From contig NZ_JAFEUU010000008.1 of NCBI RefSeq assembly GCF_017355885.1, positions 1 to 64,000 of the forward strand: DNA of 64,000 nt, given 5' to 3'. The translations under genes and the position numbers were made by a program. Source of the DNA: Sabulicella rubraurantiaca (lineage in GTDB: Bacteria > Pseudomonadota > Alphaproteobacteria > Acetobacterales > Acetobacteraceae). Positions 1 through 64,000 of this stretch are shown piece by piece (position 1 is the first letter of the stretch; each line of letters opens with the position of its first letter). The notes under the pieces are model-generated. The model saw only the letters and a program-made list of their open reading frames with translations. It had not been told where the DNA came from and did no database searches.

Positions 1-868
1 CGCGGGCGGGGTCGAAGGGCAGGCGCGGCAGCCGCACCTCCAGCGTCTTGGGGTCGAGATACTGCCGCAGCGTGTCGCCCAGCACCGCCGGGTGCTCGTG
101 CAGCTCCTTCTCCATGTAGTGGCGGTAATTGCCCTTGCCCGTCGCGGCGCCGGAGACGGCGGTGACGCGGATCTCGCGCTCCACCTCCTCGCCCTGCGCG
201 TCGAAGAAGCGCGCGCCGTCGCAATCCAGCACGGCGTGGTCGCCCTCCTCCAGATAGGCGATGCGGCGGGTCAGCGGGGCGAGCGCCAGCGCGTCGGAGC
301 CGACGAACATCTCGCCCTCGCCGAAGCCGACGGCAAGCGGCGCACCCTGGCGGGCGCAGATCATCATCTCGGGCCGGCCGGCGAAGATCAGCGCCACGGC
401 GAAGGCGCCATGGACGCGCTTCAAGGCGGCGGCGGCGGCCTCCTCCGGCTCCATGCCCTGGGCCAGCAGGTGGTCCACCAGGCGGCAGAAGGTCTCGGTG
501 TCCGTTTCGGTCTCGAAGGTCGCGCCTTCGGCCTCCAGCTCGGCGCGCAGCTCGGCATAGTTCTCGAAGATGCCGTTATGGACCACGGCGACGCGCGCGG
601 TGGCGTGGGGGTGGGCATTGCGCTCCACCGGCGCGCCATGGGTGGCCCAGCGCGTGTGGCCGATGCCGGTGGTGCCGGCCAGCGCCTCGCGCTCCAGCAC
701 GGCGGCGAGGTTGCCGAGCTTGCCCTCGGCGCGGCGGCGCTCGATGTGGCCGTTCACCAGCGTCGCGAGGCCTGCGCTGTCATAGCCGCGGTATTCGAGC
801 CGGCGCAGCGCCTCGAGCAGCCGCGGCGCCACCTCGTCCCGTCCGACGATCCCGACAATGCCGCACAT
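1..868 (-). CDS. glmS: GlmS, glutamine--fructose-6-phosphate aminotransferase (N-terminal part, runs off window)
   Basis: The enzyme makes glucosamine-6-phosphate from fructose-6-phosphate and glutamine, the first step to UDP-GlcNAc for peptidoglycan and surface glycans, in the cytosol. The reverse strand begins MCGIVGIVGR, so Cys2 is the expected N-terminal nucleophile of the class II glutaminase domain. LEYRGYDSAG, HTRWATHG and HNGIFENY follow in the usual order. About 289 codons are present; the two isomerase (SIS) domains lie beyond position 1. The start is fixed because Cys must follow Met directly. It lies 52 bp downstream of a polysaccharide export cassette read in the same direction, which may use its product. 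Confidence 0.97.
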   Translation of the reverse strand, partial: MCGIVGIVGRDEVAPRLLEALRRLEYRGYDSAGLATLVNGHIERRRAEGKLGNLAAVLEREALAGTTGIGHTRWATHGAPVERNAHPHATARVAVVHNGIFENYAELRAELEAEGATFETETDTETFCRLVDHLLAQGMEPEEAAAAALKRVHGAFAVALIFAGRPEMMICARQGAPLAVGFGEGEMFVGSDALALAPLTRRIAYLEEGDHAVLDCDGARFFDAQGEEVEREIRVTAVSGAATGKGNYRHYMEKELHEHPAVLGDTLRQYLDPKTLEVRLPRLPFDPAR

Positions 869-920
869 GCCTCTACTTCCTTCTCAGTATGGAGCCGCTA
901 GAGGTCCAGGACATGGACCT

Positions 921-3107
921 TCAGGCAGGGCGGGCCTCCCGCCTCCAGCGCTTCGGGAAGCGACTGGGAATCTCCAGTTGATACCAATGGTTCCACCGCG
1001 AAAAATGCGGGTTGTAGTAGGGATCTGCGTCAAGGATCGCGCCCCATCTTTCACGCATGTAGCGCCCCTCGCGCTCTGCGCGGGCCTTGCTTTCGGATGT
1101 CATGTCATCGCGTCCACGCGAGGCTGACTCCAGGTGGAACAGCTGCGCAAAGGGCGTCCAAATGTGCCGGAGCCCCAGTTCCGTGATGCGCAGGCAGAGA
1201 TCGACATCATTGAACGAGATGGCGACATCGATTTCGTTGAAGCCACCAACCTGCCTGAAAACATCGCTCCGAACGGTGAGGCAGGCGGCCGTGTTTCCCG
1301 ACACGGTACGTGTGAGGAAGTTGTGCGAGAAATAGCCACGGTCGGACTGCTCGTCACCGAGGCCGTAATGGCCGGCAACTCCTGGCCCGTCAGCAAAGTC
1401 CCCCACACCCAGGACGACGCCGGCATGCTGGATGGTCTGGTCTGGGAAAAGAAGCTTGGCACCGACCGTTCCGACGCCTGGCCGGATGGTGTGAGACACC
1501 ATCTCGCGCAACCAGTCAGGCTCGATCACAAGAATGTCGTTGTTCAGAAGGAGGAAAATTTCGCCACTGGCCGCAGCCGCCCCAAGGTTGTTCAGCTTGG
1601 AGTAGTTGAAGGGACCGGGTTCCCGAAGGACGCGCACGCGGGGATCCTGCTGGAGTTCCTCCAGGAGCGCGAGTGCCTCTGGCTGCTCGGAGCCATTGTC
1701 GACGATCACGACCTCGAGGTTTGCGTAGTCTGTGCGATGGAGAAGGCCGAATGTTGAGCTTCGCAGAAGCTCTGCACGGTCACGGGTCGCTATGATCGCG
1801 GTTACGCGCGGGACTTCGGCCGGTAGAGGCCAGACGACCCGGTGAAACTCAGGCACGAACGGGTGAGGCACAACCTCTGCACCGGCCGCATCGGGCCTCG
1901 AGGCGAGGTGCTCCTTCACGGCAAGACGGGCAGCCTGGATGCACCGGTCCAGCTGCTCGGAGGAGAAGCTCCCGCTCTGTGTGCGCCAGTGGTAGAGGAG
2001 CCCTGGCACATGGCGTATCTGGTGCGGCTCAACGAGACGCGATGCCCGCAGAATGAGATCGTGGTCCTGGCTGCCCTCGAAGCCTTCACGCAAGCCACCG
2101 ACCGCCTCGAGAAGGGATCGGCGATAGGCTGCGAGGTGGCAGACATAGTTCTGCCCCATCAGCAGGTCTGGGTCCCAGCCTGGCTTGAAATACGGCGTGT
2201 GCCGCCGGAGCCCGTCTTCGTCGATCCGGTCCTCGTCGGAGTAAAGGATCTCCAGATCGGGCGCGTCGTTGATCGCCGCTGCTATCTCATAGAGTGCCCG
2301 CTCCGACAAAAGGTCGTCGTGGTCCAGGAAGACCACATAATCACCTCTTGCGAGGCCGAGAGCCGTGTTTGTTGCCGCGCAGATATGGCCATTGAACTGC
2401 CGTGACACCCAGCGGATACGGGCGTCCTGCGCTGCGATGGAATCAAGGAAGGGCCGGATATGGCCGGCTGTCGAAGCGTCATCCGCGATGCAAAGCTCCC
2501 AGTTCTCGTAGATCTGCGCCTGGACCGCCGCGACAGCACGCCGAAGCCCTGCCTCGGGCGTGTTGTAAACGGGCATCACGACAGAGATCAGAGGCTTCCG
2601 AGAGAAGCGGGATATATCCTCCCTGATCGCGCCTCTGTCCCCCTCGGTCAGGACGTCACAGTGGGAGACCCAGCGCGCGAAAAACTCCGGATCGAGCGCA
2701 AGGCCTCGATCCTGAACCACGAGTTGATCCATCGCATCTGGCGCAGATCCAGAGGCTGTTCCATGAGGGCTGGCGGAGCCCGGCGCTGACCGGCCACGCA
2801 TGCTTTTCATGGCCTTGGCGGCAGCCAGAACGGGGGCCATTGCGCGCCACAGCGTTGAGTGAAGGACTGCCTCGGCCGCCTGGCGTGCCTCGCGTGCGAC
2901 GCGGTAGGCATCCTCGATCTTGCGGACGGCCTCTTCCTTCTCGAGGTTGGCCTCCTTAGTCACACGCTTGTAGCGCTCGGCCTGCGCGCGGGCATGCATG
3001 GCGCGATGTTCGGCCAGGAGCAACTCGTCCTGGAGCGCCTGAATACGCGCCGTGAGGTCTCGGATCTCCTGGTCGGCTGGCGTTCCTGCAGGCTTGTGAT
3101 CTGACAT
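921..3107 (-). CDS. Two-domain family 2 glycosyltransferase with N-terminal coiled coil
   Basis: A cytosolic enzyme likely to add two sugars to a surface polysaccharide. The first ~90 residues are a charged predicted coiled coil, followed by a STLWRAMAP-type linker often seen in capsule glycosyltransferases. There are two GT2 modules (roughly residues 170-390 and 430-690). The first has VVMPVYNT and FLDHDDLLSE (DxD-type); the second has AIIATRDRAELL, VIVDNGSEQ and LLLNNDILVIEPDW. Tandem ATGs lie at 3110 and 3107; GAGGA sits six bases before the second, so 3107 (728 aa) is preferred. It is the last gene of the wzm-wzt-GT unit. The sugars transferred cannot be told from sequence. Confidence 0.88.
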   Translation of the reverse strand: MSDHKPAGTPADQEIRDLTARIQALQDELLLAEHRAMHARAQAERYKRVTKEANLEKEEAVRKIEDAYRVAREARQAAEAVLHSTLWRAMAPVLAAAKAMKSMRGRSAPGSASPHGTASGSAPDAMDQLVVQDRGLALDPEFFARWVSHCDVLTEGDRGAIREDISRFSRKPLISVVMPVYNTPEAGLRRAVAAVQAQIYENWELCIADDASTAGHIRPFLDSIAAQDARIRWVSRQFNGHICAATNTALGLARGDYVVFLDHDDLLSERALYEIAAAINDAPDLEILYSDEDRIDEDGLRRHTPYFKPGWDPDLLMGQNYVCHLAAYRRSLLEAVGGLREGFEGSQDHDLILRASRLVEPHQIRHVPGLLYHWRTQSGSFSSEQLDRCIQAARLAVKEHLASRPDAAGAEVVPHPFVPEFHRVVWPLPAEVPRVTAIIATRDRAELLRSSTFGLLHRTDYANLEVVIVDNGSEQPEALALLEELQQDPRVRVLREPGPFNYSKLNNLGAAAASGEIFLLLNNDILVIEPDWLREMVSHTIRPGVGTVGAKLLFPDQTIQHAGVVLGVGDFADGPGVAGHYGLGDEQSDRGYFSHNFLTRTVSGNTAACLTVRSDVFRQVGGFNEIDVAISFNDVDLCLRITELGLRHIWTPFAQLFHLESASRGRDDMTSESKARAEREGRYMRERWGAILDADPYYNPHFSRWNHWYQLEIPSRFPKRWRREARPA

Positions 3108-3188
3108 CATCCTTCCTCGGCCCACGACCGCGTTCTGCACGCTGAGGTCGCTGAACTCAGCGCTTGTCGCTGGATCTGGGCAGCACTC

Positions 3189-3914
3189 TTATGACGCGAA
3201 GAAATCGCTAACCGGCATATCGCCTACAATCCGGCCCTGGTCCATCTGCAGGACGCGCGTGCACCAGCGCTGCACGACGTTCATGTCGTGGGTCGCCAGC
3301 ACGAGGATGTCCGCGCCGGAAACCAACTGCTCCAACCGCGTGGTCGCACGGGCGATGAAGTCGGCATCGCCAGCGAGAAACCACTCATCCATCAGCAGGA
3401 TCTGTGGCGACATCAGCGTCGCCGCGGCAAATGCGAGGCGGATGCCCATCCCAGCAGAATAGGTCCGGACCGGTACGTCGAGAAACTCACCGAGGCCGCT
3501 GAACTGTCCTGCCTCTTCAGCCATGGCCTCGCACTCGGCCGGCGTCCGGCCCAGGAACATACCCCGCAATACAATGTTCTCGCGGCCCGTCGCCTCTTGG
3601 TCCATGCCTGCGGCAGGGTCAATCAAGGCGCCTATGGTCCCCTGCAGCTCGATACGTCCACTGACCGGCTCGTAGATGCCCGCGAGGCAGCGCAGAAGGG
3701 TCGTCTTGCCTGCACCATTGCTGCCGACGAGCGCCACGCGCTCCCCCGGATTGATCGTGAAGGTCAGGTCCCGCAGCGCAGAGACGACCACTCGGTTCGC
3801 GTCATCCCGCAGACGGCTCGAAGACTTCGCCAGGAGCCGCTTCTTCAGAGACCGAGCGCCGAGATGATAGAGAGGAAACTCGACAGTCATCTCCTCGGAC
3901 CGAATGTAAGCCAT
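3189..3914 (-). CDS. Polysaccharide ABC exporter ATP-binding protein (KpsT/Wzt type)
   Basis: The ATPase subunit that powers export of a lipid-linked polysaccharide across the inner membrane. It has Walker A GSNGAGKTTL, a signature loop reading YSAGMGIRLAFA (Ser-Ala-Gly-Met rather than LSGGQ, usual in this subfamily), and Walker B ILLMDEW. At 241 aa it lacks the C-terminal carbohydrate-binding domain of long O-antigen Wzt proteins, so it is of the short KpsT/RfbE type. It starts 12 bp after the permease gene and the two surely form one transporter. The substrate is unknown: capsule, O-antigen or another glycan. Confidence 0.93.
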   Translation of the reverse strand: MAYIRSEEMTVEFPLYHLGARSLKKRLLAKSSSRLRDDANRVVVSALRDLTFTINPGERVALVGSNGAGKTTLLRCLAGIYEPVSGRIELQGTIGALIDPAAGMDQEATGRENIVLRGMFLGRTPAECEAMAEEAGQFSGLGEFLDVPVRTYSAGMGIRLAFAAATLMSPQILLMDEWFLAGDADFIARATTRLEQLVSGADILVLATHDMNVVQRWCTRVLQMDQGRIVGDMPVSDFFAS

Positions 3915-3926
3915 AACCGACGGTCC

Positions 3927-4769
3927 TCAAATCCAGAACGCAAGCCGGTTGCGAAACCGGACAAAGAACACAAGGGCGAGCGCCACCATTCCAGACGTGT
4001 ACACGACCGAGGCGGCCCAAACCCGGAGCGGAACCCCGCCCTCAACAAGCGGACCTCGGACCACTTCGATGAGGACATAGAACGGGTTCAGGAAGAGCCA
4101 GGCCTGCCACCCTTCGAGGAGTTCAGGCTTCCACAAGATGGGAGAAAGGAAGAAGGCGAGCTGCATGACATTCGCGACAATGGGCGGGATGTCGCGGAAG
4201 CGGGCACACAGCAGGCCCAGGAAAAACGCGCCGGCGATCGCATTGACGATCAGGATGATAAAGCCAGGCACGACAAGGAAGGCCTCAGGGCCAGGAAGGT
4301 GTCCGCAGACCAGGAAGACAAGGGCGATCAGGGGCAGGCTATGCGCCGCCGAAATCAGCGTCCTGAAGACAGTCCTTAGGATGTGGACGGTGTAGGGCAA
4401 GCGCATCTGCCGGATGATGGCGTCAGCGCTTGTGAAGGTCGTGCAGGCCTCAGCAGCGATCTGGTTGATCGTGTTCCAGAGGAGGAGGCTCACTGCGAGG
4501 AAGGGGAGGTATAGTCGGATGTCGAGCTTGAAGAGCGTCGAGTATAGGACGCCCAGTCCTCCCACCATCACGGCCGTGGAGAATGTCAGCCAGAACGGCC
4601 CAAAGACCGAGCCCCGGTAACGGTTGCGCGTGTCGAGCCACGCCAAGGCCCAGGCAAGCCGCCGCTGTCTCCAGCCACCGGCTAGATCCTCGACCGCCCG
4701 TGCGACTTTGCGGGGATCGGCCGCATCCCGGACGTAGACTTCCGTTTCCATGGGGCTCTGCTGAAGCAT
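3927..4769 (-). CDS. Polysaccharide ABC exporter permease (KpsM/Wzm type)
   Basis: Membrane channel of the ABC-2 type polysaccharide exporter. The 280-aa protein has a cytosolic N-terminus with the family hallmark TRNRYRGSVFGPFW before the first membrane span, then about six hydrophobic helices, with AIAGAFFLGLLCARFRDIPP as the conserved cytosolic loop and FNPFYVLIEVVRGP near the end. It is the first gene of the minus-strand unit permease-ATPase-glycosyltransferase. No promoter could be placed with confidence in the GC-rich leader above 4769. Confidence 0.92.
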   Translation of the reverse strand: MLQQSPMETEVYVRDAADPRKVARAVEDLAGGWRQRRLAWALAWLDTRNRYRGSVFGPFWLTFSTAVMVGGLGVLYSTLFKLDIRLYLPFLAVSLLLWNTINQIAAEACTTFTSADAIIRQMRLPYTVHILRTVFRTLISAAHSLPLIALVFLVCGHLPGPEAFLVVPGFIILIVNAIAGAFFLGLLCARFRDIPPIVANVMQLAFFLSPILWKPELLEGWQAWLFLNPFYVLIEVVRGPLVEGGVPLRVWAASVVYTSGMVALALVFFVRFRNRLAFWI

Positions 4770-5990
4770 GGCCGCCCTATAGCCCAGCTACAGGGAGCCG
4801 CCTACCAGCTTGCCCTTCGGCCGGGAACCGGAGACGGGCGTCATCTGGCCGTGGCGTCTGACACCATGGGCGACTGCCCTGAATTGGATGACGGCACTGC
4901 ACTTGATCGTGTCGTGGGACGTGCGGAGCGGGAGTCTGCGTGGGGCCAGCCGCCCAAAAAGGTCAATCCCTGCGCACCCCGCGACGACGCCCCCTAACAG
5001 CGCCTCCGGCCAAGGGACGGAACGGTTTCGGAAACACCAAAGGGGTGTAGCCCTCCTCCCGACTTCCAGGGCTTGGCCAGGGACACCTCGAATGGTGCTG
5101 GACGGCCTATGTGGCCAGGACGCGACGAGGCGGAGCTTCCCTCATTGCGAAACTTTGTGCCGTGATGGGTGTTCTACAGGACGCTAACCGACCACAGTAC
5201 CTTCAAACTTCCCCCGTTGCCTGAATGGCAGCGGGGCTTCTCATCTGGTGTCGCCGGAGCCCACGCCCTAGCGGCAGCGCGAGGCATCCACAGTCCAGCC
5301 GGGCGAGGGCCACGGCGCGGTCTGGGAGAGGCAACACGGCGGGGCGGCGCCCATCTCATCCCCGAAGGACCGCTGGCCTGTGCGACGCTGCCTCAGCCTC
5401 GAGGTAAGCCCGTCCCTAGAGGGGGTTGGCGGTCCCCGCCCAGGTACTGCTCTGCGGAAAACTCCGCCGCTTAGCGGAGCGCCGTGCTGCGGCGCGGTCC
5501 GAGATGGCGGGGCGTATCGCTGGTCCATCTATGGCGACAAACGTGTCCTTCATGCACACACCTCAGCTGACGCTTGTGACCACGGCTTCGCGACCTAACG
5601 GTCGCTGCCAGATCCTCACAAGACATCTCCGCCGCATCCGACCAACAACTTCGCAGCCGTCGACTTGCCCGGACCAAGGCAAATCCCGGAGAGGGAGGCC
5701 CATAGGATTGGCCCTGCTGTCCTGCTTGCCGCGTCGAACCCGTGCGCCGGTTCTCCGCCCCCGGCGTTGTGGCGTGCCATGCGGCACACCAGCGCCGGCG
5801 AACCCAAGATGCTCGGCGAGCGACTGGCAGGGGCCTGGGATGCCGAGGCGTTATGAACGGGTTTCTCAGGCTTGGTCTCTCTCGCAGCGCGTCAAGAGAA
5901 AGGGCGGCACTGGCAGTTGCCAGGCGTCGTGAGCTTCGGCGGGGGGGGCATGTAGGGGGCCACCTCGCTGAGCCTGCCGCTGTCGAGCGG
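4770..5990. other. Long gene-poor stretch, no recognisable gene
   Basis: About 1.2 kb in which no reading frame on either strand shows a recognisable protein, a convincing ribosome site, or the usual GC-rich third positions over a long run. Frames reach only about 170 codons and are rich in Arg, Pro and Ser, as expected for shadow frames in GC-rich DNA. A 20-bp tandem repeat at its right edge suggests that it is partly transposon debris. Confidence 0.6.
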
Positions 5991-6030
5991 CCAATGTCAT
6001 TTTGACCGGGCCAATGTCATTTTGACCGGG
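5991..6030. repeat. Perfect 20-bp tandem repeat, possible IS21-type end
   Basis: Two abutting copies of ccaatgtcattttgaccggg (5991-6010 and 6011-6030), with GG before the first copy extending the match. Short repeated tgtcattttgacc-like units are reminiscent of the multiple terminal repeats at IS21-family element ends. No istA or istB gene is recognisable beside it, so this would be a solo end or relic. The sequence shows the repeat; the IS21 assignment is inference. Confidence 0.6.
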
Positions 6031-6063
6031 AAAGATAACTGGGAAGTCAGCCTCATAGTGGTC

Positions 6064-6609
6064 TCAGGCAATCCTAAGCTCTCTCATGTCGATCTCGGAA
6101 ACCACCTTCCTCAACACCTCGATGATGTCGTTGATCTCGTCGAGGTCACTTTGCGCGAACTCGCTGCCTGGCGGCCGTTCAGAAACAGACCGAAAGATCT
6201 CGACCGCGGTCAGCCCGTACTGAATGAGGGTCTGAACCTCGAACACCAGTTCGCCGTCACGCGTCACCCTGAAATCCACAGATCTCAAGGCGGCGAGGAT
6301 GTTTTCGATGGAAGGGATCGTGCCCACGCTGATCCGGCGCGCCCTTTGCGGGTCGGAGAGTGCGTGGTGCGCCATAGCGAGCAGCTTTGCGAGGTTCTGC
6401 GCGAGAAGAGCCACGCCCTTGCGGAGGTTCCGCCCCTCATCAAGTTCGTGCTGTGCCAGCGTTCGTGCATGGCTGCTCGCAAGGCGGGCTGCAACAAGAA
6501 TACCGAGGACAGATCCGATCGCCTGCACCCAGGCCGCCCAGGTTCGACCTTCGACGCTCTGGAGCCAGACCCAGGCTTCGCTAAGTGCCGCCACGGCTCG
6601 TCGCCTCAT
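6064..6609 (-). CDS. Hypothetical protein with one N-terminal membrane helix
   Basis: 181 aa, not recognised. One hydrophobic helix (about residues 27-46, AWVQAIGSVLGILVAARLA) is followed by a long, mostly helical, soluble part rich in Leu, Glu and Arg. This architecture suggests a membrane-anchored protein whose main domain faces the cytosol or periplasm. Codon use is GC-rich and even, supporting a real gene. It stands alone between the 20-bp tandem repeat and a PEP-CTERM gene on the same strand. No function is proposed. Confidence 0.6.
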   Translation of the reverse strand: MRRRAVAALSEAWVWLQSVEGRTWAAWVQAIGSVLGILVAARLASSHARTLAQHELDEGRNLRKGVALLAQNLAKLLAMAHHALSDPQRARRISVGTIPSIENILAALRSVDFRVTRDGELVFEVQTLIQYGLTAVEIFRSVSERPPGSEFAQSDLDEINDIIEVLRKVVSEIDMRELRIA

Positions 6610-6796
6610 TCCGATTCACGTCACCATCGTCCGTACACTGCTGGCGCGCCGCAAGAATTAGAAGCAAGAGCCTGCCCGAACCGACATCTGCCGACAGCGC
6701 CGGAACATGAACCGGAATGCGTTACGAAGTCAGCTTGGGGGCAGAAGGCGGTCGAGTATGGGCGTAGCGATGACGACCTCCTGCAGATCGAGAAAC

Positions 6797-6821
6797 GCTC
6801 CGGCCCTTGCGGGACCGGAGC
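6797..6821 (-). terminator. Rho-independent terminator of the PEP-CTERM gene
   Basis: On the minus strand GCTCCGG(T)CCC-GCAA-GGGCCGGAGC folds into a strong hairpin with one unpaired T, followed by GTTTCTC. It lies about 30 bp past the stop of the gene ending at 6851, in the right orientation. The U tract is short, so termination may be partial. Confidence 0.6.
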
Positions 6822-6850
6822 GCTGTCTTTTAAGCCCTGATGAGGAAGTG

Positions 6851-7495
6851 TCAGGCGGCCTTGCGGCGCACGAGGCCAAGGCCAAGCAGGCCAGCGCCCA
6901 GCAGGGCGAGACCGGCCGGCGCGGGCACGGGCGTCTGCACCGGAAGCGCCGCCGAGCCGCCCGAGAAGGTGAAGTCACCGACCAAGTTGATGCCGTCCGT
7001 CTGGCCCGAGAAGGTGAAGGTGCCAGGGGTCGCGTCAAAGCCCGCAGCGCGCAGCGTGCCGGTGCCGCTGATCAAGAGGTAGTCGGTCGGCGCGGTGCCC
7101 GGAGGCAGCGGCGGGATCGTGGTCTGCGTCGCGATGATCGTGTTCAGGTCGAAGGACAGGCCGCCCACCGTGAAGAAGTTGGCGATCGGGCCCGAGAACG
7201 AGTCGAAGTTGAAGTCCTGGATCGTGCCGACGTTGCCGGAGGAAACCGGCATGTTGCTGCCCGGGCTGACGGCGTCGACCGAGAAGGAGCCACCGGCACC
7301 GGTGATGCAGGGACCGACCACGTTGGCGCAGAAGTCGATGGCCACGGCATCGGCGAGGCGGACATTGTTGCCGCTGCCGTCGACACCCTGGAAGATGCCG
7401 CCGAAGTCGATCGAGCCCGTCAGGGGCGCGGCATGCACCGCCACAGGCGCCGCCAGAAGAGCGAGGCCCAGTACCGCTTGCTTGAGAATCTGCAT
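6851..7495 (-). CDS. PEP-CTERM/VPxPA-type exported protein
   Basis: A secreted or surface protein sorted by an exosortase-like system. It has a signal peptide (MQILKQAVLGLALLAAPVAVHA), a beta-rich Gly/Thr/Ser body of about 165 residues with two Cys (near residues 57 and 64), and a C-terminal sorting tag: VPAPAG, a hydrophobic helix, then VRRKAA. The start at 7495 is chosen over a frame open to 7558 because AGAGGA lies eight bases upstream and the signal peptide then begins at Met1. Total 214 aa. No exosortase gene is in this window. The body is not recognised. Confidence 0.85.
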   Translation of the reverse strand: MQILKQAVLGLALLAAPVAVHAAPLTGSIDFGGIFQGVDGSGNNVRLADAVAIDFCANVVGPCITGAGGSFSVDAVSPGSNMPVSSGNVGTIQDFNFDSFSGPIANFFTVGGLSFDLNTIIATQTTIPPLPPGTAPTDYLLISGTGTLRAAGFDATPGTFTFSGQTDGINLVGDFTFSGGSAALPVQTPVPAPAGLALLGAGLLGLGLVRRKAA

Positions 7496-7904
7496 ACTCG
7501 TGTTCCTCTTGTAATCGGCCAACGCGGCCAGGAGACACCCGTCGTTGCGGGTGCGCACCCTCGTAGCAAGAGCCGTGCCAAGATGTTTTTGGAAACGTTT
7601 TCAGTGGTTTGAACCGAAGCTCGCTGCTGAAATTTTCGGGTTTGGCTAGGTCATCGACACGTGCGTCGGTTTCATGAGGTTACGAAAAATTATAATTGCA
7701 GAACTCAACAAGAGGATGCTGGGAGTTGCCTGTGGGGCCGAAGTGCTTCCTTCCCCTTGCTGCCAGGAGGCTGACAACTCCAGGACGAACGGCTCAACTG
7801 CGCCTGAACACCCAGGTCCCTTTAGAACAAAGAGGTGTAAAGGCCTCCGACCTCGCTCGGCATTTATCCGCAGCCCGCGGCTGACCAGGGTCGTCTAAGA
7901 GCCC
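7496..7904. other. Intergenic stretch, no gene seen
   Basis: About 400 bp between the PEP-CTERM gene and a decayed IS5 transposase. It includes an AT-rich patch (about 7675-7705) that could hold a promoter, but no convincing -35/-10 pair, reading frame or hairpin was found. Confidence 0.5.
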
Positions 7905-8700
7905 GTCTCGAACCTCATGCGGAACGGCAGAGGCGGCGTAGAGGAAGGCCTCGGCGGAGGCGATGGAAGCCTCGAAGTCCTTGGCCAAGCGCCGGTTGCG
8001 GCCGATCCACGCAAAGAAGCGTTCGGCCACCCCCTACGTGCATGAACAGCGAAGCCGATCTGCCCTTTTGGCTTGCGCACGATCTCGACACGGATGGGGC
8101 TGGCCCCCGCGACACGTTCACCTGCGTAGCCTGCATCGGCAAAGGCCAACTCGACGAAGGGCCAGCGGCGTCGCGAGGCGCGCAGGAGGGGCGGCGCGCC
8201 GTCGCGGTCCTGCACGCTGCCGAGGTGAGCATGCAGGATCAGTGCTCGGCCATCCGTGTCCACCAGGGCGTGCTGCTTGCGCTCCAGCACCTTCTTGCCC
8301 GCATCGTAGCCGTGCGGGCCACCGGCCTCGGTGGTCTTCGTGCTTTGGCTGTCGATCACCGCCGCTGTCGGGCTGGCCTCGCGCCCGGCGCGCTCCCGGT
8401 CGAGGGTGACAAGGTGGTGGCTGAGGCTTCCGGCACCCCGTCGTCACGCAGTCGGGCAAACCAGCGATACACCGTCCGCCTGGGCCGGAAGCTGTCCGGC
8501 AGGAGGCGCCAGGCACAGCCCGCCCGCAGGACATAGAAGATGGCATTGACGATCTCCTGCTCGGGCCAGGCCCGCCGACGCCCTTGTCGCGAGGCTGGCG
8601 GCCACAGCGGTGACAGCACCGCCCATTCCGTGTCGGTCAGGTCACTCGCAAAGCGTAGGGCCGCGCGGCTATGCTGCCGCCGGGTGGCGGGGGTCCACAT
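7905..8700 (-). mobile_element. IS5-family transposase remnant with two frameshifts
   Basis: Three consecutive minus-strand frames together spell one IS5-family (IS1031/IS427-like) DDE transposase. The N-terminal part begins MWTPATRRQHSR with LTDTEWAVLSPLWPP; the middle has IDSQSTKTTEAGGPHGYDAGKK; the C-terminal part has ERFFAWIGRNRRLAKDFE. The frame changes near 8422-8428 (one base lost within GAAGCC/TCAGCC) and near 8030-8035 (altered G run). Some IS5 members use one programmed frameshift, but two separate shifts and no matching inverted ends point to a dead copy. It abuts the leader of the Bug gene at 8794. Confidence 0.8.
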
Positions 8701-8793
8701 CGGGTCGTTCGTCCAAGGTGTACGCTCGGCACCCAGGCGGGCCATCCGACAACGGGCGATGGTGCTGCCAAGAACCTGACGGGGGATACGTTC

Positions 8794-9777
8794 ATGCAGC
8801 TTGATCGCCGCTCGACCCTTGCCCTCACGCTGGGCGGCCTCGCGATGCCCGCGCTGGCGCGGGCCCAGCGCGGTTCTGTCTGGCGGCCCACGCGGCCGAT
8901 ACGCCTCATCGTGGCTGCGTCGCCCGGCGGCTCCAACGACATCCTCGCCCGCATCATCGCCGAGCCGGCCGGGCAGCTCCTCGGCCAGCCGGTCGTCATC
9001 GAGAACCGCGCCGGCGCCGGCAGCGTCATCGGCAGCGAGGCGGCGGCGCGCGCACCGGCCGACGGCTACACGGTCCTGATGAACAGCTCGCTCGCCACCA
9101 TACCGGCGGTGGTGGCGAACGTGCCCTACGACACGCTCGGCGATTTCGACGGCGTGGCGGTGGCCGGCTTCTCGCCGCACCTGCTCGTGATCCATCCCGC
9201 CGTCCCGGCGCGCACGGCGCAGGAGTTCCTCGCGCTGCTCCGCGCCAGCCCCGGTCGGCTCAACTACTCCTCGGCCGGCCCGGGCAGCGGCCCGCACATC
9301 GGCGGCCTGGTGCTGATGGCGCGGATTAACGTGCAGGCCGAGACGGTTCACTACCGCGGCGGCGGGCCGAGCGTCGCGGCGCTGGTCTCGGGGGAGGCGC
9401 ATTTCGGCACGCCCACCATGGCGTCCGCGATCGGGCAGGTTCGCGGCGGCAGCCTGCGTGCGCTTGCGGTGCTGGCGGAGCAACGGAGCCCAGCCCTGCC
9501 GGACGTGCCGAGCGCCCCACAGGCGGGCATGCCGGGCGTGATCCACGAGGAGTTCTTCCCGATCGTCGCACCGAAGCGCACGCCGCCCGCTGCGCTTGAG
9601 GCGCTCGGCGATGCCTTCCGGCAGGCCATCCAGCAGACCGCTGCGCGGGTGAACGAGATGACGGGGGTGGCCGCGCGCCCCGGCTTCGAGACGAGCGCGC
9701 AGGTGATGGCGCTGGTCCGGGAGGGCATCGAGACCAACACGCGCCTCCTGCGTGCCGCGGGCGTGCAGCCGGAGTGA
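8794..9777 (+). CDS. Bug/TctC-family TTT substrate-binding protein
   Basis: Periplasmic receptor of the tripartite tricarboxylate transporter type, binding small carboxylates or similar molecules. It has a signal peptide (RRSTLALTLGGLAMPALARAQ), then the family marks PIRLIVAASPGGSNDILAR, VIENRAGAGSVIG, APADGYTV and a late VPSAPQAGMPGV. The 327-aa length is typical. ATG at 8794 is preferred to earlier in-frame starts because GGGGGA precedes it and the signal peptide begins there. There are no TctA/TctB permease genes nearby, as is common for this expanded family, so the ligand cannot be assigned. Confidence 0.93.
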   Translation: MQLDRRSTLALTLGGLAMPALARAQRGSVWRPTRPIRLIVAASPGGSNDILARIIAEPAGQLLGQPVVIENRAGAGSVIGSEAAARAPADGYTVLMNSSLATIPAVVANVPYDTLGDFDGVAVAGFSPHLLVIHPAVPARTAQEFLALLRASPGRLNYSSAGPGSGPHIGGLVLMARINVQAETVHYRGGGPSVAALVSGEAHFGTPTMASAIGQVRGGSLRALAVLAEQRSPALPDVPSAPQAGMPGVIHEEFFPIVAPKRTPPAALEALGDAFRQAIQQTAARVNEMTGVAARPGFETSAQVMALVREGIETNTRLLRAAGVQPE

Positions 9778-10376
9778 CGCGGCCGGACTGCGGGCGCCGC
9801 GGTCGTCCGCCGGGACATGCCGGCAGAGCCGCGATGCCGCCTCCTCGGCCAGGCGGCGCATGCCCTCCTGCTCCCTACGCAGCGTTCGCGCCGCTCCGGT
9901 CCAGGCCGGCCACGAGGAGACAATCAAGGAGCCCGCCCCGCCCGGTGTCGGACATAGAGCCGTGGCACTGGCCGAGGCGGCGAAGGCGCGCTTGCGTGGG
10001 CTGCCGCGAGCGACCGGTGCGGTCAATGATCAGGCCATCGCCAAGGCCGCCCCCGCTGATGGTCCGCTTTCCGCCCACACCAGACGTTCCGCAGATTACG
10101 AGACAGTCTTCAAGTTCGAAGCGGGCGGGAACAGGTTCTTCTGGCTCAAGCACGAGCCCGTGAAAGGGTGTTTTGACAGGGGCCTTAGGACAACGCTGGA
10201 GCCTAAAGGCCTATGGCTAACCCGGGGCCGGCGTTGGTCGCGGCCCTTTCCTCGTGGGAATAGGGTAATACCGCAGAGCGCAATCTCATCGGCGGACCAA
10301 CGGACGGTTCGACAGCCTGGGCTGTCTTTCATATGCGCAAGAAATCACAGGTGATCTTAATAGAAAAATTGCATAG
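9778..10376. other. Gene-poor stretch after the Bug gene
   Basis: About 600 bp with no recognisable protein on either strand. Open frames exist on both strands but show no family motifs, no good ribosome site, and atypical composition toward 10100-10350, where GC falls. It may be decayed insertion DNA. Nothing more specific can be supported. Confidence 0.5.
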
Positions 10377-10643
10377 TCAACGAAGTAGATGGCCGATCCA
10401 GAACATGATCATGAGTATTATAGAGAAAAATGCAGTCGCCACTAGCCAAACAAGAAGCCATTGTTCTCTGGAGATGGGGCGGTAGGCAGTACTTTTTTCT
10501 GAAGAAATAGCCATCAAAACGCCCGCGAGAACAGGGATCAGATACCAGGGCAGACCTGCATAACCTAGAAAAGCGGCCGCGACACAAGCTGCTGCATTCA
10601 TGGCAAGAACTGGCTTTATAGGCTTCAAATCAGCAAGACTCAT
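10377..10643 (-). CDS. Small membrane protein, hypothetical
   Basis: 88 aa with about three hydrophobic helices: KPVLAMNAAACVAAAFLGYA, LPWYLIPVLAGVLMAIS, and a longer one covering LLVWLVATAFFSIILMIMFW near the C-terminus. GGGAGA lies eight bases before the ATG, supporting the start. Its base composition is lower in GC than its neighbours, hinting at transfer or weak constraint. It sits alone in a gene-poor region. Not recognised; membrane location is inferred from hydrophobicity. Confidence 0.6.
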   Translation of the reverse strand: MSLADLKPIKPVLAMNAAACVAAAFLGYAGLPWYLIPVLAGVLMAISSEKSTAYRPISREQWLLVWLVATAFFSIILMIMFWIGHLLR

Positions 10644-11504
10644 CAGGCTCTCCCATCCTGTTCTGACTGTAGAGTGAAATGCCCTGCAGTGGCGAGACTT
10701 GATCCCCAGCAGAACGACCCGCGCCTCTTGCTTCCTGCATTGTGTTCCAATCGGTCAGGACCTCGTTCCGATAGCACACAGCAGTCACCCTGCCGATGAT
10801 GGCCGAGACACGGATCGGCGGCTTGTCCACGACGTGCGGTCAGGAGCCGGCCTGGCGAGCCAATTCAGGCCTGTGGGTCGGGAGTCCTGGGACCGCAAAC
10901 CATCCGATGGGCCGAGTCCTTGTCGATGCTGCATCGTTTACCGATTGCGGCCGGAAGCCATGGCCTTGTCGAGGAGCTGCCGCAACAAATGTTGGTGGCA
11001 AGTGGCCCGCAGGTGGAGCAGAGCGGCCAACTCCAGACATGAGAGGCCAATGGCCTCGCGCCGCGCCTGCTCGGGAGGTCGGATGGATCGCCTGCGCCTC
11101 TGCTCCCTAAAAATCGGGAACGGAAGATGCGAAGGCCACCCGACCAACGCTCGGCGAAAACGTGAGCCCGCCTGCGCTCATCGAAGCGACAGCGCAGCCA
11201 TGGAAGGGGCGAGCCACCGAACTCTACATCCAGAATTCACATGGACACTGGCCAAGAATATGGCCCAGGCCGCCGTCAACCACGCGGAATTCGGGATCTG
11301 CATCTTCCATCTCGATGCTTGGCCACTATATGGAGCACATCAGCTTTTATTGGTTTTAGTGCGCTCTTCCTGCTCCTGCCTGAGCGCCGGGCCCGCCCAT
11401 CCCAGAAGAAGATTGATCGGACGCGCAATCCTGTGCGGCCGCGACCTGCGCATGGATGTGGCGCCGATCCTCAGACGGCGTCGCCGAGAAAAAAGACGAC
11501 AAGC
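10644..11504. other. Gene-poor stretch with only weak small frames
   Basis: About 860 bp with no recognisable gene. The best frame is on the minus strand at 10938-11147 (69 codons). Its second half (EQARREAIGLSCLELAALL and on) has GC-rich third positions and could be helical, but it has no clear ribosome site or known family, so it is not called as a gene. The rest is low in coding signal. Confidence 0.45.
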
Positions 11505-11639
11505 ATGAACACGACTTACGTTCCGCGCGGCCTTCCCGCGCACAGCGGTACCACCACCACACCGTCAGCTACGCCGCGTCCTGGAACTGCGCTCTCGGCC
11601 GCCGAAATCCGCCAGATCGTCCTCGACATCCTGGGCTGA
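11505..11639 (+). CDS. Small hypothetical protein (44 aa)
   Basis: Starts MNTTYVPRGLPAH, has a Ser/Thr/Pro-rich middle and ends LSAAEIRQIVLDILG, which looks like a short amphipathic helix. The frame is open further upstream, but the start at 11505 gives a sensible product. It lies 46 bp before the DUF6481 gene on the same strand and may be transcribed with it. The ribosome site is weak (AAG only), so this is a tentative call. Confidence 0.4.
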   Translation: MNTTYVPRGLPAHSGTTTTPSATPRPGTALSAAEIRQIVLDILG

Positions 11640-11685
11640 TCTTGGCGTCCGACCGTTCAACAACCTAGGACAACACGAGGGCACG

Positions 11686-12087
11686 ATGCCTGGAACCAAG
11701 CGCGACGACTTCAACACAAGACGCGAAGCTGCAGGCCTCGCCCGCAGGGCGATGATCGAGCGTTTCCGTGCACAGCCAGGACCAAACGACCCAGCCGTGC
11801 AGGAGCGGCTTGCCGCACAGCGCGCGGCAGCCGAGGAGCGCGAGAAGCGTCGCGCCGAACGTCGTGCCGAAGCCGAGGCGCAGGCGGAGGCTGCCGCCAC
11901 GGAAGCCCGGCGGCTGAAGGCGGAGCAGGCGGTCCGCGAGGCCGAGACAGCGCGTCTCGCTACCGAAGAGGCTGCGCGGCAGGTGGAGGCCGAGCGCGAA
12001 GCAGCCGCGGCGGCCGTGACGCTTGCCGCTGAACAGAAAGCGAAGCGCGACGCCCGTTATGCCGCCCGTCAGGCGCGGCGTCGGTAG
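11686..12087 (+). CDS. DUF6481 family protein
   Basis: 133 aa, highly charged, almost wholly predicted coiled coil. It begins with a short FNTRREAAGLARRAMIERF segment, then PGPNDPAVQERLAAQRAA, then a long Ala/Glu/Arg helix ending AKRDARYAARQARRR. This order matches the DUF6481 proteins common in Alphaproteobacteria. GAGGG lies just before the ATG. Function is unknown; it is probably cytosolic and possibly nucleic-acid or envelope associated given the basic tail, but that is speculation. It is followed by a short DUF3606-like gene. Confidence 0.75.
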   Translation: MPGTKRDDFNTRREAAGLARRAMIERFRAQPGPNDPAVQERLAAQRAAAEEREKRRAERRAEAEAQAEAAATEARRLKAEQAVREAETARLATEEAARQVEAEREAAAAAVTLAAEQKAKRDARYAARQARRR

Positions 12088-12127
12088 CCGGGCACCAGTA
12101 CCATTACCCTTCCCGATGGAGTCTCCG

Positions 12128-12310
12128 ATGACACCCCTAGCAACCAATTCGGCACCGAAATCCGACACCCAACTCGAAGAGGATGTCGCGCAGATCGCGA
12201 AGCGGCACAGGATCTCCGTGGCCATTGTGCGAGAGATCATGAGGCGATCGGGGACGACAGACCGCTCCGTGATCGAACGCGAAATCACGAAGGGAAAAGC
12301 CCGCCGCTGA
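12128..12310 (+). CDS. Small DUF3606-like protein
   Basis: 60 aa. The C-terminal 45 residues (DVAQIAKRHRISVAIVREI, then TTDRSVIEREI) resemble the short helix-turn-helix-like fold of DUF3606, in which a Leu/Val-rich first helix is followed by an acidic-basic second one. ATG at 12128 is favoured over 12116 because GGAG lies six bases upstream of it. Co-oriented with and 40 bp after the DUF6481 gene. Function unknown. Confidence 0.5.
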   Translation: MTPLATNSAPKSDTQLEEDVAQIAKRHRISVAIVREIMRRSGTTDRSVIEREITKGKARR

Positions 12311-12669
12311 TGGTATGAGAGGCGTGGCGGATGCGGGTCCATTCGCATGCGTCGGCATGCATGTCCGCGCAAGATCATATCTGCTTCTAGGGGTCTCGGG
12401 CTCGCTGGCCACTATCGGTTCTCTGCCCTCCTGATCCTTCGTCTCGACCAGCAGCCCGACCGCCAGCAGCGCTGGCTCCAGCGCGGCTTAAGGCGTGAGT
12501 GACGTGATATTCGCTTATCTCGTAGACGAGGACGCGAAATACCGACGAAAATCGGCACTGAGGTTCAGCCCCCTGATGACGATAGACGTTCTCGCCGCAC
12601 GAACTTCCCCTGACCCAGGCGCCTTTGCGGCTGCCGGAAACCCAAATTCCCTAAAGCATCTGGAGGCTT
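12311..12669. other. Intergenic stretch with one doubtful small frame
   Basis: About 360 bp. A 60-codon frame from 12495 (GTG start) overlaps the next gene's start by eight bases, but it has no ribosome site and no recognisable content, so it is not called. No promoter or terminator could be placed. Confidence 0.45.
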
Positions 12670-13200
12670 ATGTCTGACATCGACCGTGTCTTCGCCCGCC
12701 TTGGTGGAGGAAAGATCGCCGGCACCGAACAGCGCGAAATCCTAAACGTTCCGCGCAAGGGCCATTCGGCTGGCAGCCGAGCCGTGGAGGTTGTGCGATT
12801 ACCAGCCAGACCCGTCAGTTCGAGCACGACTGGCGCTGATGGGAAGGGTTACAGGGCTCGTGCCCAGACATGGGACGACGGGTTTCCCGCCAAATCCAAG
12901 CATTTCTCACCGCAAGAGCCGGTTGAAGCTGAGACAAGGGAGGTGGTCGCTCACATTATGCCGATGTGGGCGCCGGCACCGACTGAACCTGAAAGCGAGC
13001 CAGTGCCGGCTGCTTCAAGCGAAGCGGTACAGCCCGCTCCGTCCTCAATAACGCCATACCCCAAGCGACAGTCTGCTAAGCGGCGCGTCGCCGACCCATT
13101 TGACGCACACGACGGCGGAGCGAATTGCCTGCGCTGCGGCTATGCCATTGAGGCTGCGCGCGATCGGCGCGGACTGATGACCTGCGCGAAGTGCGGATAG
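12670..13200 (+). CDS. Hypothetical protein with C-terminal zinc-ribbon-like Cys pairs
   Basis: 176 aa, not recognised. The N-terminus MSDIDRVFARLGG looks structured, residues 30-145 are Pro/Ala/Ser/Glu-rich and probably disordered, and the last 30 residues hold CLRCGY and CAKCG pairs separated by about 19 residues, the spacing of a rubredoxin-like zinc ribbon. The protein ends on the second pair. GGAGG precedes the ATG by a few bases. A role in binding nucleic acid or protein through the ribbon is plausible but inferred. Confidence 0.65.
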   Translation: MSDIDRVFARLGGGKIAGTEQREILNVPRKGHSAGSRAVEVVRLPARPVSSSTTGADGKGYRARAQTWDDGFPAKSKHFSPQEPVEAETREVVAHIMPMWAPAPTEPESEPVPAASSEAVQPAPSSITPYPKRQSAKRRVADPFDAHDGGANCLRCGYAIEAARDRRGLMTCAKCG

Positions 13201-13464
13201 CCTGCTGCCCATGACGTGCAAGCGGCGTCCCGGAAGGGGCTGAGCGGCCTTCCGCCGAAGCAGCCCAGATTGTGCCTGAAGGAGCGAAGCGGCTGCCTCC
13301 AGCGGTGTGCTGGCGCAGCGCTGACACTTGGCAGGAGTGAGAAGAACCGCGTCGGTAGACCGGCTTGCCGTCAGGGTGCCCCGCGCGTCCGGAGCGCCTG
13401 TCCGCCGCAGATAGCTGTTCCCCTTTGGTTGGCGGGCCATCCCATGAGGAGCCGCCAGACTGTG

Positions 13465-13804
13465 CGGCGCTAAGCCTCTCACAGAGCCAGTCAGCGAAGA
13501 CGGCCAGCAATGGACCACCCGTAAGCCGTGCCTCGTACTGCAACATAAAGTGCCGGCGAGTTGGCCTGAGGGTTGGATGCACAATAGCCAGACGGCTGCC
13601 TAAAGGGTCGGGTCCAGGGAGGCCCTCAATGGCGATCGCGAGACCGAGATCGGCTGCCGCCGCTTCATGTGTCAGGCTGGCGCTTTCAAAGGTGCTACCG
13701 CCCTGAACCGGCACGGCGCTGAAGCCGGCGTCGTCTAGCCAGTGCCGCTAATCCTCCGGGCGTGGCCGCATGTGAAGCGGGGGCACGCGCGCAACATCAA
13801 CCAG
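13465..13804 (-). pseudogene. C-terminal remnant of a LysR-type (GcvA-like) regulator
   Basis: Translating the minus strand gives PPLHMRPRPED*RHWLDDAGF, then FESASLTHEAAAADLGLAIA and FADWLCERL: the order and spacing of the LysR effector-binding domain from mid-domain to C-terminus. An in-frame TAG at 13748-13750 stands where a Trp is usual. The DNA-binding half is absent. The remnant joins a kinase-like fragment in the same frame near 13805, so it is the product of a deletion or rearrangement rather than a simple stop mutation. Confidence 0.65.
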
Positions 13805-13993
13805 CGTCATCTCGTCTAGCACCTCTGCCGCCGGGGTGCCGGCAGCGAAGACGGCGCGGGTCATGCGCGCCTCGTGCTGGGTGAGCTGCTGTGGGACGCC
13901 GGGCTTGAACAGCTTCACGACCTGACCGGGAACCCAGGCGTGGACGTCCGAGAACTTGCCTTCGCCAATCCTCTCTCCGGGGGAGCGCAGCAT
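13805..13993 (-). pseudogene. N-terminal remnant of a phosphotransferase/kinase-like protein
   Basis: About 60 codons: GERIGEGKFSDVHAW is a glycine-rich nucleotide loop, VVKLFKPG carries the expected ATP-binding Lys, and LTQHEARMTRAVFAAGTPA matches the next helix of aminoglycoside-phosphotransferase-like kinases. The rest of the kinase, including the catalytic loop, is missing. Near 13805 the frame runs on into LysR-type sequence and ends at TAG 13748. The start at 13993 is plausible (MLRSPGERIG). Confidence 0.6.
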
Positions 13994-14129
13994 TGCCTGT
14001 CCTCAGCCGCGAGAAGCAAACATCGGTCCGTGTAGCGGTGCTTCCGGCGGATTCAGTCGTGGTGCGTAAAGGGACGCGCTGCCTCGGTGCTCGTTTGTGT
14101 CTGTGCGCGGAAAGACCTTTGGCCGTCCG

Positions 14130-14873
14130 TCAGCGGCCCACAAAAATGGCAGGCCGCCGCTCCGCACTGGCGCGCACACCTTCGCGGAAGTCCTCCGTAT
14201 CGCGAAGCTTCATCTGCTCGGTGCGCTCATGTTCCATGGCCGCGCGAACTCGCTCGACGAGGCCGCGCCGCATCGTTGCCCGGGTCGCGGCCAAACCAAG
14301 CGGCGAACACTCTGCAATTTCGGCAGCCAAGGCCATCGCAGCTTGGCGCACTTCGTCCTGTGCCACGAGCTTCTGCGCCAAGCCCATCGCAACCGCCTCT
14401 TCTCCCGCGAAGCGTCGGCCTGTGTAGAACATGAGATTGGCGTTGGGCGCGCCGACTGACTCAGGCAAGGTGACCGTCAGCCCAAAGCCGGGATGGAAGC
14501 CGATCCGGGCGAAGTTGGCCGAGAAGCGGCCCTCCGGGCAGGTCACTCGGAAATCCGCGGACATGGCGAGACCTAAGCCTCCGCCGATCGCAGGGCCCTG
14601 CACGGCCGCCACAATCGGCTTTCGGTGGCTGAAGATTCGCAGTGCCTGGTCGTAGATGTTCGGCCCTTTGGAGGGGCCGTTGGAAAAATTCGCCCCGGCA
14701 CAGAAGGCCTTTCCACGAGCCCCCAGGACCACCGCTCGCACCGAACTATCACCATCGAAGGCGTCGAGTGTGTCAGCGATATCCTTGATCAGCTCGTAGT
14801 CGAAGAAATTCGAGGGAGGGCGGTTGATCTCGACAATCCCGACCATCCCTTCCCGGGAGATCTCAATATCCAC
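14130..14873 (-). CDS. Enoyl-CoA hydratase/isomerase family protein
   Basis: A crotonase-fold enzyme acting on an acyl-CoA thioester. 247 aa with the oxyanion-hole segments AFCAGANFS and VQGPAIGGGLGLAMSADFRV, and FARIGFHPGFGLTVTLPESVG after them. The second catalytic acid of classical hydratases (Glu in the GxE position) seems replaced in this GFHPGFG stretch, so hydration is not certain; an isomerase or hydrolase role is possible. GTG start at 14873 with AAGGGG before it. It begins 14 bp after caiB on the same strand, so the two are co-transcribed and probably act on the same CoA ester. Confidence 0.88.
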   Translation of the reverse strand: MDIEISREGMVGIVEINRPPSNFFDYELIKDIADTLDAFDGDSSVRAVVLGARGKAFCAGANFSNGPSKGPNIYDQALRIFSHRKPIVAAVQGPAIGGGLGLAMSADFRVTCPEGRFSANFARIGFHPGFGLTVTLPESVGAPNANLMFYTGRRFAGEEAVAMGLAQKLVAQDEVRQAAMALAAEIAECSPLGLAATRATMRRGLVERVRAAMEHERTEQMKLRDTEDFREGVRASAERRPAIFVGR

Positions 14874-14887
14874 GTTTCTGTCCCCTT

Positions 14888-16108
14888 CTACTGGGCGGAT
14901 GCCCGTCCGATCACGCCTTGCTCGTCGAGTTCCTGGATCTCCGCCGAGGACAAGCCAAGCCGGGAGGAGAGAATCTCCTCTGTGTGTTCACCGAGGTCAG
15001 CCGATGGCACTGCGCGCGTCTTCGCGGCGCCATGGAACACGATCGGGTTGTTGGGCACGACCAGTCGCCCAAACTCCGGATGATCAATCCACTCCAGCAT
15101 CCCGCGCTGGTGCATGTGCGGATCATTGGCGACCTCGACCAAGTCTCGAACTGGCGCAGATGGGACCTTGTGGCGGCGCAGGATCTCCATTGCCTCGTCG
15201 CGTCCAAGCTTTGACGACCATTCCTCGATCAGGCGGTCCGTCTCCTCCAGGTTCCGAACGCGCGCAGCCTTGCTCGAAAATCTTGGATCGTCCCGAAGAT
15301 CCTGCCGGCCCATCGCGGCCAGCAGATTGTTCCAATGATTGTCCTTGACCGCGATGATCGAGACGAAGCCGTCTTTGGCGGGGTATACGTTGTAGGGCGC
15401 GGCAGCCAGTCCACCATGCCGGTTTCCCGTGCGTGGAGGCACCTGACCGTTCTCGTACAAAAAGGAAAGATTGGAGGCAAAGGCCGGAAAGACGACCTCC
15501 TGCATCGCGACTTCCACAAGGCGGCCAACACCGGTGAACTGACGCTCGTAGAGGACGCTGACGACGCCGGCATAGAGGTGAATGCCACTCAGGAAATCGA
15601 CCAGTGCGGGACCCGCCTTCACTGGCGGACCATCGGGAAATCCCGTGACACTCATGAGGCCTGACGCGGCCTGTACCGTCACGTCCATCGCCAGATTGTC
15701 CTTGTCCGGACCGCTGAGTCCGTATCCTGAACCTGAGGCGTAGATCAGTCTTGGATTGATTTGGCGCATCGCCTCCCACCCCAAGCCGAACTTGTCCATC
15801 ACCCCGGGAGCGAAGTTCTCGAGCAGAACGTCCGCGTCCTTGACCAGTCGCCGGACGATCTCCTGTCCCTTGGGCGATTTGATATTGAGGGCGATGCACT
15901 TCTTGTGGCCATTCAGCATGGCGAAAGGTGCGGCTGCCACTGGACCGATCGAGCGCCGCTGCCGGACGGGTTCACCAGCCAATGGCTCGATCTTGATGAC
16001 CGTCGCCCCAGCCATTGCCATGAGATAGGTGGCGTAGGGGCCTTGATAGACCTGCCCAAAGTCAATGACCGTCACGCCGTCCAGCGGCCGGTGCTTGTCT
16101 ATCTCCAT
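14888..16108 (-). CDS. CaiB/BaiF family CoA-transferase (family III)
   Basis: Moves CoA between carboxylic acids in the cytosol, activating a substrate for the neighbouring crotonases. 406 aa. The N-terminal LDGVTVIDFGQVYQGPYATYL and KIEPLAGEPVRQ are family marks; NLAMDVTVQAASG holds the Asp that serves as catalytic nucleophile in formyl-CoA transferase. FARLV-type C-terminal elements (DHPEFGRLVVPNNPI) are present. The upstream in-frame start at 16153 is TTG, so ATG 16108, with GGGGGAAAG twelve bases before, is preferred. Upstream motifs at 16205-16238 may bind the IclR regulator. Confidence 0.92.
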   Translation of the reverse strand: MEIDKHRPLDGVTVIDFGQVYQGPYATYLMAMAGATVIKIEPLAGEPVRQRRSIGPVAAAPFAMLNGHKKCIALNIKSPKGQEIVRRLVKDADVLLENFAPGVMDKFGLGWEAMRQINPRLIYASGSGYGLSGPDKDNLAMDVTVQAASGLMSVTGFPDGPPVKAGPALVDFLSGIHLYAGVVSVLYERQFTGVGRLVEVAMQEVVFPAFASNLSFLYENGQVPPRTGNRHGGLAAAPYNVYPAKDGFVSIIAVKDNHWNNLLAAMGRQDLRDDPRFSSKAARVRNLEETDRLIEEWSSKLGRDEAMEILRRHKVPSAPVRDLVEVANDPHMHQRGMLEWIDHPEFGRLVVPNNPIVFHGAAKTRAVPSADLGEHTEEILSSRLGLSSAEIQELDEQGVIGRASAQ

Positions 16109-16204
16109 CTGGCCGATCTTTCCCCCAGGGGCGGCACGCGTCAGCCCCGGCAAATTGTCCGTTGGACCCGATCCTGCCGCAGCCGCGCAGGCAAGGCCAC
16201 CGCA

Positions 16205-16238
16205 TTCACATATGAGACTTTATTTTCACAGACGTGAA
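16205..16238. promoter_or_regulatory. Candidate IclR-type operator upstream of caiB
   Basis: Contains TTCACATATGA (16205-16215) and the inverted repeat TTCAC-agac-GTGAA (16225-16238), which overlaps the iclR stop. A similar TTCATATATG/TTTCATATGAAA set lies in the divergent promoter at 17026-17056. Shared motifs around both transcription units suggest one regulator, but no binding evidence exists. Confidence 0.45.
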
Positions 16239-17008
16239 TTTAATCCAAGATGGACGTCGCCGCAGTCGCGCTCAAAAAAGCGCTCAAACCCACTGCGCAA
16301 AATCTGCAGGATTGCCTCCTTCTTCTCGGTCAGGCGCACGACGGGCCCGCCCACTCCGATCGCAAGGACGCGGCCATGGCGTCGTTCGGGTATCAGCATG
16401 CCGATCACGCCAGCACCCTCGGTCACCGTGTGCTGAGACATGACATACCCGTCGGTGCGGATCTGGCGAATGATCTCCATGAGTTCGCCAAGGTCCGTCT
16501 TTCTCCCTTCCGGTGGCGTCTCGGCATTAATCCGCCGCACCAGCTGCTCGACCTCCTCATCGCTGCGAGAGCTGAGAATGAGCCATCCCAGGCCAGAGCG
16601 GGCGAGGGGACGAATGGTGCCAGGTTTGATGCTGAGGCGGATGGCATGCGGTGATGGCACGGTGTGGATGTACTGCATGTACAGATCACTTTGTGTGCCG
16701 ATGCTGACAGTCTCTCCCGTGCTTTCAACGACGTAATCCACCAGAGCGATGATGTGGGTACCGAACATCGAGTTCTTCACCCATGCCCCGAGGCCATGGA
16801 TCCGCATCGTCGGCATGTAAGTTCGCGTATAGCGGTCGTAATCAAGGTACCCGAGCTGCATCAGTGTCTTCAGAAGGACTGAGGTGCTGGATGGAGGGTA
16901 ATCAAATCTCGTGGAGATCTCTTTGAGGCTCAGGGGCCGCTCTACAGCATCGAAGTGTTCAAGCACTTCGAGTACACGCCGGGCCGTCTTGATCGTCTCG
17001 CCGCTCAT
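16226..17008 (-). CDS. IclR family transcriptional regulator
   Basis: 260 aa. The N-terminal winged helix (about residues 5-65) holds LSLKEISTRFDYPPSSTSVLL as the helix-turn-helix; the effector-binding domain runs from about residue 75, with RPLARSGLGWLILS, DGYVMSQHTVTEGAGVIGMLI and IGVGGPVVRLTEKKEAI as family landmarks. GAGGAGGTCCTC precedes the ATG, an unusually strong ribosome site. It lies between caiB-crotonase (same strand) and the crotonase-Bug pair (divergent), so it most likely senses an acid or CoA ester of this pathway. Confidence 0.93.
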   Translation of the reverse strand: MSGETIKTARRVLEVLEHFDAVERPLSLKEISTRFDYPPSSTSVLLKTLMQLGYLDYDRYTRTYMPTMRIHGLGAWVKNSMFGTHIIALVDYVVESTGETVSIGTQSDLYMQYIHTVPSPHAIRLSIKPGTIRPLARSGLGWLILSSRSDEEVEQLVRRINAETPPEGRKTDLGELMEIIRQIRTDGYVMSQHTVTEGAGVIGMLIPERRHGRVLAIGVGGPVVRLTEKKEAILQILRSGFERFFERDCGDVHLGLNSRL

Positions 17009-17025
17009 GAGGACCTCCTCATAAG

Positions 17026-17056
17026 TTCATATATGCGAAAAAGATTTCATATGAAA
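17026..17056. promoter_or_regulatory. Candidate IclR operator in the divergent promoter
   Basis: TTTCATATGAAA (17045-17056) is a perfect 12-bp palindrome, and TTCATATATGCGAA (17026-17039) is a degenerate version one helical turn away. Both are AT-rich islands in GC-rich DNA between the iclR start (17008) and the crotonase start (17130), where an autoregulating IclR protein would bind. Confidence 0.5.
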
Positions 17057-17129
17057 GAAGAGACTTTGGCGCGCCTTACGCCCGGTGTACCAAGGCTCAG
17101 GGCAAGGAAACGCGCGAAAGGAAACGCCT

Positions 17130-17924
17130 ATGAAGGCGTCAGGCGAGATGCTGTTCGCCAAGCAGGACCACGTTGCGACGATCACGCTTAATCGGCCGGA
17201 CCGGATGAATGCCTGGACCACGACGATGGAGCAGGAGTTGCGAGAGCTGCTTTCTCAGGCCTCCCGCGACGACGAGGTCCGCGTCATCGTTCTGACCGGT
17301 GCAGGCCGTGCCTTCTGTGCCGGGGCTGACATGGGCAGGCTCGTCAATTCTGCGAACAGCGTGCCTGGCACACTTGAGCAATCGGCTAAGGACGACCTGG
17401 ATCAGCGCTATAGCTACATCATGGCTGTCCCCAAGCCGGTGCTTGCAGGGATCAATGGCGCTGTTGCCGGGGTTGGTCTTTGTCTCACCCTTTTCTGTGA
17501 CCTCCGCTACATGGCCGCTGGCACCAAGTTGACGACTGCTTTCGCGCGCCGCGGATTAATCGCTGAACACGGAAGCGCGTGGATGCTGCGCCGCCTGATC
17601 GGCCCGATGAATGCGGCGGACATCCTGCTCACGGGCCGGCCGGTGGAAGCTGAGGAAGCGGAGCGCATGGGCTTGGTGCGCGTTCTGCCGCGCGAGGATT
17701 TTCATCAGCAGCTGCAGAGCCGCGCTGCAGAAATCGCGGCGCTCTGCTCGCCGCGTTCCCAGCGCGTTATCAAGCGCCAGCTCAATCAGGCCATCTTCCA
17801 GAGCCTCGCAGAAGCAACTCGGCTATCCGAAGAGGAGGCGCTGCTCTGTCGAGGCACCGATGACTACAAGGAAGGTGTCGCTCATTTCGTTGAGAAGCGC
17901 GCGCCACGCTTCACCGGCACCTGA
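17130..17924 (+). CDS. Enoyl-CoA hydratase/isomerase family protein
   Basis: 264-aa crotonase. Oxyanion-hole segments are AFCAGADMGRL and GINGAVAGVGLCLTLFCDLRY; FARRGLIAEHGSAWMLRRLIG places Glu in the GLIAEHG stretch at the site of a usual catalytic acid. The C-terminal QRVIKRQLNQAI and EGVAHFVEKRAPRF are typical. The start at 17130 (not an in-frame ATG 45 bases earlier) is supported by AAAGGA seven bases upstream. It runs 20 bp ahead of a Bug binding-protein gene, suggesting uptake and catabolism of one carboxylate, probably under the divergent IclR. Confidence 0.92.
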   Translation: MKASGEMLFAKQDHVATITLNRPDRMNAWTTTMEQELRELLSQASRDDEVRVIVLTGAGRAFCAGADMGRLVNSANSVPGTLEQSAKDDLDQRYSYIMAVPKPVLAGINGAVAGVGLCLTLFCDLRYMAAGTKLTTAFARRGLIAEHGSAWMLRRLIGPMNAADILLTGRPVEAEEAERMGLVRVLPREDFHQQLQSRAAEIAALCSPRSQRVIKRQLNQAIFQSLAEATRLSEEEALLCRGTDDYKEGVAHFVEKRAPRFTGT

Positions 17925-17944
17925 TCTGGGAGGGGGAGAGTATC

Positions 17945-18919
17945 ATGAACGACGCATCGATCACTCGCCGAAAGTTTGGCCTGATCGGAATCGGCTCCGC
18001 TTTGGCTACCCCATCCCGTGCGGACGAGAACTATCCAAGTCGGCCTCTCAAGATCATCGTGCCGTTTGGCCCGGGCGGATCGGGAGACATCTCCGCACGT
18101 CTCTGTGCCCAGTACATCGAAGCCACGGCCAAGCAGCCTGTCGTCGTCGAAAACAGGCCTGGCGCCAACGGCGTGATCGGCACCATGGAGGTGCGGCGCG
18201 CGCCTGCTGATGGCTATACGCTGCTTCTTTGCACGACGAGCACGCATGCAGCGAACCCCAGCCTCATTCGAAACCTGCCCTACGATCCCGGAGCCGATTT
18301 CGACGTCGTCGGGATGTTCGGATCGGCAGGCAGCTTCTTCATCGTCAGGCCTGACTCCCCCTGGCGTAGTGTGCCCGATCTCGTCGACGCCGCGCGGGCC
18401 CAGCCTGGCCGCTACACCTTCGCCTATTTCAACACGGCCTCGCGACTGCCCCCTGAGGTCTTGAACAAGGTCGCTCAGATTCAGCTGCTGGGCGTGCCAT
18501 ATCGAGCCGTGGGCGGTGCCATGACCGACCTGATTGCCGGGCGGATCGACTTCATCGTTCAGGAAACGTCCGCCGCGGACAGCTATCTCCGGAACAACCA
18601 GGTTCGAGCTATCGCGGTGACGCGCGCGCAGCGTTGGGATCGGTATCCAGACCTGCCGTCCGTCGCCGAGTACTACCCAGACGTTGCGCTTCCCGGCCTC
18701 CTCGGTCTCGCGGTGCCCAAGGGAACCCCGCTTCCCGTGATGCAGCGACTGAATGAGCTTGCGGTCGGAGCCCTCAACTCGAGCCCAATGCGAGAGCGGC
18801 TGGAAGAGTTCGGCCACACCATCGGACGCTTCAGTCTTGAGGATTGTGCCGCCTACACCCGTGATCTCCGCGAGCGCTTTGCACGCTACATCGCGATGGC
18901 GGGTATCGAACCGGAGTAG
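17945..18919 (+). CDS. Bug/TctC-family TTT substrate-binding protein
   Basis: 324-aa periplasmic receptor. The signal region TRRKFGLIGIGSALATPSRA has twin Arg like a Tat signal, though the family is often Sec-exported. Family marks are LKIIVPFGPGGSGDISAR, VVENRPGANGVIG, APADGYTLLL and a late PDLPSVAEYYPDV. GGGAGGGGGAGAG precedes the ATG. Placed with a crotonase under a likely IclR regulator, it probably imports the acid that CaiB and the crotonases process; no permease genes are linked. Confidence 0.93.
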   Translation: MNDASITRRKFGLIGIGSALATPSRADENYPSRPLKIIVPFGPGGSGDISARLCAQYIEATAKQPVVVENRPGANGVIGTMEVRRAPADGYTLLLCTTSTHAANPSLIRNLPYDPGADFDVVGMFGSAGSFFIVRPDSPWRSVPDLVDAARAQPGRYTFAYFNTASRLPPEVLNKVAQIQLLGVPYRAVGGAMTDLIAGRIDFIVQETSAADSYLRNNQVRAIAVTRAQRWDRYPDLPSVAEYYPDVALPGLLGLAVPKGTPLPVMQRLNELAVGALNSSPMRERLEEFGHTIGRFSLEDCAAYTRDLRERFARYIAMAGIEPE

Positions 18920-19022
18920 GGGCACTGGGATCGAGAAGTTTCTGCCTCGGCAGCTGAAGCCTTCACTGGGCTTCGTGGGACCTCTGACGATCTGACGGGT
19001 ACAAAGGTCGCTCCCGCCAGCC

Positions 19023-19418
19023 TCAGCTCGACGTATCGAGTTCGGCGCCCTCGAAGCGCGGCGCCTCTGGCTTCCCTTGGGATTCGATCGTGTCGGCTAG
19101 ATCGCGCAGGGCCTTCGCCATGGCCTGCACCGACTGTGCCTTCTCCTCGAGTGCAGCTACCTGCCTCAAAGCGGTGGACCGCACCTCCTCTGGTGCCTTC
19201 CGATCGTCCTCCCACAGAGCCAGAATGGTCTTCACCTCGGCGAGCGGGAAGTTCAGTTCCCGGGTGTGCCGGATGAAGCGCAGGATCGAAACCGTCTTCT
19301 CCGAATAGGAGCGGTAGTTGTTGGCCAAGCGCTCCGGCCGGACCAAGCCCAATGTCTCGTAGTGCCGGATCATCTTCGCTGAAACACCACTCCGGTTGGC
19401 GGCCTCGCCAATATTCAT
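19023..19418 (-). CDS. MerR family transcriptional regulator (CueR/HmrR-like body)
   Basis: 131 aa. The N-terminal MNIGEAANRSGVSAKMIRHYETLGL with RLANNYRSYSEKTV is a clear MerR DNA-binding domain, followed by a dimer helix and a short C-terminal tail. The overall match is to copper/heavy-metal regulators, yet there is no Cys in the protein, so the metal-binding Cys pair of CueR is absent. It therefore probably senses something else or is a constitutive activator. It is monocistronic; no metal efflux gene is adjacent. Confidence 0.9.
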   Translation of the reverse strand: MNIGEAANRSGVSAKMIRHYETLGLVRPERLANNYRSYSEKTVSILRFIRHTRELNFPLAEVKTILALWEDDRKAPEEVRSTALRQVAALEEKAQSVQAMAKALRDLADTIESQGKPEAPRFEGAELDTSS

Positions 19419-19597
19419 CGCGGCACTCCTGTTCCTGAACGTCTGCCCTCATTCCTTAACGCTTGGGGCTAACCTTCCGATGCGGCAGAATAGAACACTT
19501 TGACAGAATGGAAGAGGAGCGTGCCGTGGGCTTCGGCCGAAGGCCTCTGCGCTTCCCTGAGCGGCAACTGGCGGCCTTGGGGGTTGCTTAGGGACGC

Positions 19598-19774
19598 ATG
19601 GCGAATCCCTGGACCAAAAAGAATCCCTTTCTCAGCATGGCCCTGAGCGCCGCCAATGCCTGGGCGGGTGCGGCGCGGGGCATCATGACGGCACAGGCCA
19701 AGCGCCAGCTCTCCGCCGCGGCCAAGAGCGGCAAGCCGGCAACGGGCAGGAAGCGGTCGAAGAAGCGGGGCTGA
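19598..19774 (+). CDS. Small conserved basic protein (58 aa)
   Basis: Reads MANPWTKKNPFLSMALSAAN, then AWAGAARGIMTAQAKRQ and a basic Lys/Arg tail ending RKRSKKRG. MxNPWxKKNPxxSMxLSxAN is a pattern I associate with a widespread small protein family of Proteobacteria, often annotated only as hypothetical. The product is strongly basic, suggesting nucleic-acid or phasin-like surface binding, but function is unknown. No strong ribosome site is visible (GGGAC lies before the ATG). Confidence 0.65.
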   Translation: MANPWTKKNPFLSMALSAANAWAGAARGIMTAQAKRQLSAAAKSGKPATGRKRSKKRG

Positions 19775-19785
19775 GAGGGCAGGGG

Positions 19786-19974
19786 ATGTGCAGTCTCTAC
19801 AGCATGAGCAGCAATCAGCGGGCGCTGGTCGAGCTGATGCGGGTGAATGAGAACTGCATCGGAAACCTACCGTCGCTTCCCGCCATCCACCCTGAACGCG
19901 CAATCCTGGCTTTGCTGCCAGTCATGGCGCCAACGAGAAAAGATCACCTCGCCGTCGGCAGCGATGCGGCCTAG
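19786..19974 (+). pseudogene. SRAP (YedK/HMCES-like) N-terminal remnant
   Basis: MCSLYSMSSNQRALVELMRV, then GNLPSLPAIHPE, matches the first ~40 residues of SOS-response-associated peptidases, including the essential Cys2 that crosslinks to abasic sites. After IHPE the frame loses the family pattern and stops at 19974; no frame continues the domain. GGCAGGGG precedes the ATG. Probably a truncated copy with no activity, although the short product could still be made. Confidence 0.6.
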
Positions 19975-20119
19975 CCGGAAGCCCTCCGCCGAATCCGATA
20001 TTGACGGTGCTGCCCGGCATGGGGGCCTACGTCCTGCCAGCCATCAGGTAGCCCACTAGCGGGTTGGCACCAGGATGCGACGTCCGGTCGTGTCTCGGCT
20101 TGGCAGCTGCGCCTGACCA

Positions 20120-21286
20120 CTACTGGTTGCGCCCAGGCGGCAGTGCGGTCCGGGCACGAAGCCACTCTCCGAGTTCTTGGTCCTCCAGGGCATAAGAGCC
20201 TCGGGCACTCTTCCACACGAGATTCCGGCCGCGCAGCACCTCGATCGCTGCCTGTGCCTCGCTCGCGGAAACCGGGGCACCGTTCCGCTCGGCATAGGCG
20301 GCGAGGGAGGCTGACGAGAAGGGCGCGAAGCCCTCGGCCGTTTCGGCGATCCGCAGGAGGATAGCCTGTTGGAGCGGCGACAGGCCGCCGAACTCGCCAT
20401 CAAACTCCTCCCAGATGCGCTCACGCAGGGCGCGCGCCCCGTCGGCGAGTGCCACCTGGAGGGCCGGTGCCCCGGCCTCGCTGAGGGCGGCCCGCTCAAG
20501 CTCGCGGCGGAGCAATTCGGGACGCTGACCGAGCGCTGTAAAGGCCGCCCAGACACCATTCGGCTCAAAGCGGTTGCCTTCCGCGAGCCGCGCGTTGAGC
20601 CAAGCCGTGTAGGCGTCGGAGAAGTCGCGCCCGAGGCGGGGCAGATCGGACACCTCGCCGCCGAAGAAGGGTTGGTCGCGCCGGAGTACCAGATGGGCGA
20701 GCTTGTCCCGGTGGGAACCGGTCATCACGAGGAGGAGGCGCCGCCCTTTGTCCGTGGCACCGAGTGCGTCGCGCGCCGCCTTCAGGGCGAACATGGCGTC
20801 CGCTCCGGCTTCGGTGGTGAGGGCATGCTGGGCCTCATCGATGATGAGCGCCACCGGGCCTCCCGCCCGCTCGGTCACAGCCCGCAAAGCGTCCGTCAGT
20901 GTTGGGCCGTCTGGGGCGCCGATCTGGTCGAGGTCGAAGGAGACCCAACTGCCGAGTCCGGCCTTTGTCAGCCCTGCGCGGCGGGCTGCTCGCACCACCG
21001 AGCCGTCAAGGGTTCGGAGCGCGCCCCGGATGGCGTCCGCGATCAGGGCAGCGGGATCCCGTTGGCGGTCTGCCCAGAGGTCGACATAGACGACCTCGAC
21101 GCCGCGGGCGCGGAGTTCGTCACCAAGATCGTTCTTAACGAAGGTCGTCTTGCCCGTGCGCCGTGGCGCGGCGAGGAACAGTCCCGAAGTGCGGTCGAAA
21201 GGACCGACGCCCAAGAGGGCATCCGCATAGCCCCGTGCGAGAGCCGGACGCCGGAAGACGAAGGGCTGCGGACTGGCTGCCTCCAC
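20120..21286 (-). CDS. AAA-type ATPase, stand-alone, divergent from Fic gene
   Basis: 388 aa. AAPRRTGKTTF is Walker A and VALIIDEAQHALT is Walker B; VMTGSHRDKL follows as sensor I-like (Ser/His). The body matches ATPases of the archaeal AAA/STAND type, with LGRDFSDAYTAWLNARL as a lid helix and a C-terminal winged-helix-like part (LSPLQQAILLRIAETAEGF). No effector domain is fused. It faces the Fic gene across a 168-bp region with a palindrome, so the pair may be co-regulated. Role unknown: remodelling of a partner or a stress/defence switch are both possible. Confidence 0.8.
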   Translation of the reverse strand: MEAASPQPFVFRRPALARGYADALLGVGPFDRTSGLFLAAPRRTGKTTFVKNDLGDELRARGVEVVYVDLWADRQRDPAALIADAIRGALRTLDGSVVRAARRAGLTKAGLGSWVSFDLDQIGAPDGPTLTDALRAVTERAGGPVALIIDEAQHALTTEAGADAMFALKAARDALGATDKGRRLLLVMTGSHRDKLAHLVLRRDQPFFGGEVSDLPRLGRDFSDAYTAWLNARLAEGNRFEPNGVWAAFTALGQRPELLRRELERAALSEAGAPALQVALADGARALRERIWEEFDGEFGGLSPLQQAILLRIAETAEGFAPFSSASLAAYAERNGAPVSASEAQAAIEVLRGRNLVWKSARGSYALEDQELGEWLRARTALPPGRNQ

Positions 21287-21311
21287 GCTTTATCCCCAAT
21301 TATTGTGCTGA

Positions 21312-21324
21312 CCATAAATTATGG
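21312..21324. promoter_or_regulatory. Perfect palindrome between AAA-ATPase and Fic genes
   Basis: CCATAAaTTATGG is a 13-bp perfect inverted repeat around A21318, with further CCATAAA at 21331. It lies in the AT-rich spacer between two divergent starts, 26 bp from the ATPase start. A regulator of either gene could bind here; both proteins carry winged-helix-like parts. Confidence 0.45.
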
Positions 21325-21454
21325 CCAGAGCCATAAAACGCAATAAGCGGTGGGCAACGTTCGCCCCGGCGCTGCGCCACAGAGAGCAGCCGAGGTGTGG
21401 TGACAAGGCGAAACCTTGCATATGGAGTGCCCAAAGCCTTTTATAATCAATTTT

Positions 21455-22699
21455 ATGCCCACTTCCTTGACGAAGAGACGGTCTTTGCGCGGTGACCTCG
21501 CCCCGCCGCTGCAGGAACTCGCCCTGCCGCCGAGGGTAATCGGCCAGGTCTCTGCGGCACAGGCCACGCTCGCGGCGCTCAGTGCCCGTCTGGGGCCGCA
21601 GAAGAACCCATTCTCCGTCACTCGCCTGCTCGCGCGGGAGGAGGCCGTGCGATCGTCGGCCATCGAAGGGGCCAAGACCACCCTCGACCAACTGCTCCAA
21701 GCCGAGCCGGTCCTCGACGACGCCGAGGCCAGGACCAAGGGCAGGGACGGGGGCAGGGGCAAGCCTGACGAACTCGCCACGGTCCGGGCCTATGCCATGG
21801 CGCTGGAAGATCGTCTCGCACAACCCTCCGCCCTCAACGTCGAATGTATTCTCACCCTGCACCGCCAGGTGTTTTCGGCCGCGCCGGAGTTCGCCGGCGG
21901 TCGGAAAGGACCAGCCGGGGCATGGCGCGGTCGAGAGGTCCGGATCGGCCGGAGCCGCGACACCTCGGAGGCGACCTCCATCCCGCCAGCGCACGCTCTC
22001 GTCCCCCGGCTGATGGACGAGCACGCCGCTTGGCTCGCGGCCACTGCCGGAGATGAGACCAAGCTTGCGCTGCCGATCCGGCTGGCGCTGGCGCATGCCC
22101 ATTTCGAAGCGGTCCACCCCTTCACCGACGGCAACGGCCGCATCGGGCGGATGCTGCTGTGGCTCATGCTGGCCGAGGAGGGCTTTGTCCCAGTCCCGCT
22201 GTCGCGCCTGCTCGAAGCCGAGAGGCCGCGCTACGACGAGGCGCTGCGTTTCGCTCAGCAGAAGCAGGATCTCGTGCCTCTCGTCCTTCTCCTGTGCGAC
22301 GCCATCGTGGAGGGGGTGAAGTTCACCGAGGCGCTGGACAGGCGGCTTTCGCCGCTTCCCGACCACTGGTGGGACACGGCACGCTGGCCGGGTCAGCGTC
22401 CTCCCCGTCAGGGCAGCGCTGGCAACCGGCTGCTTGACCTCTTGCCCGTCTATCCGGTGGTGACCGTCGGCACGGTGGCGCGCCACCTCGGCGTGAGCCG
22501 ACAGGCCGCGAACCTCGCCGTTCAGGAACTGGCAGAGGCGAAGGTGCTCGCCGAGCGGAACGGGTGGCGTCGGAACCGGGTCTTTGTCTGCCGCGAGGCC
22601 CTGGCTGCTATCGCCGAGAATGCGCACCAGGGATTCATGCCGGTGAGCTTGTGCAACGCAGCGCCGCCGCCGGCGAGATTGCGGTGCGCCTGTCCCTGA
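21455..22699 (+). CDS. Fic family protein (AMPylator-type)
   Basis: 414 aa. The catalytic motif HPFTDGNGRIGR is intact (about residue 215), with the His for transfer and the Asp/Gly/Asn loop for the phosphate. SSAIEG near residue 68 fits the (S/T)xxxE(G/N) inhibitory helix of class II Fic proteins, so the enzyme is likely self-inhibited until its N-terminal region moves. The C-terminus has a winged helix (VGTVARHLGVSRQAANLAVQEL), possibly autoregulating. ATG at 21455 is chosen over one 39 bases upstream. The last ~25 residues look like read-through into foreign sequence. Confidence 0.93.
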   Translation: MPTSLTKRRSLRGDLAPPLQELALPPRVIGQVSAAQATLAALSARLGPQKNPFSVTRLLAREEAVRSSAIEGAKTTLDQLLQAEPVLDDAEARTKGRDGGRGKPDELATVRAYAMALEDRLAQPSALNVECILTLHRQVFSAAPEFAGGRKGPAGAWRGREVRIGRSRDTSEATSIPPAHALVPRLMDEHAAWLAATAGDETKLALPIRLALAHAHFEAVHPFTDGNGRIGRMLLWLMLAEEGFVPVPLSRLLEAERPRYDEALRFAQQKQDLVPLVLLLCDAIVEGVKFTEALDRRLSPLPDHWWDTARWPGQRPPRQGSAGNRLLDLLPVYPVVTVGTVARHLGVSRQAANLAVQELAEAKVLAERNGWRRNRVFVCREALAAIAENAHQGFMPVSLCNAAPPPARLRCACP

Positions 22700-22805
22700 G
22701 CTTGTAGAGCAGCTGATAGGACAGCCCCATCATCGCGGCCGTCTGGGGCAGGGTGAGGCCGAGCGGGGGCAATGCGTGGCGGCTACCCATAAATTCCCGC
22801 ATCAT
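22635..22805 (-). pseudogene. Possible helix-turn-helix remnant antisense to fic 3' end
   Basis: A 56-codon minus-strand frame with GC-rich third positions reads ALPPLGLTLPQTAAMMGLSY, then QLLYKLRDRRTAISPAA, the pattern of a short excisionase/MerR-like helix-turn-helix. It overlaps the last 65 bases of fic, so one of the two frames has been extended by rearrangement. No ribosome site is visible. Low confidence. Confidence 0.3.
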
Positions 22806-22818
22806 CGGCCGGCTTGGT

Positions 22819-23232
22819 TCACGGCCTACGGCAGTTGCGGATGCGGATTGCCGGTCGGCCTCCGTTCGAACTGCTGTCATGCACCACCATGAACAGATAG
22901 ACACTGAAGTTCGGATTGAGGGTGCGGGCAAACTGAGACACCTGCGTCGAGCCGGCTGATAGAGTGTATGAGTTGTTGCTGTTCAAGGTCGGATAGACAT
23001 CGCTCGGGAAGTTCTCAAACGAGAGATTGAAGGCGACCCTTCCGGCATCCTGATTGCGCAGGGTGACGTCGAAGTAACGCGTACCCGTTGCGACAACGAC
23101 GTCGCCGGCCGTGACAACACGGACTTCGTAGGAGACGGGAGCAATGCGCCCAGCACAGGGGAACTGCTGCGCCTCAGCGGATACCGCAAGGAGCAATGCG
23201 GCGAGTGTGCAAAACACGGCGGTCTTGTTCAT
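22819..23232 (-). CDS. Secreted hypothetical protein
   Basis: 137 aa. A signal peptide (MNKTAVFCTLAALLLAVSAEAQ) is followed by a beta-rich, mostly polar domain with two Cys, one near the start of the mature protein (FPCAG) and one at its end (RIRNCRRP), which could form a disulfide. GGAGGGAAG lies just before the ATG at 23232, which fixes the start against a longer frame to 23331. It is not recognised. Periplasmic or extracellular location is inferred from the signal. Confidence 0.7.
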   Translation of the reverse strand: MNKTAVFCTLAALLLAVSAEAQQFPCAGRIAPVSYEVRVVTAGDVVVATGTRYFDVTLRNQDAGRVAFNLSFENFPSDVYPTLNSNNSYTLSAGSTQVSQFARTLNPNFSVYLFMVVHDSSSNGGRPAIRIRNCRRP

Positions 23233-23372
23233 GGACTTCCCTCCAACCGCAGCATCATCAGCAGCACGGCGAGGTATGACCAATCGGGAAGACCTATCAG
23301 GCCGAGAGGCGCCTGTGCGGGCGTCAAACAAGTGCCGTCGTCGCGACCAAATGGAACAACCCTATCTGTTCG

Positions 23373-23753
23373 CTACCTCTCGGGCACACTGCCGCGTGTG
23401 CCGCCTAGGGCCGGGTAGTTGCTGGCATCCCCCGGGGCTTGCAGCGCGTCGAGGCGAGCGCGCATCGCCGCGATTTCGACCGTTTGGCTCGCCATGATCC
23501 CCTCGGCGAGCTGTCTCGTAAGCGGATCACGACCATGCAGTAACACCAGGCGTGCCATCTCCACCGCGCCTTCGTGGTGCGGAATCATCATGGCAAGGAA
23601 GTCCTCATCGGGCTGCCCGCTCTGCGGTGCAGCGTGCATCGCCTCCATCATGCGTGTCATGGCCTCCGCCATCGAAGCGGTGAAGGCCTGTCCGTCCAGA
23701 GCCAGCACGCGGGATTCGGCGCTCCCACCGTGTACTGGGCCAGCGCCGCTCAT
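23373..23753 (-). CDS. DUF305 family protein
   Basis: 126 aa. DEDFLAMMIPHHEGAVEMAR, then ASQTVEIAAMRARL, is the helical ferritin-like DUF305 core; the Met/His-rich motif is often linked to copper tolerance. Unlike most members it has no signal peptide, because its ATG overlaps the stop of the upstream frame (ATGA at 23750-23753), implying coupled translation. The upstream partner is only a fragment, so export or function of this copy is doubtful. Confidence 0.8.
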   Translation of the reverse strand: MSGAGPVHGGSAESRVLALDGQAFTASMAEAMTRMMEAMHAAPQSGQPDEDFLAMMIPHHEGAVEMARLVLLHGRDPLTRQLAEGIMASQTVEIAAMRARLDALQAPGDASNYPALGGTRGSVPER

Positions 23754-23941
23754 CCGGTGACACTCGGTGTGCCCGGGCGGACGAAAACCAGATTGATGCC
23801 CTTCTTGTTGCGCAGCCGCCCCGACGGTAGGGCCAGGTCGTCCAGCGCTATGCGGTCAATAAATCGCGGCCGGAACGGGTCGGTCACGTCGAGCACTGTG
23901 CACAGGGTCTGGCCCTCTCCGGGTGTGCCCGTCGATTTCAT
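23750..23941 (-). pseudogene. C-terminal remnant upstream of DUF305 (LVIVD-repeat-like)
   Basis: 63 codons. LCTVLDVTDPFRPRFIDRI has the V-D-V/T-DP-x-P pattern of LVIVD beta-propeller repeats; the tail LRNKKGINLVFVRPG looks like a protein C-terminus. An in-frame TAG lies just two codons before the ATG, so the N-terminal part is lost. It is coupled by ATGA to the DUF305 gene. Such a pair fits a metal-handling exported unit, inferred only from the repeat-like pattern. Confidence 0.45.
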
Positions 23942-24196
23942 CCACTAGTTCTTTTTCGCGGAAGCTTTGGTGCCAAATGGTGAGACGTTCGCCATACCCG
24001 CGACGAGGTCAGGCATCGCCCAAACGCCCGCGGCGCGCCGCCAGCCCGGCCGCGAACTCCGGCAGCAACTCGTCGCCTGGCGCCGGTGGGTTGCCCGCGC
24101 GTGCGTGCACACGGAAGCGCTCGCGGAAACTGGAACTGTCCCTCCGGCTCTCTCCGGACCGGTAGGTAACCTGCAGAAGCGGTGGGCGGCCAGGGT

Positions 24197-25072
24197 TCAG
24201 TCCTCGGCGTAGTCGGCGAGATCGACGGTCTTGATGCTGAAATCAACCCGATCAGACCTGCGGGCCGCCTCGCGCAGCAAGTTCTTGCTGCCTGAAAGCA
24301 AATCTTCGAGTGAGCGGAAGGGGAAGTCGGTTTCTTCTCCATCCTCGGACTTGATCACGAGGGCCTTGCCGGGCCGCGAGGGGGCCGAGCCGGGCTCCTT
24401 GGACGAGGAAGGCGGCGTCGGTCCCCGTCGGCCCCTTCCCGTGTCCTTTGCCTCAGACCGAGGCTCGGGCGGAGTTGTCGGCGGCGGGGCCGCCGCTGGA
24501 GGGGGACCTTTGGCCGGCGTGAGGGGAACGGGCGAAACGGCATCGGAAAGCAGGGGCCGCGCTTCCGAGGCGGACTGAGCTTCTGGCGATTGCCCCTCAC
24601 CCGTCGGCTGAGGCGCCACGGCGACAGGCAAGGCGAAGCTGAACAAATCCTCTGCCTCCCTTCGCGCGGGCGAAGCCGTTGGCACGGTTGCTTCGGCGGC
24701 CGCCGCGCGATCCCTCGAGACATGTTCATCATCAAGGGAGCTTTTCGACCCGGTGGTGCCGGTCGCCTCCGCCTCGGAGGCGGAAACGTCCTCTGCCAGT
24801 GCGCCGGCTTCGCTCGTTGCTTCGAGATCCTCTGCCGCAACCATCCCCGGGACCACGGGGATGATCTCGACTTTTCCTCCGGCCGCAACGCTTGCGGCTG
24901 GCGAATGAAGCCCTTGATTTTCTGCTTCAATGGCTCGCTGCTTGCGGGCGATGATGGTGATGTTGGCCGGGGTGACCCCGAACTCGGCAGCGATCTTCTT
25001 GGTTGGCTCCCGGGCCTCGACGCGTCGAAGGATGTCGGGCCAGTGGCTGCGGGTGATCTTGATGGCGGGCAT
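24197..25072 (-). CDS. Hypothetical protein with N-terminal HTH and disordered middle
   Basis: 291 aa, three zones. Residues 1-45 (KITRSHWPDILRRVEAREP, then KKIAAEFGVTPANITIIARK) look like a helix-turn-helix. Residues 60-235 are Ala/Pro/Glu/Ser-rich and probably unstructured. The last 50 residues (FRSLEDLLSGSKNLLREAAR, SIKTVDLADYAED) look like a second helical domain. Not recognised; a DNA-binding protein with a flexible linker is plausible. It stands alone on the minus strand. Confidence 0.55.
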   Translation of the reverse strand: MPAIKITRSHWPDILRRVEAREPTKKIAAEFGVTPANITIIARKQRAIEAENQGLHSPAASVAAGGKVEIIPVVPGMVAAEDLEATSEAGALAEDVSASEAEATGTTGSKSSLDDEHVSRDRAAAAEATVPTASPARREAEDLFSFALPVAVAPQPTGEGQSPEAQSASEARPLLSDAVSPVPLTPAKGPPPAAAPPPTTPPEPRSEAKDTGRGRRGPTPPSSSKEPGSAPSRPGKALVIKSEDGEETDFPFRSLEDLLSGSKNLLREAARRSDRVDFSIKTVDLADYAED

Positions 25073-25765
25073 CGGGGAGGCCTGTCTGCGGAGGCGGGCG
25101 GGGCCGCGCGGTCTGAGAGAGCAAAGAAGGATCTGGTGGCGAGACGTCGCACTCGCCAGGGCGATGCGCCAGTGAGGTGTAGCGAAAGCCGGTCAATCTT
25201 CACTGCCGGGCCGAAGGAGGTCATCAAGGGCCAACTGGCAGCGGTTGACGTTCAGGGTTGTCACCGATGGCGCGGCGCTTGGTGATGACTGGCGTGCCAT
25301 CGGCCGACATCCGATCGGACCCCTGCTTTTGCCGATGTCCCTTACGCCGAGGGCAAGCCTGCCTGGCCATCCCTGGCGGTGTTCAGCGTGCTGCAGACGG
25401 TGTGTCAGAATCTCTCTGACGTGGAGCTGAATACTCCCAGACCGACTTGCTCCGGCGCTCGGAGACTGAGTCTACAGCCGCCTGAGTGTCGCAGGGTCGG
25501 AGGGGCGCATGCGTGCCTTCCGCTTCGCCGCGGGGGTTGAGGCGCCGTTCCATGGATCCTCGACTATGTCCAGATCGAGCTGGAGTTGGTGGCGCTGCTT
25601 CTTCAGCGGCCACCCGAGCGCCGCACTGTGGGTTTCGAAGGCGCGAATTTCGAGTAGAACCCATAGGCCAGCTGCGGAAACCAGCAGGCCTGATGAACAG
25701 GTCCAAATGACCAGCGAGCAGTGGAATCGTCTGATCGAAGACCGGGTTAAACGGCGAGAACGCCC
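25073..25765. other. Gene-poor stretch containing IS debris
   Basis: About 690 bp. Apart from the transposase fragment at 25328-25429, listed separately, no frame on either strand is recognisable. Short plus-strand frames from 25486 and 25509 have no ribosome site and look like shadows or decayed sequence. Confidence 0.5.
25328..25429 (+). pseudogene. IS5-type transposase N-terminal fragment
   Basis: 34 codons: VPYAEGKPAWPSLAVFSVLQ, then NLSDVEL, matches the N-terminal region of IS5-family transposases (VPYxxGRPxWPxxxxxKxLLLQxxYxLSDxELE). No downstream frame continues the catalytic domain. It is a relic, distinct from the IS5 remnant at 7.9-8.7 kb. Confidence 0.45.
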
Positions 25766-26521
25766 CTAGGATTGGCGCTTGACGGCCTGCGGGTACATCA
25801 CTGCGTCGCCCTTGCTCCACATGTAGGAGAGTTCCTCGTGGGTGATGACTTCCGGCGTCTTGCCGTTCCGTGAGCAGAGCGTCTCCACGATGATGTTACG
25901 CTTTACCTCCGAGACCAGCACGCAGGTGCGGTGATAGGCCTCAGACAGCGTGCGGCCGAGGACGGTGAAGCCGTGGCGCCGCATGATGATGCAGTTGGTG
26001 TCCTGGATGAACGTCTTGATGGGCGCTACATCTTCCTCGACGTTAACACTGGCTGGCAGATAGAAGGCCGGCTTCTGCATTAGGAAGCCATATGTGAGAC
26101 TGAAGCTCCTGATCTCCTCGTAGCCCGAGGCGAGGAAGGCGATCGTCTCGTCGTGGTGCAGGTGGATTACGCAATTCACGTCGGGACGCAAGCGCAGGAT
26201 TTCGCGGTTCATCTGGTGGCCAACGGTGGTGGCCTTCTCACCCGCGAGAAGCCGGCCGTAGGGAATGTCAGTGATCACGAGGTCCTCGACCTCTGCCTCC
26301 TCCAGGCTCACGCCCTGCGGCTTGGCGTAGCAGATACCATCCGGGTAGTCGGGGTGCGGCACGCGCACGACCATGCCGCCGACGCTGGAATTCACAAGGC
26401 CGCGGGCGGCGAGCCAATGAGCATACTTCACATAGGACGCAGCGACCTTCGGATCGAAGGTGACGTTCGGATCGGGCGTCAATTCGTTGACGCGGTAGGG
26501 CGGGGTTTGAATGCCGTCCAT
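25766..26521 (-). CDS. Class II aldolase/adducin family protein
   Basis: 251 aa. A zinc-dependent aldolase fold acting on hydroxy-acid or sugar-phosphate-like substrates. IHLHHDET carries the His-x-His zinc ligands and IMRRHGFTVLG the third His; YAKPQGVSLEE and NSSVGGMVVRV form the substrate loop. AAGGAG sits seven bases before the ATG. It begins 12 bp after a Bug binding-protein gene, so uptake and cleavage (or decarboxylation) of one substrate are likely linked. The exact reaction cannot be read from sequence. Confidence 0.9.
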   Translation of the reverse strand: MDGIQTPPYRVNELTPDPNVTFDPKVAASYVKYAHWLAARGLVNSSVGGMVVRVPHPDYPDGICYAKPQGVSLEEAEVEDLVITDIPYGRLLAGEKATTVGHQMNREILRLRPDVNCVIHLHHDETIAFLASGYEEIRSFSLTYGFLMQKPAFYLPASVNVEEDVAPIKTFIQDTNCIIMRRHGFTVLGRTLSEAYHRTCVLVSEVKRNIIVETLCSRNGKTPEVITHEELSYMWSKGDAVMYPQAVKRQS

Positions 26522-26533
26522 GGGGGCGCTCCT

Positions 26534-27496
26534 TTATTCCGGCTGGATGTGAAGCCGCTCGGCAAGCGCGCGCCATTTCCGCGCGTCGTCGGCGACGACC
26601 TGGGTGAATTCGGCGGGCGTTGGCATGGCGGGGATCACGTCCATCGCCTCGAGTTCGGCCTTGCCGGGGCCGGATAGAAAAGCCTGTGCCAGTGCCTGCT
26701 GGATGAGGGTGGCGACAGCAGGCGGCATGCCGACTGGGCCCATGAGCCCGTACCAGAAAGCAGCATCGAAGCCCTCGATGCCAAAGCTCGAGAAGAGCGG
26801 CACCTGGGGCAGCATCACCGAGGGGCGGCTGATGGCATAGGCGGTGAATCTTCCCTCGCGCACCATTGCGGCGGAGGCAGGCGGGTTGTCGAGCAGCAGG
26901 GCCACCGTGCCGTTCAGCAGGTCGGGATAGACCTGCGAGGAACCACGGTAAGGCACATGCCGCATCTCGATCCCGGCCAGCAACTCCAGCTGCCGCGTCA
27001 AGAGGTAGCCGAGCGTGGTTACACCGACGGAGGCGTAGACGACTTGGCCGGGATTCGCCTTGATCCGTGCTATGAGCGAGGGGAAGTCTGCAGCCTGCGC
27101 CGCAGGTCCGCCGATCAGCACATAAGGCGTGCTGCCGATCAGGGTGATTGGCGTGAAGGAGGTCACGGGATCGTAGGGCAGATCGCGGCGGAAAATGGGT
27201 GCGACGGGATGGCTGCTCGAAGTGGCGACGCCGATCGTGTAGCCGTCGGGCGCGGCGCGGGCGACCGCCTCCGTGCCCACCATGCCACCGGCGCCGGGGC
27301 GGTTTTCGACCACTACGGGCACGCCGAGGGCCTCCGACAGCCGGCGCGTGGCGACGCGTGCCGTGGCGTCCGTGCCGCCACCCGGCGGCAGTGGGACGAT
27401 GCAGCGGATAGGGCGGGAGGGCCAGACATCCTGGGCCAGTGCGGGCGTTGACAGGGTGGCGGCGGCCAAGAGGCTGCGGCGGGTGGTTTGGATCAT
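26534..27496 (-). CDS. Bug/TctC-family TTT substrate-binding protein
   Basis: 320 aa from ATG 27496, with the signal peptide QTTRRSLLAAATLSTPALA. A longer frame to 27577 adds 27 residues that look unlike a signal, so it is rejected; GGGGAC before 27496 gives a moderate ribosome site. Family marks are PIRCIVPLPPGGGTDATAR, VVENRPGAGGMVG, APDGYTIGV. It is the first gene of a two-gene unit with the class II aldolase. Confidence 0.92.
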   Translation of the reverse strand: MIQTTRRSLLAAATLSTPALAQDVWPSRPIRCIVPLPPGGGTDATARVATRRLSEALGVPVVVENRPGAGGMVGTEAVARAAPDGYTIGVATSSSHPVAPIFRRDLPYDPVTSFTPITLIGSTPYVLIGGPAAQAADFPSLIARIKANPGQVVYASVGVTTLGYLLTRQLELLAGIEMRHVPYRGSSQVYPDLLNGTVALLLDNPPASAAMVREGRFTAYAISRPSVMLPQVPLFSSFGIEGFDAAFWYGLMGPVGMPPAVATLIQQALAQAFLSGPGKAELEAMDVIPAMPTPAEFTQVVADDARKWRALAERLHIQPE

Positions 27497-27603
27497 TCCA
27501 GTCCCCGTATCAGGCGTGCGTATCCCCAGTGCCCTGATCCTCGCACCTGCTTGATAATCAGCGCCAGCTAATTTCAATCTCGACCGGCAACAGGGGCATT
27601 TCG

Positions 27604-27756
27604 GGCGACTACGTGCGCGTCTCAGCCTGTCCCGACGCCGACACCGTGCTGCGCTCGTTGCCGGCTTGGTTCGCCCACTACAACGAGGTCCATCCCCATC
27701 GCGCCCTGCGCTACCTCTCCCCGAGGCAGTTCATCCGTGCCAACCTGAAAACCTGA
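27604..27756 (+). pseudogene. IS3-family transposase C-terminal fragment
   Basis: 51 codons: GDYVRVSACPDADTVL, then WFAHYNEVHPHRALRYLSPR, ending FIRANLKT. This matches the C-terminal rve-type end of IS3-family (IS407-like) OrfB. The tgacctgccc just after the stop followed by cgggggca resembles the terminal inverted repeat of that group. Nothing upstream continues the transposase. Confidence 0.65.
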
Positions 27757-28477
27757 CCTGCCCAATCTTTCGGGGGCAACAAAAATGCCGCTCTCGACGC
27801 GCGCCACTCGGGCACCAGCGAACGGTTAAAGGCCCTTCTAGCGGCCGCCGCATCACTCGGCATGATGGCAGAGGTAGCGCGCTCGCTCATCATCCGTATC
27901 GACGGAATCAACGTTGGCTCGCCGCACACTTCCGGCGCGTTTCAAATCTATCCGACCGATCCCTCTCGTGAGGCCGGTCCAGTTGCTTTTTCGGCCTACA
28001 CGAATGCTGTCCATTCTCTGGCAGGTGGAAGTCTCCCGGACAGAACTGTGCCGGGGGAGACGTTGCTGCGTTGCAACGAGACGGCGCTTCTGGCGCGATC
28101 TGGCGAATGGCTTACGGCGCTGTGTTCGCTCCAAGGGGCTGTCGTGCCCGACGCTGTATGTCCCAGTAGACAGACGCTCGTTGGCAGAAGACATGAATCT
28201 TGCCTCTAGCCACAAAATAAGTCTGCCTGCTCTCCCTTGCCTAGACGAAATGCGCTCGGCCGAAGGGTGAGCAGCGAGAACATCAAGCCACAGCGCGGCG
28301 TCGCCGCATCATGCCGATCTGCCTTCGTTGGCAACGGGTTCTCTTTAGGAGGAGAGTGCCTGTAAGGAACAGCCATGCCGCAGGGCCACGAGGAAGTGAG
28401 GGAAACCCTGCGGCAGATGAATGCGACGGTCCGTGCCTCTGCCACACTTCGCTTTTGATGGCAGAAGCGCAGAAGCG
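27757..28477. other. Stretch without a supported gene
   Basis: About 720 bp after the IS3 fragment. A 115-codon plus-strand frame from 27862 and a 120-codon minus-strand frame at 27853-28215 overlap; neither shows a family motif, ribosome site or strong codon bias. Composition is lower in GC than coding regions here. It may be transferred or decayed DNA. Confidence 0.45.
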
Positions 28478-28906
28478 CTACTTGATCAGGAAATCGTCCT
28501 TGGCCTTGCCCTGAGCCTGGGCCACCTGGATCCATTTCGGCATGCGGCCTCGACCGCTCCAAAGCTCCCCGTTCGGGCCACGGAACTTCGGCGCAGGCCC
28601 TTCGCCATCTGCCTTGCGCGCAGACTTGCCGCGGCCGCGGCCTGACTCCTGGCTGGCCCCGCCAAAAAGGTCGCGGACGCTGATGCCCAGCGCGGCCGCC
28701 TTGCGCTCGATCTCTTCCTTGAGCGCCTTCTTCTCGTCCTCGGCCTTTCGCTGGATCAGCCGCTCTGCCGTGCTGACGACCTGTCTCAATTCCCCGACGC
28801 TCATCGTTTCAAGCGCAGCGGACGCCTTCTCTACGGCCTGTGTGCTGCCAGCCTCATGCTCGCGAGCGCGGGACGGAGATTGGGAATCAGCTTCGTTGAC
28901 CAACAT
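28478..28906 (-). CDS. H-NS family DNA-binding protein
   Basis: 142 aa from ATG 28906, which GAGGAG precedes by eight bases; a longer frame to 28972 has no such support. A coiled-coil oligomerisation half (ELRQVVSTAERLIQRKAEDE and on) is followed by a basic linker and the H-NS C-terminal motif FRGPNGELWSGRGRMPKWI, in which Gly-Arg-Gly-Arg contacts the minor groove. Such proteins coat AT-rich or foreign DNA and silence it; the surrounding decayed, lower-GC DNA fits such a role. Cytosolic nucleoid protein. Confidence 0.88.
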   Translation of the reverse strand: MLVNEADSQSPSRAREHEAGSTQAVEKASAALETMSVGELRQVVSTAERLIQRKAEDEKKALKEEIERKAAALGISVRDLFGGASQESGRGRGKSARKADGEGPAPKFRGPNGELWSGRGRMPKWIQVAQAQGKAKDDFLIK

Positions 28907-29151
28907 CAAAAAACACTCCTCAGACAAAGGTAGATGCCGCCTGTTCCTATAGGCGTCGAACGCGATTTGCAAAGAGTGGCGGGCATCGTTCGGAAATTGT
29001 CGCGCGGAAATGCTGCTCTGCGATCATCAGCGAGAGGGTTCGATGCAACGGAAGTAAGTTCAGGAAGCGAATGGATCGAGTCTGCCTGCCGAATCTATGG
29101 ACGGAGTTCAGTTTCCGGCACGCGGTTCAACCTGCGCCGAGGGATCGCGCA

Positions 29152-29358
29152 TCAGGGCCACAAAGGCCGGCTGAACGAGGTGGCAAGCCGCCACAGGGCG
29201 AAGTCACGCTCTCTGATGAACTCCATGCTCTCGTGGCGAACCTCGAACATCCGCATGGCCAGGGTGGCGTCCGCCCCCATGCGGGTGAGGTAGTCAATGA
29301 TCGCCCACTTGGCGGCGTCGCGGTGGCGCTCGGCCGCGGCGGCATCTAGGTTGGGCAT
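29152..29358 (-). CDS. Small hypothetical protein
   Basis: 68 aa from ATG 29358: MPNLDAAAAERHRDAAKWAI, then LTRMGADATLAMRMFEVRHESM, mostly helical. Codon third positions are strongly GC-rich, supporting real coding. The frame stays open to 29442, but that extension would overlap the leader of the divergent NTF2-like gene. Only a weak ribosome site (CGAG) is seen. Function unknown. Confidence 0.5.
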   Translation of the reverse strand: MPNLDAAAAERHRDAAKWAIIDYLTRMGADATLAMRMFEVRHESMEFIRERDFALWRLATSFSRPLWP

Positions 29359-29459
29359 GATCAGCTCGGGCTTGTGGACGCCGATGCGCGCGCTGGGCAC
29401 GGCCTCTATGGGCTGAACGAAGCGGTTCACGCCGCGTGGCACGAGGGGAGGAGGCCAGG

Positions 29460-29855
29460 ATGGACGGCATGTCGGTTGTGGAGGAAGGCGCGGTCGCGGC
29501 CGCGCTGGCGGTGCTCGACCGCCACATGGCGGCGCTCAATGCGGGCGATCAGGCGGCCATGACGGCGGAGTTGCACTTTCCGCACTACCGCCTCGCGGGG
29601 GGGCGCCTGCAGATCTGGGAAAGGCCGGACACCTATCTCGCCGATTTCCTCGCCCGCGCCGGCGAGGGCTGGCATCACAGCGCCTGGGATTTCCGGAACC
29701 CCATCGCGGCCAGCGCGGACAAGGTCCATCTGGACGTGCAGTTCACCCGCTACCGTGCTGACGGGTCCAGCCTTGGCGCCTTCCGCTCGATCTGGGTGGT
29801 GGCGCATCTGAATGGCCGCTGGGCCGCGCAGTTGCGGTCGAGTTTCGCGCGCTGA
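29460..29855 (+). CDS. NTF2-like (SnoaL-type) protein
   Basis: 131 aa with the cone-shaped NTF2 fold: an N-terminal helix (AALAVLDRHMAALNAGDQAA), FPHYRLAGGRLQIWE, and the late strands VHLDVQFTRYRADG and FRSIWVVAHLNGRWAAQLRSS. Such proteins are small enzymes or binding modules acting on cyclic or aromatic compounds. GAGGGGAGGAGG precedes the ATG. It is 34 bp ahead of a Bug gene, so both probably serve one catabolic route. Confidence 0.85.
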   Translation: MDGMSVVEEGAVAAALAVLDRHMAALNAGDQAAMTAELHFPHYRLAGGRLQIWERPDTYLADFLARAGEGWHHSAWDFRNPIAASADKVHLDVQFTRYRADGSSLGAFRSIWVVAHLNGRWAAQLRSSFAR

Positions 29856-29889
29856 CAGGCGTGCTGGCGGCAATAACTAGGATAACACC

Positions 29890-30870
29890 ATGATACGACG
29901 CAGCATGCTGAGTTCGCTGGCCGCGATCGCGGCCGTCGCCGCAACCGGCGGACGCCGCGCCGAGGCGCAGGCTTGGCCGAACCGGCCCATCCGGGTGGTG
30001 GTTACCTATGCGCCCGGTGGCAGTTCGGACATCTCGATCCGCAGCATCGCGCAGGGCGTCGGCGAGCGCCTCGGCCAGGGGCTGGTCGTCGAAAACCGGG
30101 CGGGTGCGAATGGCTCGATTGGGATGGAGGCTGTCGCTCGGGCGCCGGCCGATGGGCATACTTTCGCGGTCACCGCAGATTCGGCGGTGTTCCAGACGCT
30201 GCTGAAGCCGACCTATCCCTATGACGTGGCGCGCGACTTCGAGCCGGTCTCGCTGCTCGTCTCCCAGCCGATCGTCATCGCGGTGCATCCCTCACTGGGT
30301 GTAAGGAGTCTCACGGAACTGGTGGCGAAGGCCCGGCGCGATGGGGAGGAATTGCCCTACGTGCTCTCCGGCATCGGCGGCACGCATCACCTCGCCGCGG
30401 CACTGTTCGCGGAGCAAATGGGCATCAAGCTCACCCCGGTTTCCTATCGTGGGGGCGGGCAGGCCATCAACGATCTGGTGGGCGGCCAGGTGAAGCTCGG
30501 CTTCCTTGGCTCCTCGCCCGTGCTCCCGCATGCGCGCGAGCGCCGGCTGCGCATCATCGGCGTCACCTCCGCGCAGCGTTCGACGACCCTGCCCGATGTG
30601 CCGACGGTGGCGGAGGCGCTGGGGTTAGCCGATTACGGGCTCGACCAGTGGTTCTGCATGCTGGCACCGCGCGGCACGCCGGAGGAGGCCATCGGCCGGA
30701 TGAACCGCGCGATCGACGCCGCCTTCGCGGAGCCGGCGGTGAAGCGCGTGCTGGCCGATCTCGCACTCGATCCGCTCGGCGGGCCGCCGGAGGCGCTGGC
30801 CGAGCGGATCCGCCGCGAAAGGGAGATCTGGTCCACTGCGGGCCGTCGCCTCGGCTTGGCCGAAGGTTGA
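29890..30870 (+). CDS. Bug/TctC-family TTT substrate-binding protein
   Basis: 326 aa. Signal peptide through GGRRAEAQA. Family marks are PIRVVVTYAPGGSSDIS, VVENRAGANGSIGMEAVARAPADGHTF, and a late TTLPDVPTVAEALGLADYG. It follows the NTF2-like gene as a two-gene unit. It is the fourth Bug protein in the window; each sits with a different enzyme type, suggesting different ligands. Confidence 0.93.
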   Translation: MIRRSMLSSLAAIAAVAATGGRRAEAQAWPNRPIRVVVTYAPGGSSDISIRSIAQGVGERLGQGLVVENRAGANGSIGMEAVARAPADGHTFAVTADSAVFQTLLKPTYPYDVARDFEPVSLLVSQPIVIAVHPSLGVRSLTELVAKARRDGEELPYVLSGIGGTHHLAAALFAEQMGIKLTPVSYRGGGQAINDLVGGQVKLGFLGSSPVLPHARERRLRIIGVTSAQRSTTLPDVPTVAEALGLADYGLDQWFCMLAPRGTPEEAIGRMNRAIDAAFAEPAVKRVLADLALDPLGGPPEALAERIRREREIWSTAGRRLGLAEG

Positions 30871-30994
30871 CCCTCGCGCTCCAGTTCGGCGCCGGCGCGC
30901 CCCGGGGGCGGCGCAGATGCCATAGAGCGCTTCGGATCTGCTGCGTGTTCGCAACTTGGCTCAGCAGCCATCCACTCTGAGCGTCCGTCTATGC

Positions 30995-31216
30995 CTAGTT
31001 CTCTAGGCCACGCCAGCGGCGCTCGCGCCGCAGGTGCTGCCGCAGGAACTCCAGTCGCGTTAGGAAGGTCTTCAGGACAGTCCTGGCCGCGTCTGCCTCT
31101 TCGAAGAGCCGGTCGCGATCCAAATCCCTGATGAGGGAGCGCTGCCGCGCCACCAGCCCCTCGCTTTCTCGGATGAGCCGCTCAGCCCAGGCCAGAGAAT
31201 CCTCATGCAGTTCCAT
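30995..31216 (-). CDS. Small coiled-coil protein, hypothetical
   Basis: 73 aa: MELHEDSLAWAERLIRESEG, then VARQRSLIRDLDRDRL, ending LRQHLRRERRWRGLEN; almost wholly helical and charged. The start at 31216 is taken with GGTGGG just before it, although the frame remains open to 31564 through sequence that is not protein-like. I recall similar short proteins in related genera but cannot name the family. Confidence 0.5.
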   Translation of the reverse strand: MELHEDSLAWAERLIRESEGLVARQRSLIRDLDRDRLFEEADAARTVLKTFLTRLEFLRQHLRRERRWRGLEN

Positions 31217-31377
31217 GCGCCCACCGTCAGGGAAAGGTTCAGCCCCAGAAAATCGGAAGGCGCCGAGAGGATCTGTCCTCTTGGCGCCTTGATAACGATC
31301 TCGGCCAGTGAAGGCCGGGGTCGCGTTGGAGAATGATGCCTGATCAAGGCCCGGGCATGAAGAACGGGAAAACCCGT

Positions 31378-31540
31378 AACTTCCTAGCAGCTGACGGCAA
31401 CGGCAAGGCGACGCGAGGCCCCCGACGGTGAGCCCTCGAAGATGATGGCTGGTGGTGCTGGTGTGGTGCGCCTGTTGCCGGATGAAGAGGTAACGACGGG
31501 GCTCGGCATTGCCGAGGGCCTCGAGACAGCGCTTTCGATG
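31378..31540 (+). pseudogene. Toprim-domain (primase/DUF7146-like) remnant, frameshifted
   Basis: NFLAADGNGKATRGP followed, after a one-base shift in the C run near 31410-31414, by DGEPSKMMAGGAGVVRLLPD and GLGIAEGLETALS. The GIAEGxETALS motif is the Toprim signature Glu of phage/plasmid-type primases and helicases. The rest of the domain, including the acidic pair, is missing. It is antisense to the second half of the frame at 31384-31725. A prophage or plasmid relic. Confidence 0.6.
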
Positions 31541-31725
31541 CGATCGCTGATGACGACGATGCACAGAAGCAGCCGCACCCCTTCGATTCGCGTGCCGATG
31601 GAGCGGATGCGCTCGAACCCGGCACGCTCCGTCGCGTCCGCTGTGCCTGGCGCAGCGAGATGGGAAAGCAGGGCCAGGTCCCGGCGAAGAGCCATCGCAG
31701 GGCGCGGGTGGTCTGAATCATTCAT
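31384..31725 (-). CDS. Truncated hypothetical protein
   Basis: 113-codon frame. Only the first ~60 residues (ALRRDLALLSHLAAPGTADA, then RIEGVRLLLCIVVISDRI) have coding-like composition; from about residue 62 the frame is the antisense of the Toprim remnant. It is probably a gene cut short by insertion or recombination of that segment. Not recognised. The start at 31725 has no clear ribosome site. Confidence 0.35.
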   Translation of the reverse strand: MNDSDHPRPAMALRRDLALLSHLAAPGTADATERAGFERIRSIGTRIEGVRLLLCIVVISDRIESAVSRPSAMPSPVVTSSSGNRRTTPAPPAIIFEGSPSGASRRLAVAVSC

Positions 31726-31876
31726 TGTCTCCGAAGGATGTGTGAGTGAATGACGCCGCCCAGGCGAACAAGCCGGATCCTTTCTCGGAGGGGCCGGCTG
31801 GTGCGCTGGGCAGGTGATCCCTCTCTTTCTTTCCTCAGAGCTTGCGCCGGCCGATGGCCGTGGGGCGTGCGGCGCT

Positions 31877-32122
31877 CTACTCGACGTTCCGGCCCTTGCG
31901 ACTTTCGTCGAGATCGCCCTCCCACTTCACCTTGCCAGCGAGCCGCAGAATGGCTTTCTGCCGCTTGAGGCGGATCACCAGGCGGAGGGCTTCCTCCACG
32001 ACAGCTTCGGGCGAGGAAAGGCCCGTCGCTTCTTGAGCCTGTGCCAACAACTTCCGATCGACGGAGACGCGCGTTCGCTTGATAGCTGGTTGCTGGGTGT
32101 GGTCTTTCGGAGGAAGACTCAT
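31877..32122 (-). CDS. VapB-type antitoxin, no VapC partner
   Basis: 81 aa. RTRVSVDRKLLAQAQEATGL, then VEEALRLVIRLKRQKAILRL and GKVKWEGDLDESR, match VapB/DUF2191 antitoxins, with an N-terminal ribbon DNA-binding part and a C-terminal Trp/Glu stretch that would wrap a PIN toxin. The start at 32122 lies 13 bp after recD2, so it depends on that promoter. No PIN-domain gene lies downstream; the 150 bp after its stop hold no such motif. An orphan antitoxin. Confidence 0.75.
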   Translation of the reverse strand: MSLPPKDHTQQPAIKRTRVSVDRKLLAQAQEATGLSSPEAVVEEALRLVIRLKRQKAILRLAGKVKWEGDLDESRKGRNVE

Positions 32123-32135
32123 CGCCGGTGAGTCC

Positions 32136-34361
32136 CTATCCGGCCGGGACCGATGGGGCGGCCGAAAGCCACTCGCGCAGCTTCGACCACCGACGCCGTC
32201 CGCCCTGATTCCGCACCGCGAGGCCCAGGGCCCGCTTCTGCCCCAGGAACACAACCAGCTTCTTGCCGCGCGTCACGCCCGTGTAGAGCAGGTTGCGCGC
32301 CAGCATGGTGTAGTGCTGCGTCGTCACCGGGATCACCACGGCCGGGTATTCCGACCCCTGAGCCTTGTGGATGGTCGTCGCGTAGGCCAGCACCAGCTCA
32401 TCCAGCTCGCCGAAGCCGTAGGATACCGGCCGTCCGTCAAAGGTGACGGTGAGTTCGCCCTCCTCCATGTCCAGGCCGGTGATCACACCCAGGTCGCCGT
32501 TGAAGACCTCGCGCTCGTAGTTGTTCGCCACCTGCATGACCTTGTCGCCGGGGCAGAAGGTCCAGCCGAACCGCTCGACCCGCAGCTCTCCAGGTGGGTT
32601 GAGCGCCTTCTGCAGCTCGATATTGAGCGCTCGCGCTCCAAGCCCGCCGCGGTTCATGGGGCACAGGACCTGCACGTCGCGGACCGGATCAAGGCCGAAG
32701 CGCGCCGGGATGCGCTCCTTCACGAGGTTCAGCAGCTTGCGGATGCCCTCCTCGGGATCGTTCGCCTCAACAAAGAAGAAATCGCCCCCCGGCTGCGCCT
32801 CCAGGTCCGGCATCTGACCGCTATTGATGCGGTGGGCGTTCACCACGACCTGGCTTTCTGCGGCCTGCCGGAAGACCTCGGTCAGCCGCACCACGGGGAC
32901 GGCATCCGAGCCGATGATGTCGGACAGCACCTGTCCGGGGCCGACACTCGGCAGCTGATCGACGTCGCCCACCAGCAGCAGGGCGGCATCGTCCGGCAAG
33001 GCCCGGAGCAGGGCACGCATCAGGGGCACGTCCACCATGGAGGTTTCGTCCACCACGAGAAGCTCACAATCCAGGGGCGCCACCTCGTCCCGCTTGAACC
33101 CCCCGGTCTTGGGATCGCTTTCCAGCAGCCGGTGGATGGTCCGGGCTTCGAGGCCGGTGCTTTCGCTCAGGCGCTTGGCCGCGCGGCCCGTGGGGGCGCA
33201 GAGCGCCACGTCCACGCCTTTCGCCCGCAGGACCTGAAGGATGGAATTGACCAGGGTGGTCTTCCCCACTCCGGGTCCGCCGGTGATCACCAGCACCTTA
33301 GAAGTGAGGGCGAGCCGCAGAGCCTCGCGCTGGCTGTCGGCCAGGGAGAGTCCGGTCCGCGCCTCCACCCAGGGAACGGCCTTGTCAGCATCGATCTCTG
33401 GCCAGGGCAGGGCGCCGGCGGACAGACGCCGCAGCCGTTCCGCGATGCCCTGCTCGGCGCGATAAAGGCCGGCCAGGAATACGCAGCGCTCGCTGTCGAG
33501 GGTGTCGGCCACGACCTCCCCCTCCTCAAGCTCCAGCGCGAGGGCGGTCTCGATGAGGTCCGAGGGCACCTCCAGCAGCTTGCCCGCGAGGTCCGTCAGA
33601 TCGCCCACAGGCAGGCCACAGTGACCCTCGCCCGTGGCCTCCGCCAGCGCGAAGGAGATGCCGGCACGAACGCGGACCATGGCGGTGCGCTCAATGCCCA
33701 GCTTGCCGGCTACGGTGTCGGCCGTCCGGAAGCCGATGCCTCGGATATCGCGCGCAAGCCGGTACGGGTTCTCGGTGATGATCTCGACCGATTTCGGCCC
33801 ATAGGTCTTGTAGATCCGCACCGCCCGCGAGGTGCCGACACCGTTGGTGTGCAGGAACAGCATGATCTCGCGGATGATCTTCTGTTCGGACCATCCCGCC
33901 ACGATCCGGGCCGCCCGCTTGGGCCCGATGCCGGTGACCTCGCGCAGCCGGTCCGGCTCAGCCTCGATCAGGTCGAACACGGCCGTCCCGAACGCCCGCA
34001 CCAGCTTCTTGGCATAGACCGGGCCAATGCCGCGGATCATGCCGGAGCCAAGGTATTTCTCGATCCCCTCCAGAGTGGTGGGCTGCGAGGCCTTCAGGAA
34101 GTTCGCTCGGAACTGCAGGCCATGGGTGCGGTCGGTGACCCAACTGCCTGAGACCTGGACCCACTCGCCGGCCGAGATCGAGGCCGCGTGCCCGACCACG
34201 GTGAGGAGATCCCGATGTCCCCGCGCCTTTAAGCGCAGCACGCAGAAGCCGTTCTCGGCGTTGTGATAGGTGACCCGCTCGACCAAGCCTGCCAACGCTT
34301 CGGTGGGCAGCATGCCGTCAGCTGCAGGACGGGAGGGGGCACGAGCGGCGGTGGACAACAC
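32136..34361 (-). CDS. recD2: RecD2-type ATP-dependent DNA helicase
   Basis: 741 aa, 5'-3' superfamily 1 helicase working without RecBC. An N-terminal OB-like part (VERVTYHNAENGFCVLRLKARG) is followed by helix-hairpin-helix motifs (GSGMIRGIGPVYAKKLV, VTGIGPKRAARI). ITGGPGVGKTTLVNSIL is Walker A, LLVVDETSMVD Walker B, and VLAYATTIHKAQGSEYPAV motif V/VI region. The start is GTG 34361, with GAGGGAG nine bases upstream. vapB follows 13 bp after the stop. Role in DNA repair is inferred from the family. Confidence 0.93.
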   Translation of the reverse strand: MLSTAARAPSRPAADGMLPTEALAGLVERVTYHNAENGFCVLRLKARGHRDLLTVVGHAASISAGEWVQVSGSWVTDRTHGLQFRANFLKASQPTTLEGIEKYLGSGMIRGIGPVYAKKLVRAFGTAVFDLIEAEPDRLREVTGIGPKRAARIVAGWSEQKIIREIMLFLHTNGVGTSRAVRIYKTYGPKSVEIITENPYRLARDIRGIGFRTADTVAGKLGIERTAMVRVRAGISFALAEATGEGHCGLPVGDLTDLAGKLLEVPSDLIETALALELEEGEVVADTLDSERCVFLAGLYRAEQGIAERLRRLSAGALPWPEIDADKAVPWVEARTGLSLADSQREALRLALTSKVLVITGGPGVGKTTLVNSILQVLRAKGVDVALCAPTGRAAKRLSESTGLEARTIHRLLESDPKTGGFKRDEVAPLDCELLVVDETSMVDVPLMRALLRALPDDAALLLVGDVDQLPSVGPGQVLSDIIGSDAVPVVRLTEVFRQAAESQVVVNAHRINSGQMPDLEAQPGGDFFFVEANDPEEGIRKLLNLVKERIPARFGLDPVRDVQVLCPMNRGGLGARALNIELQKALNPPGELRVERFGWTFCPGDKVMQVANNYEREVFNGDLGVITGLDMEEGELTVTFDGRPVSYGFGELDELVLAYATTIHKAQGSEYPAVVIPVTTQHYTMLARNLLYTGVTRGKKLVVFLGQKRALGLAVRNQGGRRRWSKLREWLSAAPSVPAG

Positions 34362-34637
34362 GGGGATCGGCTCCCTCAGCTAAAGACCAAGTTAAGCCGC
34401 TGACGCAGGAGATTCCTGCAGCAAGGCCTTCCAGGATGCGGATGACGATAGACCGGCGAGCGGCAGGAAATGCCAAGTCTGCCTTCAAATTCTTCGTGAG
34501 AGATCGGGATTTCGTCAGTGATCTCAAGTCCTGCACTGGCTGCGGCTCCGGAGGAAGACGGCTTCTGATTGAACCAAAGCCTCCCCGGTTTTTCCGATTG
34601 CGCTCGACCGCCAGTCTGCCACCGGGTCTGATCATCC

Positions 34638-35095
<458 letters not shown>

Positions 35096-35096
35096 G

Positions 35097-35304
35097 ATGC
35101 GGTCCGACGAAAGCGCCTCCCAAGGCAGCCACGTGACAAGGGACCTGATTGCGGGCCTTGTGGGCGCGGTGGCCAGCGTTCCGTCCGGTCTCGCAACCGC
35201 CTCCTTGGCCGGTGTGAAGCCCATCGCCGGCATCTAAACCAGCATCTTCGCCCCCTTCGCCGGCGGCCTTCTGGTGTCCGCCCAACGGATGTTCATCTCC
35301 GTCA
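35097..35304 (+). pseudogene. SulP transporter N-terminal fragment with stop codon
   Basis: RDLIAGLVGAVASVPSGLAT, then AGVKPIAGI*TSIFAPFAGG, then LLVSAQRMFIS. It matches residues ~10-75 of the SulP at 36194 nearly base for base, but TAC (Tyr) has become TAA at 35235-35237. Homology stops at about 35302 and AT-rich sequence follows. It begins two bases after the stop of the FPASDP gene. A decayed third SulP copy. Confidence 0.85.
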
Positions 35305-35394
35305 CCCTTCAATTTTACGTAATTCTACGTATGGTTGTGGACGAATGAAAGGCTGCGGCGATATGTGGCGCGCCGAAACGCCGAGACCCAATGC

Positions 35395-35811
35395 ATGAAG
35401 CCGAACAGGGAGGTCGCCAGCCCCAAGGTGCTGGTGGTGGAGGACGATTACTTCCAGGCGAGCGCCTTGGCGCGGGCTTTGGAAGAGGCGGGCGTGCAGG
35501 TCGCGGGACCTGTGGGGACGCTGGATGCGGCGATGCGGATGCTGCAGCGGGAGGCCGACATCACCGCGGCTGTGCTGGACGTCGAGCCGCATGGTGAGCC
35601 GGTGTTCCCGGCGGCCGCGGAGCTGACTCGAAAGGGGATTCCTCTGATCTTCACGGGAACGCGGCCGCGCTCGGGTGTTCCCTTGTCTCTGCGGGCCATG
35701 CCATGGCTCGCAACGCCCGTCGCTCCCGATCAGGTTCTGGGTGCGCTCCAGCTGGACCGGCCGCTCCTCGCCGGCGCCGAGCAGGACGTGGCAGGGACAC
35801 TCGCCGCCTGA
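35395..35811 (+). CDS. Single-domain response regulator, atypical
   Basis: 138 aa, a lone REC domain. VLVVEDDYFQASALARALEE carries the acidic pair; the phosphoacceptor Asp lies in AAVLDVEPHGEP; IPLIFTGTR supplies the Thr/Ser switch. The usual Lys near the end is replaced: AMPWLATPVAPDQV has Thr where KP is expected, so phosphorylation switching may be altered. No histidine kinase is adjacent. The upstream repeat TACGTAATTCTACGTA (35316-35331) may belong to its promoter. Confidence 0.85.
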   Translation: MKPNREVASPKVLVVEDDYFQASALARALEEAGVQVAGPVGTLDAAMRMLQREADITAAVLDVEPHGEPVFPAAAELTRKGIPLIFTGTRPRSGVPLSLRAMPWLATPVAPDQVLGALQLDRPLLAGAEQDVAGTLAA

Positions 35812-35958
35812 GCGATCTGCTCGGGAATGTACGCTGCGCTTTTAGCTTGCAGGCTTGTCCGAATCATTCCAGAGCAACGATTGCTGCGGTGCAGTGTTCA
35901 GCCTCCGATTGGTTGATGCGATCGCAAAACAAGTTCCTCTGGCAAAGGATTCGGCGTG

Positions 35959-36114
35959 ATGAAGTTCCGCAACGTCGAAGCTGTGGAGGTCTCCTTTTCG
36001 GTGATCCCGGTGGCGGAAGGCGGCACGCGTGCGATGATGACCGTCCGCTACGCCGATGGTGTTTCGGAGCGCTTCGTCCGCGAGGATGTCCAGCAGGATT
36101 GGGCGCGCACCTAG
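35959..36114 (+). CDS. Small hypothetical protein (51 aa)
   Basis: MKFRNVEAVEVSFSVIPVAE, then GTRAMMTVRYADGVSERFVR: two or three short strands followed by an acidic helix, ending QQDWART. AAAGGA lies eight bases before the ATG, and third positions are GC-rich, so this short frame is credible. It lies 80 bp before the SulP gene on the same strand. Not recognised. Confidence 0.55.
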   Translation: MKFRNVEAVEVSFSVIPVAEGGTRAMMTVRYADGVSERFVREDVQQDWART

Positions 36115-36193
36115 ATCCGCCATAGATCGCCGTGACCGGGCCGAGGCGGTCTCGGCCCCAGCGGTTATGCTGCGGTCGAAAGGCGCCCGGGCG

Positions 36194-37903
36194 ATGAGCG
36201 AGAGCAGCGGGAAAAGCGGGAATTTCATGAGGGATCTGATCGCCGGCCTGGTGGGCGCGGTGGCCAGTGTCCCATCTGGTCTCGCAACCGCCTCCCTGGC
36301 CGGGGTGAACCCCATCGCCGGCATCTACACCAGCATCTTCGCCCCCTTCGCCGGCGGCCTTCTGGTGTCCGCCCAGCGGATGTTCATCTCCGCCACGGCC
36401 GCCTCAGCGCTCGCGGCCGGCGAGGCGATCAGCGGCGTGCCGGAAGAGCGCCGTCTGGACGCGATGATGATCGTGACCCTCGCGACAGGCGCCTTCCTGG
36501 GCCTCTTCGCGCTGATGCGCGCAGGGCGGCTGATGAAATACGTCTCCCACGCCGTCATGACGGGGTTCCTGATGAGCGTGGCCGTCGTGGTGGTCCTCGA
36601 CCAGACGATGCCGCTCACGGGCTATGACCCGCGCGAGGGGAACACGCTCTTCCAGTTTTGGAGCCTTCTGACCAATCTTGGCGATGTCCATCTGCGGACC
36701 GTGGCGGCCGGAGCGGTCGCATTTATGACGGCCCTTGTCCTGGCACGAACCCGCCTCGCCCCCGTGGCCTCGGTTATCACCATGATCGTCCCCGCGCTGT
36801 TGGTGCTGGCCCTCGGCTGGTCAGACGTGCGGGTGGTAGCCGATGCCGGAGGCATGGAAGGGGGCCTACCCCTTCCGCGGATGCCCTCTTTTGATCTGAT
36901 CAGCCCAGACCTCCTGCTCAGCGCCTTCTCGGTGGCCGCGATCATCGCCATCCAGGGTGCCGGGGTGAGCCAGAGCCTCACCAACATCGATGGCAAGCCC
37001 ATCAGCGTCGACCGAGACCTGCTGGCGCAAACCGCCAGCAACGCTGCCGCAGGGGCGTTCGGCGGGATTCCCGCTGGCGGTTCAGTCGGGCAGACCGCCC
37101 TCAACATGTCCGTGGGCGCAAGAACACGCTGGGCGAGCGTGGCCTGCGGCGTCTTCCTGCTGCTGATCCTCTTGTTTCTCTCGAGGCCTGTGGGCTTCGT
37201 CCCCATGACGGCCTTGGCGGTGCTCATGATCATCGCCGGGCTTGGAGCAATCAATGTGGACGACGCAAGGTCGATCTGGGCCGTGGGCTGGACGCCCCGG
37301 ATTGCGACGTTCGTCACCTTTGTCGCAGGCATTGTCTTCTCGCTCACCGTGGCGATCCTGGTCGGGATCGTGCTTTCCACCACCCTCGCTGTGGTGCGGG
37401 CTGGCAATGACGTCCGCCTGCGCCGCCTCGAGCGCGACGAGAGCGGTGTGCTGGTGGAGACGGATGTTCCCGACAAGCTCGGTGCCGGCCACGAGGTGAT
37501 GGCCATCAATGTCTATGGCAGCCTGTTCTTTGCCGGCGCCCGCACCCTGGCTGAACGGCTTCCCCAGCCGGACGGGGCCGACCGACCGGTGGTCATCCTG
37601 CGCCTGCGCGGGCACAGCCACGTCGGAGCGACGTTGGTCGAAGTGCTCAAGGAATATGCCGGCAAGCTGAAAGCGGCCGGCGGGCGCCTTTATCTCACGG
37701 GGCTCGACCCCGCGATCATGGAACCGCTCACACGAGTGTGCCGGATCTCCGGGGACAAGGAGGTGGCGCTTTACGCGGCCACCGATCGCCTGGGGGCCTC
37801 GACCCGCGAGGCGGTGGAGGACGCTAAGGTCTGGCGCTACGAGGGGGAGGGCGCAGACAAAGAAGATGCCAATGGCTCCACAGAGGCAGGAAGGTCAGCA
37901 TGA
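36194..37903 (+). CDS. SulP family anion transporter with STAS domain, copy 1
   Basis: 569 aa. Inner-membrane carrier for sulfate, bicarbonate or another oxyanion. The N-terminal RDLIAGLVGAVASVPSGLA and GLYTSIFAPFAGGLL (here AGIYTSIFAP) are SulP marks; some 10-12 membrane helices follow, with NIDGKPISVDRDLLAQ in a loop. The C-terminal STAS domain starts near residue 430 (MAINVYGSLFFAGARTLAER, VVILRLRGHSHVGATLVEVL). ATG 36194 is chosen by alignment with copy 2 and GAAAGG upstream. Its stop overlaps the start of the region-1.1-like gene. The anion is not known. Confidence 0.9.
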   Translation: MSESSGKSGNFMRDLIAGLVGAVASVPSGLATASLAGVNPIAGIYTSIFAPFAGGLLVSAQRMFISATAASALAAGEAISGVPEERRLDAMMIVTLATGAFLGLFALMRAGRLMKYVSHAVMTGFLMSVAVVVVLDQTMPLTGYDPREGNTLFQFWSLLTNLGDVHLRTVAAGAVAFMTALVLARTRLAPVASVITMIVPALLVLALGWSDVRVVADAGGMEGGLPLPRMPSFDLISPDLLLSAFSVAAIIAIQGAGVSQSLTNIDGKPISVDRDLLAQTASNAAAGAFGGIPAGGSVGQTALNMSVGARTRWASVACGVFLLLILLFLSRPVGFVPMTALAVLMIIAGLGAINVDDARSIWAVGWTPRIATFVTFVAGIVFSLTVAILVGIVLSTTLAVVRAGNDVRLRRLERDESGVLVETDVPDKLGAGHEVMAINVYGSLFFAGARTLAERLPQPDGADRPVVILRLRGHSHVGATLVEVLKEYAGKLKAAGGRLYLTGLDPAIMEPLTRVCRISGDKEVALYAATDRLGASTREAVEDAKVWRYEGEGADKEDANGSTEAGRSA

Positions 37904-38166
37904 CGACTGACGCGTGGGAGCCGGCTCTGGACCGGCTCATCGAAATCGGCCGAGAGCGCGGATACGTCACCGTTGCTGAGCTAAGCGCTGCGATACCGTC
38001 GGAAAAGGTGAGCGCTGTCATGGTGATGCTGTCGGAGATGGGAGTGGGCATCGTCACGAAGGACCCGACCGCGGACGGAGGATCTGTTGTCGAGAGCCCG
38101 CGCGGACCGCTGAGTCCTTTGCCCCTGCATTCCGGGGCCGAAGCGCCCTTGGACGGGAACCCGTAG
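37900..38166 (+). CDS. Stand-alone sigma-70 region 1.1-like small protein, copy A
   Basis: 88 aa, acidic. LDRLIEIGRERGYVTVAELS matches the first helices of sigma-70 region 1.1, and LSEMGVGIV the last. No other sigma regions are present. The ATG overlaps the SulP stop (ATGA), so translation is probably coupled. It is more diverged than copy C: the D-E-I-N of region 1.1 is A-E-L-S here. The C-terminal tail ESPRGPLSP and SGAEAPL is shared with copy C. In sigma factors region 1.1 blocks DNA binding; any effect here on polymerase is untested. Confidence 0.7.
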   Translation: MTTDAWEPALDRLIEIGRERGYVTVAELSAAIPSEKVSAVMVMLSEMGVGIVTKDPTADGGSVVESPRGPLSPLPLHSGAEAPLDGNP

Positions 38167-38347
38167 TTCCTCTCTGGAAGGTGCGGCGGGGGCTGTCTGC
38201 CTCGGCACGTTCTCAGCCTTTTAATTCCTTTTTCATGCTTTCTGCCCCATCTTCAGCGGACAAAGCCGTTGTCAGACCGGCGTCCTTCGCCCTGGTGCAG
38301 CAGCATCCGCCCCTGCGTAAGGTTGAGGCCGCGTTGGAGGAACTGCC

Positions 38348-39790
38348 ATGGTGCCCAGCCGCATGTTCTTTTCCGCGGGCGTTCTCGCCTGTGGCCTTCT
38401 CGCGGTCGGTGTCCCGGGTACACCTGCGCTCTCCCAGCCGACCGCTTCGCAGACCAGCGCTTTCAGTCTCGCCGATCTGGTTGAGCGTGTGGCACCGGCG
38501 GTGGTTCGCGTGACGGTGGTCGGCCGGGCACAGGTGGCAGAGAACGCGGTGCCGCCCGAGATGCGCGGCTCACCGCTTGAGGAGTTCTTCCGACGCTTCG
38601 GCGGTGGCGGCCGCGGCCGCGGGCTGGGCGGGCCGCAGCCCCGACAGCCCATGGGCCAGGGCTCGGGCTTCATCATCGACCCCAGCGGCTTCGTGGTGAC
38701 CAACAACCACGTCATCGGCAACGCCGAGCGGGTCACCGTTGAACTCGCCGATGGGCGCGAGTTGCCGGCGCGCGTGGTCGGCAGCGACCCGCAGACCGAC
38801 GTCGCCCTCTTGCGCATCGAGGCGGGCGGCGCACTGCCCACGGTCTCCTGGGGGGACAGCGATCAACTTCGCGTGGGCGATCCGGTGCTCGCGATGGGCA
38901 ATCCCTTCGGCCTGGGCGGCACGGCCACCTCGGGCATCGTCTCGGCTCGCGGCCGCCAGATCGGCGCCGGCCCCTATGACGACTTCATCCAGACGGATGC
39001 CTCCATCAACCCGGGCAACTCGGGCGGGCCGCTCTTCAATGCCCGTGGTGAGGTCGTGGGGGTGAACACCGCGATCTTCTCGCCCTCCGGCGGCAACATC
39101 GGCATCGGCTTCGCCATTCCCTCGCAGCTCGCCCGGCGCGTGGTCGAGGATCTGCGCGATGACGGAAAGGTTGAGCGCGGCTGGCTCGGTGTTTCCCTGC
39201 AGCCGCTGGACCGCGAGCTGGCCCAGGCGCTGGGCGTCGAGGAGGGAGGCGCTCTCCTGGCCTCCGTCGAGCCGGGCTCACCGGCCGACCGGGCGGGGCT
39301 GAAGGCGGGCGACGTGGTGACGCAGGCGGGCGACCGCCCGGTGCGCGGTCCGCGCGACCTGTCGGGCGCCGTGGCCACGGCACGGCCAGGGAGCAGCCTC
39401 AACCTCACAGTCATCCGCGACGGGCAGCGCCGCGAGCAGCAGGTGAGCCTGGGCACGCCGCCCGATCGGCGCGAGGTTGCGGCTCGTGGGGGGCAGCAGC
39501 AGCCCAGGGAGCAAAGCACGGGCGCGCTGGGCTTGGCCCTCGGGCCTCGGCAAGGCGGGGGCGAGGGAGCTTCCGTGATGCGTGTCGCCCCCGACAGTGC
39601 CGCCGCTGAACGCGGCCTGCAGCCGGGCGACGTGATCCTTCGCGTCGGCAACCAAGAGATCAAGGGGCCGGGCGATTTCGTGGCGGCGATCGAAGCCGCA
39701 CGCCAGGCGGGCCGCCCTGTGGTGGCGCTGCAGATCCAGCGCGGCGAGGCCACCAGCTTCATCGCCCTGCCGCTGCAGCGACAGGGCTGA
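38348..39790 (+). CDS. HtrA/DegP-type periplasmic serine protease
   Basis: 480 aa. A signal peptide (FFSAGVLACGLLAVGVPG) is followed by a trypsin-like domain with His in VTNNHVIG, Asp in QTDVALLRI and Ser in NPGNSGGPLF, all intact. Two PDZ domains follow (LGVSLQPLDRELAQALGVEE; ALGLALGPRQGG). A Gly/Arg-rich loop near residue 80 precedes the catalytic His. GGAGGAACTGCC before the ATG is close to ideal. It handles misfolded envelope proteins. It lies between two SulP genes, but no shared transcript is shown. Confidence 0.95.
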   Translation: MVPSRMFFSAGVLACGLLAVGVPGTPALSQPTASQTSAFSLADLVERVAPAVVRVTVVGRAQVAENAVPPEMRGSPLEEFFRRFGGGGRGRGLGGPQPRQPMGQGSGFIIDPSGFVVTNNHVIGNAERVTVELADGRELPARVVGSDPQTDVALLRIEAGGALPTVSWGDSDQLRVGDPVLAMGNPFGLGGTATSGIVSARGRQIGAGPYDDFIQTDASINPGNSGGPLFNARGEVVGVNTAIFSPSGGNIGIGFAIPSQLARRVVEDLRDDGKVERGWLGVSLQPLDRELAQALGVEEGGALLASVEPGSPADRAGLKAGDVVTQAGDRPVRGPRDLSGAVATARPGSSLNLTVIRDGQRREQQVSLGTPPDRREVAARGGQQQPREQSTGALGLALGPRQGGGEGASVMRVAPDSAAAERGLQPGDVILRVGNQEIKGPGDFVAAIEAARQAGRPVVALQIQRGEATSFIALPLQRQG

Positions 39791-39877
39791 GCGCAAGACG
39801 GGAGGTGCTGAAACGACGGCGAGACGCCGTGTGTGGCTCCTCCAAAAGCGAAGCATGCTTCTGCCGGCAAGGGCGTC

Positions 39878-41611
39878 ATGGCGATAAGCGAGGCCACCAG
39901 CAAAAGTGGGAACTTGGCCAAGGACCTCGTCGCCGGTCTCGTGGTCGCGGTGTCCAGCGTCCCCTCTGGGCTCGCGACTGCGTCTCTGGCAGGGGTGAAC
40001 CCCATCGCTGGCATCTACACCAGCATCTTCGCGCCCTTGGCCGGCGGTTTCCTGGTGTCCGCCCAGCGGATGTTCGTCTCGGCGACGGTCGCTTCAGCTC
40101 TCGCGGCCAGCGAAGCGATCAGCGCCGTCCCGGATGCTCAGCGAATGGACGCGATGGTTCTCGTGACCCTCGCGACCGGTGCGTGGCTCGCGATCTTCTC
40201 GCTGCTGCGGGTCGGACGGCTGATGAAATATGTCTCCCACGCCGTGATGACAGGGTTCCTGATCGGCGTGGCGGTGGTGGTGGTCCTCGACCAGACAATG
40301 CCGCTCACAGGGTACGACGCGCCCGAGGGCAAGACGCTCTTTCAATTTTGGAGCCTTCTGACCCATCTGGGCGACGTCCATCTGCGGACCGTGGCCGTGG
40401 GTGTGCTGGCCTTTCTGACGTTCTTTGTTTTTACGCGCACTCGGCTGGCCATGGTGGCTTCGGTCATCACCATGGTCATCCCCGCCTTGGTCGTCCTGGC
40501 CCTGGGCTGGTCGGACGTGCAGCTCGTGGCGGATGCGGGAGGCATGGAGGGGGGCTTGCCGCTTCCTCGGTTGCCGGCGCTGGAATTGATCAGCGCGAGC
40601 CTCTTGCTGAGCGCCTTCTCTGTGGCCGCGATCGTCGCCATCCAAGGCGCCGGGGTCAGCCAGAGCCTGACCAACATCGACGGCAAGCCCATCAGCGTCG
40701 ATCGGGATCTGTTGGCGCAGAGCGCCGGCAACATCGCCGCAGGCCTGTTCCGTGGGATTCCGGCCGGCGGCTCGGTCGGGGAAACCGCCCTCAACCTTTC
40801 CGCTGGCGCCAGGACGCGCTGGGCCAGCGTGTTCTGCGGCGTCATGTTGCTGGCGATCCTCCTGTTCTTCTCGAAGCCCGTTGGCTTTGTTCCGATGACC
40901 GCCTTGGCGGTCCTGATGATCATCGCCGGGATCGGGGCAATCAATGTGGAGGACGCCCGCGCGATCTGGGCCGTGGGCTGGACCCCGCGGATCGCCGCCT
41001 TTGTCACTTTTGTCGCGGGCGTCGTCTTCTCGCTCACTGTCGCGGTCCTGGTCGGGATCGTGCTGTCCACGACGCTCGCGGTGGTCCGGGCGGGGAATGA
41101 TGTCCGGCTGCGGCGGCTCCGGCCCGACGAAAGCGGCGCAATGGTGGAAGCCGACGTGCCCACTAAGCTCGAGGCGGATCACGACGTGATGGTCATCAAC
41201 GTCTATGGTAGCCTCTTCTTTGCGGGTGCCCGCACCCTGGCGGAGCGGCTCCCTTCCCCGGAGGGCGCTGACCGGCCCGTCGTCATCCTGCGTCTGCGTG
41301 GCCACAACCATGTCGGAGCGACACTCGTGGAGGTGCTCACGGAATATGCAGGCAAGCTAAGGGCAGCTGGTGGGCGGCTTTACCTCACGGGGCTGGAGCC
41401 CGCGCTCATGGAGCCGCTCGCCCGTGTTTGCAGAATGACAGGGCATCAGGATGTGGCCCTCTACGAAGCCAAGGAGCGCCTCGGCCACTCGACCCGCGAA
41501 GCGGTGGAGGACGCCCAAGTGTGGCGCTATGAAGGAAACGGCACGTCCGCAGAGGGGGTCGAGAACGGCAAGGCGGCGAGCGAAGGGGACAACCGCTGGA
41601 CCCGGTCCTAA
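39878..41611 (+). CDS. SulP family anion transporter with STAS domain, copy 2
   Basis: 577 aa, close paralogue of copy 1 over its whole length (KDLVAGLVVAVSSVPSGLAT; NIDGKPISVDRDLLAQSAGN; MVINVYGSLFFAGARTLAER). ATG 39878 aligns with copy 1; upstream in-frame ATG 39833 adds 15 residues without a good ribosome site. Downstream lies a truncated region-1.1-like gene, as beside copy 1, so the SulP plus region-1.1 pair was duplicated as a unit. Substrate unknown. Confidence 0.9.
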   Translation: MAISEATSKSGNLAKDLVAGLVVAVSSVPSGLATASLAGVNPIAGIYTSIFAPLAGGFLVSAQRMFVSATVASALAASEAISAVPDAQRMDAMVLVTLATGAWLAIFSLLRVGRLMKYVSHAVMTGFLIGVAVVVVLDQTMPLTGYDAPEGKTLFQFWSLLTHLGDVHLRTVAVGVLAFLTFFVFTRTRLAMVASVITMVIPALVVLALGWSDVQLVADAGGMEGGLPLPRLPALELISASLLLSAFSVAAIVAIQGAGVSQSLTNIDGKPISVDRDLLAQSAGNIAAGLFRGIPAGGSVGETALNLSAGARTRWASVFCGVMLLAILLFFSKPVGFVPMTALAVLMIIAGIGAINVEDARAIWAVGWTPRIAAFVTFVAGVVFSLTVAVLVGIVLSTTLAVVRAGNDVRLRRLRPDESGAMVEADVPTKLEADHDVMVINVYGSLFFAGARTLAERLPSPEGADRPVVILRLRGHNHVGATLVEVLTEYAGKLRAAGGRLYLTGLEPALMEPLARVCRMTGHQDVALYEAKERLGHSTREAVEDAQVWRYEGNGTSAEGVENGKAASEGDNRWTRS

Positions 41612-41619
41612 TCCTTGAG

Positions 41620-41745
41620 GTGTCTTCGGGATTTATCGAACGCTTCCTGGCCACCGTGTCGGAGGCGGGCGTGAACGTCACCGAAGGAGACGAGGCCGGG
41701 GACGGCGAGAAAGCCTTCGCCGAGAGCCCGCGCGTTCCTTCATCT
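41620..41745 (+). pseudogene. Region 1.1-like fragment, copy B
   Basis: SSGFIERFLATVSEAGVNVT, then EGDEAGDGEKAFAESPRVP, nearly equals the second half of copy C (FIEHVLATLSEAGVNVTEGD). The first half is missing and the frame runs on into unrelated sequence. It starts nine bases after SulP copy 2, where copy A also lies relative to SulP copy 1. Remnant of the duplicated pair. Confidence 0.75.
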
Positions 41746-41958
41746 TTGGCGCCATGGCCCGGACCGATGCACGGGCCGGAGACTTCAGGATGGCGCCCTG
41801 CGTCGCATCGGCGCAAAAGCCGCCGCGCTCCCAGCGGGGAACCGGGAGCATCGCATGTCGCTGGCTGGGATTTCCGCGCGATGTTCTGCACCGGGCTGCC
41901 GCGCTTCCTCAGAGCCGGCTAGCCTCGTCGACGAGCACAAGGGGGGAAGAGCGCCGAA

Positions 41959-43932
41959 ATGGTCCATCAGCAAGACCCGTCCCAATCTCTTGAGGTCGAG
42001 GATGTCGGCAGCAATCCGGCTCCCGGCCGTCCAATTGGCAGCCTCATCGAGGCGCGGCTCTCGCGCCGTGCGGCCCTGCGGGGCTTGGTTGGCGCCGGCG
42101 CGGTAGGCGCTTTCGTCGAGACCCTGTTGGAGGGCGCACAGGCACAGCCGCTCGCGGTGCCGCGCGAGGGCGGTCCTTCCAGCCTGACGTTCGCAGAGCT
42201 GAGGCAGCAACTCAGCCAGACGCACGCTGTGGCTGAGGGCTACGACGTGCAGATGGTGATCCGCTGGGGTGACCCTGTGTTAGCCGGCGCACCGCCCTAT
42301 GACCCGCGCAACCTGACCGCGCAGGCCCAGGCGCTGCAGTTCGGCTACAACTGTGACTACCTCGACTACTTTTCCTTGCCGATGGGCTCCGGCAGCTCGG
42401 ACCATGGTCTCCTCTGCGTAAACCATGAATATACCAACACAAACCTGATGTTTCCGGGCATCGGCGAGGGCCGCGCGGCACGAGGCCGCACCAACCGGGA
42501 GCAGGCTGCCGTCGAGATGGCAGCGCACGGCATGACTGTCGTGGAAATTCGGCGCGAAAACGGCACTTGGCGAAGCGTGCCGGGCGGCTCCTTCAACCGC
42601 CGCATCACCATGCACACGCCGATGCGCATCAGCGGCCCCGCTGCTGGTCACCCGCGCATGCAGACCGGCGGCGACCCTTCGGGCACGCGCGTGCTCGGCA
42701 CACTCAACAACTGCGCCGGCGGCAACACCCCTTGGGGCACGGTCATCACGGCGGAGGAGAACTTCAATGGCTACTTTGGCGGCGCCGCAGCCGAGACCGG
42801 CCCTGAAGCCGTAAACCACCGCCGATACGGCGTTCAGCGCAACGCCACCTGGGCCTGGGGGCGCTTCTTTGACCGGTTTGACCTGGATAAAGAGCCGAAC
42901 GAGATCAATCGCTTCGGCTGGATCGTCGAGTTCGATCCCTTTGACCCGGAGAGTGTGCCGGTGAAGCGCACGGCTCTTGGACGCTTCAAGCACGAGGGCG
43001 CGACGCACGCGGTCAGCCATGACGGACGCGTTGCCTTCTACTCCGGCGACGACGAGCGGTTCGACTACCTGTACAAGTTCGTCACGGCGCGCGCTTGGAG
43101 ACCGGACGATCGCGCCGCCAATCGTGACCTTCTGGACGAGGGCACGCTGTTCGTCGCGCGCTTCGAGGAACGCGGCGTCCTGCGGTGGCTGCCACTCGTC
43201 TTCGGCGAGGGGCCCCTGACCGAGGCGAACGGCTTTCAGAGCCAGGCGGATGTGCTGATCGAGACGCGCCGTGCCGCGGATCTGCTCGGCGCGACCCCAA
43301 TGGACCGGCCGGAGGATGTCGAGACCAACCCGGTCAACGGGCGCGTCTACGTCATGCTGACGAACAACAGTCGCCGCACGGCGCAGCAGGCGAACCCGGC
43401 GAACCCGCGCGCGAACAATGCGCATGGACATGTGGTGGAGCTGATTCCGCCGGGCGCGGGAACCGACCGCGTGGATCACACCGCGACCGAGGCACGCTGG
43501 GACTTTTTTCTGCTGGCCGGCAAGCCCGGACTCGATGCCGGCGCGCGCTATCACCGGGCCACGAGCGACAATGGCTGGCTCTCCTGTCCCGACAACGTGG
43601 CCTTTGACACCAAAGGGCGCATCTGGATCACGACCGACGGCGCGGCGGAGAATGCGGGCATTGCCGACGGCGTCTGGGCAGCCGATACCTCTGGCTATGG
43701 CCGTGCCTTGACGCGCCTGTTTTTCCAGGCGCCGACCGGGGCGGAGGTGTGCGGCCCTCGCTTCACACCAGACGACCGCACGCTGTTTCTGGCCATCCAG
43801 CATCCCGGCGAGGACCCGGGCAGCACCTTTGAACGACCTTCAACCCGCTGGCCGGACTTCCGGGATGGCGAGCCACCCCGGCCGTCGGTGATTGCCGTCG
43901 TCAAGCGTGATGGCGGTGAGATCGGGAGCTGA
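41959..43932 (+). CDS. PhoX-type (DUF839) alkaline phosphatase, Tat-exported
   Basis: 657 aa. Twin Arg in LSRRAALRGLVGAGAVGAF gives a Tat signal. GYNCDYLDYFSL, SSDHGLLCVNHEYTNTN, CAGGNTPWGTVITAEENFNG and VSHDGRVAFYSGDD are DUF839/PhoX marks, with acidic ligands suited to calcium and iron. It releases phosphate from organic esters in the periplasm or outside. GGGGGAAG lies ten bases before the ATG. It sits between SulP copy 2 and a DUF421 gene, suggesting an oxyanion-scavenging region. Confidence 0.92.
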   Translation: MVHQQDPSQSLEVEDVGSNPAPGRPIGSLIEARLSRRAALRGLVGAGAVGAFVETLLEGAQAQPLAVPREGGPSSLTFAELRQQLSQTHAVAEGYDVQMVIRWGDPVLAGAPPYDPRNLTAQAQALQFGYNCDYLDYFSLPMGSGSSDHGLLCVNHEYTNTNLMFPGIGEGRAARGRTNREQAAVEMAAHGMTVVEIRRENGTWRSVPGGSFNRRITMHTPMRISGPAAGHPRMQTGGDPSGTRVLGTLNNCAGGNTPWGTVITAEENFNGYFGGAAAETGPEAVNHRRYGVQRNATWAWGRFFDRFDLDKEPNEINRFGWIVEFDPFDPESVPVKRTALGRFKHEGATHAVSHDGRVAFYSGDDERFDYLYKFVTARAWRPDDRAANRDLLDEGTLFVARFEERGVLRWLPLVFGEGPLTEANGFQSQADVLIETRRAADLLGATPMDRPEDVETNPVNGRVYVMLTNNSRRTAQQANPANPRANNAHGHVVELIPPGAGTDRVDHTATEARWDFFLLAGKPGLDAGARYHRATSDNGWLSCPDNVAFDTKGRIWITTDGAAENAGIADGVWAADTSGYGRALTRLFFQAPTGAEVCGPRFTPDDRTLFLAIQHPGEDPGSTFERPSTRWPDFRDGEPPRPSVIAVVKRDGGEIGS

Positions 43933-44044
43933 GGTGCTCTTGGCCCGGACCTTGGAAACGGATCCGCGGCGCGAAAAGGACTTCGGGCACACGTCCTGTC
44001 CCAACTTTGCCGTCCTGCGGCAGACCTCAGCCACGGGTGTGTCG

Positions 44045-44549
44045 CTAGGATTTCGAGGTCTCCCTGCGCACGACGGTGACCTTGCCGTCGGACTCAACGT
44101 GGGCAGATTTCACCTCCTCGATGCCATCAATGCCTTCCATCCGCAGATGGGCCATCAATTCCTCCTCGGTGAGGAATTCCTGCCGCATATTGCGGCGCAG
44201 GAGCTTGCCGTTCCGCACGATGGGCAAAGGCTGCGCGGACACCAGCCGCTCAAAGAAAAGGCACGCGGTAGCTCAGGAGGTTTATCAGGTAGTTCCAACC
44301 CATGAAGACGACAACGAGCAGGAGCCCGTCCGCGACGGAGGTGTGGCCGCCCATCCCCTCTGCCACGGCCTCGGCGATCAGGAGGATGAACACCAGGTCC
44401 ATCGCCGCAAGCTCGCCGCCACTGCGTCTCGGCATCAAGCGCATGAGAATGAGGACGCCGAAATACAGGGCTGTGCCGCGCACAAGGATTTCGATGAGCG
44501 CGGCTTGCGGCACGAAAATGCTCGACCAGTCGTCTGGCAACAGAAGCAT
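44045..44549 (-). pseudogene. DUF421 (YetF-like) membrane protein, frameshifted
   Basis: The first frame (44549 to 44250) gives three membrane helices and the DUF421 core RRSGGELAAMDLVFILLIAE; the second (44242 down to 44045) gives QPLPIVRNGKLLRRNMRQEF, then LTEEELMAHLRMEGIDGIEE, the YetF C-terminal domain. Removing one base in the T run near 44252-44254 joins them as VPFLERLVSAQPLP. GGAG lies before the ATG at 44549. Dead or rescued by slippage. Confidence 0.8.
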
Positions 44550-44779
44550 GATTCTGGCTCGTCTCCTCTCCGGTTACAGGGAGGCTCCGGCGGCCTCAAA
44601 CCTGCAACAGGACGGAACCACCTGGATCCAGAAGAGGTTGGCGCAGGGAGGACTTGAAGCGCCCAACGAAACTTGCTGCTGGGTGGTAGAGCGCAGCTTG
44701 GCTTGGACAGCCCACTTCCGCCGTCTCATTCCTCGCTCCGAGCGCCGCGCACGAAGTGCTGCCGTCGCTGTTGGCGCTG

Positions 44780-45427
44780 CTACCTGTAGCCCATTCGCGC
44801 CAGGGCGTCGGCGCGGCAGCACTGATCACTACCCATCCCCATCTGGCATCCAGCCACGAAGTACCGAAACAGCGCTCGGCACGCGTCCTGATTGCGCTGA
44901 CTGCACTGTGCGGCCTGCATACGGGTCTGGTTGTCGGCTGTAGCCGGGACCTCGAACGGCGAGCACGAGCTTGGGCTCGGCAAAGGAGGAGGTGGCGGTC
45001 TCGCTGGTTCGTAGCGGGGCGCAGGCTGGGGCGGGGCCGGTGGAGGAGGCCGGAACATGATTTCCAACATCCGATCCATGGTCCTCTCCGCCACTTGGCG
45101 GCGGCAGTTCATGTTGGCCGTGAGCGCCGCCCCGAGCGCCTCTTGCGTCAGGCCCTCCCACTCTGCAGAGCCGATCCGCCCCGAGGCCGTGCCACCGAAC
45201 CGGAGCACCCTCGCGGCAAGGCTGTTCGTTTCAGCCCTGACTTCCGCCCCGAGTTGGGATTCGCTTATTCTGCCCCTCTGCTCGACGGTGGTGCACACGC
45301 GGGCAGCGTAGTTGCTGACATCAGCCATCAGCTCCCTCCGCGCCTCCGTCGACAATTGGGCGTCAGCCGGGGCGTGCCCGAAGAACAAGATCAGCGCAGT
45401 CACCACCAGCAGTCCCGACCGCGTCAT
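44780..45427 (-). CDS. Secreted hypothetical protein, Pro-rich middle, Cys-rich end
   Basis: 215 aa. Signal peptide LLVVTALILFFGHAPADA. A helical N-terminal half (ELMADVSNYAARVCTTVEQR) is followed by a Pro/Ala-rich linker (about residues 123-150), then a C-terminal stretch with five Cys (SSCSPFE; AAQCSQRNQDACR; VAGCQ; DQCCRAD), likely disulfide bonded. GAGGT precedes the ATG. Envelope protein of unknown role. Confidence 0.65.
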   Translation of the reverse strand: MTRSGLLVVTALILFFGHAPADAQLSTEARRELMADVSNYAARVCTTVEQRGRISESQLGAEVRAETNSLAARVLRFGGTASGRIGSAEWEGLTQEALGAALTANMNCRRQVAERTMDRMLEIMFRPPPPAPPQPAPRYEPARPPPPPLPSPSSCSPFEVPATADNQTRMQAAQCSQRNQDACRALFRYFVAGCQMGMGSDQCCRADALARMGYR

Positions 45428-45579
45428 GGCCGTACCTCAGACAGCAGTGCCAGAGTGCATGGTAAACTATGCGCTTGGCTCGCGCACCCGATTTTGCCTG
45501 GCGCGGCGTCGCCCCTGACTTGGCGCTGATCGTGCCCGAACACACATGTCGCCCGAGTTTTCGTGGCAGGAGCGACGTC

Positions 45580-45855
45580 ATGACATCTGACGCGTGGAGG
45601 CCGGCCCTGGACCGGCTGGTCACCCTTGGCCGAGCGCGAGGGTTTGTCACCGTGGACGAGATCAACACGACACTGCCGCAGCAGGAGGTTTTCCCGGGGT
45701 TCATCGAGCACGTCCTGGCCACCTTGTCGGAGGCGGGCGTGAACGTCACCGAGGGGGACGAGGACGGAGACGACGAGGAAGCCTTTGTCGAAAGCCCGCG
45801 CGGGCCTGCGCCTCTGCAATCCGGCGCAGAGGCGCCCTTGGAACCGGAGGCCTAG
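45580..45855 (+). CDS. Stand-alone sigma-70 region 1.1-like small protein, copy C
   Basis: 91 aa, acidic. ALDRLVTLGRARGFVTVDEI, then NTTLPQ, FIEHVLATLSEAGVNVTEGD: the helix order and the V-T-x-D-E-I-N signature of sigma-70 region 1.1 are clear. A second acidic run (EDGDDEEAF) and the tail ESPRGPAPL, SGAEAPL follow. AGGAG sits seven bases before the ATG. No region 1.2-4 follows. Its stop overlaps that of the convergent sulfatase by four bases. Longer and less diverged from sigma than copy A. Confidence 0.8.
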   Translation: MTSDAWRPALDRLVTLGRARGFVTVDEINTTLPQQEVFPGFIEHVLATLSEAGVNVTEGDEDGDDEEAFVESPRGPAPLQSGAEAPLEPEA

Positions 45856-47498
45856 GCGAGCCCGCGATATTGAAAGAACTCGTCAGGCGACATCACGTCG
45901 AGCTGCTTCGTGGCACCGGCCCTGATATAGCCGACGGCGGCCGCGTAGGCCTCCCAATCGGCCATCAGCTCCTTGAACTTGGCCGGCTCCTGCTCCGCAA
46001 GGTTGTCCATCTCGCGAGGGTCGGTGCGCAGATTGTAAAGGTGCCACTCATTCTCCCCATAGGGCGGCGGCACGAAGATCAGCTTCCAGCCATCCTTCAT
46101 GACGGTGCGGCACTCGAACATCTCGAAGCTCAGGGCGTCGAACGACCCACGCACGGGGTTCAGGGTGGCGCCCGTGAGGTAGGGCTTCCAGGACCGGCCG
46201 TAGAGCGGTGCCAAAGGCTTGCCATCGCGCTCGCCCGGTCGCCGGACGCCGACAAAATCGAGAATGGTGGGCGCGAGGTCCGTCACGTGCAGCAGCTGTG
46301 AGGTATCGACGCCGTGCCGGTGGATGCCTGGCCCGGCCAGGATCAGCGGAACCTGCGTGCCGCCCTCGTAGGTCGTGGTCTTGAAGTAGGAAAGCGGCGT
46401 GTTGGTCACCTCCGCCCAGCCACCGCCCAGGGACACGAAGGAGCCGATCCGCCCCATGTTCTCCATGCTGTTGTCGAAGTCGCGTTCGATCTGCTCCTCG
46501 GTGTTGGGCGGGTAGAAGTGCGGCTCCTTGGGGTTCGCCCCGTTGTCCGAAATGAAGATGACAAGGGTGTCCTCGAACTTGCCCTGCTGCTTCAGCAGGT
46601 CGAACACGCGGCCGATGTTGTGGTCGATGTTCTCGATCATGGCCGCATAGATTTCCATCTTGCGCGCCTGCGTCGCCTTCTCCTCTGCATCGAGGTCACC
46701 CCAGGCGGAGAAGAGGCCACTGCCCGGATTGCCGGGATGATCGGGGACCACGAGCCCCATCTCCTTCATCCGGGCCAGACGCCGGTCGCGGATGGCGTCG
46801 TAGCCTTCGTCATAGGCGCCCCGATAACGGTCGAGCCACTCGTCCGGCACCTGGATCGGGTCGTGGGGCGCGGTGAAGGCGAGGTAAGCAAAGAAGGGGG
46901 CGTCGTCCCCCTGCTCGGAGAGATAGCCGATCATCTTGTCGGTGTAGAAATCGGACGAGAAGAAGCCCTCCGGAAGTTCCTCAGTGACGTCCTTGCCATC
47001 CTCGTCGTAGCGGCTGTGGACCGCCTCCGCGCTGCTCAAGGGCCGGGCGTCGTGGAAGTGGCTGACGCCGCCCGCGAGAAACGAGAACACCCTCTCGAAG
47101 CCCCGGTCCTCGGGCCGGTAGCCCGGCAGCTCGCCCAGGTGCCACTTGCCCGCCATGTAGGTGCGATAGCCTTCGGCCTTCAGCACCTCCGCGATGGTCA
47201 GCGTCCGATGGTTGAGCGGCCCCTCGTAGCCGGGCTGCAGATACTGATTGGTGGCGTGGAAGGGCGGCATGTTGCCGAGCCCTGCCTGGTGGTTGTCCAC
47301 GCCCGTCAGGAGCATGGCGCGCGTGGGGGCGCACAGCGACGAGACGTGGAAGTTGCGGAACCGCACGCCCTTCTCCGCCAGGGCCTGGAGGACCGGCGTC
47401 CGGATCTCGCCGCCATAGGGCGCGATGTCGGAGAAGCCCATGTCGTCAACGACGATCAGCAGGATGTTGGGGCGCTTGTTCTGGGGGGTGTCTGGCAT
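45852..47498 (-). CDS. Sulfatase (arylsulfatase type, formylglycine-dependent)
   Basis: 548 aa from ATG 47498, with GGGAG seven bases upstream. KRPNILLIVVDDMGFSDIAP supplies the metal-binding Asp pair, and SSLCAPTRAMLLTG holds the CxPxR motif whose Cys becomes formylglycine. GKWHLG and a late DNGANPKEPHFYPP complete the family pattern. It frees sulfate from organic sulfate esters. No signal peptide is seen at this start, and no maturase gene lies nearby. It fits with the SulP genes in sulfur scavenging, by inference. Confidence 0.92.
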   Translation of the reverse strand: MPDTPQNKRPNILLIVVDDMGFSDIAPYGGEIRTPVLQALAEKGVRFRNFHVSSLCAPTRAMLLTGVDNHQAGLGNMPPFHATNQYLQPGYEGPLNHRTLTIAEVLKAEGYRTYMAGKWHLGELPGYRPEDRGFERVFSFLAGGVSHFHDARPLSSAEAVHSRYDEDGKDVTEELPEGFFSSDFYTDKMIGYLSEQGDDAPFFAYLAFTAPHDPIQVPDEWLDRYRGAYDEGYDAIRDRRLARMKEMGLVVPDHPGNPGSGLFSAWGDLDAEEKATQARKMEIYAAMIENIDHNIGRVFDLLKQQGKFEDTLVIFISDNGANPKEPHFYPPNTEEQIERDFDNSMENMGRIGSFVSLGGGWAEVTNTPLSYFKTTTYEGGTQVPLILAGPGIHRHGVDTSQLLHVTDLAPTILDFVGVRRPGERDGKPLAPLYGRSWKPYLTGATLNPVRGSFDALSFEMFECRTVMKDGWKLIFVPPPYGENEWHLYNLRTDPREMDNLAEQEPAKFKELMADWEAYAAAVGYIRAGATKQLDVMSPDEFFQYRGLA

Positions 47499-47532
47499 TG
47501 TCCGCTCCCGTCCATGCCCAAAGGGGTGGTTG

Positions 47533-48030
47533 TCAGCTCCCGGCGCCGTCCAGCCGGACCTCGACCCGCCGGCTTTCCAGGTCCTCCATGCCTGGCGTCG
47601 GACCGCGGCTCTCGCGGCGCAGCCGGCTCGCCGGCACGCCGTCGGCCACCAGGAAGTCATAGACGACGCGGGCGCGCAGCCGGGCCAACAACACGTTCGC
47701 TTCCCCGGTCCCCCGCGGGGAGGCGTATCCCACAATCCTCAATCGAGCCGCAGGGCGCGCCTTGGCCCGCTCGGCAAGCTCGCGCAGGGCCACCATCGCC
47801 GGATCGTCCATGGCGGCCGACCAGGAGGGGAAGAAGACCGGCAGGGCAGACCGTCTCACCACAAGGGGGCCGGCCTCCCCTGGCGCTGTCGAGGCCGAAG
47901 GGAGCACTTGTGTGGTGCCAGGGACGGCAACGGCTTTTCCAGGGGACACGGCGACCAGAGCTTCATTCTGGGAGGCGCAGGCCGCGAGGGCAGTTATCGC
48001 CAAGGCAGCAAGGACGGAAGCAGGGCGCAT
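47533..48030 (-). CDS. OmpA-like domain lipoprotein
   Basis: 165 aa. A signal with lipobox LAAC (about residue 18) anchors it to the outer or inner membrane. The C-terminal half is OmpA-like: ALRELAERAKARPAARLRIV, then GYASPRGTGEANVLLARLRA, with the Asn and Arg that contact peptidoglycan. It is 34 bp upstream of the sulfatase and may be co-transcribed. A tether to the cell wall is the likely role. Confidence 0.82.
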   Translation of the reverse strand: MRPASVLAALAITALAACASQNEALVAVSPGKAVAVPGTTQVLPSASTAPGEAGPLVVRRSALPVFFPSWSAAMDDPAMVALRELAERAKARPAARLRIVGYASPRGTGEANVLLARLRARVVYDFLVADGVPASRLRRESRGPTPGMEDLESRRVEVRLDGAGS

Positions 48031-48125
48031 GGCGGAATCCCTCTCGGCCTTCGGATGATCCTCGCCTCAGGCGGGTTTGACGCGCAAGGGATCAAACGCG
48101 CCCCTGGGCGGAGTGTTTGACGGCC

Positions 48126-48605
48126 ATGGAGATCAGCTCCTTCGGCCCAGCCCACCTTTCATGGGCGGACACCTTGCTGCGGATCGGTGCCGCGCTGCTG
48201 TTTTCACTCGCCCTGGGGGTCGAGCGCTTCGTGCACAAGAAGCCGATCGACTTCCGCCCCTTTGTCATCATCGCGCTGGGAGCCTGCGTTCTGATGATGG
48301 GCATCGTCGAACTGGCCTACCGGACCGACGACCCGCAGCTGTCCATCGACCCGGCCAAGGTGGTGAGCGGTATCCTGACCGGCATCGGCTTCATCGCTGC
48401 GGGTGCCCTGTTCCGCGAGAAGCAAACGGTCCACGGCGCGGGCTCCGCGGCGTCCATTCTGGGAGCGGGCGCCATTGGAATCACTTGCGGCATGGGCTTT
48501 CTCTGGCTGGCCGGGCTTTTCAGCCTCGGCGTCGTTCTTGTGCTGGTCCTTAGCCGTCCCTTTACCGATGACTACATGGTGAAGTCAGACCCCAACCAAG
48601 AATGA
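48126..48605 (+). CDS. MgtC/SapB family membrane protein
   Basis: 159 aa. ADTLLRIGAALLFSLALGVE, then RFVHKK and FRPFVIIALGACVLMM, then VVSGILTGIGFIAAGALFRE, match the MgtC/SapB N-terminal membrane domain with about four to five helices. GAGSAASILGAGAIGITCGM is the family's conserved last segment. It lacks the soluble C-terminal domain of true MgtC. ATG 48126 is chosen over an in-frame TTG. Role in ion or stress response is inferred from the family. Confidence 0.85.
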   Translation: MEISSFGPAHLSWADTLLRIGAALLFSLALGVERFVHKKPIDFRPFVIIALGACVLMMGIVELAYRTDDPQLSIDPAKVVSGILTGIGFIAAGALFREKQTVHGAGSAASILGAGAIGITCGMGFLWLAGLFSLGVVLVLVLSRPFTDDYMVKSDPNQE

Positions 48606-48776
48606 CAGGATCGGTGACTTGGATTGAGCGGGACGCTCGAACGGCGAGTTTCTTGCGTAAGAAAGCGGAAGACCGTTATACTTCCCCTCAAGCCGACGAA
48701 GCTGGCAGCCAACTTGGGGACGCTGATTGCAGAACGTCCCTGAAGCATCGTCAACAGTCGCGCGGAGTGTGCCGTC

Positions 48777-49427
48777 ATGCGAAGGCTCACCGGATTATCG
48801 CCAATCTTATTCGCGATCTGCTTTGCTGCGGCCGTGTGCCGCCCCGCATCCGCTGGGGAATTACAAGGTCCCTTCTGGGTGCAAGACTCCATTCACCAGA
48901 TGGAAGTGCTCTTCGTTCACCCGGGTCCGATCACGGGGCGTGATCAACACATTTTCCGTCCCACCACCGGGGTTTCGGTCCGATCGCCGCACGGGTTCTG
49001 GGAATTCTTTCAGGTCCGGTTTGACGAGCATCCGGGCCCAGGTTTGGACAGCGTTTTCACGAATGGATCGATGTTTCGTCATCTCGTGGGGCCGCATGAG
49101 AAGAATGCCGGTGATCCGTTCAGTTTTTCCCTGTCGGTTCCACTTATTAATCCGATGCGGCCGCCTGGCGGCTTTTTGTACAGGGTCGAGACGGAAGAAA
49201 GAACGGACCATTTGACCGATGAGGGCGAAACGCATCACGATTTTTGGAGAGCATTTTTGGGGGCTCGTCTTGATGCGAACAACCAGATCCGCGATTACAT
49301 TCTAAGGGTGGAGGCTCAGCACGTTCCCGTGACTGAGCCAGCTTCCTTTGGTCTGTTGGGTCTCGGCCTGCTCGGACTCGCCGCCATCTGGCACCATTAT
49401 CGGATGGGTCCGCGTCCCCATCCGTAG
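48777..49427 (+). CDS. PEP-CTERM exported protein
   Basis: 216 aa. A signal peptide (LTGLSPILFAICFAAAVCRPASA) and a C-terminal tag VTEPASFGLLGLGLLGLAAI followed by a basic end. The middle has FQVRFDEHPGPGLDSVF and HHDFWRAFLGARLD. The body is not recognised. With the gene at 6851 it is the second PEP-CTERM-like protein; the exosortase must be elsewhere. Lower GC than neighbours. Confidence 0.8.
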   Translation: MRRLTGLSPILFAICFAAAVCRPASAGELQGPFWVQDSIHQMEVLFVHPGPITGRDQHIFRPTTGVSVRSPHGFWEFFQVRFDEHPGPGLDSVFTNGSMFRHLVGPHEKNAGDPFSFSLSVPLINPMRPPGGFLYRVETEERTDHLTDEGETHHDFWRAFLGARLDANNQIRDYILRVEAQHVPVTEPASFGLLGLGLLGLAAIWHHYRMGPRPHP

Positions 49428-49561
49428 CGCTATCACGAATGCACTTCGCTAGGGCCCCCAGGTCGCAACTGCCCCATCAAGCCAGTGTTGCTGTGCTGCG
49501 GCCTTTCCGGGCCCAGCGCCCTTGGCGTCGCACCACGGCACAGCCGCCTGGAGGGTCATTC

Positions 49562-49987
49562 ATGACCATATTCGACAAGCTCGACCGCTACGTCCCCCAT
49601 GCGTTGGCGGTGCTGCGCATCGCGACCGCCATCATCTTCATGCTGCACGGCACGCAGAAGCTGTTTGGCTTTCCCGCTCCACCGAGCAGCGGACTTCCTG
49701 AGGTCTTCACGCTGTTCTGGATCGGGGCCGTGATGGAGTTCGTGGGCGGACTGCTGATCTTGCTTGGGCTGCTCACACGGCCGGTGGCCTTTCTTCTCGC
49801 GGGTGAGATGGCCGTGGCCTATTGGATGTTCCACGCGCCACGGAACTTCTACCCCACGCTCAACGGCGGGGACGCGGCCATCCTCTACTGCTTTGTTTTC
49901 CTGCTCCTGGTCTTCACCGGGCCGGGGGCTTGGAGCCTGGATGGTGCGCGGGGGGCAAGGGCTGGCCGAACAGCCAAGTTAGCTTGA
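49562..49987 (+). CDS. DoxX family membrane protein
   Basis: 141 aa, four membrane helices. ALAVLRIATAIIFMLHGTQK, then FGFPAP, and FTLFWIGAVMEFVGGLLILL, then LTRPVAFLLAGEMAVAYWMF, follow the DoxX pattern. GGAGGG precedes the ATG. It ends nine bp before the AI-2E gene on the same strand. DoxX proteins are linked to redox homeostasis; the exact reaction is unknown. Confidence 0.88.
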   Translation: MTIFDKLDRYVPHALAVLRIATAIIFMLHGTQKLFGFPAPPSSGLPEVFTLFWIGAVMEFVGGLLILLGLLTRPVAFLLAGEMAVAYWMFHAPRNFYPTLNGGDAAILYCFVFLLLVFTGPGAWSLDGARGARAGRTAKLA

Positions 49988-49996
49988 GACTAGGCG

Positions 49997-51022
49997 ATGC
50001 GCGGCGCTTTCATCACGGATCGCAGCCGCGCGCTTCTGGTGGCGCTTTCTGCCGCCCTCCTTGCCGTAGCGGCGTGGCAGCTTTCGAACGTGCTCCTGCT
50101 GGGCTTTGGGGGCGTGCTCGTGGCCGTGCTGTTGCGCAACCTGGCCGTCGGGCTTGCAGAGCGGACGCGGCTGTCCACTGGATTGGCGCTTACCGCCGTG
50201 GTGCTCGTGCTGATTGGGCTCTCGGCTGGCTTCGTGCTCTCGGTGGGGCCGCGGGTCGCCGAGCAGTTCGGGGAGTTGTGGCGCACCTTGCCGGGGGCAA
50301 TGGCGCAGTTCCGGACTTTCCTTGAGCGCTTCGACTGGGGGCGAGAGCTGGTCGAGGCAGGCGTCGGGCCCAAACCGGCCACCCTGGTCAGCCTGGCCAC
50401 CGGCCTGATTGGCACGATCTTCAACGCCCTCTCGGATCTCCTGCTCGTCGTGGCGGTGGCGCTGTTCCTGGCCGCCGACCCCGAGCCCTACCGCCGTGGC
50501 CTTCTGCGCCTCGTGCCGCTCCCGCGGCGGGCGCGGGCAGGGGAGGTGCTCGATGAACTCGGCGCCGGGCTGTGGCGCTGGATTCTGGGACAGTCGCTTG
50601 CCATGCTCATCGCTGCGGTCGCCACGGCCGCCGGGCTGATGCTCCTGGGCATTCCCCTCGCGCTCGCGCTGGGCATCCTGGCGGGGCTGCTGAACTTCAT
50701 CCCCTATCTCGGCCCCATTCTCGCTGGTGCGCCGGCCGTGCTGGTGGCCTTTGCCCAGGGGCCGAACGACGCCCTCAAGACGCTGGCCCTCGTGGTCGTC
50801 ATCCAAAGCCTCGAGGGCTATGTCGTGACCCCGCTGCTGCAGCGCCGCGCTGTCGCCATTCCGCCAGCCCTTGGCATCCTCGCTATCGTGGGTCTTGGCG
50901 TCCTGTTCGGTACCTATGGCGTGCTCTTCGCGACGCCGCTCCTGCTGATGGCGATGATCCTCCTGCGGATGCTCTATGTCGAGGACGCCCTCGGCGATCG
51001 CGATGGGGACGAGGCGCTGTAA
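49997..51022 (+). CDS. AI-2E family transporter
   Basis: 341 aa, about seven to eight membrane helices. SNVLLLGFGGVLVAVLLRNL, FLAADPEPYRRGLLRLVPLP, GLLNFIPYLGPILAGAPAVL and VVTPLLQRRAVAIPPALGIL are landmarks of the UPF0118/AI-2E fold. Such proteins export or exchange small molecules or ions; the AI-2 role is not general. It forms a two-gene unit with doxX. Confidence 0.9.
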   Translation: MRGAFITDRSRALLVALSAALLAVAAWQLSNVLLLGFGGVLVAVLLRNLAVGLAERTRLSTGLALTAVVLVLIGLSAGFVLSVGPRVAEQFGELWRTLPGAMAQFRTFLERFDWGRELVEAGVGPKPATLVSLATGLIGTIFNALSDLLLVVAVALFLAADPEPYRRGLLRLVPLPRRARAGEVLDELGAGLWRWILGQSLAMLIAAVATAAGLMLLGIPLALALGILAGLLNFIPYLGPILAGAPAVLVAFAQGPNDALKTLALVVVIQSLEGYVVTPLLQRRAVAIPPALGILAIVGLGVLFGTYGVLFATPLLLMAMILLRMLYVEDALGDRDGDEAL

Positions 51023-51169
51023 TCGGATGCACGGCCTCCTCGCGGGGCCATTCCTGAAAGGGTTGTCACGGTAAATGCCGTGACATGCAAAAAAGGCGCG
51101 CCGCATGCTCCGGCAAGTAGCTCATTCCGCGACTGACAAGCGAAGATCGTCAATGCTGGAGGATGTGTC

Positions 51170-53131
51170 TTGCAAAAGCCGATCCTGGGAAGCTCGGACG
51201 CGGATGACCTGGCATCCCGCCCCGGAGCGATAGGCCGTCGCAGCGTTCTTGCCGGCACGGCGGTTGCGGGGGCTGCATCGCTCGTGGCCGATCAGGCCGT
51301 TGCGCAGGCGCAGCCCGGCGACGCTTCGCCACGGGCTTCGGCAATGCCAGGGCGTGGAGGCCTGCTCCGCCCTCAGCGGAACCAGCATCGGGAGGTTTTG
51401 GACATGTCCGGCCTCTGGCGCTTTCAGCTGGATCCGCAGGAAGAAGACGAGGGGGCGGGCTGGACCCGCGCCCTGCCCGCATCGCGCATGATCCCGGTGC
51501 CATGCAGCTGGAACGACCTGTTCGACGACGCCAGGGATCATCTTGGTCTCGCCTGGTACCAGACCGAGGTCTGGACGCCGTCCGCTTGGCGCAGTCAGCG
51601 CGTGTTCCTTCGCGTCGGCTCGGCGAACTACGCCGCCAAGGTCTGGGTCAACGGCACGGTCGTCGCCGAGCATCAGGGCGGGCATTTGCCCTTTGTGGCC
51701 GGTATCAGCGCGCAGCTCGTGTGGGACCGCCCGAACATCATCGCCATCACGGTCGAGAACAAGCAGCTTCTTGGTCGCGTTCCGCCAGGCCCGGGCGAAG
51801 GGGGTGGTGGGGTGGCTGGCGTGCTGGGCGGATACCCCGCGACCACCTACGACTTCTTTCCCTACGCCGGGCTGCATCGGCAGGTCTGGCTTTATGCGGT
51901 TCCGGCCGAGGCGCATATCGACGACGTTACGGTGACAACGACAGTCGAAGGCAGCGACGGTGTCGTCCGCGTCAGGGTCGATGCCGTTGGAGATTACGCT
52001 GGCCGGGGCAGGGTCCGGCTGAACGACACCGAGGCAGATCTCGCCTTCCAGGCGGGCGCCGCCGAAGCCACCCTCCGTGTCCCCTCTGCCCGTCTCTGGG
52101 GACCGCGCGACCCGCATCTCTACCCGCTGACCGTCATGTTGGTGGACGGCCAGGGACGCGCCACCGACAGCTACTCCCTTGAGATCGGCATCCGCACCGT
52201 CGAGGCACGTGGCGGCCGACTGCTGCTGAACGGCGAACCGGCCACGTTGCGGGGCGTCGGCAAGCACGAGGACTTCCCTCTGCACGGCCGCGGCCTCGAT
52301 CTGCCGATGTGGGTGCGGGACTATGAGTTGATGCGCTGGATGGGGGCCAACTCCTACCGCACCACGCACTACCCGTACGCCGAAGAGGCCATGGATCTTG
52401 CTGATCGGCTCGGCTTTCTCGTCATCAACGAGATCCCGGCCGTCGGCCTGAATTTCGGCGATGGGCCAGACGCGAACGCGCAGCGCCTCGAGCAGGCAAT
52501 GCGGCAGATCCGCGAACTGATTGCGCGCGACAAGAACCACCCGAGCACGATCATCTGGAACATCGCCAACGAGCCCTTCGCTGGCGAGATCGGCGTCAAT
52601 CAACCCGAGGCCGTGGAGGCAGGTACGAGGTTTTTCCGGCAACTCAACGCCGAGGCGCATCGCCTCGATCCGACGCGGCCGACCATGCTCGTTGGCGTCA
52701 TGGGCGGCCCGCCTGAGTGGTTGGATATCGGCGATGTGGTCGGCATCAACCGCTACTATGGCTGGTACACGCACCCAGGGCAGCTTGATGCGGCGGTGCG
52801 GGTGCTGGAAGCAGAGTTGGATGATCTGCACCGGCGCTTCGGCAAGCCCATCGTGATGACCGAGTTCGGCACGGACACGTTGCCGGGTCACCATGCGAAC
52901 CCGCCAGAGATGTGGTCGGAGGAGTATCAGACCGAGTTCATCCGCCGCTATCTCGACGTTGCGGCGGCCCGACCCTTCATGGTGGGCATGCATGTCTGGA
53001 ACTTCGCCGACTTCAAGACCGGCCAGGGCACCATGCGCGCGGCAGGCATGAATTTCAAAGGCGTGTTCACCCGCGATCGGCGGCCCAAAGCAGCTGCGCA
53101 CTTCCTGCGCTCGCGCTGGGTGGAGCGGTGA
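51170..53131 (+). CDS. GH2 beta-glucuronidase-like glycosidase, Tat-exported
   Basis: 653 aa. Signal with twin Arg (GRRSVLAGTAVAGAASLVA). The sugar-binding jelly roll (YQTEVWTP, VFLRVGSANYAAKVWVNGTV) and the TIM barrel follow. The acid/base is Glu in IIWNIANEPFAGE, and the nucleophile Glu in MTEFGTDT. The start is TTG 51170, with GGAGG nine bases upstream. It cleaves glucuronide- or galactose-like bonds on the outside. Its tail, with the next gene, is duplicated at 34638-35095. Confidence 0.9.
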   Translation: MQKPILGSSDADDLASRPGAIGRRSVLAGTAVAGAASLVADQAVAQAQPGDASPRASAMPGRGGLLRPQRNQHREVLDMSGLWRFQLDPQEEDEGAGWTRALPASRMIPVPCSWNDLFDDARDHLGLAWYQTEVWTPSAWRSQRVFLRVGSANYAAKVWVNGTVVAEHQGGHLPFVAGISAQLVWDRPNIIAITVENKQLLGRVPPGPGEGGGGVAGVLGGYPATTYDFFPYAGLHRQVWLYAVPAEAHIDDVTVTTTVEGSDGVVRVRVDAVGDYAGRGRVRLNDTEADLAFQAGAAEATLRVPSARLWGPRDPHLYPLTVMLVDGQGRATDSYSLEIGIRTVEARGGRLLLNGEPATLRGVGKHEDFPLHGRGLDLPMWVRDYELMRWMGANSYRTTHYPYAEEAMDLADRLGFLVINEIPAVGLNFGDGPDANAQRLEQAMRQIRELIARDKNHPSTIIWNIANEPFAGEIGVNQPEAVEAGTRFFRQLNAEAHRLDPTRPTMLVGVMGGPPEWLDIGDVVGINRYYGWYTHPGQLDAAVRVLEAELDDLHRRFGKPIVMTEFGTDTLPGHHANPPEMWSEEYQTEFIRRYLDVAAARPFMVGMHVWNFADFKTGQGTMRAAGMNFKGVFTRDRRPKAAAHFLRSRWVER

Positions 53132-53158
53132 GGGTGTCGGCCAGAGAGGTCCATTGTG

Positions 53159-53440
53159 ATGATGCGTGAGCAGAGCAAAGTTTGGGTCGCAGGCATCGTT
53201 GTCAGCGCAACGGTCTTCGTTGTCGCTGCGATCCTTGCGGACCGGGCACGACGGAGCGAGGCCGCATCCAGGGCCAGTTCCCTTCGCCATGCTGCCGTAC
53301 GGCATCACAGCAACATCCGGCCGGCAGGCCCCGAGGCGATGCAATCGCCGCCCCACGAGCCCTGGGACGAGGTAGACGAGGCCTCTGACGGTTCGTTCCC
53401 GGCGAGTGATCCGCCGAGCTTCTCTCGGACTGGGGCCTAG
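53159..53440 (+). CDS. Small membrane protein with FPASDP motif, copy 2
   Basis: 93 aa, one N-terminal helix (VWVAGIVVSATVFVVAAILA), basic segment, acidic tail with [20 protein letters not shown]. Nearly the same as the copy at 34814, including a shared GH2 tail just upstream. Start ATG follows an in-frame GTG. It begins 27 bp after the GH2 stop and likely shares its transcript. Function unknown. Confidence 0.72.
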   Translation: MMREQSKVWVAGIVVSATVFVVAAILADRARRSEAASRASSLRHAAVRHHSNIRPAGPEAMQSPPHEPWDEVDEASDGSFPASDPPSFSRTGA

Positions 53441-53443
53441 GAT

Positions 53444-53566
53444 GCCGAGATCGGCTTCAGCATGCGCGCTTGCCTCGCGCTGTGGCTTGAGGAAGGGCGG
53501 CAAGGCCAGATATCCGCCCAGATCCTCCACGGGCTCGCCCGTGGCGGTCTCGGTTGGAAGCTTCAT
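53444..53566 (-). pseudogene. C-terminal fragment of a ring-cleaving-dioxygenase-like VOC protein
   Basis: 41 codons: TATGEPVEDLGGYLALPPFL, then KPQREASAHAEADL. The full-length VOC gene at 56879 ends AVDEPVEALGEKLVLPPFLE, then PRRAAIESKLKPI, at the same place. Only the tail remains, with no VOC core. It lies three bases after the FPASDP gene, convergent to it. A second shuffled gene end in this region. Confidence 0.6.
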
Positions 53567-53640
53567 CCACGAGGCGGGCGGGATCGGGATGCGAGAGCCG
53601 GGACGGGGCGCTAAACCCAGCTCTCGCAGAGGCGGTGCCC

Positions 53641-55061
<1,421 letters not shown>

Positions 55062-55160
55062 CCGAGCCTTCCTTCGCTGTGGGTTGCGGCCTTGAAGCGT
55101 GAGGCTGGGCCTCTCCCACCCGATATGAGGCTTGCGGAATGGTTCAAAAACCGAAAACCT

Positions 55161-55177
55161 GGAAACTCATCGTTTCC
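55161..55177. promoter_or_regulatory. Candidate LysR binding site between wrbA and lysR
   Basis: GGAAAC-tcatc-GTTTCC is a perfect inverted repeat with a five-base spacer, 10 bp upstream of the lysR start and 100 bp from the wrbA start. Inverted repeats of this size in such an intergenic space are usual for LysR proteins, though the classic T-N11-A form is not obvious. Confidence 0.5.
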
Positions 55178-55187
55178 GGAACTGAAC

Positions 55188-56126
55188 ATGGCGCGCTTGC
55201 CAGACTTCGAAGCCTGGGCGGTGTTCGCCAAGGTGGCGGAAGCCGGTTCCTTTTCCCGCGCCGCGGCGGATCTCGGCGTGTCCAAGGCCACGGTCTCCAA
55301 GGCGGTCAGCCGCCTGGAGGCGCAGATCGGCGCCTCGCTTCTCAACCGCACCTCCCGCCGACAGGCCCTGACGGAACTGGGTCGCACCATGGCCGAGCGC
55401 GCCATGCGTCTTCTGGAAGACGCGGAGGCCGTCGAAGCGGAAGCAGGGACACAATCGGTGACGCCGCGCGGCCTCGTGCGGATCGCAGCACCCATGTCCT
55501 TCAGCGTCGACCATGTGGGCCCATTGATTCCGGAATTGCTCTCCGCGCACCCCCAGATTTCGATCGACCTTCATCTGAGCGACGAGCAGGTGGATCTGGT
55601 GGGCGGCGGGTATGACCTCGCTCTGCGCATCGCCGTGCTCACCGATTCCACCTTGCGGGCGCGACGCCTCTGCCAGATCCGGCGGCTGCTGGTGGGATCG
55701 CCCGCCTATTTCGAGCGGCATGGTCGCCCCGCCCATCCGCGCGATCTCGTCCGACACGCCTGTCTCGGTTACGCCTACCTGTCCACGCCCGACCGCTGGC
55801 GCTTCGTTCACCGGGAAACCGGCGAGATCGCCTCGGTGGCACCCACGGGCCCGATGCGCACCAACAATGGCGAGGTCCTGCGGCCGGCGCTGCGGGCCGG
55901 TGCCGGGGTGGCGGTGCAGCCCGAATTCCTGGTGGCGGAAGACCTTGCCGCCGGTCGTCTGGAAGCCCCTCTGCCCGATTGGTCGATGCCGCCTGTCGCG
56001 CTGAACATCGTCACCCCGCCCGGTGGGCGGCGGCCCGCGCGGGTCACCACTGTCATCGAGTTCCTGGTGCAACGCCTGTCTGCCGCGCCCTGGGCGATCT
56101 CGCCGCACGGGGAGGCCAGTCACTAA
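55188..56126 (+). CDS. LysR family transcriptional regulator
   Basis: 312 aa. FAKVAEAGSFSRAAADLGVS, then KATVSKAVSRLE, is the winged helix-turn-helix; the effector domain runs from about residue 90 (VRIAAPMSFSVDHVGPLIPE). A longer frame starts far upstream inside wrbA; ATG 55188 is chosen because the HTH follows by a normal distance. It is divergent from wrbA-SDR and likely controls them in response to quinones or aldehydes. It is not the parent of the LysR remnant at 13.5 kb, which is GcvA-like. Confidence 0.92.
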   Translation: MARLPDFEAWAVFAKVAEAGSFSRAAADLGVSKATVSKAVSRLEAQIGASLLNRTSRRQALTELGRTMAERAMRLLEDAEAVEAEAGTQSVTPRGLVRIAAPMSFSVDHVGPLIPELLSAHPQISIDLHLSDEQVDLVGGGYDLALRIAVLTDSTLRARRLCQIRRLLVGSPAYFERHGRPAHPRDLVRHACLGYAYLSTPDRWRFVHRETGEIASVAPTGPMRTNNGEVLRPALRAGAGVAVQPEFLVAEDLAAGRLEAPLPDWSMPPVALNIVTPPGGRRPARVTTVIEFLVQRLSAAPWAISPHGEASH

Positions 56127-56177
56127 TTCTCAAGTGCTCAGAAAGTCCATTGAGAGACGGGACTTTGAATGCAGGGG

Positions 56178-56797
56178 TCACTCAATCTTGATGCGGACGC
56201 TCTGGACCCCGTCCTTGACCGACACGTCCAGGACCTGAAGCCGCTCGGATATGGGATGACACTGATGCTGCCGTTGCGCTCCAGATAGGCGCGCCGGATT
56301 TTCGAGCGATCCGTGTGTTTGGCGTTGATCCGCAGGGCCTGATCGAGATCCGCCGAGGTAATCCTGGCCCGTCGCATTGCCTCTTCCTGCACCTCGCCAT
56401 CCTTGATCAGGAGCTGAGGCTCACCCTTGAAGATCGTCCCAATGCTCGTGTGGACGGCCAAGGAAGCGAGTACCCAGTGCAGCGCGACGAGAGCCGCAGC
56501 CGCCAGGACCGTGGGCAGGAACGGCGCCGACCCATTGATGGCTCGGCTGAGGATGGAGCCGAGCATGATGGCGACGATCACATCGAACGCCGTTGCCTGG
56601 CTGAGGAAGCGCTTGCTGGCGACCCGGATCAGCACCAGCGCGAGGCCGTAGATCAGGATGGCCCGGAGCGCCATCTGGCCGGAACTGACGTCCTTGATGT
56701 CGCGCTCCAGCCCGAGCAGCCAGTCGGCGGTCTCCTGGAGGGAAAGCACCAGGGGCCAGATCCAATCGGGCACGCGCCCTCCTTTCAGACGGACCAC
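56178..56797 (-). CDS. DUF421 (YetF-like) membrane protein, 3' end frameshifted
   Basis: About 206 codons before correction. Three helices (ALRAILIYGLALVLIRVASK; VIVAIMLGSILSRAINGS; TVLAAAALVALHWVLASLAV), then HTSIGTIFKGEPQLLIKDGE and LRINAKHTDRSKIRRAYLER, are DUF421/YetF features. As read, the frame after SVIP is PSGFRSW and continues to 56138; the family tail ERLQVLDVSVKDGVQSVRIK lies in the other frame and stops at 56178, after a base lost in the C run near 56254. Possibly still partly functional. Confidence 0.8.
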
Positions 56798-56878
56798 GGC
56801 CCAGGCTCGTTCTGTCCAGGAGACGGAGCCGCAGTGTCGGCCCCCAGGTCGAGTTGTGGGCCTGGGGCTGTCCTTCAG

Positions 56879-57868
56879 TCAGCCCGAATCATGGCCGGCC
56901 ATGTCGGGGAGGTCCAGGTGCCGTTCTTCTTCCTGGATCGGTTTCAGCTTGCTCTCGATGGCTGCGCGGCGCGGCTCCAGGAAGGGCGGAAGGACGAGCT
57001 TCTCGCCCAACGCTTCCACGGGCTCGTCCACGGCAAAGCCCGGGCCATCCGTGGCGACCTCGTAGAGAATGCCGTTCGGATCCCGCGCGTAGAGGCTGCG
57101 GAACCAGAACCGATTCACCGGGCCGCTGGACCGCACGCCCAGGCGCTCCACCCACTGGTGATAGCTCGCGTCGGGGATGCGGAAGGCGACATGGTGCACG
57201 CCACCGGCGCCCGGCAGGGCAGGGGGCAAGTCCGGGTCGGCCCGCACATGCAGCTCGGCGGCCAGGCCGCCTTCGCCCATCTCGTAGACCTGGACGGTCA
57301 CGCGAGGGGTGTCGGTCGCGACATAGGAGCGGCTCTGGTGCATTGCCATGACCCTGGTGAGGAATCGGTCCGTGGGCTCGAGGTCGCGCACGCTGATGGT
57401 GACCGGCCCCAGGCCCTGGATCTGGTGCGCCGCTGGCACCGGGCTGTCGGACCAGGGATGGAAGAAGAAAGCGCGATCATCCTCCACCAGGGTCAGGCGC
57501 TGACCTTCCGGGTCCTCGAAGTCGAGATGTCGTCGGCCGTCCAACTCGTAGACGGGACCGTGCGGCACGCGCTCGTTTTCGAAGCGGGCAGTCCAGTAGT
57601 GCATGGCGTTCGCGCCCGAGACGCGCAGCGCCGTGCGCACGATGGAGTTCGTGCCCCGATGTTCGGGCTCATCCTGCCAGTCGAAAAAGGTCAGGCCGGT
57701 GCCTGGGCTGCCGACGCCGTCGCCATAGAACAGGTGGTAGACGCTGGTGTCGTCCTGATTGACGGTCTTCTTGACCAGCCGCATCCCGAGCACGCGCGTG
57801 TAGAAGTCGTGATTGTTGCGTGCATCCGCCGTGATGGCGGTCAGGTGATGGATTCCATAGAGATGCAT
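56879..57868 (-). CDS. Ring-cleaving-dioxygenase-like VOC protein
   Basis: 329 aa from ATG 57868, with GGAGA eight bases upstream. GIHHLTAITADARNNHDFYT starts the first VOC module; GAGGVHHVAFRIPD and LYEVATDGP the second. The His and Glu ligands for a metal are in place, consistent with MhqO/LinE-like proteins that open quinol-type rings. Two short genes lie upstream on the same strand. A tail-only relic of such a gene is at 53444. Confidence 0.9.
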   Translation of the reverse strand: MHLYGIHHLTAITADARNNHDFYTRVLGMRLVKKTVNQDDTSVYHLFYGDGVGSPGTGLTFFDWQDEPEHRGTNSIVRTALRVSGANAMHYWTARFENERVPHGPVYELDGRRHLDFEDPEGQRLTLVEDDRAFFFHPWSDSPVPAAHQIQGLGPVTISVRDLEPTDRFLTRVMAMHQSRSYVATDTPRVTVQVYEMGEGGLAAELHVRADPDLPPALPGAGGVHHVAFRIPDASYHQWVERLGVRSSGPVNRFWFRSLYARDPNGILYEVATDGPGFAVDEPVEALGEKLVLPPFLEPRRAAIESKLKPIQEEERHLDLPDMAGHDSG

Positions 57869-57953
57869 GACGACGTCTCCTTCATTCTGGCCGTGTTGCG
57901 TGAAAGGCGTGCCATTGTCCGCAGGCAAGGGCACGCCTCGGATCAGCCCGGGG

Positions 57954-58163
57954 CTATTGGCCCAGTGCCTGGACCAGTTCGGGCTGCCACCACAGCAGCA
58001 CTCGGGCGATGAGCCAGGCCACCGCCAGCGCCCCGATCATCCAGATCGGCGCACGGTTGTCCGTGACGCGTGGATCCCAGGTGGGATCACCCGCCATCCA
58101 GGTCTGGCCGGTCCGCTCGTAATGCGCCCGTTGCAGAGGGGCGACCTCTCGGTGCGCGCTCAT
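57954..58163 (-). CDS. Small membrane protein (69 aa)
   Basis: A hydrophilic N-terminal half (REVAPLQRAHYERTGQTWMA) is followed by a C-terminal helix (APIWMIGALAVAWLIARVLL). Its ATG overlaps the upstream FPASDP stop (ATGA at 58160-58163), implying coupling. It lies 85 bp before the VOC gene on the same strand. Unknown function; a tail-anchored topology is inferred. Confidence 0.65.
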   Translation of the reverse strand: MSAHREVAPLQRAHYERTGQTWMAGDPTWDPRVTDNRAPIWMIGALAVAWLIARVLLWWQPELVQALGQ

Positions 58164-58363
58164 GCCGAGCCTCCTTCGTGACCGTTCTCAGCTTCCCCGT
58201 CACGCCTTGGACGTGACTGGGTGACGGAAATCGCGACCGGGTCGCTCGCGGGGAAAGTATCGGCCAGGGCGTCGTCCAGCCGGGCGTCCATCGCCGCGCG
58301 CTCGGACCAGGCAGAGCCATCATGCTCTGCCCAAACATGGGTCATCATGTGTAAGACCTCCAT
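58160..58363 (-). CDS. Small FPASDP-motif protein
   Basis: 67 aa. HVWAEHDGSAWSERAAMDAR, then LDDALADTFPASDPVAISV, a basic-acidic tail. The L/V-D-(E/D)-A-x(3)-(T/S)-FPASDP pattern is shared with the proteins at 34814 and 53159 but this one has no membrane helix. The stop overlaps the next gene. Such a motif recurs in small proteins of related bacteria, as far as I recall; its role is unknown. Confidence 0.65.
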   Translation of the reverse strand: MEVLHMMTHVWAEHDGSAWSERAAMDARLDDALADTFPASDPVAISVTQSRPRRDGEAENGHEGGSA

Positions 58364-58800
58364 GCAGAGGAGGGGCTGTCTCTCGAAGAGACGGGCGCCC
58401 CATCAAATCTCTCGTGGGCTGTCCCCGGGCCGTAGGGCCCGGGGCTAGACACCCGCGAGGAGAGTTCCCGCATGGCGCGGGTGTCGGCAAATAATTCCGC
58501 GCTTTTTAATCATGGCTTATATGTAAGAAATTGCCTGAGCGATTTCAACTGTATTTTCCGCTGAGGAGCGCTGATCCAGAGGTGCGTGGCAGGGCCCAAT
58601 GAAAAGCGCCTGTCGCGCGGAAATAACTTCTCGGCTGCTGGTATGCGCTCTGTTGATTCTTCGTCGATGACTTGGCGGGTGAACTTGTTCACCTCCTTCG
58701 GCGCCGGGGATCTGGTGGGTCCGACCGGAAAGCCTGTGGGGGAAACTGCTGCCCTTTCTCGGGCCTTGGAGCAGACACTGGGACCCGCGGGTAGGCACCG
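58364..58800. other. Divergent intergenic region with one strong hairpin
   Basis: About 440 bp between the FPASDP operon and the phospholipase D gene, with an AT-rich part (about 58490-58560) that may hold promoters. A hairpin at 58423-58444 is listed separately. No gene frame of note was found. Confidence 0.5.
58423..58444. terminator. Strong GC hairpin (terminator-like or leader structure)
   Basis: CCCCGGGCC-GTAG-GGCCCGGGG makes a nine-base-pair stem with a four-base loop. No U tract follows on either strand, so it may be a leader or pausing structure of the minus-strand operon (its start lies 60 bp away) rather than a rho-independent terminator. Confidence 0.4.
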
Positions 58801-60393
58801 GTGGCTGGATGGCTGTTCAGGATTTTGTGGGTGGGGACCGCGCTCCTGCTGGTGGCGATTGTCGGCCTTCGCCTGCTCTATCCGCTTCCGCCTCTGGAGC
58901 CTTGCCCAGCTTCCGCCGCGTTGACGGACACGGAGGATACGCCGCTCGGCCTTGGGGCAGGGCAAGCGACCGTCCGGCAGCCAGGACTGAGCGGCGTCCA
59001 TCTCCTGGATGACGGGCCCGCCGCCTTTGCGGCGCGCGTCCTGCTGGCGCGGTCAGCCACGCGCAGTCTCGACCTGCAATACTACATCTGGAGGGGCGAC
59101 CTCTCGGGCTCTCTGTTGCTCGACGAGATCCGCGCGGCGGCGGGCCGCGGTGTTCGCGTCCGCCTCCTGGTGGACGACAACGGCACATCCGGTCTGGACG
59201 GACCGCTCGCCGCGCTCGACGACCTTCCGAACGTCGAGGTCCGCCTGTTCAATCCCTTTGTCCTGCGCTGGCCGAAGTGGGTCGGTTATCTCACCGAATT
59301 CTCGCGGCTGAACCGGCGGATGCACAACAAGAGCTTCACTGCCGATAACCGGATCACGATCATCGGAGGGCGGAACATCGGCGACGAATATTTCGGCGCC
59401 CGCGACGAGGGCCTGTTTGTCGATCTGGACGCCCTCGCGGTCGGCCCGGTGGTCAGCGACGTCTCCGCCGATTTCGACCGCTACTGGAACAGCGCTTCCG
59501 CCTATCCGGCCTCGCGCGTCCTGCCCGCCGTCAGGCAGGAAGACCTCGCGCGGATCGTCAACGCGGCGGCCGTCGCTCGCAACACACCAGCCGCGCAGGC
59601 CTATCTCGCATCGGTCCAGACGCTGCCGATCATCGAGGAGGCACGTGAAGGGACGCTGCCCTGGACCTGGGCGGCGGTCAGGATGGTGAGCGACGACCCG
59701 GCCAAGGCGCTCGGACTGGTGCCACGCGAGAGCCTTCTATGGCCCACGCTCAGTCGGGCCATTGGGCAGCCGAGACGAAACCTCCGCCTCGTTTCCGGCT
59801 ATTTTGTGCCGACCGATGCAGGGGTCGAGATTTTCTCAGGCTTGGCCCGCGATGGGGTGGATGTTGCCATCCTGACGAATGCGCTGCGGGCGACGGATGT
59901 GCCCGTCGTTCACGCGGGCTATGCCTATCAGCGCGAACCGCTACTGCGTGCCGGCGTGCGGCTCTATGAACTCCACGGCATCGGCGGGGGGCCCGTTGTC
60001 GCCGAAGGATCGCGGGCCCTACTTGGAGAGGGCTCTGGACCACGCGGGTCACGTGTCGTGGGCGGATCGGCACTTCACGCCAAGACCTTCGCGGTCGATG
60101 GCGAGCGCCTTTTCGTCGGGTCTTTCAACTTCGACCCGCGTTCGATTCATCTGAACACGGAGCTGGGCTTCGTGATCGAAAGCCCGCCCCTGACGCAGGC
60201 TGTCGAGACCAGCTTCGCAGCGCGGGTCCCGGCCCAGACCTATGAGGTCCAGCTCGGGCCGGATGGAGGCATTCTCTGGATTGAGAGGCGCGGCGGCGAG
60301 GTCATCCGGTACGAGAGCGAGCCAGGGACGACCTTTCTGCGGCGGGCCGCAATCTGGCTGCTCTCGTTCCTGCCGATCGAATGGCTCCTGTGA
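58801..60393 (+). CDS. Phospholipase D family protein (cardiolipin synthase-like)
   Basis: 530 aa. An N-terminal membrane helix (ILWVGTALLLVAIVGLRLLY), then two PLD modules with HKD motifs HNKSFTADNR and HAKTFAVDGE, both with His, Lys and Asp in place. IIGGRNIGDEYF and VGSFNFDPRSIHLNTELGFV follow each. The GTG start at 58801 gives the helix at the right distance. It joins phospholipid head groups or cuts them, at the inner membrane. The role as a cardiolipin synthase is inferred. Confidence 0.9.
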   Translation: MAGWLFRILWVGTALLLVAIVGLRLLYPLPPLEPCPASAALTDTEDTPLGLGAGQATVRQPGLSGVHLLDDGPAAFAARVLLARSATRSLDLQYYIWRGDLSGSLLLDEIRAAAGRGVRVRLLVDDNGTSGLDGPLAALDDLPNVEVRLFNPFVLRWPKWVGYLTEFSRLNRRMHNKSFTADNRITIIGGRNIGDEYFGARDEGLFVDLDALAVGPVVSDVSADFDRYWNSASAYPASRVLPAVRQEDLARIVNAAAVARNTPAAQAYLASVQTLPIIEEAREGTLPWTWAAVRMVSDDPAKALGLVPRESLLWPTLSRAIGQPRRNLRLVSGYFVPTDAGVEIFSGLARDGVDVAILTNALRATDVPVVHAGYAYQREPLLRAGVRLYELHGIGGGPVVAEGSRALLGEGSGPRGSRVVGGSALHAKTFAVDGERLFVGSFNFDPRSIHLNTELGFVIESPPLTQAVETSFAARVPAQTYEVQLGPDGGILWIERRGGEVIRYESEPGTTFLRRAAIWLLSFLPIEWLL

Positions 60394-60417
60394 CGAATTG
60401 GCCTTCCCGCCTGACGT

Positions 60418-61680
60418 TCAGGCATTCGTCCCGGCACTCACAAGGACGGCGACTGCCTCGGCCGTGGCGGCCGAAAGCGTCCAGCCCAGGTGGCCGTGGC
60501 CGGTGTTGTAGAACACCCGCGGATTCCGGCCACGCATCACGCGCGGCATCATGTCGGGCATCATCGGCCGCAGCCCCGCCCAGGGCACCGCCTGGCGCGT
60601 GCTCATGCCGGGGAAGTGGGCACGACACCACGCGACGAGGGGAGCGATGCGCTCCGCCCGGATGTCGCGGTTGTAGCCGCTGAACTCCGCCGTTCCCGCC
60701 ACGCGGAAACGGCGCTGTCCCAGTCGGCTGGTCACGATCTTGGCCTTGTCGTCGAGCAGGCTGACCCAGGGTGCGGCCTCCTGGTCCGCCGCCTCCTCCA
60801 GGGGTACCGTGATCGAGTAGCCCTTCACGGGGTAGATGTTGATCCGGTCACCGAGCGCCTGGCCGAGCCGACGTGACATCACCCCGCCGCAGATCACCAG
60901 CTTGTCGAAATGATGCTTCTCGGTCGGGTGCGGGGTGCCGTCTGCCTTGGGCTCAACCGGCCGGCTGATGACCGTGGTGTCGTAAGTGTTCGCGGACGTC
61001 GAAAGCACCTCGGTGCAGAAGCGCATCCGAACCCCGAGGCGGGCGCAGGCCTGCGCCAGGCCATGGGTGAACTTATGGATGTCGCCCGTGAAGTCGCTCG
61101 GCGTGTAGAAGCCCGCGTAGATCTGGCCCTTCAGCGCGGGCTCGATGGAGCTGATCTCGGCGGGTGTCACCGCCCGCCTCTCCAGCCCGCCCTTCCGCAG
61201 TAGCTCGGTCACGCGGGAGGCCGCCTCGAAGTCTTGCTTCGTGTGATAGAAGTGCAGGATACCGCGGTTCTCCGCGTCGAAGTCGATCCCTTCCTCCTCG
61301 GCCATGCGACGGAGATGCGCCCGCGCCTCGATGGCAAGGCGGGCCGAGGTGACCGTGTTCTCCTCATAGCGCGGGATCGAGGCGACGAACTCAGCCATCC
61401 AGGAGAGCTTGTGCCACGAGGGGCGGGGGCTCACGAGCAAGGGTGCTCCGGGCGTGAGCATCCACTTCATGCCCTTCAGCACCGTGGCCCAGCTGTTCCA
61501 CACCTCGGCGTTGGACGCCGAAAGCTGGCCGCCATTGGCAAAAGAGGTCTCCATCGCCGCGTAGGGATGGCGGTCGAAGACGGTGACCGCATGGCCGCGG
61601 CGGGCGAGGTTGTACGCGGTGGTGATGCCGGTGACGCCAGCGCCGATGATGGCGACGGTCTGAGGACCCGAGCGAGGCAT
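60418..61680 (-). CDS. dadA: D-amino acid dehydrogenase (DadA-type), under glycine riboswitch
   Basis: 420 aa flavoprotein. VAIIGAGVTGITTAYNLARR is the FAD Rossmann motif, and ETSFANGGQLSASNAEVW and GHGHLGWTLSAATAEAV are DadA landmarks. It oxidises D-amino acids, and possibly glycine, to oxo acids at the membrane. Two ATGs (61686, 61680) are open; GGAGG lies eight bases before 61680, so that is preferred. A tandem glycine riboswitch lies just upstream, so expression follows glycine levels. This pairing with dadA, rather than gcvTHP, points to glycine as a substrate or signal. Confidence 0.93.
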   Translation of the reverse strand: MPRSGPQTVAIIGAGVTGITTAYNLARRGHAVTVFDRHPYAAMETSFANGGQLSASNAEVWNSWATVLKGMKWMLTPGAPLLVSPRPSWHKLSWMAEFVASIPRYEENTVTSARLAIEARAHLRRMAEEEGIDFDAENRGILHFYHTKQDFEAASRVTELLRKGGLERRAVTPAEISSIEPALKGQIYAGFYTPSDFTGDIHKFTHGLAQACARLGVRMRFCTEVLSTSANTYDTTVISRPVEPKADGTPHPTEKHHFDKLVICGGVMSRRLGQALGDRINIYPVKGYSITVPLEEAADQEAAPWVSLLDDKAKIVTSRLGQRRFRVAGTAEFSGYNRDIRAERIAPLVAWCRAHFPGMSTRQAVPWAGLRPMMPDMMPRVMRGRNPRVFYNTGHGHLGWTLSAATAEAVAVLVSAGTNA

Positions 61681-61692
61681 ATGCATTCTCCT

Positions 61693-61710
61693 CCCGCGCC
61701 TTCGCGCGGG
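61693..61710 (-). promoter_or_regulatory. Hairpin over the dadA ribosome site
   Basis: CCCGCGC-GAAG-GCGCGGG lies between the riboswitch and the ATG; its right arm ends directly in GGGAGGAG. Such a hairpin could hide the ribosome site and form the riboswitch's expression platform. Alternative pairing with aptamer 2 was not modelled. Confidence 0.5.
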
Positions 61711-61717
61711 TCGAATG

Positions 61718-61910
61718 CCCCCTCTGTCATTGGCCTGAGAGCATCACCGCTGCTCCATCGCGGGGCAGGGGCTTACACCGTCGGCGGGAGCGGCTGCTCC
61801 ACTTTTCAGAGTTCAAAATCGGCGCGGTGCTGAGCCTGAGAGTTTCCGGGGCGGTTGCTCCTTCGGCGCCGCAACGACCTTTCAGCCGCTGCGATCTCTC
61901 CCGCAGCGCC
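61718..61910 (-). promoter_or_regulatory. Tandem glycine riboswitch
   Basis: On the minus strand the first aptamer (about 61910-61833) has GCGGGAGAGATCGCAG, then GCGCCGAAGGAGCAA and AACTCTCAGGC. The second (about 61811-61718) has CTCTGAAAAGTGGAGCAG, then CGCCGACGGTGTAAGC and GCTCTCAGGCCAATGACAGA, ending in AGGGGGC. These are the conserved glycine aptamer elements in the right order with a short linker. It lies directly before dadA. In the family, glycine binding to both domains changes expression; the direction here (on or off) is not visible. Confidence 0.92.
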
Positions 61911-62089
61911 ATTTGACCAAGGCCGGAAGTTTATGTCAATTCTGTAATTTGTGGCTGGCTGTGTCCTCGCGGCCGCTGCCAATACAGATTTCGCGCGCAG
62001 GATTTTCGGCAGCAACAAATCGGACGATGCATGCTTCGTCCGAGGCCCGGCTGGGCGTGATTGGTCGCGCCCGCGAGTGAAGAGGCAGT

Positions 62090-62965
62090 TCAGCCGGGAG
62101 CCACGATGATCACAGTGCCCCAGGGATCGCACAGCATCCTCTCTCCGCTCTCAGCCTTGACGGTCATGCCTGCCGCCCGCGCGCGGGCCTCGACGGCGCT
62201 GCCGTCGGCGCCGTTTCGGATCATCAGTTCAACGGCGTCGAGGCCAGCCATACCTTCCATGCGTGGCCCGGCGCCTCCGCTGCGCCAGGTGTTGGCTGCA
62301 AGCTGGTGATGGTAGCCGCCTGCGCCGAAGAAGCTGGCTTGGGGAAAACGGCAGGTCACTTCGAAGCCAAGGAGGTCACCATAGAAGTGCTCGGCCTCCG
62401 CGATGTCGCCAACCTGCAGATGCACGTGGCCGATCGTGCTTTCCGTCGGCATGCCGGTCCAGGGGCCATCGGCTACGCGCATCAGTTCTTCGAGATCCAG
62501 CCTGTCGTTCGTCATCTCAACCTTTCTGCCGGTGCGGTGCCATGCCGACACTGGGCGGTCGGAGTAGATCTCGATCCCATTGCCCTCCGGGTCGGCGAGG
62601 TAGACTGCCTCGCTCACTCCATGATCGGCAGCGCCATCCAGGCCGATGTTCCGTTCTTTCGCGAAACGCAGCCATCTGCCGAGGCTGGTGCGGTCGGGCA
62701 GGATAAAGGCTGTGTGGAACAGGCCGGCCTGACGGCCTTCGAGCGCAGCGAAACGTGGATCGCCGATCAACTCCATGAGGGGCTGTGCGCCTGCGCCAAG
62801 GACGGCGCGTCGGTTTGATTGCTTCACCGGCACTAGGCCCAGAATGTCGCGGTAGAACTGGACGACCCCTGAAAGGTCGCGCACCCGTAGGCGGACGCGG
62901 CCGATCCGCATTGGCGCCGCGTTGAGGTCGAAGGAGGGGTCGAGATGTTGGTTTGAGCCGGACAT
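62090..62965 (-). CDS. VOC family protein (catechol-dioxygenase-like)
   Basis: 291 aa, two glyoxalase/dioxygenase modules. GRVRLRVRDLSGVVQFYRDI and DPEGNGIEIYSDRP are the first; GHVHLQVGDIAEAEHFYGDL, FFGAGGYHHQLAANTW and then GWGTV-like CDPWGTVIIVAPG the second. The pattern resembles CatE-type extradiol dioxygenases; metal ligands look present. GGGAGGAC lies just before the ATG. Substrate unknown. Confidence 0.85.
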   Translation of the reverse strand: MSGSNQHLDPSFDLNAAPMRIGRVRLRVRDLSGVVQFYRDILGLVPVKQSNRRAVLGAGAQPLMELIGDPRFAALEGRQAGLFHTAFILPDRTSLGRWLRFAKERNIGLDGAADHGVSEAVYLADPEGNGIEIYSDRPVSAWHRTGRKVEMTNDRLDLEELMRVADGPWTGMPTESTIGHVHLQVGDIAEAEHFYGDLLGFEVTCRFPQASFFGAGGYHHQLAANTWRSGGAGPRMEGMAGLDAVELMIRNGADGSAVEARARAAGMTVKAESGERMLCDPWGTVIIVAPG

Positions 62966-63379
62966 GAGGTCCTCCCGGCCCGAAACGTCTCAGAAAAGGT
63001 GAAGGATGCGTGGCGTGGCCAGGGAGGCTGCCCAGGCTGTCGCGCGCAGGGCTGGCGGGTCAGGGGCGAATGCCTGCTCCGGCAGCCGCGTCGCGGCTGC
63101 GGAGTGTCTGGGCCGGCGACCGAGCCCGCTGACACCCGTGGACTGGCCGCCTGGGCCGGGTCACCTGCGCCGTGCTTTCTGCAATTTTGACGGAGTGATG
63201 GGCTCGGCTGCAGCCGGCGCTTCCGGAAGAATGCAGCATCATTGCACTCATCGTGCATTGAATTTCGTTGGACCTTTTTCGGGCGGCAGCCTCATTCTCT
63301 TGACGGTATCTCCGGTTCGGGTGGCGCCCGAGTTCTCGCGCGACCACTGGTCTTTTCGTCAGGCGATGAGGAGGAGGTC
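62966..63379. other. Intergenic stretch, no gene seen
   Basis: About 410 bp between the divergent VOC and CBS-BON genes. Frames on both strands have no family motifs or ribosome site. AT-rich stretches near 63235-63300 may include promoters, but no clear boxes were found. Confidence 0.5.
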
Positions 63380-64000
63380 ATGGACAACGCGACGGCTCGA
63401 AGTGTGATGACATCAGAGGTCGTGGTCATTCCGCCGGATGCGCGCATCCTGAAGATCGCTGCGTTGATGCGGCAGCACAGGATTTCGGCGGTTCCGGTCG
63501 TGGACAAGGGCGGCGCCTTGGTTGGAATCGTCACGGAGGCCGATCTGATGCGCCGCCTCGCCGTCATGGCAGAGAAGCCGCCATCTTGGTTTGCGTCTCT
63601 TTTCGCGGATCCCTCGGAGGAGGCGGACCGCTTTGCCCGGTCGCATGGCTTCGTGGCTGAAGAGATCATGACGACAGAACTGGTAACCGTTTCGCTCGAA
63701 ACCCCGGTCGCTGAGATCGCCGCCTTGCTGGAGCAGCGCCACATCCGTCGGGTGCTGGTGGTCAAGGCCGGACGCTTATGCGGCATCGTCAGCCGTGCGG
63801 ATCTGCTTCGGGTCCTCGATGAACCAAGGAACGATGCGGCTGACGCCTCCGACGAGCGCATCCGTCTTGCGGTGATCGCGGCGATGCGCCGCGAGCATTG
63901 GGCCTACAGCCCTTATACGAGCATTTCTGTTGAAGACGGCGTGGTCACGTTTCACGGCTTCTCGCAGGACCGGGCGGTTCAGCGCGGGCTTCGCGTCCTG
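63380..64000 (+). CDS. CBS-BON domain protein (3' end beyond window)
   Basis: At least 207 codons. Two CBS modules (ARSVMTSEVVVIPPDARILK, then RISAVPVVDKGGALVGIVTE; EEIMTTELVTVSLETPVAEI, then RHIRRVLVVKAGRLCGIVSR) bind adenosyl ligands as an energy sensor. A BON domain then begins (ISVEDGVVTFHGFSQDRAVQ), often tied to membranes. GAGGAGG lies just before the ATG. The protein is open at the window edge. Confidence 0.92.
   Translation, partial: MDNATARSVMTSEVVVIPPDARILKIAALMRQHRISAVPVVDKGGALVGIVTEADLMRRLAVMAEKPPSWFASLFADPSEEADRFARSHGFVAEEIMTTELVTVSLETPVAEIAALLEQRHIRRVLVVKAGRLCGIVSRADLLRVLDEPRNDAADASDERIRLAVIAAMRREHWAYSPYTSISVEDGVVTFHGFSQDRAVQRGLRVL

Follow-up and report, generated by a model that had tools for sequence, protein, structure and literature searches.

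Stand-alone sigma-70 region 1.1 proteins in Roseococcus and other Acetobacteraceae, with a tentative role at RNA polymerase

Identity and architecture of genes A and B

Two small genes in the window, the 64-kb stretch of DNA analysed here, encode what are by sequence real stand-alone sigma-70 region 1.1 proteins. The window is part of contig C63 in a 5.02-Mb genome of 64 contigs, and all numbering refers to the whole window. Gene A (37900..38166, plus strand) and gene B (45580..45855, plus strand) are open frames of 88 and 91 aa. Both products match the region 1.1 profile PF03979, A at 39 bits (E 8e-10) and B at 53.6 bits (E 2e-14), over the gathering cut-off of 22.5 bits, bearing out the region 1.1 identity proposed in an earlier sequence-only reading of this DNA. 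RpoD, A, and B are the three PF03979 matches across the genome, and a sequence comparison of B with the PDB gave an RpoD chain as top match (7ye1_F, E 1.9e-11). The same reading had seen no other sigma region, and RpoD stripped of region 1.1 indeed found no match to regions 2-4 in the 64-kb window (tblastn, E 1e-3). At 88 and 91 aa and without regions 2-4, A and B are not group 1 (primary) sigma factors. No Rfam family reached its gathering score between 33000 and 50000.

A, B, and the A of a sister species share the N-terminus MTxDAWxPALDRL, followed by a region 1.1 core, G[RK]xRG-[YF]-[VI]-TVxE, a linker, and a tail ending in PLxSGAEAP. The pattern V-T-x-(D/E)-E-I-N, first ascribed to all loci, is exact in B (VTVDEIN), but A reads VTVAELS; likewise (S)EAGV(N)V occurs as SEAGVNV in B and in a fragment at 41620-41745, the counterpart in A being SEMGVGIV. 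As described, A and B have the tail ESPRGP...SGAEAPL in common, of which the fragment retains ESPR only. Five residues that the orthologue of A has between helices 2 and 3 are missing from A, and the N-terminus of the sister's B differs from the shared one and appears rearranged. The best start site of B is 45580, an ATG preceded by AGGAG; AGGAAGG is found upstream of A, and Shine-Dalgarno-like AGGA stretches precede A, B, and the sister's A. Both proteins are acidic, as had been noted, with a net charge of -14 for B (pI 4.05) and -7 for A (pI 4.38), compared with -13 for RpoD region 1.1 plus linker; the sister's B carries -7 and its A just -3.

AlphaFold2 models of A and B, built from a four-sequence alignment, had mean pLDDT values of 72.7 and 70.5, respectively; most of the domain scored 69-89 and the tail about 50. 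Foldseek placed both models nearest to solved sigma 1.1 domains, the top match being 5mww for B (E 0.013, probability 1.00) and for A (E 0.026). The eight top PDB matches of B comprise sigma 1.1 or sigma-containing polymerase entries and a SigA-RpoC model (9a58), and the six top matches of A are of the same kind; no match of either model reached E 0.001. The models of A and B have the helical region 1.1 fold, with weak E-values and modest pLDDT. For region 1.1 identity, the sequence evidence is stronger than the fold evidence.

The SulP-A-B locus and its counterpart in a sister species

Upstream of A lies a gene for a SulP anion permease with a STAS domain (SulP1, 36056..37903, plus strand, start possibly 36194; PF00916 E 3.6e-55, PF01740 E 3e-5), whose stop codon overlaps the start codon of A in an ATGA. 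The interval between A and B holds, among others, a DegP/HtrA-like protease gene with PDZ domains that separates the units (38348..39790, plus strand; PF13365, PF13180), a SulP1 paralogue (SulP2, 39833..41611, plus strand; PF00916 E 5.5e-57, 80% identity), a B-like remnant behind SulP2 (41620..41745, plus strand), and a PhoX alkaline phosphatase gene (41959..43932, plus strand; PF05787 E 8e-160). A sulfatase gene (45852..47735, minus strand; PF00884 E 1.1e-59) is convergent with B. The two SulP genes, PhoX, and the sulfatase agree with the anion-scavenging neighbourhood described earlier. The first reading had also counted three loci as a family of three near SulP. A and B stand as two such genes, but the 41620-41745 fragment is ruled out as a third equal gene: it is a copy of B without the 5' part, with 71% protein identity to B residues 36-80 and 86% DNA identity over 108 bp, and its 42 aa alone match neither PF03979 nor any other Pfam family. 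A further SulP piece of 63 residues (84% identity) lies at 35109-35297. SulP2, the B remnant, and this SulP piece suggest that the SulP-A-B unit has been duplicated repeatedly, with partial loss.

In Roseococcus sp. MDT2-1-1 (G248) the gene order is SulP, A, B, and a convergent sulfatase. Matching blocks, with gaps, are collinear with the window over an interval that starts at SulP1 and extends beyond the sulfatase as far as the window end. SulP2, as a second copy, does not follow this order, nor do three short matches that lie upstream of SulP1. The RpoD proteins of the two genomes are 98% identical, and the two are sister species in the RpoD tree (local support 0.86). Identity is 84% for SulP and 88% for the sulfatase, whose orthologue lies beside the sister's B, against 66-68% for A and 47-48% for B; A and B diverge much faster than RpoD between the sister species. 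Nei-Gojobori dN/dS values, which are pairwise point estimates for window and sister genes, were 0.25 for A over 88 codons (domain 0.29, tail 0.19), 0.46 for B, 0.15 for SulP, and 0.22 for the sulfatase. Synonymous change exceeds amino-acid change in A. Both A and B would be functional genes, apparently under selection, A clearly and B less so, the constraint on B being less clear at a dN/dS of 0.46.

The C-terminal tail was examined with a model of five Roseococcus tails. All five were recognised in leave-one-out runs at 32-49 bits, with none of 1000 shuffles doing as well; the tail of the truncated free copy in G266 scored 26.7 bits (0/2000). The window remnant reached 6.9 bits, with 8 of 2000 shuffles as good. 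RpoD was not clearly recognised by the model (204/2000), nor were the G248 C9 tail (889/2000) and the one Skermanella tail scored (1312/2000). The copy on contig C36 of the sister genome has a Roseococcus-type tail. Sharing of the tail by G359 was rejected: the earlier 71 bits came from self-matching, and the tail scored 3.2 bits (66/2000) when left out of the model. At E 1e-6 the tail was detected in the window's own genome only among 385 class genomes, scoring being limited to 18 or fewer first-look candidates in each. A tail pattern matched 24 stretches of the named genome collection, one of which, from Roseococcus sp. MDT2-1-1, was confirmed. The tail was also discarded as a DNA repeat: its pattern occurs exactly twice, each time in the window, and 11 times with three mismatches, versus 3 for the reversed control.

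Occurrence and origin of free region 1.1 domains

Protein B was used to search 397 Acetobacteraceae genomes, and the 28 with at least two matches were followed up. Free region 1.1 genes or remnants are present in at least eight of the 397, namely the window genome (G000), G248, G359, G266 (truncated), G271, G209, G112, and G024; the number is a lower bound because the follow-up covered genomes with two or more matches and not single-match genomes. Most surveyed Acetobacteraceae genomes gave no sign of such a gene, and free region 1.1 proteins are lineage-restricted. As to the neighbours of such genes, which the sequence-only reading had suggested examining, relatives of this SulP and of this sulfatase were absent from the ten other free-domain stretches (8-16 kb, two from the sister genome; tblastn, E 1e-3). 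Two region 1.1 domains occur in one frame in G271, G209, G112, G024, and on G248 contig C36. Stretches with a second PF03979 match comprised 14 with a full RpoD-like sigma factor and 11 with a free domain (8-16 kb, two from Skermanella) and no such factor (blastp, E 1e-60). Six second matches (G330:C41, G346:C1, G384:C150, G202:C43, G275:C22, and G396:C60) were called full-length from long open frames only. At E 1e-3, however, one of those 11, locus L107 of G266, showed a sigma-like piece of 58 residues (50% identity, E 1.7e-11; 10826-10999) about 2.6 kb from its truncated free domain; this piece is perhaps, from its sequence, the remnant of a second sigma gene.

Among 21 Roseococcus genomes two have free copies, and two others (57% and 74% complete) lack even an RpoD match. 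A close SulP (E 1e-60) is found in the same two genomes as the free genes. Two of the 397 family genomes have strict relatives of this SulP (E 1e-170), as does one of 167 class genomes, the window's own (E 1e-130); plasmids contained none at E 1e-100. Seven of the 21 Roseococcus genomes encode a sulfatase at E 1e-60, the 88% version being confined to the same two and the other five reaching 37-38%. The SulP linkage as general evidence is weakened, both genomes being sister species that count once, and the neighbours are accordingly weak evidence of function. Outside the family, two Skermanella plasmids encode a 150-aa free protein that already bears an NCBI name, so such proteins are already in databases; of 23 matching plasmid records, 2 carry the NCBI region1.1 name, in a collection whose gene table is incomplete.

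The free domains were compared with host RpoD proteins. A short-domain tree paired the G271 and the G359 free domain each with the RpoD of its own genome (support 84 and 92) and placed the second domains from G209 and G112 in a group with the G209 RpoD (87). With another taxon set, the G271 pairing dropped to a support of 41 and the G359 pair kept 87-88. In a comparison with 93 RpoD proteins (one, from G087, mis-extracted), 7 of the 18 free domains or remnants had their own RpoD as best or joint best match, and the other 11 did not. The seven cases are partly dependent, since they include B with its remnant and G112 with G024, and ties involve close relatives; such matches would be expected if the domain has to suit the polymerase of its host, or if it simply descends from host rpoD. 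Codons of shared residues agree at about 44-67% among the seven, which does not indicate recent copying. In a tail-group tree test repeated without the mis-extracted G087 RpoD, grouping the G359 domain with the Roseococcus ones was rejected by the AU test (p 0.017 under LG+G4, 0.010 under JTT+F+G4) but not by SH under LG+G4 (0.07), and grouping it with the B-like ones only gave AU p 0.04 and 0.003. A Roseococcus-only grouping was not rejected (p 0.36 and 0.22). These sequence comparisons suggest that the free domains probably have more than one origin or have undergone domain replacement. Concerted evolution of the second domains of genus g25 was considered and dropped, as the AU test did not reject a single origin (p 0.12) and G271 support was 41.

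Possible action on RNA polymerase

In housekeeping sigma factors, region 1.1 serves as an integral, movable plug. A putative role of free copies as a DNA mimic or polymerase modulator was raised in the sequence-only reading. We tentatively favour, at less than even confidence, the reading that A and B are functional RpoD-derived region 1.1 proteins that dock in trans in the RNA polymerase channel. The acidic helical domain would enter the downstream-DNA channel of either the core enzyme or alternative-sigma holoenzymes without a region 1.1 of their own, and would add, or compete for, the gating that the housekeeping holoenzyme owes to region 1.1. Open-complex formation could then be tuned when the anion-scavenging genes are expressed, a link that would arise from translation next to SulP, and the proline-rich tail PLxSGAEAPL may serve as a second contact or a turnover handle.

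The PF03979 scores, the 7ye1_F match, and the sigma 1.1 fold matches argue for channel docking, as do the lack of an RpoD-like match in the 11 free-domain stretches versus its presence in 14 of 14 second-sigma stretches, the dN/dS of A near SulP and the sulfatase, the conserved tail, and the ATGA overlap. The own-RpoD matches also point this way, though they fit plain descent too. In the portion of PMC3778932 consulted, isolated E. coli R1.1 in trans lets Gp2 inhibit holoenzyme without R1.1, and also E-sigma38, which naturally lacks it; these results favour docking and make trans action of free domains physically plausible. According to the same portion, transcription in that assay was not antagonised when isolated R1.1 was added on its own, without Gp2, which speaks against docking; the results as a whole suggest a role on holoenzymes without region 1.1 and not plain inhibition. 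Also against docking are the fast evolution of A and B, the dN/dS of B, the five residues missing from A, the weak Foldseek E-values and pLDDT of 70-73, the 11 of 18 domains for which the own RpoD is not best, and the patchy occurrence.

A rather unlikely alternative is that the region 1.1 fold has been repurposed, away from RNA polymerase, as a protein-binding module for the SulP/sulfatase locus, for instance as a partner of the SulP STAS domain. Such a role would suit the overlap of the A start with the SulP stop, the fast divergence of A and B, and a tail of their own not found in RpoD. It would also suit the co-occurrence of free genes, close SulP, and the 88% sulfatase in the same 2 of 21 Roseococcus genomes, but this is one event in two sister species, and five more Roseococcus genomes have the distant sulfatases (37-38%) without a free region 1.1. 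Moreover, the sister's C36 copy carries the same tail in a 12-kb stretch without any SulP relative (tblastn, E 1e-3), and the free domains of other genera have no relative of this SulP nearby.

That A and B are functionless, decaying by-products of repeated duplication of the rpoD 5' end is unlikely. Decay is recorded in the remnant at 41620 and in the truncated G266 copy with its short sigma-like piece, and would account for the patchy occurrence among family genomes, the closeness of several free domains to their own RpoD, the seemingly rearranged N-terminus of the sister's B, and the dN/dS of B. Against it stand the constraint on both domain and tail of A, the AGGA-type ribosome-binding sites, a gene order conserved in two species, and a tail that is not recognised in RpoD. 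Very improbable is a third account, in which A and B are mobile-element cargo modulating the host polymerase like phage-encoded inhibitors: patchy distribution, the Skermanella plasmid copies, and a PemK-like gene adjoining the G271 copy are in keeping with it, but of 13 viral-contig stretches that matched a pattern, none was confirmed as a relative of B, and phage matches were weak (six records at E up to 1; best E 9e-4, 55-58% query cover).

We regard a broader scheme as distinctly doubtful: that Acetobacteraceae repeatedly split off region 1.1 as an independent RNA polymerase regulator, gating the channel in trans for sigmas that lack it, and that in Roseococcus this regulator became wired to sulfur and phosphate scavenging. 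A natural free region 1.1 would be a ready tool for asking whether gating is open to regulation in trans and whether alternative sigmas can borrow it, a question that the portion of PMC3778932 consulted addresses with engineered fragments.

A and B resemble region 1.1 of RpoD/SigA (PF03979) in profile score, predicted fold, acidic character, and linker; they differ in lacking regions 2-4, in having their own start, ribosome-binding site, and C-terminal tail, and in a locus beside SulP in two Roseococcus species. Free region 1.1 proteins are not described in titles or abstract openings among the literature matches listed. The Skermanella plasmid protein (WP_202685066.1, 'RNA polymerase sigma factor region1.1 domain-containing protein') is likewise a free domain with no sigma regions nearby, but proteins of its type have 150 aa, a hydrophobic C-terminal segment (by eye), different neighbours, and a non-Roseococcus tail (one tested). 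T7 Ocr and SPO1 Gp44, DNA-mimic inhibitors of RNA polymerase, are similarly small, acidic, and suggested to occupy the DNA site. Their fold differs from that of region 1.1, and in contrast to them the domain of A and B descends from a sigma factor.

Region 1.1 copies in the sister species

In the sister species Roseococcus sp. MDT2-1-1, one contig (C36) carries a double region 1.1 gene in a single reading frame (L065 7474-8379, minus strand). The two region 1.1 domains of this gene are separated by the Roseococcus-type tail, the C-terminal tail common to A and B that ends in PLxSGAEAP. No SulP relative was found across the 12-kb stretch of this contig (L065). In the SulP-A-B-sulfatase stretch of the same genome, the DNA between A and B includes a segment (L064 7854-7917), upstream of the present start of B, that matches the beginning of window gene B at 81% identity. 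The N-terminus of the sister species' B therefore seems to have been rearranged.

Broken or apparently broken genes in the window

A SulP fragment of 63 residues (35109-35297, plus strand) sits upstream of SulP1 and is 84% identical to the SulP1 N-terminus, with a match at the DNA level as well. This is a third SulP copy, now broken. Two neighbouring open frames at 44045-44549 (minus strand) resemble fragments of a single membrane protein and look like two parts of one disrupted gene, which we take to be YetF/DUF421-like; a Pfam search of the open piece 44250-44549 at E 1e-4 returned no match.

Region 1.1 in other genomes and phages

In the Acetobacteraceae genome G266, whose free region 1.1 gene is truncated, a sigma-like piece of 58 residues (L107 10826-10999, minus strand) lies close to that gene. 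Directly past the two-domain region 1.1 gene of another family member, G271, is a PemK/MazF-like gene (L099 8456-8785, minus strand). The free region 1.1 proteins of the Skermanella plasmids (L068 7980-8432 and L069 7980-8432) have a C-terminal segment that by eye is hydrophobic and membrane-like.

Several Acetobacteraceae possess a second full-length RpoD-like sigma factor with its own region 1.1 (stretches L109, L110, L111, L114, L115, L116, L117 and others). Separately, six phage records (H24-H29) gave weak region 1.1 matches, and four of the six are annotated "RNA polymerase sigma factor".
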